Below the pieces are notes generated by a model, which saw nothing but the letters and a program-made list of their open reading frames with translations, was not told the origin of the DNA and ran no database searches. Below, piece after piece: positions 1 through 24,060 of a stretch of 24,060 nucleotides of DNA (within the stretch, counting starts at the first letter, position 1; each line of letters starts with the position of its first letter). Both the position numbers and the translations under genes were made by a program. Origin of the DNA: a virus; the IMG/VR virus record IMGVR_UViG_3300042564_007729, positions 1 through 24,060 of that record; one strand, written 5' to 3'.

Positions 1-66
1 AAACCTAGTGACTAAACCCATAGCCGCTGAAAGCAAGAACAATATAACTTTTAATACATAAACCAT
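1..66 (-). CDS. Partial gene, hydrophobic N-terminus (runs off left edge)
   Basis: An ATG at 64-66 on the minus strand opens a frame that stays open to the window edge. It gives 22 residues: MVYVLKVILF followed by LLSAAMGLVTRF. The stretch is hydrophobic with one early lysine, so it could be a signal peptide or a membrane anchor. It starts 4 nt after the stop codon of the upstream gene (71-388), which fits the tight co-directional packing of this block. Function cannot be assigned from 22 residues. Confidence 0.5.
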   Translation of the reverse strand, partial: MVYVLKVILFLLSAAMGLVTRF

Positions 67-70
67 AATT

Positions 71-388
71 TTATTTTTTTAGTTCTTCATCATCATTTGG
101 TAACTTAGAATCATTTTCTCTCCTTGTACTTCCAGTTTTTGAAAAAGCTTCGTTTTCTTTTAAAATATTTGATAATAAATTTTCTTGCACTTGGACTTGG
201 AAATATCTGTTTATTTCTAAAGCTTTTTCTATGGTTGCCAATTCTAATTGTGAATCATATATTATTTTCACCCTATCAGGCAATATTGAATAAAGAGATG
301 AGTTAATAACATCCATTAACTCATCTCTTCTTACCTCCAATTTACTATTAACGAGTTTTAATATATCTATTTGAATAGGATTATTCAT
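71..388 (-). CDS. Hypothetical protein, 105 aa, helical with charged disordered tail
   Basis: This is a 105-residue protein that I do not recognise. The first 80 residues look helical and amphipathic. The last 25 are charged and low in complexity, ending in DDEELKK, and are probably disordered. Its ATG overlaps the 3' end of the upstream gene (stop at 381-383) by 8 bp, so the two are probably translationally coupled within a minus-strand operon. No catalytic motif, signal peptide or membrane segment is visible. Position among probable virion genes suggests a structural or assembly accessory role, but that is only contextual. Confidence 0.6.
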   Translation of the reverse strand: MNNPIQIDILKLVNSKLEVRRDELMDVINSSLYSILPDRVKIIYDSQLELATIEKALEINRYFQVQVQENLLSNILKENEAFSKTGSTRRENDSKLPNDDEELKK

Positions 389-986
389 CTTCGTTAAAAA
401 TGTTTGCGTCTATAACTTCTCCGCTTTTAGCTCTCTTTGCCTCTTCCTTTGCTTGCTCTATTGCTTGAGAACAAGCCATATCTACAATCTCAGAGCTTCT
501 AAGGACTTCGTCAGCACCAAAGTGTCTCATGTTTTCTGTATACTCTCTAGAGTCAGTTTGTTTCTTTTTAAATAAAACTTCTGAAGGATCTTTTCCAGGC
601 GCCATATCTATACCACAAAGAATTTTATCTAGCTGAATTGTTTTTTGTTTTGAATCCAATGATTTCCAAGCTGGGTGGAATACAACCAAAAAGTAATCAT
701 ATTCATCATTTACCATTTTATCCATATTTGATCTAGCAATCAAATATCCAGCAATATATCTACCTGCATCTTTCTTTGGTCTCTTTGTATAAAGAAACTT
801 AATTCTACTAGGTTCAATTTCTGAATTGTGAGAAGTTTTTTCTTTAATGAATTGAGCGATTACTCTTAATTCATCATCAGCATCTTGGAATTCCCAATCT
901 CCAAAATTCTCAGATGGAAACTCAGGTGTTTTTAAATAATCTAATTCTGAAAATACAGAATTTGCAAAAGTTGTTGTTGAAGTCAT
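381..986 (-). CDS. Possible degenerate phage metallopeptidase-like protein
   Basis: The protein is 201 aa from ATG 984-986 (MTSTTTFANS). A GTG at 1008-1010 would add eight residues, but the ATG is preferred because a poor copy of the late-type motif sits 21 nt upstream of it. The core has a strand-strand-helix pattern: RIKFLYTKRP at about 61-70, AGYLIARSN at about 79-87, YFLVVFHPAWKSL at about 98-110, then LDKILCGIDM at about 119-128. This order resembles the phage putative-metallopeptidase family, where the last helix normally carries HExxH. Here the expected position reads LDKILCGID, so zinc ligands appear to be lost. The C-terminal 40 residues are a charged helix ending in FNEDE. The family assignment is inference; the reading frame itself is well supported. 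Confidence 0.55.
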   Translation of the reverse strand: MTSTTTFANSVFSELDYLKTPEFPSENFGDWEFQDADDELRVIAQFIKEKTSHNSEIEPSRIKFLYTKRPKKDAGRYIAGYLIARSNMDKMVNDEYDYFLVVFHPAWKSLDSKQKTIQLDKILCGIDMAPGKDPSEVLFKKKQTDSREYTENMRHFGADEVLRSSEIVDMACSQAIEQAKEEAKRAKSGEVIDANIFNEDE

Positions 987-1044
987 ATATGTGTTTTTTA
1001 ATTTAAACACAAATATATGTTTTTTTATTTGATTTCAAAAATAA

Positions 1045-1491
1045 TTATCTAATATTATTTCTTCCCTTTCTTGTATCCATTAAAGTTAAGTCAAATATAC
1101 CCATACCTTTTTTAGGACCTGCACCTCCAGCATCTCTTAACCTGCTTTTAGTAGTCATATTTTTATCATGAAATTTTGATAATTCACTCTCAACCCATTT
1201 TTGGCAAGCATCTCCTCCATGTAAATTCCAACTTTGGTCCTGCTTATTATCTTGATTTGATTGGAAGAAATCTCTTAGTTTTTTTATTTGATTGAATGTT
1301 TGTTCTTTTCCATTAGCCAACTCTACCGCTTTTTCTAATTTAGAGCCAGTAGAAGCCATAGCTTGGCTGGCGATGTTTTTTACATCACTTGGCACAGGAA
1401 AAGTTTTATTGTATTTAAAATCTCCTATGTTTTCATTTAAAAAATCCTGATAAGATTCTTCAATTATCTTTCTGATTATTTTTCTAATCAT
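1045..1491 (-). CDS. Hypothetical protein with capsid-targeting-like N-terminus, 148 aa
   Basis: I do not recognise the family of this protein. The first 25 residues (MIRKIIRKIIEESYQDFLNE, then NIGDF) are basic and amphipathic and end with FLNEN. A closely similar FLNEN occurs at the same place in the 3361-3843 protein. L-N-E matches the L/I-x-E cleavage preference of T4-type prohead protease, so this may be a capsid-targeting peptide. The C-terminal half has a distinctive WNLHGGDACQKW segment and a glycine-rich RDAGGAGPKKGMG segment. The gene starts 1 nt after the stop of the upstream gene (1493-1957) and shares its late-type promoter. It may be a virion-packaged protein. Confidence 0.6.
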   Translation of the reverse strand: MIRKIIRKIIEESYQDFLNENIGDFKYNKTFPVPSDVKNIASQAMASTGSKLEKAVELANGKEQTFNQIKKLRDFFQSNQDNKQDQSWNLHGGDACQKWVESELSKFHDKNMTTKSRLRDAGGAGPKKGMGIFDLTLMDTRKGRNNIR

Positions 1492-1492
1492 T

Positions 1493-1957
1493 TTAGTTTC
1501 TATCTTTATTAGATATCATTGAAACAATTTTGTTTTTTATATCTAAAGGGCTTTTTGCTGGAAACCCTAATTGAGCCAAGTTCCAATTTACTTCTTCGTA
1601 GAATTCCATATTGTTTACAGGAGCTCCAGATTCCAAAGCTCTTTTGATGGCCAACTCAAAAGCTTCATCACTTCTCAAAGGTTGTTTGATGGATTTAAAC
1701 GATACAGCAGGATTATCATAGATATTATCAATCATACTATTTACACTCATTCCTTTTCCTGCTAAATTCCAATCATTTGGCATAGCAAAGTTTTCTTTGA
1801 AGTCTACGTTTTTAGCACCAGTGCTTAAATCCTTCAGTCTTTTGTATTCGCCAGAAAGAATATCTTCGTTTATTTCTTTTTTGTTGTCAGTAAAGATTTC
1901 GTCTTTTTTCTCAAACATCTTTACTAAATCTCTCATTCTATTTTTTTCTTCGCTCAT
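1493..1957 (-). CDS. Hypothetical protein, 154 aa
   Basis: This 154-residue soluble protein is not recognised. The N-terminal 30 residues are strongly charged, and the rest alternates helices with short loops. There are two similar segments: NFAMPNDWNLAGKG at about 56-69 and FYEEVNWNLAQLGFPAKSP at about 119-137, both with W-N-L-A. A copy of the late-type element CTATTTATA lies 20 nt upstream of its ATG, so it is likely the first gene of a two-gene unit with 1045-1491. No enzyme motif, membrane segment or zinc site is visible. Confidence 0.6.
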   Translation of the reverse strand: MSEEKNRMRDLVKMFEKKDEIFTDNKKEINEDILSGEYKRLKDLSTGAKNVDFKENFAMPNDWNLAGKGMSVNSMIDNIYDNPAVSFKSIKQPLRSDEAFELAIKRALESGAPVNNMEFYEEVNWNLAQLGFPAKSPLDIKNKIVSMISNKDRN

Positions 1958-1977
1958 GTGAAAAAATTTTTCTTTTT

Positions 1978-1986
1978 TATAAATAG
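1978..1986 (-). promoter_or_regulatory. Late-type promoter element CTATTTATA
   Basis: Read on the minus strand this is CTATTTATA, 20 nt before the ATG of the 1493-1957 gene and filling the short gap after the upstream gene's stop. It is one of nine near-identical copies at similar distance from minus-strand starts. Its A/T composition and short distance to the ATG recall the T4 late promoter, although T4 reads TATAAATA in the direction of transcription. Confidence 0.5.
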
Positions 1987-3303
1987 TTAATTTTTCTTAC
2001 ATTGAGGACATTTACCTGATGATCTTGTCCTATTGTTTATAAACCCTTGCCATTCATGATTACAATTTTCACATTGCCACCAAACTGATTTACCAGAACT
2101 TCTAGTTACATCAAGCAGGGTAATGCTTATGTTTTTTGTGGGATGCCATTGTTTTGCTATATGCGGATTGGTATATTCTAAAGAGTTTTCTTTAGAAACT
2201 TTTTTACCATCACAATAAGGACACCCTTGATTTTGGTGGTGTCTTGCCATAATAAGAGACTCCCAGGTATGTTCATTGTTTTTTGAACATACCCACCAGG
2301 CTCTTTCTGTTCTAGAACTAGAAAATACATCTTTAGGAGTTTTTCCTCCATTTTTTGTAGGATGCCACTCTTTTGATAATTTAGGGTTTACAACAAATAA
2401 AGAATTTACTTCATTAATATTAAAAGAGCTATTGGAATGACAAGGACACCCTTTCAATCTTCGTCTTTTATCTATAGACATTTCATATTCACTACCATAA
2501 GAACATAACCACCAAACTTTTTTATTTGAGCTACATGTAACATCAAAAGGAGTCAGTTTTCCATTTTTTGTTGCGTGCCATTCTTTTGATAGATTTGGGT
2601 TTTTTACCCCTAAAGACCTACATTTTACACACCCTAAAGTAGCTCTATTTCTTTCATGTGGAGTATCTTGCCATTCATAGCTACAACAATTACACTTCCA
2701 CCAAACAAGTAAACTTGAGTTTGGGCTTATTTTATCAGGTAAAAGTCCGTTGTTTTTTTCATAATTCCACTCTTTGGCTAATGTAGAATTTTTAAACTTT
2801 AAAGAATTTTCATATTGTATCTGTTCACAAAAAGCTATAACTTCAGACCCTATTTCAAACTTATCATAATCAAAATTTTCTATTTTTTCTAACTCTTTAT
2901 CACTAAGAGTAAAGTTGCTTTTCAAAAATTCAATAACAGACTTAAAAGATTCTTTATGGCTTTCTTTTCTATTGTAATTATACTCTATATCATGAGAAAG
3001 AATTTTTTCTAAACCCTTCTCTCTAATTCTAAGCAATGTAATCCCTTTAGATTTACATATTTTGTTTTTTCTTAAATCTTTTTTTTTGTGAAATTCTGAA
3101 GAATGATAAAAAACGCCATCATATTCAATTGCAAAGTTTATGTGGGGGATAAAAATATCAAGCTCAAACTTTATTGGATTTTGAACACAATCAGTAACCT
3201 TTAAAGGATATCTATGTTCAACTTTTTCAAATATTCTTTTTATAAAATACAAAAATCTTATTTCTTCTAAAGATGTGCCTACAATTTTCCTTCTATAACT
3301 CAT
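1987..3303 (-). CDS. Vsr-like PD-(D/E)XK endonuclease with four treble-clef zinc repeats
   Basis: The 438-residue protein has two parts. Residues 1-110 form a very-short-patch-repair/DUF559-type nuclease: FELDIFIPH gives D49, AIEYDGVFYH gives E60, D62 and H67, then K-rich KKKDLRKNK and KGITLLRIRE. Residues about 170-438 hold four tandem repeats of roughly 65 residues. Each starts with a S/N-x-A/S-K-E/Q-W signature, runs through TKNG and WW-x-C, and ends in GC-x-x-C, as in the DUF4379 treble-clef family. Repeats 1 and 4 keep two CxxC pairs; repeats 2 and 3 have lost a cysteine in the first pair. Such proteins are usually DNA-binding nucleases, and a homing or host-DNA-cutting role is possible. 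The gene has its own late-type element and sits between capsid-targeting-type genes. Confidence 0.8.
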   Translation of the reverse strand: MSYRRKIVGTSLEEIRFLYFIKRIFEKVEHRYPLKVTDCVQNPIKFELDIFIPHINFAIEYDGVFYHSSEFHKKKDLRKNKICKSKGITLLRIREKGLEKILSHDIEYNYNRKESHKESFKSVIEFLKSNFTLSDKELEKIENFDYDKFEIGSEVIAFCEQIQYENSLKFKNSTLAKEWNYEKNNGLLPDKISPNSSLLVWWKCNCCSYEWQDTPHERNRATLGCVKCRSLGVKNPNLSKEWHATKNGKLTPFDVTCSSNKKVWWLCSYGSEYEMSIDKRRRLKGCPCHSNSSFNINEVNSLFVVNPKLSKEWHPTKNGGKTPKDVFSSSRTERAWWVCSKNNEHTWESLIMARHHQNQGCPYCDGKKVSKENSLEYTNPHIAKQWHPTKNISITLLDVTRSSGKSVWWQCENCNHEWQGFINNRTRSSGKCPQCKKN

Positions 3304-3318
3304 TTTGCTTACTTTTTA

Positions 3319-3327
3319 TATAAATAG
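3319..3327 (-). promoter_or_regulatory. Late-type promoter element CTATTTATA
   Basis: An exact minus-strand CTATTTATA lies 15 nt before the ATG of the Vsr-like nuclease gene (start at 3303), in the 57-nt gap after the upstream gene. No plus-strand gene follows, so the element belongs to the minus-strand gene. Confidence 0.5.
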
Positions 3328-3360
3328 TAAACAAAAAATTTTCACCAAGTAATTATACCA

Positions 3361-3843
3361 CTACCATGTCACGATCCCAATCCCTAAATCTCCTGAATAG
3401 AATCGTATAGACTTTGGAATGCTTGATTGATAAACTCTTTCTAAATCCCATCTTATTTTATCACCAACCATTCTACCAGTTGCATTACTAGGCAAGTCTG
3501 TACTAGCCATAATATCTCCATTATCATCAACTATCTCATTCATATTTGCTATAAATGGATCTGTTTCACTAGATGTTTGTACAAACTTTTCTAAATATGA
3601 CTTAAATATCTCTGGAGCTTCTTTACCATCTTTTTCACTTTTAGAATACCACTTTACAAAGTCATCATAATTAGCGACAACACTCATGGGTTTGTCATAT
3701 GTTGTTGTAAAATCTATTCTTATGTAATTATCATCTTTAGACAAAGAAACATCACTAACGTCTTTTACTGAACTCTCGTCCAAATAAAAAAAGTCTTTTG
3801 TGTTTTCATTTAAGAAACTCAAATATAAATCTTTGATTCTCAT
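3361..3843 (-). CDS. Hypothetical protein with capsid-targeting-like N-terminus, 160 aa
   Basis: I do not recognise this 160-residue protein beyond its N-terminus. It begins MRIKDLYLSFLNENTKDFF, a short amphipathic leader containing FLNEN, as in the 1045-1491 protein. L-N-E is a plausible T4-type prohead protease site, so the first ~14 residues could be removed in the capsid. The mature part is acidic, with predicted strands (DNYIRIDFTTTYDKP, SVVANYDDFVKWYSK) and a C-terminal SIRFYSGDLGIGIVTW. A late-type element sits 14 nt before the ATG. A virion-packaged small protein is the best guess. Confidence 0.6.
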   Translation of the reverse strand: MRIKDLYLSFLNENTKDFFYLDESSVKDVSDVSLSKDDNYIRIDFTTTYDKPMSVVANYDDFVKWYSKSEKDGKEAPEIFKSYLEKFVQTSSETDPFIANMNEIVDDNGDIMASTDLPSNATGRMVGDKIRWDLERVYQSSIPKSIRFYSGDLGIGIVTW

Positions 3844-3857
3844 TAGTCGGATTTCTC

Positions 3858-3866
3858 TATAAATAG
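3858..3866 (-). promoter_or_regulatory. Late-type promoter element CTATTTATA
   Basis: An exact minus-strand CTATTTATA lies 14 nt before the ATG of the 3361-3843 gene, within the 35-nt gap to the upstream gene. This is the shortest element-to-start distance in the set. Confidence 0.5.
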
Positions 3867-3878
3867 GATAAAAAAACT

Positions 3879-4229
3879 TTAAATCTTACTTATTAGCCTA
3901 TCTATAATGCCTGGTTTTATGGTGAATAATTTTGGCGTTCCATCAAAATCTGATTCGACTCTAGATGTTTGATTCGGGAAATTAATACAAGCAGATTCTT
4001 TTGAGATGGCTCTTATTAAATACTCATATCTTTCTAGAGGGCTAAACCATAATTTTACATCTTCTTCAAATGTAGTAATTACCTTTCTAGCATTAATTTT
4101 ATTTTTTTCTTTAAAAAATTCTATACTAATCAAATTTTTACCTTCGGCCATATAAAAAATTGCCAAGTTTTTCTTGTGAAACTTGGCAACTATTTTTAAA
4201 TCATTATTTTTATCGTATATAAAAATCAT
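3879..4229 (-). CDS. Hypothetical protein, 116 aa, coupled to 667-aa gene
   Basis: This is an unrecognised small protein, probably beta-rich at its N-terminus: MIFIYDKNNDLKIVAKFHKK followed by NLAIFYMAEGKNLISIEFF. Its ATG overlaps the TGA of the upstream 667-residue gene in an ATGA arrangement, so translation is probably coupled. The coding sequence for residues about 14-23 forms an 11-bp inverted repeat followed on the coding strand by a T run, which looks like a terminator inside the gene (4151-4189). No membrane segment or catalytic motif is seen. A chaperone or partner of the upstream product is possible from coupling alone. Confidence 0.55.
   Translation of the reverse strand: MIFIYDKNNDLKIVAKFHKKNLAIFYMAEGKNLISIEFFKEKNKINARKVITTFEEDVKLWFSPLERYEYLIRAISKESACINFPNQTSRVESDFDGTPKLFTIKPGIIDRLISKI
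4151..4189 (-). terminator. Intragenic terminator-like hairpin
   Basis: A perfect 11-bp inverted repeat (TTGCCAAGTTT at 4160-4170, AAACTTGGCAA at 4179-4189) has an 8-nt loop. On the minus strand it is followed by a run of six Ts (plus-strand 4154-4159). It lies about 40 nt downstream of the stop codon of the 4226-6229 gene, but inside the start of the coupled 3879-4229 gene. It could end most transcripts of the large gene and attenuate the small one. Confidence 0.5.
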
Positions 4230-6229
4230 TCTTCCGAATCTATTCTTAAATCCTTAATAGGTTGGAAAGACACATCTTTTACTTCCAACCATTCCATAAC
4301 CAATTTTTTAAATCGATCACTACCTAACTTATTTGCAAAACCTTTTATTTGGTCAAAAACAAGACCTTTGTATTTGTCATGCTTGAATCCTATGGTATAT
4401 CTAATAAGTTCATCCTCTTGTCTATTTTCGTCTCTATCAAAAACTTGACCCATAAGATATTGTCCTGATGCAACATTTTTTGCATATGCAGCACCACTAT
4501 GTCTTAATTCCACTCCTTCTTTTATAATCATAGCAGGAGTCGATAAAAGATTTATTTCTAAAGGTCCATCATAATTACTACGATCTTCCAAGAAGGCAAA
4601 TTGTGAAACAAACTTTTCAATAGCGCCATTTTTCTCTTCTGATTTTATTGTCTTGAAATACTTGACCAAATTATCATGATACTCATTTAATTCTTTCCAA
4701 GTTTTTATTTTATCAAAATGTCTTCTTCTGTCAAACTTTAATACAGTCATCATCATAAGTGAATCATCATATGGAATAAAGTCGAAATCTTTTAACAGCT
4801 CAAATTTTGATTCTGATGAATTATTTCCAATTACAGATGGCATATTGCTTTTGTAAGAAACAAAGTCAAGCATGATATCTAATACTCTTTGGAACTCCTT
4901 AAAATCAGTCACTTTATCTCTAAAATACAACAAATCTATTGCATAGGAAAGGAATTCTAAATCATATCTTTGAAGAAGAAGAATAAGCTCTTGTTTGTTG
5001 ATTAATTTAAAATATTTTATGATATATTTATAATCACTAAATCTAGTTATGTTTTTAAAGATAAATTTAGAAACACTACCATCTTCAATTGCTTCTAATA
5101 CACCAAAACCAAATCCAGTATCTTTAACTCTACCTGTTTTGTAATTTCTATTGTTTGTAAAGTTGATGTTGAGGGTTTTTTCTTCAGATGACTCTTTTAC
5201 GACAGCTTTAGTTATATCATCACCCTGCTTATCCTTTATTGTCTCTCCTTTCTCGTTAACGACATTTTCAAACTCTATCAACTGTTTAGATTTGAAGGTG
5301 AATTCTTGTTTGTCTTTATCTTCAGCAGAAATATCTTTACCTAACTCATTAACATAATTTTGAGCCAAGAAATTAAAAATCTTTATTGGAGAAGTTACCT
5401 TATTTTCTAAAAGAACCTCTGGCTTTGGAAACTTACATTCAATCATCATATCATACAAGAACAATGGACCTTTAGTCATTGCTATGGTAGATAAGTTTGA
5501 ATATTTAATAATTCCCAAAAATATAATAACAACTTTCTTGATTATATCCAATCCAATTTCACCATTACGATTCTTAATTGAATCTATCATCTCGGTCATT
5601 ATATCTATATTGCTACGATCAAGAACAAGGTTTGTTAGCGAATGGATGAATGTGTGTAAATCAAAAGCGTTGTATACAATTTGAGTTTCAGTTATGAACA
5701 TTTTATTTACAACGCTTACGATTTCATCTAAATCAAATTCATATTCAACATTATCATAATCAGAATAAAATAGTTGTTTAGTTTTCTTGTCAATTCTTAT
5801 GTATTTAAAATTTTCAACAAAATCAAAATCAGAACTATAATCAAATTTAATTTTAGAATAATAAATTTTTGATTCAGATTCATTTTCTTCGAACTTAAAT
5901 CCTGAAACAAAATATATACCTTTGGTAATAAGTTTTCTTCTGTTTTCTTCTTTTAGGAAACTCTTTTTGCAGGAAGGACAATCAACCTTCTCGTGCATAG
6001 ACATATTTATATTTTTGTAAAGATCTCCAAACTCCTCCATTAAATTGCTATCGCCATGTAACATTTGAGAAACCTCACTATTTACCTCAGCCAATTCCTT
6101 TTTTAATTCAACACTTGTATTTTCTATATTGAATCTATGTCCGCACGAACAAAGATAAATATCGCCAATTTCTGTGTTATTTTCTACAAAAGATAAATCC
6201 TGCAATACTTGACTTTTATTTAGAATCAT
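4226..6229 (-). CDS. Large hypothetical protein with N-terminal zinc ribbon, 667 aa
   Basis: I do not recognise this 667-residue protein. Residues 25-90 contain a split zinc site: CSCGHRF (C27, C29, H31) and CPSCKKSF (C84, C87), separated by an acidic helix. The remainder is mainly helical with a lysine/glutamate-rich middle (about 300-360) and a conserved-looking KDTGFGFG turn. There is no Walker A, nuclease or protease motif that I can see. Size and position between virion-type genes suggest a baseplate, portal-vertex or assembly component, but this is context only. The gene is followed by a coupled small gene and an intragenic terminator-like hairpin. Its start lacks the canonical late-type element; only a poor TTATATTTTT occurs upstream. 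Confidence 0.65.
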   Translation of the reverse strand: MILNKSQVLQDLSFVENNTEIGDIYLCSCGHRFNIENTSVELKKELAEVNSEVSQMLHGDSNLMEEFGDLYKNINMSMHEKVDCPSCKKSFLKEENRRKLITKGIYFVSGFKFEENESESKIYYSKIKFDYSSDFDFVENFKYIRIDKKTKQLFYSDYDNVEYEFDLDEIVSVVNKMFITETQIVYNAFDLHTFIHSLTNLVLDRSNIDIMTEMIDSIKNRNGEIGLDIIKKVVIIFLGIIKYSNLSTIAMTKGPLFLYDMMIECKFPKPEVLLENKVTSPIKIFNFLAQNYVNELGKDISAEDKDKQEFTFKSKQLIEFENVVNEKGETIKDKQGDDITKAVVKESSEEKTLNINFTNNRNYKTGRVKDTGFGFGVLEAIEDGSVSKFIFKNITRFSDYKYIIKYFKLINKQELILLLQRYDLEFLSYAIDLLYFRDKVTDFKEFQRVLDIMLDFVSYKSNMPSVIGNNSSESKFELLKDFDFIPYDDSLMMMTVLKFDRRRHFDKIKTWKELNEYHDNLVKYFKTIKSEEKNGAIEKFVSQFAFLEDRSNYDGPLEINLLSTPAMIIKEGVELRHSGAAYAKNVASGQYLMGQVFDRDENRQEDELIRYTIGFKHDKYKGLVFDQIKGFANKLGSDRFKKLVMEWLEVKDVSFQPIKDLRIDSEE

Positions 6230-6265
6230 ATTTTATTTTTAGAAAAATATAACCAATAGAAACAA

Positions 6266-6293
6266 AAAAACCAAGGCTTTTGACCTTGGTTTT
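6266..6293 (-). terminator. Rho-independent terminator after 6320-7000 gene
   Basis: A 10-bp perfect stem (AAAACCAAGG at 6267-6276 with CCTTGGTTTT at 6284-6293) has a 7-nt loop. On the minus strand it is followed by a T run from the plus-strand A run at 6264-6270. It lies 27 nt downstream of the stop of the acidic 226-residue protein gene and separates it from the 4226-6229 gene. The plus-strand side also ends in TTTTT, so it may work in both directions. Confidence 0.75.
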
Positions 6294-6319
6294 TAAAATA
6301 AAATTTATAAACCTATTTA

Positions 6320-7000
6320 TTAATCTTCTTTTAAAAGAGTTTCGCTTAATTTCTTAGCTTCTTCGTTGATAAAATTAATCAACTCAGCTTTATTCTTAAA
6401 AGACTCTGGTAATTGAATTCCTTGAGCAATTCTTTCTGCTGTTTCTTTTTCATTTTGAGCTTTCTCAGAGAATTTTGCTGCATGTTGACCTGTAGAAGCT
6501 CCTTTGTGCAATTCCGCACCTGGCTCAACATAAGTCTTAGCGCCACCTTCATCAGCTTTGTCTTGAGAATTCATCTCAACTTTTTCTTTTCTTTCTTCAA
6601 AAGGAGTAGAAGATGCTGTAGAAGGATTTTTATCTTTAGATTCAAAGTCTGAATTTTTCATTCCCTCAACTGAAGGACCTTTTTTTGTTGAACTTGTAGC
6701 ATCGACTTTAACAGCTGCAGCTATTTGCTCATCATGACCTTGGTCTCCATCCATTTCATTCATGTCAACTTCTAACGGCTCTTCTGTATCCTCAATATTT
6801 TCAGCAGCATCAGGAGCAGCACTTTTCTTTTCGAAACCACCTTTTTCTTTTGCCATAACTAAGGCGTCACCTGTAGAATTTCCAGGATTTGTCATTTTAT
6901 TCATATCAACACTTAAAGGATCACCTAAGCTCATAATTTTTTCAGCTTCAGCGATAATCATCTTTTTAAGTTCTGAAAGGTTTAGTTTTTCTGTGGCCAT
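6320..7000 (-). CDS. Acidic, low-complexity protein with internal repeat, 226 aa
   Basis: This 226-residue protein is highly charged, rich in E, K, A and S, and probably disordered between two terminal helices. The N-terminal helix LSELKKMIIAEAEKIM and the C-terminal helix KAELINFINEEAKKLSETLL resemble each other and the I-I-x-E-E-A pattern of the capsid-targeting leaders elsewhere in the window. A short internal repeat is visible: DPLSVDMNKM at about 27-36 and EPLEVDMNEM at about 75-84. No enzymatic motif is present. A scaffold/core-type or packaged internal protein would fit this composition. A late-type element (AATAAATAT variant) sits 17 nt before its ATG, and a terminator follows the stop. 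Confidence 0.6.
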   Translation of the reverse strand: MATEKLNLSELKKMIIAEAEKIMSLGDPLSVDMNKMTNPGNSTGDALVMAKEKGGFEKKSAAPDAAENIEDTEEPLEVDMNEMDGDQGHDEQIAAAVKVDATSSTKKGPSVEGMKNSDFESKDKNPSTASSTPFEERKEKVEMNSQDKADEGGAKTYVEPGAELHKGASTGQHAAKFSEKAQNEKETAERIAQGIQLPESFKNKAELINFINEEAKKLSETLLKED

Positions 7001-7017
7001 AATAAAAAGTTTTTATT

Positions 7018-7026
7018 AATAAATAT
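7018..7026 (-). promoter_or_regulatory. Late-type promoter element, variant ATATTTATT
   Basis: On the minus strand this reads ATATTTATT, two to three bases off CTATTTATA, 17 nt before the ATG of the 6320-7000 gene. It lies back-to-back with the plus-strand promoter of the IF3 gene. Confidence 0.35.
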
Positions 7027-7052
7027 ATTAAAAAAGTAAAAGTTTGATATTT

Positions 7053-7082
7053 TTGTAACTTCTTCGTAAATTTAGCGTATAA
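7053..7082 (+). promoter_or_regulatory. Early-type promoter TTGTAAC-N15-GCGTATAA for IF3 operon
   Basis: TTGTAAC at 7053-7059 and GCGTATAA at 7075-7082 are separated by exactly 15 nt. The same two boxes with the same spacing recur upstream of the plus-strand genes at 11703 (twice), 12805 and 14142. The IF3 start codon is 30 nt downstream. The TATAA part resembles a -10 box and the TTG part a -33/-35 box, with a spacer longer than in sigma-70 promoters. Confidence 0.7.
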
Positions 7083-7112
7083 AACAAAAAATTAAAGCAA
7101 CAAATACAATTA

Positions 7113-7640
7113 ATGAAAAATTATAATAACAAAAAAACTGAAGAACACAAGATAAACACCAACATTAAAGAATTTGAGGTGAGGTTGGTTGATTTACCTG
7201 AACAGTATGAAAATGGAGTGTACAAAACAGATGTTGCCTTAAGAATAGCAGAGGAAATAGGTTCTGATTTGATTCTTATTTCAGACAAAGCCAAACCTGT
7301 AATATGTAAGATTATGGATTATTCCAAATTTAAGTATGAAAAAAAGAAAAAAGAAAAAGATTTAAAAAAGAAGACTTCCGTTTTAAAAGAATTGAAGTTT
7401 AGTCCTGATATTGCAGAAAACGACTTAGCGATAAAATCAAAAAAGGCAATAGAATTTTTGAATGATGGGAATAAAGTTAGAGTAACTGTTCAATTCAAGG
7501 GAAGGGGAATTGTTTTTAAAGATAGAGGTACAATTGTTTTGCTTAAACTAGCAGAGCTCGCACAAGAAGCTGGTGTTCCAGATTCTATGCCTGAATTAAA
7601 CGGAAAAAGAATGTCTTTCACATTAAAACCTAAAAAATAA
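7113..7640 (+). CDS. infC: Translation initiation factor IF3
   Basis: This is a full-length IF3 of 175 aa, close to the usual size. IF3 binds the 30S subunit, prevents premature 50S joining and checks start codon and initiator tRNA pairing. The N-domain is seen in INTNIKEFEVRLVD and KAKPVICKIMDYSKFKYE, followed by a lysine-rich linker KKKKEKDLKKK. The C-domain follows: KELKFSPDIAENDLAIKSKK, KVRVTVQFKGRGIVFKD, and MPELNGKRMSFTLKPKK. The FKGR-IV-K and LNGKRM forms are closer to Bacteroidota IF3 than to E. coli (FRGREM, EGRQM). It starts with ATG, not the rare start codon that permits autoregulation of cellular infC. It has its own early-type promoter and probably forms a two-gene operon with the HNH-like gene 2 nt downstream. 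The A-rich leader shows no Shine-Dalgarno sequence. Confidence 0.95.
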   Translation: MKNYNNKKTEEHKINTNIKEFEVRLVDLPEQYENGVYKTDVALRIAEEIGSDLILISDKAKPVICKIMDYSKFKYEKKKKEKDLKKKTSVLKELKFSPDIAENDLAIKSKKAIEFLNDGNKVRVTVQFKGRGIVFKDRGTIVLLKLAELAQEAGVPDSMPELNGKRMSFTLKPKK

Positions 7641-7642
7641 AT

Positions 7643-8146
7643 ATGAGTTTTGAATTACAACCAAGAATATCGCCGTCTGAAAAAGATTTTTTCCTAAAGT
7701 TAGGTTCAGACTGGGTTCAAGAGAAAAACAATATCTTTAAAGATGTGTTGGAACAAAATGATTGTACATGTCAAGGTTGTGGATATAAAGTTCATAGTGA
7801 AGAGCTTGTGACAAAAATTTTACAACTACATTTAGTAGAAGAGAATATAGATGATTTAAAACAATCTGTATTTGTTTCTTTATGCAAGGCTTGTCATACA
7901 ACTCAACACATAGACAAGGCAATCGAGAAAGGGTGGGTAAATGTAGTAAATTCAAGTTTCTCCCAAAAGAGTCTTGTTGAAATGTGTAGAATAAGTACAA
8001 TTGGACAACACATCAGAACTGATGAGGTTAGGGTTTTAAAAACCACTCCAGAAGAATATTTGGATAATCTAAAAAACGAAACCCTGCCATTACATAGCAG
8101 GGTTAAGGTAATATTCACAAACAAATTTGATTGGGGTGATTTATAA
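7643..8146 (+). CDS. HNH-like zinc protein co-transcribed with IF3
   Basis: The 167-residue protein has an HNH-type arrangement of metal ligands: C43-x2-C46 (CQGC), a candidate catalytic histidine at H63 (LQLHLVEEN), and C81-x2-C84-H85-x3-H89 (LCKACHTTQH). The usual asparagine of the central motif is not obvious, so cleavage activity is uncertain. The C-terminal 60 residues are unlike known domains and end in FDWGDL. The gene starts 2 nt after the IF3 stop and shares its promoter, so it is probably expressed early. Its stop codon abuts the stop codon of the convergent 8147-9028 gene. It could be a homing-type or host-attacking nuclease, or an inactive nucleic-acid binder. Confidence 0.65.
   Translation: MSFELQPRISPSEKDFFLKLGSDWVQEKNNIFKDVLEQNDCTCQGCGYKVHSEELVTKILQLHLVEENIDDLKQSVFVSLCKACHTTQHIDKAIEKGWVNVVNSSFSQKSLVEMCRISTIGQHIRTDEVRVLKTTPEEYLDNLKNETLPLHSRVKVIFTNKFDWGDL
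8071..8104 (-). terminator. Terminator for convergent gene, embedded in HNH-like gene
   Basis: A perfect 8-bp stem (AACCCTGC at 8080-8087, GCAGGGTT at 8097-8104) has a 9-nt loop. It is followed on the minus strand by TCG and then six Ts (plus-strand A run 8071-8076). It lies about 45 nt past the stop of the minus-strand 8147-9028 gene but inside the coding region of the plus-strand HNH-like gene. On the plus strand no T run follows. Confidence 0.6.
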
Positions 8147-9028
8147 TTATCTTTTTATTTGTACTGGCGTTAGTTTATATAATTTTCCATCAGCTGTTTT
8201 AACAATAGACTTTTCTTTATTGTAAACCTCATAGAATGTTTTATTCTTTTGAGTTTCAGTAAAATCAGTAAGAACTTTTTTAATTGTTTGCTCCGCCATA
8301 GTTTTAGCGATGCTCTCCATCATCATTTTCATTGCAGGTGTAATTCCCGTATTTGGATTTTGCTGTGCAACATATGAACCTTGAGGTGTGTAATCAACTG
8401 CATAATCAGATGGATTTCCTGCTGGATTTTGTTGTGCAAATTGTAAGAAAGAATTACCTTGGGCTTTTGCTTGAGCTCTCTGAATTGCATGTTCTGGATT
8501 AAAGCTCGGCATTGAATTTAATGTACTTCCCAAATCTATTTGTGTGTTTTGAGAATTTTGTGGAATTAATGGTTGACCAGAGTCAAAAGCATTTCCTCCA
8601 TAAGGATTCATAGAAACTCTAGACCCCTCACCACTAAACATAGCGTCAATCATTGAAAGTTCTGAGTTGTCAACACCTCTATTTGGAGCACTAAAATTAT
8701 CTATCTGAACTTTGTATTCAGAATTAACTTGTTGACCTGGCACACTTGGATTTTTCCTATTAGCTTTTACCTCTGGGATAGGGTCAAAACCTGCCAATCC
8801 TGGCGTAGATGATCCACTTGATTTTGATGCGGCTGAAACATATTTGTTTAATTCAGATTTTGCAGCTCCACTTTTTATTTGCTGTATTTTTTGAAGAACA
8901 TTTAAATTTTTAGCCCCACCAGCAACAGTAGTTTCTGTAACCATTTGTCCTGCATTTTTAATACCCATCTTTTCAAACATCTGCCTTCTTTGTTCTTTTA
9001 AGGCATCAATTGAGTTATTACCTTCCAT
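8147..9028 (-). CDS. Hypothetical Q/N/G-rich protein, probably virion-associated, 293 aa
   Basis: I do not recognise this 293-residue protein. The first ~75 residues are helical and basic. Residues about 75-215 are rich in G, N, P, Q and S and look disordered, with AQQNP occurring twice (FAQQNPAGNPS, VAQQNPNTGIT). The C-terminal 60 residues form a helix with MKMMMESIAKTMAEQTIKKV and a strand-like end (TADGKLYKLTPVQIKR). The composition resembles phage scaffold, tape-measure-associated or virion linker proteins more than an enzyme. It lies 12 nt after the upstream gene and converges on the HNH-like gene with abutting stop codons. Confidence 0.55.
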   Translation of the reverse strand: MEGNNSIDALKEQRRQMFEKMGIKNAGQMVTETTVAGGAKNLNVLQKIQQIKSGAAKSELNKYVSAASKSSGSSTPGLAGFDPIPEVKANRKNPSVPGQQVNSEYKVQIDNFSAPNRGVDNSELSMIDAMFSGEGSRVSMNPYGGNAFDSGQPLIPQNSQNTQIDLGSTLNSMPSFNPEHAIQRAQAKAQGNSFLQFAQQNPAGNPSDYAVDYTPQGSYVAQQNPNTGITPAMKMMMESIAKTMAEQTIKKVLTDFTETQKNKTFYEVYNKEKSIVKTADGKLYKLTPVQIKR

Positions 9029-9040
9029 AAATTGTTTTTT

Positions 9041-9496
9041 TTAAAATTCGCTATTTTCATATACAACCACCCCTTCTTCTTCATCTTCTGGAAGAGTTTT
9101 CTTGCATTTTAATAAATCTTCTTTAGTCATAATTTTCACATTTGAAATCATAAAATCATGAAAGAATGTAAATTTTTCCTGCACACTTTCTTCTGTAGAA
9201 ATATTTTTTTTATCTTTAGAAATAACATTTCCGCCTAAAATATCTTTAAAAATTTGAAACTCTTTTTCTAACATGTCCGCTTTTACAGTTAAAGAGTTAT
9301 TTTCTCTGTAGAATTTTCTGAATTTAATTTCTTCCCCAATCTTTTCAAAAACCATAGTTTTTAAATCAATATAACTTTCCTGCTCTACTTCAGCGTAAGT
9401 AACGCAATCTCCATAAAATTCCTCAAAATGGTTCATTGAATAAGCGTATCTTATATCAATTAATACAGGAATGGTATTCTTTCTATTTTTTGCCAT
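9041..9496 (-). CDS. Hypothetical protein, 151 aa
   Basis: An unrecognised 151-residue soluble protein with mixed helix/strand character and an acidic C-terminus (LPEDEEEGVVVYE). No cysteine pairs, nucleotide-binding loop or membrane segment are seen. Its start region overlaps the 3' end of the 9483-9776 gene by 14 bp, and it is followed after 12 nt by the 8147-9028 gene. The three are probably one transcription unit. Confidence 0.55.
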   Translation of the reverse strand: MAKNRKNTIPVLIDIRYAYSMNHFEEFYGDCVTYAEVEQESYIDLKTMVFEKIGEEIKFRKFYRENNSLTVKADMLEKEFQIFKDILGGNVISKDKKNISTEESVQEKFTFFHDFMISNVKIMTKEDLLKCKKTLPEDEEEGVVVYENSEF

Positions 9497-9776
9497 AATT
9501 ATATATTATAGTTTCATTATTTTCTTCATCCCACCAAGCATAAAACTCTTCACTTCTTTTTTTGGATAGAAAAAATAATGAATCAATGCTTTTTACGAAT
9601 TTCGTATTTTTAATTCTTTTACTTAATTTATCTTTTTCTCCTTTTATGTAATTATCCTTTGTTTTTATGCTTGATAATTCTTTTTTTAATGCTATAAATT
9701 CACCTTTTAAAGAAGTGACAATATCATTCTTGTGTTTACTTTGATTATTTATTATTTGTTGAACTGTGTGATTCAT
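9483..9776 (-). CDS. Hypothetical protein, 97 aa, coiled-coil-like
   Basis: An unrecognised 97-residue basic protein. Residues 15-60 have heptad-like spacing of hydrophobics with many lysines, suggesting a short coiled coil. The C-terminus is aromatic and acidic (EEFYAWWDEENNETIIYN). It overlaps the next gene by 14 bp. No clear late-type element lies upstream; only a weak AATATATTT is present in the 42-nt gap. Confidence 0.5.
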   Translation of the reverse strand: MNHTVQQIINNQSKHKNDIVTSLKGEFIALKKELSSIKTKDNYIKGEKDKLSKRIKNTKFVKSIDSLFFLSKKRSEEFYAWWDEENNETIIYNYGKK

Positions 9777-9818
9777 ACGTGAAATATATTAAACACAACC
9801 GATAAAATAAATGAAAAA

Positions 9819-10409
9819 TTAAATCGCTTGATCTTCAGTTTTAGGATAGTTCAATTTATCTCTCCATGTTTTTTGCCAAACAATAAAATGATTATATAAA
9901 TTTTCAGAAATCATTTTTGTATCATTATCTAACTTTAGATTTTGAGCATTTAAAGTAACACCATTCATAATTGAATAAAACCATGTAATTTTCCCATCAC
10001 TTCCGAGATTAATTATACCAGAAGCAATAGCATCAATCCCATCAGATTTTTTTGTAGCCAATAATGAGTATCCATTTTTTTGCTTGTTAAAAACAATTGT
10101 TGCATTTGGAAGTGCACTTAAAAATTCTTTAAAACTATCTTCAAATTCTCTTATTTCTGTTTTTGTTATTTTAACGTCGTTCATGTTATTTTCTTTGATA
10201 GTGAAAGTTTTAGAAGAACCTACATCTTGTTTAGGTTCGCTACCTCCAAAGAAAAGAACTTTATCAAAATCATCTTCAGTTATTTCTTCTGATTTTAAAT
10301 ATGATTCAGAAGATTCAATTTTCTCTTGAGACTTAGATTTTTTGGCTTTATCAACTAAAGCATTTCTAATTTCCGAACTAATCAATTCAGATAACTCCTG
10401 TTTATTCAT
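9819..10409 (-). CDS. Hypothetical protein, 196 aa
   Basis: I do not recognise this 196-residue protein. Its first 20 residues (MNKQELSELISSEIRNALVD) form an amphipathic helix with L-S-E and I-S-S-E, weakly like the capsid-targeting leaders at 12.2-15.0 kb. A charged serine-rich linker follows to about residue 70. The rest looks like a compact alpha/beta domain (NATIVFNKQKNGYSLLATKK, GKITWFYSIMNGVTLNAQ) ending in an amphipathic helix. The late-type element variant lies 17 nt upstream, inside the end of the preceding gene. Confidence 0.55.
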   Translation of the reverse strand: MNKQELSELISSEIRNALVDKAKKSKSQEKIESSESYLKSEEITEDDFDKVLFFGGSEPKQDVGSSKTFTIKENNMNDVKITKTEIREFEDSFKEFLSALPNATIVFNKQKNGYSLLATKKSDGIDAIASGIINLGSDGKITWFYSIMNGVTLNAQNLKLDNDTKMISENLYNHFIVWQKTWRDKLNYPKTEDQAI

Positions 10410-10412
10410 TTT

Positions 10413-10628
10413 TTATAATTTATTAATATAAATACTTGATTTCTCCCACATCCACTTATAGTGATTGATAAACATTGTTCTAACCAACTTTCTAACCCCT
10501 TCTTCGTCCATAGACTTCTTTTTTAAAGCAGTCAGCTCATCTTTCATTGAGTCGAACTTTTTATTTACCTTGTCTAATTCAACTCTTAGAACATCTTTTG
10601 CAATTCTTCTTATATCCGCTTCGCTCAT
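10413..10628 (-). CDS. Small coiled-coil protein, 71 aa
   Basis: This 71-residue protein starts with an amphipathic helix (MSEADIRRIAKDVLRVEL) and a coiled-coil-like stretch to about residue 45. It ends with an aromatic tail (FINHYKWMWEKSSIYINKL). It begins 1 nt after the stop of the endolysin gene and ends 3 nt before the ATG of the next gene, so it is clearly part of the operon. Small proteins of this pattern are common among phage head or tail assembly genes, but I cannot name this one. The late-type element of the next gene lies within its last codons. Confidence 0.55.
   Translation of the reverse strand: MSEADIRRIAKDVLRVELDKVNKKFDSMKDELTALKKKSMDEEGVRKLVRTMFINHYKWMWEKSSIYINKL
10427..10435 (-). 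promoter_or_regulatory. Late-type promoter element, variant GTATTTATA
   Basis: Minus-strand GTATTTATA lies 17 nt before the ATG of the 9819-10409 gene and within the last codons of the 10413-10628 gene. It differs from the consensus in one base. Because it overlaps coding sequence, it is less certain than the intergenic copies. Confidence 0.35.
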
Positions 10629-10629
10629 A

Positions 10630-11535
10630 TTAAGGATTATATTTTTTAGCTAATCTTTTTAACAACTCCAACAATCTATGATCTGGGTAAGAATCAAACT
10701 TGTCTTTTCTACAATTTACGTGCGTCCACAAACCTGCAGTTTTATTTGAAATTAATTCAGGCATATATTTAAACCAAGACATATCAAAATCTTTTTGAAC
10801 AGGTATGTTATAATTTTCAATTAAATACACTAAAAGCTTCTCTAATGTATCCAATTGGGCGTCAGTATATGCATGAAAGTATTTAAAATCCTTGAATGGT
10901 GTTTCTAATTCATATACTTCTTCAGCAGGAATTTCTGTTTTCCAATCATTCGGCCAAGCATAATATTTATCTCCAACTTTTTTAAGTGGACCAAAACAAC
11001 AAATTTCTATACCAATCGATTTTTTATCTAAAGCACCATTTGTTCCTTTTACTCCTAAATGCCAACCCCAATAATCTGGATGAAATGCTTCATATACTTT
11101 TCCATCTTCACCATCTATTACATAAGCAGTGGCTATTTTTATTTCATCACCTGCCCAATAACCTATTGTCTTTTCAGCACTTTTTCTTCCAGCAGTAAAA
11201 TGTATAAATATTTTATCTTTGTCTGTTTTTTGTTTTACGTATTGGGAAACATCTAATGGATGAGTTTTAACAATCTCTAAATTTCCGTAAACCTTTGGTG
11301 TAATTCTTCCCTTATCTTCTTTTGAAGTTCTCTTTTGAGCAGCTTTTAAAGCTTCCAATGTTTTAAATCCAACGATTCCATCTGTTTCTAAGTTGACTTT
11401 TTTCTGAAAAGCCTTTATTGATCTTAATGTTCTATCTCCAAAATGACCATCAACGATTAAATCATACCCTAAAAAAGATAAGTACTTTTGAACTTCTGAA
11501 ACTTTTGAATTGATGTCTCCGTATTTTAAACTCAT
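10630..11535 (-). CDS. Endolysin: peptidoglycan-binding domain plus N-acetylmuramoyl-L-alanine amidase
   Basis: The 301-residue enzyme is expected to cut the amide bond between muramic acid and the stem peptide for host lysis. Residues 5-65 are a PG_binding_1 domain, with the usual VSEVQKYLSFLGYDLIVDG, FGDRTLRSIKAFQKK and LETDGIVGFKTLEAL motifs. Residues about 107-295 are an Amidase_2 zinc domain: IHFTAG gives H112, the substrate-side GWHLGVKG lies at about 157-164, and THVNCRKDKFDSYPDH gives H272, K279 and D281. There is no signal peptide, so a holin would be needed; none is identified with confidence here. A late-type element sits 16 nt before the start, consistent with late expression. Confidence 0.92.
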   Translation of the reverse strand: MSLKYGDINSKVSEVQKYLSFLGYDLIVDGHFGDRTLRSIKAFQKKVNLETDGIVGFKTLEALKAAQKRTSKEDKGRITPKVYGNLEIVKTHPLDVSQYVKQKTDKDKIFIHFTAGRKSAEKTIGYWAGDEIKIATAYVIDGEDGKVYEAFHPDYWGWHLGVKGTNGALDKKSIGIEICCFGPLKKVGDKYYAWPNDWKTEIPAEEVYELETPFKDFKYFHAYTDAQLDTLEKLLVYLIENYNIPVQKDFDMSWFKYMPELISNKTAGLWTHVNCRKDKFDSYPDHRLLELLKRLAKKYNP

Positions 11536-11551
11536 AAAAAAATAATTTTTC

Positions 11552-11560
11552 TATAAATAG
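11552..11560 (-). promoter_or_regulatory. Late-type promoter element CTATTTATA for endolysin
   Basis: An exact minus-strand CTATTTATA lies 16 nt before the ATG of the endolysin gene. It is back-to-back with the plus-strand early-type promoters of the 11703 gene, forming a divergent control region. Confidence 0.5.
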
Positions 11561-11584
11561 TTCATAAAAAGTGTTTCATAAATA

Positions 11585-11614
11585 TTGTAAACTTTTGATT
11601 TTACTTGCGTATAT
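11585..11614 (+). promoter_or_regulatory. Early-type promoter, upstream copy (TTGTAAA-N15-GCGTATAT)
   Basis: TTGTAAA at 11585-11591 and GCGTATAT at 11607-11614 are spaced by 15 nt, matching the consensus with one change in each box. It is the first of two tandem copies before the 11703 gene. The surrounding 65 bp is repeated at 12721-12785. Confidence 0.55.
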
Positions 11615-11632
11615 TATAAATTATTATACAAT

Positions 11633-11662
11633 ATGTAACTTTTTATTAAACATATCGTATAA
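11633..11662 (+). promoter_or_regulatory. Early-type promoter, downstream copy (ATGTAAC-N15-TCGTATAA)
   Basis: ATGTAAC at 11633-11639 and TCGTATAA at 11655-11662 are again spaced by 15 nt, with one change in each box. It lies 41 nt before the ATG of the 11703 gene, 48 nt downstream of the first copy, so the gene may have two start sites. Confidence 0.5.
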
Positions 11663-11702
11663 TGATTTATAAAGATTATTTAAATCTATAAATATAATTA
11701 TT

Positions 11703-12155
11703 ATGAAAATTACTTATATAAAATCTAAAGATACAGAAACAATTAACGTTCCTGAATTAAAGGAGAAAGTTGGCAATATTTTAAATAAATATTTAGATGA
11801 TAAAAATGAATTATTATTTGACTCTTATGTTGCTGGCAATAGAATAGAAGGTGTTAGTGAAGAGGCTTTCTTATTTATGGATGAAGAAACTACTAATAAT
11901 TTAATCAATTGCTATAGAGATTACAATCTTTTAATTGAATATAAAGATATTACACATGAAGTTAAAACAGAAAGCTGTGATTTAGAAGAATTTAAAAACA
12001 TTTTTTACCATAACAAACAAAGTGAATGTAATATTATTTTACTTAACAATTTCTTAAAAAGAAATATGACTTATGATGATGTTTTAGATAAAATTTCAAT
12101 ACATGGTTATGATTATTTAAATGAACATGAAAAAAAAATACTCTCTAATATATAA
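11703..12155 (+). CDS. Small early-type protein with DUF6576-like C-terminus, 150 aa
   Basis: The first 120 residues of this 150-residue soluble, acidic protein are not recognised. The C-terminal 28 residues (YDDVLDKISIHGYDYLNEHE, then KKILSNI) match the pattern I-L-D-K-I-x3-G-x2-S-L-x3-E-x3-L. That pattern is known from the C-terminal DUF6576 tail of Bacteroidota rhomboid proteases and some other proteins, and it points to a Bacteroidota host. Two tandem early-type promoters precede the gene, and its stop codon lies in the left arm of a strong bidirectional terminator. It forms the plus half of the first convergent cassette. A host-interaction role is possible but unproven. Confidence 0.6.
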   Translation: MKITYIKSKDTETINVPELKEKVGNILNKYLDDKNELLFDSYVAGNRIEGVSEEAFLFMDEETTNNLINCYRDYNLLIEYKDITHEVKTESCDLEEFKNIFYHNKQSECNIILLNNFLKRNMTYDDVLDKISIHGYDYLNEHEKKILSNI

Positions 12156-12190
12156 AAAAGCCCAACTATTATTTAGTTGGGCTTTTTTAT
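12152..12190. terminator. Strong bidirectional terminator, cassette 1
   Basis: A perfect 17-bp inverted repeat (12152-12168 with 12174-12190) has a 5-nt loop; its core is GCCCAACTA / TAGTTGGGC, flanked by A6 and T6. It starts within the stop codon of the plus-strand 11703 gene and ends 12 nt before the stop of the minus-strand 12203-12700 gene. It can therefore end both convergent transcripts. Confidence 0.9.
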
Positions 12191-12202
12191 ATTAATTATA
12201 TA

Positions 12203-12700
12203 TTAACCTTTTTTACCTCCAGTAATATTAGCTTCACCGCTATATACTGTTGAATCTTGGAAATAACCCGCTGTTCCATCTGGCGCTTTTAATTCTGGAT
12301 TCCAATTAGAATATTTAGCAGATGGATTATAACCGTAATAAATTAAATATTTAGGTTTTTGTTCTGCTGTCATTTTATTGTATATATTAGATTTAGCTCC
12401 TTTTAAAGCTGGATCTGTAATTACAGCTATACCCTTCGTTCTTGCTTCCGCATCATTAGTTGGATTTATTTTTAAATCTTCTCTACGAGCAATTTCTTTA
12501 GGTGTTAATTCTTCTTTTTTTCCAAAACCAAAAATCTCTTCTAATTCTTCTGTTTCTTCTGTATCTTCTGTATACATCTCCTGAAGTCTACTAAGAAGTT
12601 TTTTCTTTTCAGCCTCTAGAGTCAATTTCTTTTTAAATCTAGCAGCTTCCTCAGAGATAATTTCTCTAAGTCTAGATTCTGATATGATTTCTTTTTTCAT
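12203..12700 (-). CDS. Capsid-targeted cargo-like protein 1, 165 aa
   Basis: Residues 1-46 are almost the same as in the proteins at 13198-14037 and 14516-14971: an amphipathic segment with I-I-S-E-S-R-L-R-E-I-I-S-E-E, a basic KKKLTLEAEKKK stretch, and L-Q-E at 39-41. L/I-x-E is the cleavage preference of T4-type prohead protease, so the leader is likely a capsid-targeting peptide. The rest is unrelated to the other two: an acidic linker (TEETEELEEIFGFGKKEEL), then a glycine- and tyrosine-rich domain (KYLIYYGYNPSAKYSNWNP) with no motif that I know. It has a late-type element 21 nt upstream and a bidirectional terminator after its stop. It is probably packaged in the head and perhaps ejected. 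Confidence 0.65.
   Translation of the reverse strand: MKKEIISESRLREIISEEAARFKKKLTLEAEKKKLLSRLQEMYTEDTEETEELEEIFGFGKKEELTPKEIARREDLKINPTNDAEARTKGIAVITDPALKGAKSNIYNKMTAEQKPKYLIYYGYNPSAKYSNWNPELKAPDGTAGYFQDSTVYSGEANITGGKKG
12564..12700 (-). repeat. 137-bp repeated leader-coding module, copy 1
   Basis: This encodes the first ~45 residues of the 12203-12700 protein. By eye it differs at about 14 of 137 positions from copy 3 (14835-14971), without gaps. Similarity stops abruptly where the cargo domain begins. Confidence 0.85.
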
Positions 12701-12721
12701 AGGTTTTATTTTTTATTTTAT

Positions 12722-12730
12722 TATAAATAG
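12722..12730 (-). promoter_or_regulatory. Late-type promoter element CTATTTATA, cassette 1 cargo gene
   Basis: An exact minus-strand CTATTTATA lies 21 nt before the ATG of the 12203-12700 gene. It is the minus-strand half of a divergent control region shared with the plus-strand 12805 gene. Confidence 0.5.
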
Positions 12731-12753
12731 TTTATAAAAAGTGTTTTATATTA

Positions 12754-12783
12754 TTGTAACCTTTTGAATTTAATTGCGTATAA
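12754..12783 (+). promoter_or_regulatory. Early-type promoter TTGTAAC-N15-GCGTATAA, cassette 2
   Basis: Exact consensus boxes at 12754-12760 and 12776-12783 are spaced by 15 nt. The promoter lies 21 nt before the ATG of the 12805 gene. Confidence 0.7.
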
Positions 12784-12804
12784 GATGATATAAAAACAAA
12801 TATT

Positions 12805-13170
12805 ATGGAAAATATTAGCCAAGAAGAATTTAATGAAGGTTTGAGAGCTTATAAAAACGTTTCTACCGAAGAAGTCGAGAAGATAAATAAAAAATTTAAA
12901 CTTATTTTGTTTTTATATAACAAAAACATATTGTTTATATTACTTTGGTTTTCAGTAATGTTACCTGCTTTTTTTCTATACATATTTGCTGGTGTAAATT
13001 ATATAACAAACCTATTTGCCTCGTTTATGTTTGTGATTTACCCAATAATATTCTTTTGTATTAAAAAAACAATATTTAAATATAGTGAAATAGAAGATGA
13101 ATACTTTAGAAGGAAAGTTCATATTTTTGAATACGTTTTAAAAGATAGAAAAGAAAAAAGGGCTGAATAG
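12805..13170 (+). CDS. Small early-type membrane protein, 121 aa, two TM segments
   Basis: The protein has an acidic soluble N-terminus (residues 1-30), two hydrophobic segments at about 41-61 and 65-87, and a charged C-terminal helix (EIEDEYFRRKVHIFEYVLKDRKEK). This predicts a hairpin in the host inner membrane with both ends in the cytoplasm. It has its own early-type promoter, and its stop codon is within a terminator hairpin. The 14142-14480 protein has the same architecture without clear sequence similarity. Early phage membrane proteins of this kind are often superinfection-exclusion or host-takeover factors. A holin is less likely given early-type control and length. Family not recognised. 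Confidence 0.6.
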   Translation: MENISQEEFNEGLRAYKNVSTEEVEKINKKFKLILFLYNKNILFILLWFSVMLPAFFLYIFAGVNYITNLFASFMFVIYPIIFFCIKKTIFKYSEIEDEYFRRKVHIFEYVLKDRKEKRAE

Positions 13171-13185
13171 CCCCTTTATTTTTTT
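13154..13185. terminator. Bidirectional terminator, cassette 2
   Basis: The stem GGGCT (13160-13164) with AGCCC (13169-13173) and loop GAAT is flanked by an A run on the left and a T run on the right. The plus-strand stop codon TAG (13168-13170) is part of the hairpin. The minus-strand 13198-14037 gene ends 12 nt beyond, and the A run (13154-13159) provides its T tract. Confidence 0.7.
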
Positions 13186-13197
13186 ATGTGATTCCAA

Positions 13198-14037
13198 TTA
13201 TTTTGACCTTGGAATGCTTAACATATCTTTTACTGTATCTAGAAAACCAAGTCTTTGATCAGCAGCAAGTAATCCTTGAATACCCGCTTTATCAGCTATT
13301 CCGTTTAGATATTTATCTATTTGCTGTATTACTAAACCTTTAGCTCTAGCATCTGCAGCTTGTTTAAATTGATTTACATATGTCAAAAGATTTTGATCTT
13401 TAACAGTATTAGCAGCTAATTCGATATAACCTTTTTTAACTTTTTTAGCCCCTACTATAAGTTTAATTATTCCCAATACAAATGTAAGTGCAGCTGAATA
13501 GACAAGTGGGTTTGCTAACAAAAACCCACCTGGAATTGCACCAGTAGCTACAGCCCATCCAATTCCAGCTAATATAATACCTACAACAGAAGACCCAAGT
13601 CCAAGACCTTTTAGTATTTTACCGAATCTAATTTTAAATTCACCAATATTTTCTTTAACAGTTTGCCCATCTTCTTCATTTAAACCATATTCTTTTAATA
13701 TGTTTTGAGCGACAGTAGCAGCTTGTTTTGCTTCTCCTGCAGGATTGCTAATCGCATCTTGAGCTTCTGAATCTTGACTGACAGCTTGAGCAACTTGATC
13801 TGGAGTCATTTTTATAGCAGCTAAAAAACCTTGAACGTCGGCTTCTGTAGCTGGTCTTACTTTAACAGACTCAGCTCCTTCTTCCGCTTCATCCATCATT
13901 TCCTCCATATACATTTCATTAAGTCTATTAAGAAGTTTTTTCTTTTCAGCTTCTAGAGTTAATTTCTTTTTAAACCTAGTAGCTTCTTCAGAAATAATTT
14001 CTCTTAATCTAGATTCTGATATAATTTCTTTTGCCAT
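13198..14037 (-). CDS. Capsid-targeted cargo-like protein 2 with membrane hairpin, 279 aa
   Basis: Residues 1-46 are the shared leader, with L-N-E at 39-41 as the likely prohead protease site. An acidic linker (MMDEAEEGAESVKV) follows, then an alanine/glutamine-rich helical region to about 130. Two hydrophobic segments lie at about 148-166 (VVGIILAGIGWAVATGAIPG) and 176-196 (NPLVYSAALTFVLGIIKLIV), followed by a basic KKVKKG and a helical tail to the C-terminus. A protein with both a packaging leader and a membrane hairpin would suit an internal head protein that acts in the host membrane after ejection; that is inference. A late-type element lies 20 nt upstream, and the downstream terminator is shared with the convergent 12805 gene. 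Confidence 0.65.
   Translation of the reverse strand: MAKEIISESRLREIISEEATRFKKKLTLEAEKKKLLNRLNEMYMEEMMDEAEEGAESVKVRPATEADVQGFLAAIKMTPDQVAQAVSQDSEAQDAISNPAGEAKQAATVAQNILKEYGLNEEDGQTVKENIGEFKIRFGKILKGLGLGSSVVGIILAGIGWAVATGAIPGGFLLANPLVYSAALTFVLGIIKLIVGAKKVKKGYIELAANTVKDQNLLTYVNQFKQAADARAKGLVIQQIDKYLNGIADKAGIQGLLAADQRLGFLDTVKDMLSIPRSK
13901..14037 (-). repeat. 137-bp repeated leader-coding module, copy 2
   Basis: This encodes the leader of the 13198-14037 protein. By eye it differs from copy 3 (14835-14971) at about 6 of 137 positions with no gaps, several at synonymous sites. Similarity ends at the start of the acidic linker. Confidence 0.85.
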
Positions 14038-14057
14038 TGATTTTGTTTTTAATTTCT

Positions 14058-14066
14058 TATAAATAT
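14058..14066 (-). promoter_or_regulatory. Late-type promoter element ATATTTATA, cassette 2 cargo gene
   Basis: Minus-strand ATATTTATA, with the extended form CATATTTATAAG, lies 20 nt before the ATG of the 13198-14037 gene. The same extended form precedes the 14516-14971 gene. Confidence 0.5.
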
Positions 14067-14084
14067 GAAAAAAATTAAAAATCT

Positions 14085-14114
14085 TTGTAACATATTTATA
14101 TTTATAGCGTATAA
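14085..14114 (+). promoter_or_regulatory. Early-type promoter TTGTAAC-N15-GCGTATAA, cassette 3
   Basis: Exact consensus boxes at 14085-14091 and 14107-14114 are spaced by 15 nt. The promoter lies 27 nt before the ATG of the 14142 gene. Outside the boxes this control region is less similar to the two earlier ones, so the motif is conserved beyond simple duplication. Confidence 0.7.
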
Positions 14115-14141
14115 TGTAGTATAAACATAAATTGATATATT

Positions 14142-14480
14142 ATGAATAGTTTAACCTCTGAAATGAAAGAAGAACAAGAAAAACAAAGAAAAGAGAAATT
14201 GGAACTTATTAAAAAGTTTCAAGAAAAATTGAAGTTTTCAGTGGTTAGCCTTGTATTCTTTATTATACTAACTGGATATACATTATTTGTTCCAATTATA
14301 TTTATAGGTGCTATTTTACCTATTTTATTTGGAGCTACCTCTATTATTTTTATTCAACAAATAATTCGTTCTTATAACTACCTTGAATTTTATAAAAATA
14401 ATTATAGTTTTATGGAAAGCGTATATAATATAGTGGAACAAGGAAATGAAATAGAACAAAAAAAAGAGCAACTAAATTAG
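14142..14480 (+). CDS. Small early-type membrane protein, 112 aa, two TM segments
   Basis: The N-terminal 30 residues are a highly charged helix (KEEQEKQRKEKLELIKKFQE). Two hydrophobic segments follow at about 32-50 and 51-73, then a cytoplasmic-type helical tail ending in QKKEQLN. The layout matches the 12805-13170 protein, suggesting a similar place in the membrane, but sequence similarity is not evident. It has its own early-type promoter, and its stop codon lies in a terminator stem. Function unknown; superinfection exclusion or host membrane modification would fit. Confidence 0.6.
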   Translation: MNSLTSEMKEEQEKQRKEKLELIKKFQEKLKFSVVSLVFFIILTGYTLFVPIIFIGAILPILFGATSIIFIQQIIRSYNYLEFYKNNYSFMESVYNIVEQGNEIEQKKEQLN

Positions 14481-14495
14481 CTGCTCTTTTTTTTT
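14458..14495. terminator. Bidirectional terminator, cassette 3
   Basis: The 10-bp stem with one mismatch (14465-14474 with 14478-14487) has the loop AAT. It is preceded by an eight-A run and followed by a nine-T run. The plus-strand stop codon TAG (14478-14480) is in the stem. The minus-strand 14516-14971 gene ends about 20 nt away and can use the A run as its T tract. Confidence 0.85.
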
Positions 14496-14515
14496 ATATC
14501 TAAAGACTTAAATTT

Positions 14516-14971
14516 TTATTCTGCTCCTCCGCCAAAATTATGACCTCCAGCAAGTGACCCTTTAGCGCTTGCACCAAACTGTTGAAGTTTAGTAAGTTGT
14601 GGTTTAAAAGATAAAACTAAAAATGTCTTTTTTGAATTTGGTGCCAAACGAAGTTCTCCTTTAAAAGGGATACTTGCTTTTTCAGCCTGCCTCATTATTT
14701 CTTCTTTAGAAGGCTTAATCTCCCAACCTTTAGGAGCTTTTACTAATACAGCATCTAATTCTTTTTCAAAAGTTTGTTTGTTAGCTGATATTTCTGCTTT
14801 GCTAGGACCAAACAAACCCTCTTCAAGAGAATCTTCCTCCATATACATCTCATTCAGTCTATTAAGAAGTTTTTTCTTTTCAGCTTCTAGAGTTAATTTC
14901 TTTTTAAACCTAGCAGCTTCCTCAGAAATAATTTCTCTAAGTCTAGATTCTGATATAATTTCTTTTGCCAT
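14516..14971 (-). CDS. Capsid-targeted cargo-like protein 3, 151 aa
   Basis: Residues 1-46 are the shared leader, with L-N-E at 39-41. After a short acidic linker (EEDSLEEGLFGPSK) comes a compact alpha/beta-looking domain of about 70 residues (LDAVLVKAPKGWEIKPSKEE, FKGELRLAPNSKKTFLVLSF). A glycine-rich tail follows (GASAKGSLAGGHNFGGGAE). The EEGLFG segment resembles EEIFGFGKK at the same place in cargo protein 1. I cannot identify the domain. A late-type element lies 19 nt upstream, and the terminator after its stop is shared with the convergent 14142 gene. Likely a packaged internal head protein. Confidence 0.65.
   Translation of the reverse strand: MAKEIISESRLREIISEEAARFKKKLTLEAEKKKLLNRLNEMYMEEDSLEEGLFGPSKAEISANKQTFEKELDAVLVKAPKGWEIKPSKEEIMRQAEKASIPFKGELRLAPNSKKTFLVLSFKPQLTKLQQFGASAKGSLAGGHNFGGGAE
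14835..14971 (-). repeat. 137-bp repeated leader-coding module, copy 3
   Basis: This encodes the leader of the 14516-14971 protein and is the closest to a consensus of the three copies (about 6 differences from copy 2 and 14 from copy 1). Confidence 0.85.
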
Positions 14972-14990
14972 AGCCTTTGTTTTATTTTCT

Positions 14991-14999
14991 TATAAATAT
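14991..14999 (-). promoter_or_regulatory. Late-type promoter element ATATTTATA, cassette 3 cargo gene
   Basis: Minus-strand ATATTTATA in the context CATATTTATAAG lies 19 nt before the ATG of the 14516-14971 gene. There is no divergent plus-strand promoter here; the next gene upstream is the SNF2 helicase on the same strand. Confidence 0.5.
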
Positions 15000-15044
15000 G
15001 AAAAAAAATTACATTTCTTTTTTATACTAGTTAAACTTTTAAAT

Positions 15045-16979
15045 TTATTGGTTTTTTATTTTTTCAATCAAAGCCTTTAGCATATTATAATCCCCTGTAT
15101 GAACTTTTTTATCCACCCTTTTGTTGTCTAAAACCATAGTTACTACTTGGTCTTTTTCATCTAAAAACTCCATTATATCTTCATCTATAGTCCCAGAACA
15201 ATATAAAGTAATAATTTGAATATTGTCGTGAGTTGTTGATGCTCTGTGAATTCTATCTTCGGCCTGCATCATATCTCCAGGCGTCCATCCAAAACCTAAA
15301 AAAATCAAACGACTTGCCTCTGTAAGACTTATTCCAACTCCAGAAGCCATAATCATACCTGAGAAAATTTTGATGTCTTTATTTTTTTGAAAACTTTGGT
15401 ATGATTCAAACTTATCATTCTCGCTCATAGATCCAGTATGTAGAACTGATATTTTTGGAAATAGTTTATGCACTTCTTCGGCAAGTTCTTGCAAGTCTGA
15501 CATAATTACAACTTTTTCACCACCATCAATTATGTCTTGAATGTAATCTACAGCTCTTTTTAGCTTGCATCTACCTGTAAACAATTTTAGTTTTGCAATT
15601 TTTGCCAAATAAGATTCTTCTGTAGACTTTCCGTCTTTATCTTCTTTTTTGAAAGATTTTATAATTTGTTCGTATTCTTTATACTCAGCATCCGTTAATT
15701 CGATTGGAACATTAGTATATGTTTTAGGAGGTAAATCCTTCAATACATCTTTTTTCAACCTTCTTAAGAACACCCCTGATATTCTAGTGAACAATTGTTC
15801 TAAGTTAGATACGCCACTATAATCCCAACCAAAGCCAGTATCATATCCAGCGCAATACTTAACGCCAAACTCATGTTGATTATTCCACTCGTCTTTATTC
15901 AGAAAGTTCAAAGAAGTAAAAAACTCAGAAGGTCTACTTTTAATTGCTGTTCCTGAAATTAAAATCTTTCTAGGAACAACATCCCTAAAAGCACGCACAA
16001 TTACTTGTGTCCATCCCGTCTTCTTTTCTTTGATTCTGTGCGACTCATCAATTACAATCAAATCATAGTCTTCAGGGTTTAAATACTCTCCAAAACCATC
16101 TTCGAAATATTGCAAGGAATGAAATGTTGACTTAAATGTTTTTTTGTTTTTACATTGAGGACATTCTGTTTGAGTCTTGTTTAGGTTTATTATTTCACAA
16201 CCACACTCTGTCATACCATTTCCAGCGGTTTTAACCATCTTGCCCTTACACTTATGTTTATATTCAATTTTAATGTAGCTATCTAAAGATTCATAGTTTA
16301 TAACATGAAAAAGTGATTCATCTTTTTTATAAGCCACATCTTTACTTCTTTTTTTGGGAACATATTTGTAGACAAACGCTTTCTCATTTGTGAAGTCATC
16401 AATCTCTTTTCTCCAATTAAGCTTTAGGGAAGATGGGCATATAACAAGTGTTTTATATTTATGCTTTACAGCGTAAGAAATAGCAGACAAGGTTTTTCCG
16501 ACACCTGGTTGATCTCCGAGTATTGCCCTTCCATCATTTATTTCGAAAAACTTTACTGCTTGTTTTTGATAATTATATGGTTGTTGTTTTAAGAAAGAAT
16601 AATCTTCATTTTCAACACTTAATTGTTCAGCTTTAAGTCTTAATATTTCCGCAAGCCTTTTCTGCCTATCTAAATATTCCTGTCTTAATTTATTTATGTC
16701 GTCCTCTGGTACATTTTGAAATGTGAACGGGATTCCGTTATCAACCATAAAGTTAATTACGTTTCCCATTGCATATTCACGGACAGATCTTACCCATTCA
16801 TCTTTTTCTACACCATCGGCATTTATTATAGAATCTTTTCTAGTAGTTCTGTGTTCTTTAGGAAGTGACTTTATGAACTCGGACAACATTTTATTAAAAT
16901 CATATCTAAGTTCATAATTCGCCTTCAACTTTCTTATGTTTACAGGGTTCTTTTGTGAATCTGATTGTTTCTTTGCCAT
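15045..16979 (-). CDS. SNF2-family DNA helicase/translocase with zinc insertion
   Basis: The 644-residue protein is an ATP-driven double-strand DNA translocase of the SNF2/SMARCAL1 type; phage relatives are thought to act in fork remodelling or recombination. The Q-motif-like NYQKQAVKFF (136-145) precedes Walker A GDQPGVGKT (155-163). Motif Ia is LVICPSSLKLNW, motif II DESH (311-314) and motif III SGT (342-344). Motif V is ASGVGISLTEA (about 545-555), and motif VI QAEDRIHR (572-579) carries the arginine finger. A zinc-binding insertion lies between motifs Ia and II (C244, C259, C261, C273, C276). The N-terminal 120 residues are basic and helical. It leads into the histone-like, unknown and Cas4-like genes upstream with 1-3 nt spacing, forming one replication/repair operon. 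Confidence 0.93.
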   Translation of the reverse strand: MAKKQSDSQKNPVNIRKLKANYELRYDFNKMLSEFIKSLPKEHRTTRKDSIINADGVEKDEWVRSVREYAMGNVINFMVDNGIPFTFQNVPEDDINKLRQEYLDRQKRLAEILRLKAEQLSVENEDYSFLKQQPYNYQKQAVKFFEINDGRAILGDQPGVGKTLSAISYAVKHKYKTLVICPSSLKLNWRKEIDDFTNEKAFVYKYVPKKRSKDVAYKKDESLFHVINYESLDSYIKIEYKHKCKGKMVKTAGNGMTECGCEIINLNKTQTECPQCKNKKTFKSTFHSLQYFEDGFGEYLNPEDYDLIVIDESHRIKEKKTGWTQVIVRAFRDVVPRKILISGTAIKSRPSEFFTSLNFLNKDEWNNQHEFGVKYCAGYDTGFGWDYSGVSNLEQLFTRISGVFLRRLKKDVLKDLPPKTYTNVPIELTDAEYKEYEQIIKSFKKEDKDGKSTEESYLAKIAKLKLFTGRCKLKRAVDYIQDIIDGGEKVVIMSDLQELAEEVHKLFPKISVLHTGSMSENDKFESYQSFQKNKDIKIFSGMIMASGVGISLTEASRLIFLGFGWTPGDMMQAEDRIHRASTTHDNIQIITLYCSGTIDEDIMEFLDEKDQVVTMVLDNKRVDKKVHTGDYNMLKALIEKIKNQ

Positions 16980-16980
16980 A

Positions 16981-17313
16981 CTATCTTCTTTTCCTTTTTT
17001 CTTCTAACTTCTTAATTCTCTCATCTTCTTTTTTGAGTCTTAAGATTTCTGCCTTAACTGCTTTGTCTATTGCAGATTCATCATTTAGAGGTTGTTTTTT
17101 TCTCTTTCTATCTCTTCTCTGTATTTGATCTCTCATAATTAAAGAAAGAAGCCTAATGTCTTGCAATGTCTTTCTTACATCAACACCAGCGGCGTGATTA
17201 TTATGCAAAACAAGCTCTGTTCTTTTTTTTGCACCCTCAGCCACCTCGATTATTTTATACAATAAATCAAGTTCGCTTAAGTTTTTTAGGTTTTCTAATT
17301 CGTTCAAATCCAT
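16981..17313 (-). CDS. Small basic protein, histone H1/Hc1-like motif, 110 aa
   Basis: The 110-residue protein has a helical core with NNHAAGVDVRKTLQDIRLLS at about 38-57. It recalls the A-A-G-x-x-x-R-K-x-L motif of Bacteroidota histone H1/Hc1-like proteins and of small phage homologues with AAGTRARKALQ-type cores. The C-terminal 45 residues are strongly basic (RRDRKRKKQ, KKLEEKRKRR) and suitable for DNA or RNA contact. The gene starts 1 nt after its upstream neighbour's stop and ends 1 nt before the helicase start, so they are co-expressed. A DNA-binding role in replication or genome condensation is inferred; the family match is by motif memory only. Confidence 0.55.
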   Translation of the reverse strand: MDLNELENLKNLSELDLLYKIIEVAEGAKKRTELVLHNNHAAGVDVRKTLQDIRLLSLIMRDQIQRRDRKRKKQPLNDESAIDKAVKAEILRLKKEDERIKKLEEKRKRR

Positions 17314-17314
17314 A

Positions 17315-17728
17315 TTAGGAATTGTTTGAAAGGTTTTTTAATGAATCTTTTAATTTATTTGCTACTTCCGCTTTCTCTTCCTCGGAAATACTTCTTACAC
17401 TAGCAGTTTCTTCGTTTCTTTTTTTTACAATTTCATACACAGGAACACCTTCTTTTGTTGCTTGATAGCAGTCAATCGCATATCTATCGTCACAATATAA
17501 ATCAAACTCTATTTTTACAAAAACAGAACCTTCCATTTTCACATTCATATTTCCACTACTTTCAATTGATTGCATCTCAACCCAAAACATAGGAATTAAA
17601 TCTTCTTCATCTCCAAGTTTTCTAGCACACTCCTCTAGATTAACCATTACTCTGATTTCACTATTTTTTGCTCTTTGCAAAACATCTTTAATATAATCAG
17701 ATACCTGTTGTTTAGTATAATAAGCCAT
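17315..17728 (-). CDS. Hypothetical protein, 137 aa, replication operon
   Basis: I do not recognise this 137-residue protein. It has an N-terminal helix (YYTKQQVSDYIKDVLQRAKN), a beta-rich middle (MNVKMEGSVFVKIEFDLYCD) and a charged C-terminal helix. No zinc site, Walker motif or membrane segment is present. It lies 3 nt after the Cas4-like nuclease gene and 1 nt before the histone-like gene, so it belongs to the same replication/repair operon. A small accessory factor is likely. Confidence 0.55.
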   Translation of the reverse strand: MAYYTKQQVSDYIKDVLQRAKNSEIRVMVNLEECARKLGDEEDLIPMFWVEMQSIESSGNMNVKMEGSVFVKIEFDLYCDDRYAIDCYQATKEGVPVYEIVKKRNEETASVRSISEEEKAEVANKLKDSLKNLSNNS

Positions 17729-17731
17729 AAT

Positions 17732-18643
17732 TTATTTTTTATATTCTATTAATAATTTTTTATGTTGTTTATCAGAAGAATCACACATTGGATGCTTTCC
17801 GCCTTTAAGTGGACAAAGCATACAGCCCATTCTTTCACTCATTGTAAACTTCACCTTTGGAAATTTTTTTTCTATATGAATCATACGAATTGACTTAGCT
17901 AGTTTCTCAAGTGAATATTTTATTTCATCCTCGCTTGAATTTATATCCACTGTTTGTATATTTCCAGGATAAGAGTTGGGATCCTTCTTTTTTCTCAATC
18001 TATTCAATACAACATATGAACAATCTACATTACTCAAAGCTATGTTATTTTTTTTAGACCAAAAGAATTTATAAAATCTCATTTGACATAAAAATATTTC
18101 ATCTTTTTTCTTTTTCTTTACATCCCAATCTTCACCTGATGTTTTCCAATCCAAAATCTTATATCTTTTTGTGGTCTTATGTTTTAAAACCAAATCTATA
18201 AAACCTTTAAAAAAATACCTTGAAAAAATATTTTCATACAAAGGTTCTTCAACTGAAACTAAATCATATTCATCTAGTATCTTATTTAAATCCAAAAATT
18301 TTAATATATTCTCTCCTTGTATAAGAAAATGATGAAAGTTTAATTTGTAATCATTCGTATCTTTCATATTATCCATCATATCTTTGGAGAATGAAGCTTT
18401 GAAATAGTCTATTCTTTGATTTATTGACCACTTCTCTTTGAGAGATAATTCTATAGATGAGTGAATTGCATTACCAAAAAAAAGATGAATTGACAATGGT
18501 TGTTGCAAGATGCCCAAATGCTTTTCAAGCAAATGCCTGTGACCACATTGATTAAATAAAGAAAATTCACTAAAGCTTATATGCCTTCTATTTGTGTTTT
18601 CTTTTTTTATATCATTTTTATCTATTACTTTTTCTATTACCAT
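17732..18643 (-). CDS. Cas4/RecB-type PD-(D/E)XK nuclease with probable Fe-S cluster
   Basis: The 303-residue protein shows the full Cas4/AddB-type nuclease plan. SFSEFSLFNQC carries C33, GNAIHSSIE H61, VEEPL E132/E133, FKGFID D150, LDWKTSG D165 and K167, and QMRFYKF Q187 and Y191. The C-terminus has GCMLCPLKGGKHPMC with C274, C277 and C287. Together with C33 these give the four cysteines typical of a 4Fe-4S cluster holding the two ends of the fold together. It likely acts as a single-strand DNA exonuclease in replication or recombination, in the same operon as the SNF2 helicase and near the Mre11-Rad50 gene. The start ATG is preceded by TATATTTG only 6 nt away, an unusually short leader if that is its promoter. 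Confidence 0.88.
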   Translation of the reverse strand: MVIEKVIDKNDIKKENTNRRHISFSEFSLFNQCGHRHLLEKHLGILQQPLSIHLFFGNAIHSSIELSLKEKWSINQRIDYFKASFSKDMMDNMKDTNDYKLNFHHFLIQGENILKFLDLNKILDEYDLVSVEEPLYENIFSRYFFKGFIDLVLKHKTTKRYKILDWKTSGEDWDVKKKKKDEIFLCQMRFYKFFWSKKNNIALSNVDCSYVVLNRLRKKKDPNSYPGNIQTVDINSSEDEIKYSLEKLAKSIRMIHIEKKFPKVKFTMSERMGCMLCPLKGGKHPMCDSSDKQHKKLLIEYKK

Positions 18644-18667
18644 AATTTACAAATATACAAAAAAATA

Positions 18668-18675
18668 GCGTAAAA
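18668..18675 (+). promoter_or_regulatory. Weak early-type -10-like box GCGTAAAA
   Basis: GCGTAAAA is one base off the GCGTATAA box and lies 28 nt before the plus-strand 18704 gene. The upstream box at the expected 15-nt spacing (TTTACAA) is poor. A TATTTATTA similar to the late-type element also occurs at 18692-18700, only 3 nt from the ATG, so control of this gene is unclear. Confidence 0.25.
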
Positions 18676-18703
18676 ATAAGTTTTTTGGACATATTTATTA
18701 AAG

Positions 18704-19255
18704 ATGTTACTTAGCGAATCATATAAAAATAGACTCAAAGAGCTGGCTGGTTTAATACCGCTAGATGAAGCAATGAGTGTAGCCGAAAAAACATCTGCTA
18801 TGAATAAGAGTTCTGAACGATTTGGATTTAACGCTGAATCTATGAAACAGGCTATAGAACAAGGTCGTGAAGTAGGGTTAAACTTTCAATCCAACAACAA
18901 AAAATATAAAATGCCCACAACAAAATCCAGAATTATTTGGCCTGTGGCAATGGGTGTGGATGAAAAAGGAAATCTTGTAATTAGAGGATATCACTTAGCT
19001 GGGCAATCTGAAAAAGTAGCAAGAGAAACAGGCTCTAGAAGTGCAGAGGCACAAGATGTTTGGAGACTTTTTAAAGTGTCTAATATTAAAAGTATGTGGC
19101 TTACAGATAACTTCTTTAGCGAAATGCTACCAGGTTACAAAGAAAGAGATAGTGCAATGGTATCTATGATGGCTAGCTATAGCCCTGCAAAAGCAAAGGC
19201 GTACCAAGACTCTATTCAAAACCAAACAGAGCCAAATCAAGAACCAAAAGTTTAA
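18704..19255 (+). CDS. Hypothetical protein with capsid-targeting-like N-terminus, 183 aa
   Basis: The 183-residue protein starts MLLSESYKNRLKELAGLIPL, with L-S-E and L-K-E sites in an amphipathic helix. This resembles leaders of T4-type packaged proteins more than it does the three-copy leader at 12-15 kb. The body is an alpha/beta domain (SRIIWPVAMGVDEKGNLVIR, GYHLAGQSEK, AQDVWRLFKVSNIKSMWLTD). WRLFKVSNI resembles the modified-SH3 WYL-type pattern often written as W-R-x-F-K-x-x-R-I, so a distant relation is possible but unproven. The C-terminal 30 residues are disordered. It is the only plus-strand gene in the replication block, and its stop codon overlaps the convergent gene's stop in TTAA. 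Confidence 0.6.
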   Translation: MLLSESYKNRLKELAGLIPLDEAMSVAEKTSAMNKSSERFGFNAESMKQAIEQGREVGLNFQSNNKKYKMPTTKSRIIWPVAMGVDEKGNLVIRGYHLAGQSEKVARETGSRSAEAQDVWRLFKVSNIKSMWLTDNFFSEMLPGYKERDSAMVSMMASYSPAKAKAYQDSIQNQTEPNQEPKV

Positions 19256-19689
19256 ATAATCAATAATTTTTCTGCTTTACCTTTTATGCTTTCTAAATTT
19301 GCAGAACAAGAAGTATAGCCTAACTTTGACCCTTCTGATAAAAAAGATTTATTTTTTACATATAAATTATATATTGAAAATCCTCTTTTTATTTCAAAAA
19401 TAAGCATATTTTTTACAAATCCTTTTAGCAGTCCGTTATTGACTATTTCCCATCTTATTTTGTCTCCTTTTTTAAGAGCATCTTCAATTGTTTTTATTTT
19501 TTTTTGCTCTTGCGCTTTTCTTTGATTATCTCTAATCTTTCTATCTACAATTGATTGAATGGCTTGGCGCTGAAGCATTTCTTTTTCATACGCCTCCATT
19601 CTAATTTTTAAAGCTCTTTCTTCTGCAGCTCTTTTTATGAACTCGGAAGGATTTTCTTCTATTGGGTTATCTTCGTATTCGTCTTGCAT
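19252..19689 (-). CDS. Hypothetical protein, 145 aa, coiled-coil plus small domain
   Basis: I do not recognise this 145-residue protein. The first ~80 residues are a long charged helix likely to form a coiled coil (RAAEERALKIRMEAYEKEML, RKIRDNQRKAQEQKK). The C-terminal 65 residues look like a small beta-rich domain (DKIRWEIVNNGLLKGFVKNM, FSIYNLYVKNKSF). Its ATG shares one base with the stop of the Mre11-Rad50 gene (position 19689), so translation is coupled. It may be an accessory subunit of that nuclease or simply a downstream operon member. Confidence 0.55.
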   Translation of the reverse strand: MQDEYEDNPIEENPSEFIKRAAEERALKIRMEAYEKEMLQRQAIQSIVDRKIRDNQRKAQEQKKIKTIEDALKKGDKIRWEIVNNGLLKGFVKNMLIFEIKRGFSIYNLYVKNKSFLSEGSKLGYTSCSANLESIKGKAEKLLII

Positions 19690-22600
19690 TATGATATAGA
19701 TAAAGTTGTCACACCTGCTTCAGGATTTGATTCTAAAACTTCTTGAGGAATACCTTTCTTTATTTTTGTTACCTCTATAATATTATCAGCAAAGTCCTTA
19801 ATTTCATTTTTGTGAGTGACAAAAATTACAGTCTTATGTTTACTCTTTAAATATTGTAAAATATTTACAATCTCTAAAGAAAGTCTGCCACTTAACGTAC
19901 CAAACCCTTCATCTATAATAGACATAGATGGTTTTGTAAGTGTGCTAATAAAATGTAAAGCATCCTTAATTGCTATTGATGCTACAAATTTTTGTGCCCC
20001 AGAAGAAAATTGTAAAGGAAGAGAATCTGACTTATCTTCACTGTAATAGAAATACTCAAATATATCTCCATTAGGAAGAATGTCTAATTCAACTTTAAAC
20101 TCTACAATTTGTTGTAATATAGAATTTATCTTACTGTTTATTATAGGAAGTTTTTTTCTAATAATTAAAGCAGGAATTCCATCTCTATGCATAGCTTGTA
20201 AATAAATTGAATATTTTTTAAACATTCTCTCTACTTCTTTTATAGAATCTAATTTTTCTGAGTTTATTTTTATATCAGACTCCAAAACTCTAATATCTCC
20301 ATATACTTCAGTAATACTTTTATCTATACCATATAGTGTTAATTTATATGCCTTTATAAGTTCACTTTGTGAATCTATATATTCTTGAATAGATTTGTTT
20401 TTACTTTCTTTTTGTTTGTTTTCAGAAATCTTCAATAAATTCTCACTTAATGTTTCTATGTTTTTTTCCGCTTGTGACTTTACTGATCTACCCTTTTCTA
20501 ATCTAGAAGAATTGTCTTCAACTTTTTTATTGTGCTCTATAATTTCTTTCATAGATTCAAAAAGAGATAACCTATCTTTAAGTAAGTCTATTTTTTCCTT
20601 TCTATTTTTTAACGAATCGGCAATATTATTCTTTTTTTCAGTCTGACCATCAATTGCTAAATTTTGCTTTGTGATATCATTATAAGAATTTATGCTACCT
20701 TGCAAAGTGGCAATTTCTTCTTTTTTTAATTCTATACTAGCCAAACATTCTTTTTCTTTTTCTGGATCCGCCTTTTGTTGAATGTTTCCGCAAGTCGGAC
20801 AAGATTTACCACGAAGTGTTGGAAGTTGATTTTGCAAACCTGTTACTTCTTCTCTAAGTGATATTATTTTTTCATCTAAACCGTCAATGTTAGGTAAATA
20901 TTTTTTTACATTTTCTTTTAACCAAGAATCTATTTTTACATAATCATCTTTTTCTGTCTTAAAAACAGATTGTACGGATGTTAGCTCTTTTGATACACTT
21001 TCTTCTGTTTCGCCTTCTTTAAATGGTAATTCTTTTTTGAAATTTACAGATAACCATTCTTCAAGCTCCTTAATAGCATTATTGTATTTATCTATATTTT
21101 CCCCTTCTTGCTTAAGTAAATTATTTACCACAGAAGAATCGCTATATTTTAATTGTTCTATTTTTTCTAACTTCTTAGTTTGTTCTAGAACGTCAGTTTC
21201 TATATTTTCTTTGTTTTTTGAAACCTCTTCTTTGTCTAACTTCAATCTTTCAAGCATAATATCTTTTTCTGATTTATCTTTTTCTAAATCAGTAAGCTTT
21301 AATTCGATTTCTAATTTAGCTCCAATTTCTTTTTGCTTCTTTTTTATCTCCTTAAAATACTCATTAGCATATTCATAACGCATTTTATATGCCTCTAATC
21401 CTAAATACCTACTTATTAATGAGTTTTTAGGTTGTTGACTTTGATTTATATAATCATCCTTACCTCCTTGAACCTGTAGTGTTACTTTTGTAAAATCATC
21501 CACATCTCCAATAGCTTCTTCAACCAAACTTTCAACCTCTCTTTTCTCCGCTGTTGCTTTGTCTGATTTTTCATTCTCCCAAGACTCACTTTCTAAGTCA
21601 CCATCACCATCATAACCTAGTTCTAAAGATTGATATTTTATACCATATGAATTTGATATCTTTCCGTCTTTATGTTTAGTTGTTTTTACAGTACGATGAA
21701 TCTTAAATTTTTTGCCATCTATATTTAAATAAACAGTTACATATCCTTGGTTAGATTCTGTATATAAATTAACAAGGAACTTAGGGTCACCTCCACCCAA
21801 TATTTCCTTATAAAGACCCCAAACAATTGCTTTAATTACATTAGACTTACCGTTATAGTTTTCTCCAAATAACCCAGTAATACCATTAAGTGAATTAAAG
21901 TCGATAATTGTCGGCTTAATTGGAAAAGAAAAAATATTGCTTATTTCTATTTTTTCCATATACCACGAACTACCAGTTTTATCTTCATGTTCATTTATAC
22001 CAAGCTCTTGATTAATTTGAGCATTTAACTTTAAGATATCGACAATCTCATCATTATCACAATCAAATGTACCATCAGCAATAAATTCTTTAATATATTC
22101 TTCACTTTGTTTTCTTGGATCTTCTTCAGCCTCATCATCAACAAGAATATCTTTAGCAACAAAAGAGTGTTCCACTTTTACGATTTCACACCCATGAAGC
22201 TCCTTTATTTGTCTTGCAACTTGGTTTTCTCTTTCTTGGGAAAAATTTTCTTCTAATTCCTCAATAATAATATGAACTCTAGTTTTCTTTTTATTATGAC
22301 TAAATCTCAAATGAGTTAACCTATCTTCTATATTTTCACCTCGTGCAATTACAAGCTTAGAAAAACCATAATCATTTGGAACAAATTTTCTAACGTGAGA
22401 ATTCGTATCTGTATCCCACAACAAATAGCCTTTATCTATAGATTCTCCATAATTCTGTTGTAACAAACTACCTGAATACGCAACAGAAGCGTCATCTCTA
22501 AAACTTTGATATTCATGTATGTCTCCGAGCATTACAATGTCGAAATCCTTAAACGTACTCAAACGCATTAAATTGTCGCCCTTTTGTTCATATCCATTAT

Positions 22601-23144
22601 CCCCTCTTGCGCCATAAACGGTTCCATGGTATAATGCTATATACTTCTTTTTATCCTTCTTTTTCGAAAACTCTAAAATCTCATTATCTTTACAAGAAAA
22701 AACTCCATAAACAACACCATTGCCTATATCATAAAAACCGCTATCTGGAAAATAATATACAGCATTTTTACTGTAATCAATTTTATCTTTATTTTCATCA
22801 GTAACAATGAAAGCAGTCTTATCTCCATCCTTTTCAAACATACTACCCAACTTGAATATTGGTGAAATGGCATCACCTTGCTCAAGCTGTTGCAAGTTTA
22901 AATCGTGATTTCCTAATATTACATCAGTTGGTGCTATTTTTGATAAATTCAAAAGAAGCTCTGCTAATAATTCAAATGAATTTGGCGACATATTAATTTT
23001 ATGATGTACCAAATCACCCCCAAGAAAAATTCTATCAGGTTTTTGTATTTTTAAATCATCATAAAGTCTTTGAAATACTTGTCTATATTCGTCGTGTCTA
23101 GATCCAAAACGTATTTGAACATCCGCAATGTGTGCAATTTTCAT
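19689..23144 (-). CDS. Fused Mre11-Rad50 (SbcD-SbcC; T4 gp47-gp46) nuclease-ATPase
   Basis: A single 1151-residue protein carries both subunits of the recombination nuclease that processes DNA ends. The metallophosphoesterase part has HIADVQIR (D8, with Q10 where His is usual), GGDLVHHK (D44), LGNHD (79-81), LYHG (H173) and LGDIHEYQ (D208, H210). After an acidic linker (about 335-390), the Rad50 part begins at about 396 with MEKIEISNIFSF. It has Walker A GENYNGKS (427-434), a long coiled coil broken by the zinc hook SCPTC (C782, C785), the signature QFSSGAQKFVASIA, Walker B SIIDEGFGTLSG and a His switch VIFVTHK. Its ATG overlaps the primase TGA (ATGA). These enzymes are normally two genes, as in T4 and E. 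coli. It would act in recombination-dependent replication and end processing. Confidence 0.95.
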   Translation of the reverse strand: MKIAHIADVQIRFGSRHDEYRQVFQRLYDDLKIQKPDRIFLGGDLVHHKINMSPNSFELLAELLLNLSKIAPTDVILGNHDLNLQQLEQGDAISPIFKLGSMFEKDGDKTAFIVTDENKDKIDYSKNAVYYFPDSGFYDIGNGVVYGVFSCKDNEILEFSKKKDKKKYIALYHGTVYGARGDNGYEQKGDNLMRLSTFKDFDIVMLGDIHEYQSFRDDASVAYSGSLLQQNYGESIDKGYLLWDTDTNSHVRKFVPNDYGFSKLVIARGENIEDRLTHLRFSHNKKKTRVHIIIEELEENFSQERENQVARQIKELHGCEIVKVEHSFVAKDILVDDEAEEDPRKQSEEYIKEFIADGTFDCDNDEIVDILKLNAQINQELGINEHEDKTGSSWYMEKIEISNIFSFPIKPTIIDFNSLNGITGLFGENYNGKSNVIKAIVWGLYKEILGGGDPKFLVNLYTESNQGYVTVYLNIDGKKFKIHRTVKTTKHKDGKISNSYGIKYQSLELGYDGDGDLESESWENEKSDKATAEKREVESLVEEAIGDVDDFTKVTLQVQGGKDDYINQSQQPKNSLISRYLGLEAYKMRYEYANEYFKEIKKKQKEIGAKLEIELKLTDLEKDKSEKDIMLERLKLDKEEVSKNKENIETDVLEQTKKLEKIEQLKYSDSSVVNNLLKQEGENIDKYNNAIKELEEWLSVNFKKELPFKEGETEESVSKELTSVQSVFKTEKDDYVKIDSWLKENVKKYLPNIDGLDEKIISLREEVTGLQNQLPTLRGKSCPTCGNIQQKADPEKEKECLASIELKKEEIATLQGSINSYNDITKQNLAIDGQTEKKNNIADSLKNRKEKIDLLKDRLSLFESMKEIIEHNKKVEDNSSRLEKGRSVKSQAEKNIETLSENLLKISENKQKESKNKSIQEYIDSQSELIKAYKLTLYGIDKSITEVYGDIRVLESDIKINSEKLDSIKEVERMFKKYSIYLQAMHRDGIPALIIRKKLPIINSKINSILQQIVEFKVELDILPNGDIFEYFYYSEDKSDSLPLQFSSGAQKFVASIAIKDALHFISTLTKPSMSIIDEGFGTLSGRLSLEIVNILQYLKSKHKTVIFVTHKNEIKDFADNIIEVTKIKKGIPQEVLESNPEAGVTTLSIS

Positions 23145-24060
23145 TCGTTTAAAATTTTTGTAAGTCTATAAGTTATATCTAATCTTTTTGCTGTTTTTAA
23201 TAAAGCAGTAACAGCAGTCTGCCCTTCATCTTCAAATAATTTTGAGATATCTTTTTTATTCGTTAAATCCACAAAGTAAACATCCAAACCTAAAGATGTT
23301 AATTGGTCATAATATTGAATGCTGTCTTTAAATGCATCACCATCAAGACAAAGTACAACTCTCGAATTATGTTCTAATAATTTACTTATCAATAAAGGAG
23401 AAATACCTTTACCTAATAATGGAATTGAATTCGGAACTCTAAGTGAGTCAAAAACACCCTCAACCAAATATACTGTTAAATCCCAATTAATAAAATATTC
23501 ATTGTAAATGATATCTTGTACATTTGGAGAGTCTGGCTTATAATATGGTATTTTCGGATTAAGCATATATGACCTAGCTTCAAAGTAGTTTATTTTACCC
23601 AACGAGTTAAGTGAAGGCAATATTATTCTATATTTTCTTGAACCTGTTTCTGTGTAGCCAATTTTATATTTATCTATTTGTTGTTGTGTTATCTTTCTTT
23701 CTTTTGTTAAATAATCATAAGCCATTCTATATAAATTAGTATTCCTTTCATAGCTTAACGGTAAATAACCATCAGGTAATTCACAAGTAACTAAATCATA
23801 GTTAATTTCAGGATTTCTAAATATATTTAATCTTTGACTTTTATGTTCTGGAAGGAGTAATTTTAATCTAGATAAATCAGATTGCTTTCCATATTCATTA
23901 ACGAGTTTATGAACAAACCCACTATACTTGCATTTCCAACACTTAAAAATAAATGTTGATGCTTGGTATGCTAAATTAAACTTATCGTGATCATGACGAC
24001 AGGTTGGGCTAGGGCAATTAAATTCCCATTGATTTTTGCTTTCTGCATTTCTAGAATTTT
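23141..24060 (-). CDS. DnaG-type DNA primase, C-terminal part (5' end outside window)
   Basis: The frame is open from the stop at 23141-23143 to the window edge, giving about 306 residues; the internal ATG at 23725 is not the true start. Upstream of that ATG the frame encodes a zinc-binding domain (FNCPSPTCRHDHDKFNLAY, then FKCWKCKYSGFVHKLV) typical of primases. Further on are a DnaG-like core (KERKITQQQIDKYKIGYTET, KYRIILPSLNSLGKINYFEA) and a TOPRIM fold with the catalytic glutamate in LVEGVFDSLRV and the DxD in LCLDGDAFKDS. It makes RNA primers for lagging-strand synthesis. It overlaps the Mre11-Rad50 start in ATGA, so the two are translationally coupled. The absence of a helicase domain in the visible part suggests a separate replicative helicase outside the window. 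Confidence 0.88.
   Translation of the reverse strand, partial: NSRNAESKNQWEFNCPSPTCRHDHDKFNLAYQASTFIFKCWKCKYSGFVHKLVNEYGKQSDLSRLKLLLPEHKSQRLNIFRNPEINYDLVTCELPDGYLPLSYERNTNLYRMAYDYLTKERKITQQQIDKYKIGYTETGSRKYRIILPSLNSLGKINYFEARSYMLNPKIPYYKPDSPNVQDIIYNEYFINWDLTVYLVEGVFDSLRVPNSIPLLGKGISPLLISKLLEHNSRVVLCLDGDAFKDSIQYYDQLTSLGLDVYFVDLTNKKDISKLFEDEGQTAVTALLKTAKRLDITYRLTKILNE

Follow-up and report, generated by a model that had tools for sequence, protein, structure and literature searches.

In the window, by which we mean the whole stretch of 24,060 nucleotides that was analysed (IMG/VR record IMGVR_UViG_3300042564_007729), three cassettes were confirmed at 11.5-15.0 kb, between an endolysin gene and a helicase gene. 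Every cassette consists of a plus-strand gene, a hairpin over the stop codon of that gene, and a convergent minus-strand gene that encodes a leader followed by a cargo domain. An earlier note on this DNA had proposed three units with this order, and all the parts are indeed present among the open reading frames, repeats, hairpins and boxes of the window:

10630-11535, minus strand: endolysin, fixed neighbour downstream of the array and adjacent in relatives (Pfam PG_binding_1 1.3e-15, Amidase_2 4.4e-13)
11545-11634: divergent control region between endolysin and plus-strand gene 1 (late element 11552-11559, minus; early-type element 11587-11613, plus)
11703-12155, plus strand: plus-strand gene 1, 150 aa, without hydrophobic segment, weak sub-cut-off match to DUF6576
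12150-12192: putative bidirectional hairpin terminator over the stop of plus-strand gene 1, 19-nt perfect arms, z -5.9 (plus) and -7.8 (minus)
12203-12700, minus strand: leader-cargo gene 1, 165 aa, cargo family alpha
12563-12700, minus strand: leader-coding repeat, copy 1, 89% identity to copy 3
12715-12803: divergent control region between leader gene 1 and plus-strand gene 2 (late element 12722-12729, minus; early-type element 12756-12782, plus)
12805-13170, plus strand: plus-strand gene 2, 121 aa, hydrophobic segments
13150-13186: putative hairpin terminator over the stop of plus-strand gene 2, z -1.7 (plus) and -2.2 (minus), the weakest of the three
13198-14037, minus strand: leader-cargo gene 2, 279 aa, cargo family gamma, hydrophobic stretch at around residues 141-191
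13900-14037, minus strand: leader-coding repeat, copy 2, 98% identity to copy 3
14058-14113: divergent control region between leader gene 2 and plus-strand gene 3 (late element 14058-14065, minus; early-type element 14087-14113, plus)
14142-14480, plus strand: plus-strand gene 3, 112 aa, hydrophobic segment
14456-14497: putative bidirectional hairpin terminator over the stop of plus-strand gene 3, z -5.3 (plus) and -7.0 (minus)
14516-14971, minus strand: leader-cargo gene 3, 151 aa, cargo family beta
14831-14971, minus strand: leader-coding repeat, copy 3, with LREIISE at aa 11-17, LNE at 39-41 and LEE at 49-51
14991-14998, minus strand: late-type element TATTTATA of leader gene 3
15045-16979, minus strand: SNF2-type helicase, fixed neighbour upstream of the array (Pfam SNF2-rel_dom 2.9e-30)

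The sequence GTAA-N16-GCGTATA occurs four times in the window, on the plus strand only, upstream of the three plus-strand genes and of the phage IF-3 gene. The chance expectation is 0.01 and none of 100 shuffles gave four copies; the early-type promoter that had been claimed ahead of each plus-strand gene was found before all three, as a promoter-like sequence. With a slightly looser pattern the motif was recovered at 8 of 19 loci of relatives, one of which is near-identical to the window, and 11 lacked it; where present, it always lies on the strand opposite the helicase. A sigma-70 scan of the cassette region was uninformative (25 sites versus 26.4 in shuffles).

The late motif of phage T4 is TATAAATA. 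A late-type element had been noted before the leader genes, and its presence stands but its orientation does not: on the coding strand of these genes it reads TATTTATA, the reverse complement of the T4 motif. Of the 31 window ORFs, 8 have TATTTATA starting 22-42 nt upstream of their ATG and none has TATAAATA there; with the reverse complement as the enriched form, the T4-type motif was ruled out as the late element. The element, or a one-base variant, is common to the leader genes and the genes for the major capsid protein, the protease and the endolysin, and TATTTAT[AT] lies at most 50 nt upstream of 23 of the 26 leader ORFs that were collected (see below). A grouping of the leader genes in a putative late class is supported at the level of such sequence elements.

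The control region that bounds cassette 1 is itself a repeat, the second copy (12715-12803) being 87% identical to the first (11545-11634) over 69 nt. BLAST E-values mislead on such short AT-rich promoter stretches (when one of them was shuffled 200 times, E < 1e-3 arose in 56 cases), and therefore only similarities of 8e-21 or better and the hybrid pattern were used. A relative that lacks cassette 1 has such a hybrid promoter. A hairpin was found between the convergent stops in 17 of 17 cassettes, with z-scores of -0.2 to -9.8 over the whole stretch, and in 15 it is accompanied by A and T runs on both sides, the others being that of L055 and the middle one of the window. The claim of a bidirectional terminator over each plus-strand stop consequently holds for the hairpins, present at all three, and less well for the middle one, which is weak: it looks terminator-like on both strands and, on a stricter check, lacks the runs on both sides.

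For the comparison with relatives, 49 records of related metagenomic phages were gone through, and the counts refer to 26 leader proteins from 23 of these. Left out were apparent duplicates (L038, L045, L082, L119), records with no cassette (L039, L040), records in which the locus meets the contig end (L041, L050), one without the helicase (L120), and 17 records whose helicases form a more remote group (~45-47% identity), with no leader gene beside the helicase among the matches listed. In L046 and L047 the leader gene is truncated at the contig end. Nine leader genes have no listed partner; among these, L046, L047, L059, L061 and L076 run off the contig, and L048 and L068 also belong here. 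For L077 no partner gene of at least 45 aa was found, and L053 has its opposite-strand gene on the other flank of the leader gene.

These relatives share the layout between the helicase and endolysin genes and have 0, 1, 2 or 3 cassettes there, L039 and L040 having none. Close pairs retain leader, helicase and endolysin, yet bear unrelated cargo and partner. The cassette turnover that the earlier note had expected from a comparison of related genomes was hence found, both in number at one locus and in the content of close pairs. Leader identity tracks helicase identity (rho 0.66, 0 of 300 permutations), and scans of IMG/VR with leader profiles gave 3 and 7 loci, every one at the helicase-endolysin locus. 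Among the sequences compared, the leader goes with the phage lineage, whereas cargo and partner get replaced.

The leader comprises the first 46 residues, 87-98% identical among the three window proteins and 86-96% at the DNA level, and the DNA repeat reaches 165 nt at 82-85%. 'Near-identical', as it had been called, is apt for units 2 and 3 (96% of leader DNA) and not for unit 1 (86-89%). From residue 51 onward the three proteins show no significant similarity (best BLASTP E 0.016 over 39 aa), which agrees with the view that cargo domains differ from unit to unit under kept leaders. A core, hydrophobic-x-x-hydrophobic-[IVL]-x-E, is present in 26/26 leaders versus ~0.11 expected per shuffled sequence, a pattern partly picked post hoc with the leader sequences already in view; as the leaders are homologous, per-sequence motif counts are non-independent. 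In the proteins of G006 the N-terminal enrichment of the core is modest (18/453), residues 101-125 being nearly equal (10/299). Within the first 60 aa of the 26 leader proteins, [LI]xE was observed 109 times against 63 +/- 6 in shuffled sequences. Downstream of the core lie two conserved L/I-x-E-like sites. The linker motif [LIMV][DE]E occurs in all 26 proteins versus 8.3 expected, with a window hand-placed for L048, L051 and L053, and the Glu at leader end and linker site is conserved although adjacent residues vary. The proposed mature end after residue 41, at LNE or LQE, is kept as a candidate, but the second site, near 50-55, is at least as good a one; its [LIMV][DE]E would place the cut after residue 51, 50 and 55 in window leader genes 3, 2 and 1.

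If the predicted cut is placed at the final [LIMV][DE]E that precedes residue 80 (hand-set for L053), the mature cargos would be small and net positive in 23 of the 26 proteins, and three would not be net positive; two of the 26 are truncated at contig ends. T4 internal proteins minus 10 residues have a pI of 7.9-9.7. In the model of the alpha protein a leader helix (residues 8-45) is followed by a low-confidence linker and a folded domain; pTM reaches only 0.42 for the alpha and 0.47 for the beta model, and a Foldseek search of both against the PDB gave nothing at E <= 0.001. Hydrophobic segments were seen in 4 of the 26 cargos. The module is not confined to N termini: L053 has a full leader module at the C terminus, two G006 proteins have an internal leader-like module (weak matches, domain E 0.04 and 0.11), and a leader-like protein of 611 aa elsewhere in record L063 was excluded from the counts.

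The window has no head genes. T4-type gp21 and gp23 were found in G006 and G010, both with a leader gene at the helicase-endolysin locus, and these were the only 2 with a match among 20 records (the window and 19 relatives, 24-372 kb). The negative records are probably mostly fragments, and four of them exceed 100 kb. In the major capsid proteins of G006 and G010 an LNE falls on the position at which T4 gp23 is cleaved, in a part of the alignment that is rich in gaps. The T4-type capsid-targeting and L/I-x-E scheme to which the earlier note appealed stands as far as sequence goes, on the late class, the targeting core, the L/I-x-E-type sites and gp21/gp23 in two relatives. Among 50,697 deposited phage records no protein match was obtained for the leader (E limit 1) or, with an E limit of 0.1, for the three leader genes of the window and the gene of relative L044, and neither the protein of plus-strand gene 3 nor the whole-window DNA matched deposited phages. 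Family libraries gave only weak, inconsistent matches to the cassette proteins. Proteomics of phage immuto was looked for and none was seen.

Like the capsid-targeting sequences (CTS) of T4 IPI, IPII, IPIII and Alt, the leader is an N-terminal tag on unrelated, small and mostly basic proteins. In the excerpted text of PMC9026906, residues 4 and 7 of the IPII/IPIII CTS are assigned to targeting and 8 and 10 to processing. The window core LREIISE matches the hydrophobic spacing of IPII/IPIII (T4 YQEFIAE), and both contain L/I-x-E; furthermore, ipII and ipIII of T4 adjoin the lysozyme gene (ipII-ipIII-e), as the leader genes adjoin a lysis gene, and gp21 and gp23 of two relatives are of T4 type. 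Unlike in T4, the leader measures ~41-55 aa with several candidate sites rather than ~10 aa, the leaders of one genome stay similar to each other, every cargo has a convergent partner gene under another promoter type, cassette number varies from 0 to 3 at one locus, and no deposited phage matches.

PeSLs are reportedly mobile regulatory cassettes, a description associated with Arbiol (2010) and Comeau (2014). In them an early promoter directly adjoins a stem-loop, and both lie between tandem genes. The array resembles them in its repeated promoter and stem-loop units with gene turnover (hairpins 17/17, cassettes 0-3), and differs in having a divergent early/late promoter repeat at the unit border, while its stem-loop, separate from the promoter, sits between the two stops of convergent genes. 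In T4-type phages these promoter and stem-loop modules at gene borders mediate gene shuffling, according to PMC4503421. Inner head proteins of the SPN3US/phiKZ type have, in the excerpt of PMC5694885, long propeptides with several sites and an identical N-terminus in gp53 and gp54. The leader would likewise be a longer propeptide with several candidate sites, but the phage group and the cleavage motif are different and no exchangeable array is described in that excerpt. For P1 DarB the first 30 residues send a reporter to the capsid (excerpt of PMC9024508); unlike the leader cargos, DarB is a large anti-restriction protein, and the same excerpt describes no cassette array for it.

Considering the anatomy, the motifs, the late-class grouping and the changes in cassette number and cargo, all of which the sequences document, we regard the locus as probably an internal-head-protein platform of a jumbo phage, T4-like in type and made into a recombining cassette array (probability around 0.77). 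Packaging, docking, cleavage, ejection, timing and function of the cargos we infer as follows. The products of the minus-strand genes would be internal head proteins in a jumbo phage of T4 type, and the leader, predicted as a single helix, would act as a capsid-targeting propeptide by which each of them docks into the scaffold core of the prohead. A gp21-type protease would cut at L/I-x-E-like sites, behind IISE, behind LNE and, as the last step, behind the [LIMV][DE]E that directly precedes the folded domain. The small basic protein that is left would remain with the DNA and presumably enter the next host by ejection, to serve there as a first-response factor. That host may, at a guess, belong to the Bacteroidota. 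Leader genes would be transcribed late from TATTTATA-type promoters and the convergent gene from the different, early-type element, the terminator between the stops separating both transcripts. The divergent early/late promoter regions would serve as direct repeats where units meet; cassettes may be added, removed or swapped when these repeats, or stretches inside the leader, recombine. The hydrophobic stretch of family gamma and the three mature parts that are not net positive speak against internal head proteins, as do a window free of head genes and gp21/gp23 matches in just 2 of 20 records, and C-terminal or internal modules are not predicted by a removable N-terminal propeptide.

Alternatively, the leader could be a docking helix that is not removed and binds a different assembly partner (the tail, the baseplate or a phage compartment inside the cell), its L/I-x-E arising from an acidic amphipathic helix. 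The predicted long helix and the C-terminal (L053) or weakly internal (G006) modules suit this explanation, but the Glu kept while its neighbours change, the same LNE of the capsid protein at the T4 cleavage position and the charge split, which favours leader removal, make it unlikely. That the leader is a mere recombination-prone repeat or multimerisation helix, with cargo diversity by random capture and no targeting role, is very unlikely: within a genome leader DNA is near-identical and cassettes recombine, but the protein pattern is conserved across lineages at low identity, on unrelated cargos. Hardly any credence is given to leader genes as lysis accessories co-regulated with the adjoining endolysin, with which they have the late-type element in common. 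Hydrophobic segments do occur in those 4 cargos and in 13 of 17 partners, but 22 cargos have none, the cargo families are unrelated and replaceable, and L039 and L040 keep helicase and endolysin with no cassette in between.

For the host-takeover role that had been given to the plus-strand genes, the evidence goes no further than a promoter-like element that differs from the late type and the hydrophobic segment in 13 of the 17 partners. As regards effector-immunity pairs, in which cargo and partner would be passed on together, the beta cargo and its partner co-occur in 4/4 records found, and relatives of plus-strand gene 3 were seen only beside beta-type cargo. Alpha cargos are accompanied by differing partners, and L009 and L079 have related cargo (E 1.5e-4) and unrelated partners. 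It is conceivable, if doubtful, that a cassette is one exchangeable unit, in which a virion-delivered cargo acts at once in the new host and its own early-made partner antagonises, relays or limits it. The partner might then often be a membrane protein, for example for superinfection exclusion or self-protection, the block being swapped while the packaging tag stays.

If the internal-head-protein platform is real, the T4 rule of a common tag on variable cargo would reach an uncultured jumbo phage lineage, in the form of a countable and swappable array. In phages only distantly related to T4, the leader would be a candidate tag for packaging proteins, and the signature of leader, L-x-E, FG start and late element would offer a way to spot injected proteins that have no assigned function. 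Candidates for first-strike factors that counter the defences of the host would be found among the cargo families.

Judged by its gene content, the window, an entire virus record of 24,060 bases, is a fragment, and three units of opposing genes fill the interval between the following two genes of the window:

10630-11535, endolysin gene, one flank of the array
15045-16979, SNF2-type helicase gene, other flank of the array

The three minus-strand genes have 46 N-terminal residues in common (the leader; 87-98% identity), and beyond these their proteins showed no significant similarity to one another in BLASTP. Three plus-strand genes, the partners, are placed between them, each preceded by GTAA-N16-GCGTATA. 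The convergent units described in an earlier note, with a common leader, unrelated cargo domains and an upstream element on the plus-strand genes, are therefore present as claimed; the bidirectional terminators it placed at the plus-strand stops are recovered as hairpins, fit for both directions, that enclose all three stop codons, the middle one being weak. The only further copy of the plus-strand element in the window lies before a phage-encoded translation initiation factor IF-3 gene (7113-7640, plus strand; both domains matched, E 1e-22 and 1e-25), which shares its early-type promoter element with the cassette genes. Elsewhere, SbcD-like and SbcC-like parts are apparently fused into a single protein of 1151 residues (19689-23144, minus strand), for which the best deposited full-length matches, at 26% identity, come from two records of uncultured phage, 735 kb each.

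IMG/VR scans with the helicase and the endolysin as queries yielded 74 and 22 loci; the set compared comprised 26 leader proteins from 23 records. By BLASTP and profile comparison their cargos fall into the families alpha, gamma (first and second leader gene of the window), beta/epsilon (beta being the third; joined by an hhalign probability of 83%) and delta, plus singletons. A hairpin lies between the convergent stops in all 17 cassettes in which an opposite-strand gene follows, the window's three counted, and is flanked on both sides by A and T runs in 15. No description of such an array was found in the literature searched.

Cleavage by gp21, the T4 prohead protease, is described as occurring after L/I-x-E, and in the tag of the T4 internal proteins IPII and IPIII targeting is described as depending on residues 4 and 7 and processing on residues 8 and 10 (PMC9026906). 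The N-terminus of both is MKTYQEFIAE, and its spacing is that of the LREIISE leader core, a spacing kept in 26 of 26 leaders. A second candidate site, LNE or a variant, closes most leaders, and a third, [LIMV][DE]E, precedes the folded domain in 26/26 (8.3 expected from shuffled linkers), followed in 18/26 by a hydrophobic residue and then F, L or G (0.8 expected), the leaders being homologous and these motif counts accordingly not independent. A predicted cut at the third site leaves 23 of the 26 mature proteins net positive, a charge shared with the T4 internal proteins. AlphaFold2 models (on 6 and 7 sequences) present the leader as one helix, which in the alpha model is parted from the folded domain by a low-confidence linker. 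Two relatives, G006 (372 kb) and G010, combine a leader gene at the helicase-endolysin locus with an S77 protease and the major capsid protein gp23, in which LNE aligns with the T4 cleavage site. The core pattern occurs in the first 25 residues of 18/453 G006 proteins vs 26/1748 later stretches (p 0.0015; a single later stretch comes close to the same level), and in 12/213 vs 11/768 (p 0.001) in Flavobacterium phage immuto. Several immuto proteins (NC_055915.1; L125-L128) have a near-identical LKKFLVEN-type N-terminus (1803, 103806, 118632), perhaps another tag family.

The array probably works in the manner of the T4 internal-protein system, the testable sequence features of which it fits with one exception: homology to known T4-type internal proteins was not detected. 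It differs from that system in its long multi-site leader, convergent partner genes, promoter-repeat borders and varying copy number. Several proteins do not fit such a system: one carries the full leader module at its C terminus (L053, 10469-11107), another has it doubled in tandem (L048, 9973-10815), two of G006 have weakly seen, internal leader-like modules, and the gamma family has a hydrophobic stretch. T4 Alt is described as processed at both ends (PMC9026906), so that a tag at the C terminus would be conceivable.

The earlier note had also reported a late-type element at the leader genes, leaving its form unstated. The element is present and reads, in their coding direction, TATTTATA. 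This is the reverse complement of the T4 late element. Eight of the 31 ORFs of the window have it, starting 22-42 nt ahead of the ATG (none for TATAAATA), as do 49 of 453 in G006 (4 for TATAAATA), where it, or a one-base variant, lies upstream of the major capsid protein, a scaffold-like gene, the prohead protease, the endolysin and a gene which we take to be the tail sheath. We read TATTTATA as a probable late promoter in the lineage of the window. In addition, TATTTAT[AT] occurs within 50 nt upstream of 23/26 leader ORFs. A late-type element also precedes the gene for a 438-residue protein that contains four DUF4379 treble-clef repeats and shows weak, nuclease-like matches (1987-3303, minus strand), and in the G006 contig (L018-L036) ATTTGCTTTATA-like 7-mers form a second upstream motif (~40/453 genes vs ~1 expected), perhaps another promoter class.

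As to the host, the nearest deposited-phage matches of the G006 capsid protein include immuto (42.5% over 61%), an uncultured 484-kb phage (43.8%) and a Microcystis phage (42.0%), with 29% over 97% for Rhodothermus phage RM378; given this mixture, Bacteroidota is only a guess. A PD-(D/E)XK nuclease gene (17732-18643, minus strand) has TATATTTG upstream, which we take to resemble the Bacteroidota -7 box, a weak hint at the host.

The cassette turnover anticipated in the earlier note is borne out by related genomes. Within the window's closest lineage, the interval holds no cassette (L039, L040), one (most loci), two (L037) or three (the window and the near-identical L038). Two close pairs give a direct view of the cargo swap beside a kept leader, helicase and endolysin. 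In L043/L044 leader, helicase and endolysin are 85%, 82% and 72% identical, the partners are unrelated and the cargos lack significant similarity (best E 0.083, 23 aa); in L009/L049 the values are 88%, 78% and 80%, and neither cargo nor partner is related. Leader identity tracks helicase identity (23 loci, rho 0.66, 0/300 permutations as high). Leaders on unrelated cargos within the window are 80-92% identical over ~50 aligned residues; compared with phages whose helicases are 55-60% identical, leaders on cargo of the same family (alpha or beta/epsilon) are only 30-44% identical. Window cassette 1 is bounded by two copies of a divergent promoter region (69 nt, 87%). L037 lacks this cassette and has a single copy, which, at ungapped sites differing between the window copies, equals the endolysin-side copy in its left part (10/10) and the other copy in its right part (12/15). 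Such a hybrid is what would be left by recombination between the repeats. Three lineages (L037, L009, L078) share a gene of 291-296 aa at the same site between helicase and first cassette, on the strand opposite to the helicase and with a DUF4379 treble-clef domain in L037; it may encode a homing endonuclease that exploits this location.

A simple hydropathy scan found a hydrophobic segment in 13 of 17 partners. The beta partner was found only beside beta cargo (4/4 records found, two near-identical), and in both close pairs the change of cargo is accompanied by a change of partner. Much the same pattern would arise if the stretch from leader to endolysin were exchanged as a block. Alpha cargos have several different partners, and L009 and L079 have related cargo (E 1.5e-4) beside unrelated partners, so that the cargo-partner pairing is suggestive only. 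The latter pair also slightly lowers the odds of a functional unit. At little better than one chance in four, each cassette would be a single exchangeable unit that couples a virion-delivered cargo to its own early-made partner, which may antagonise, relay or limit that cargo.
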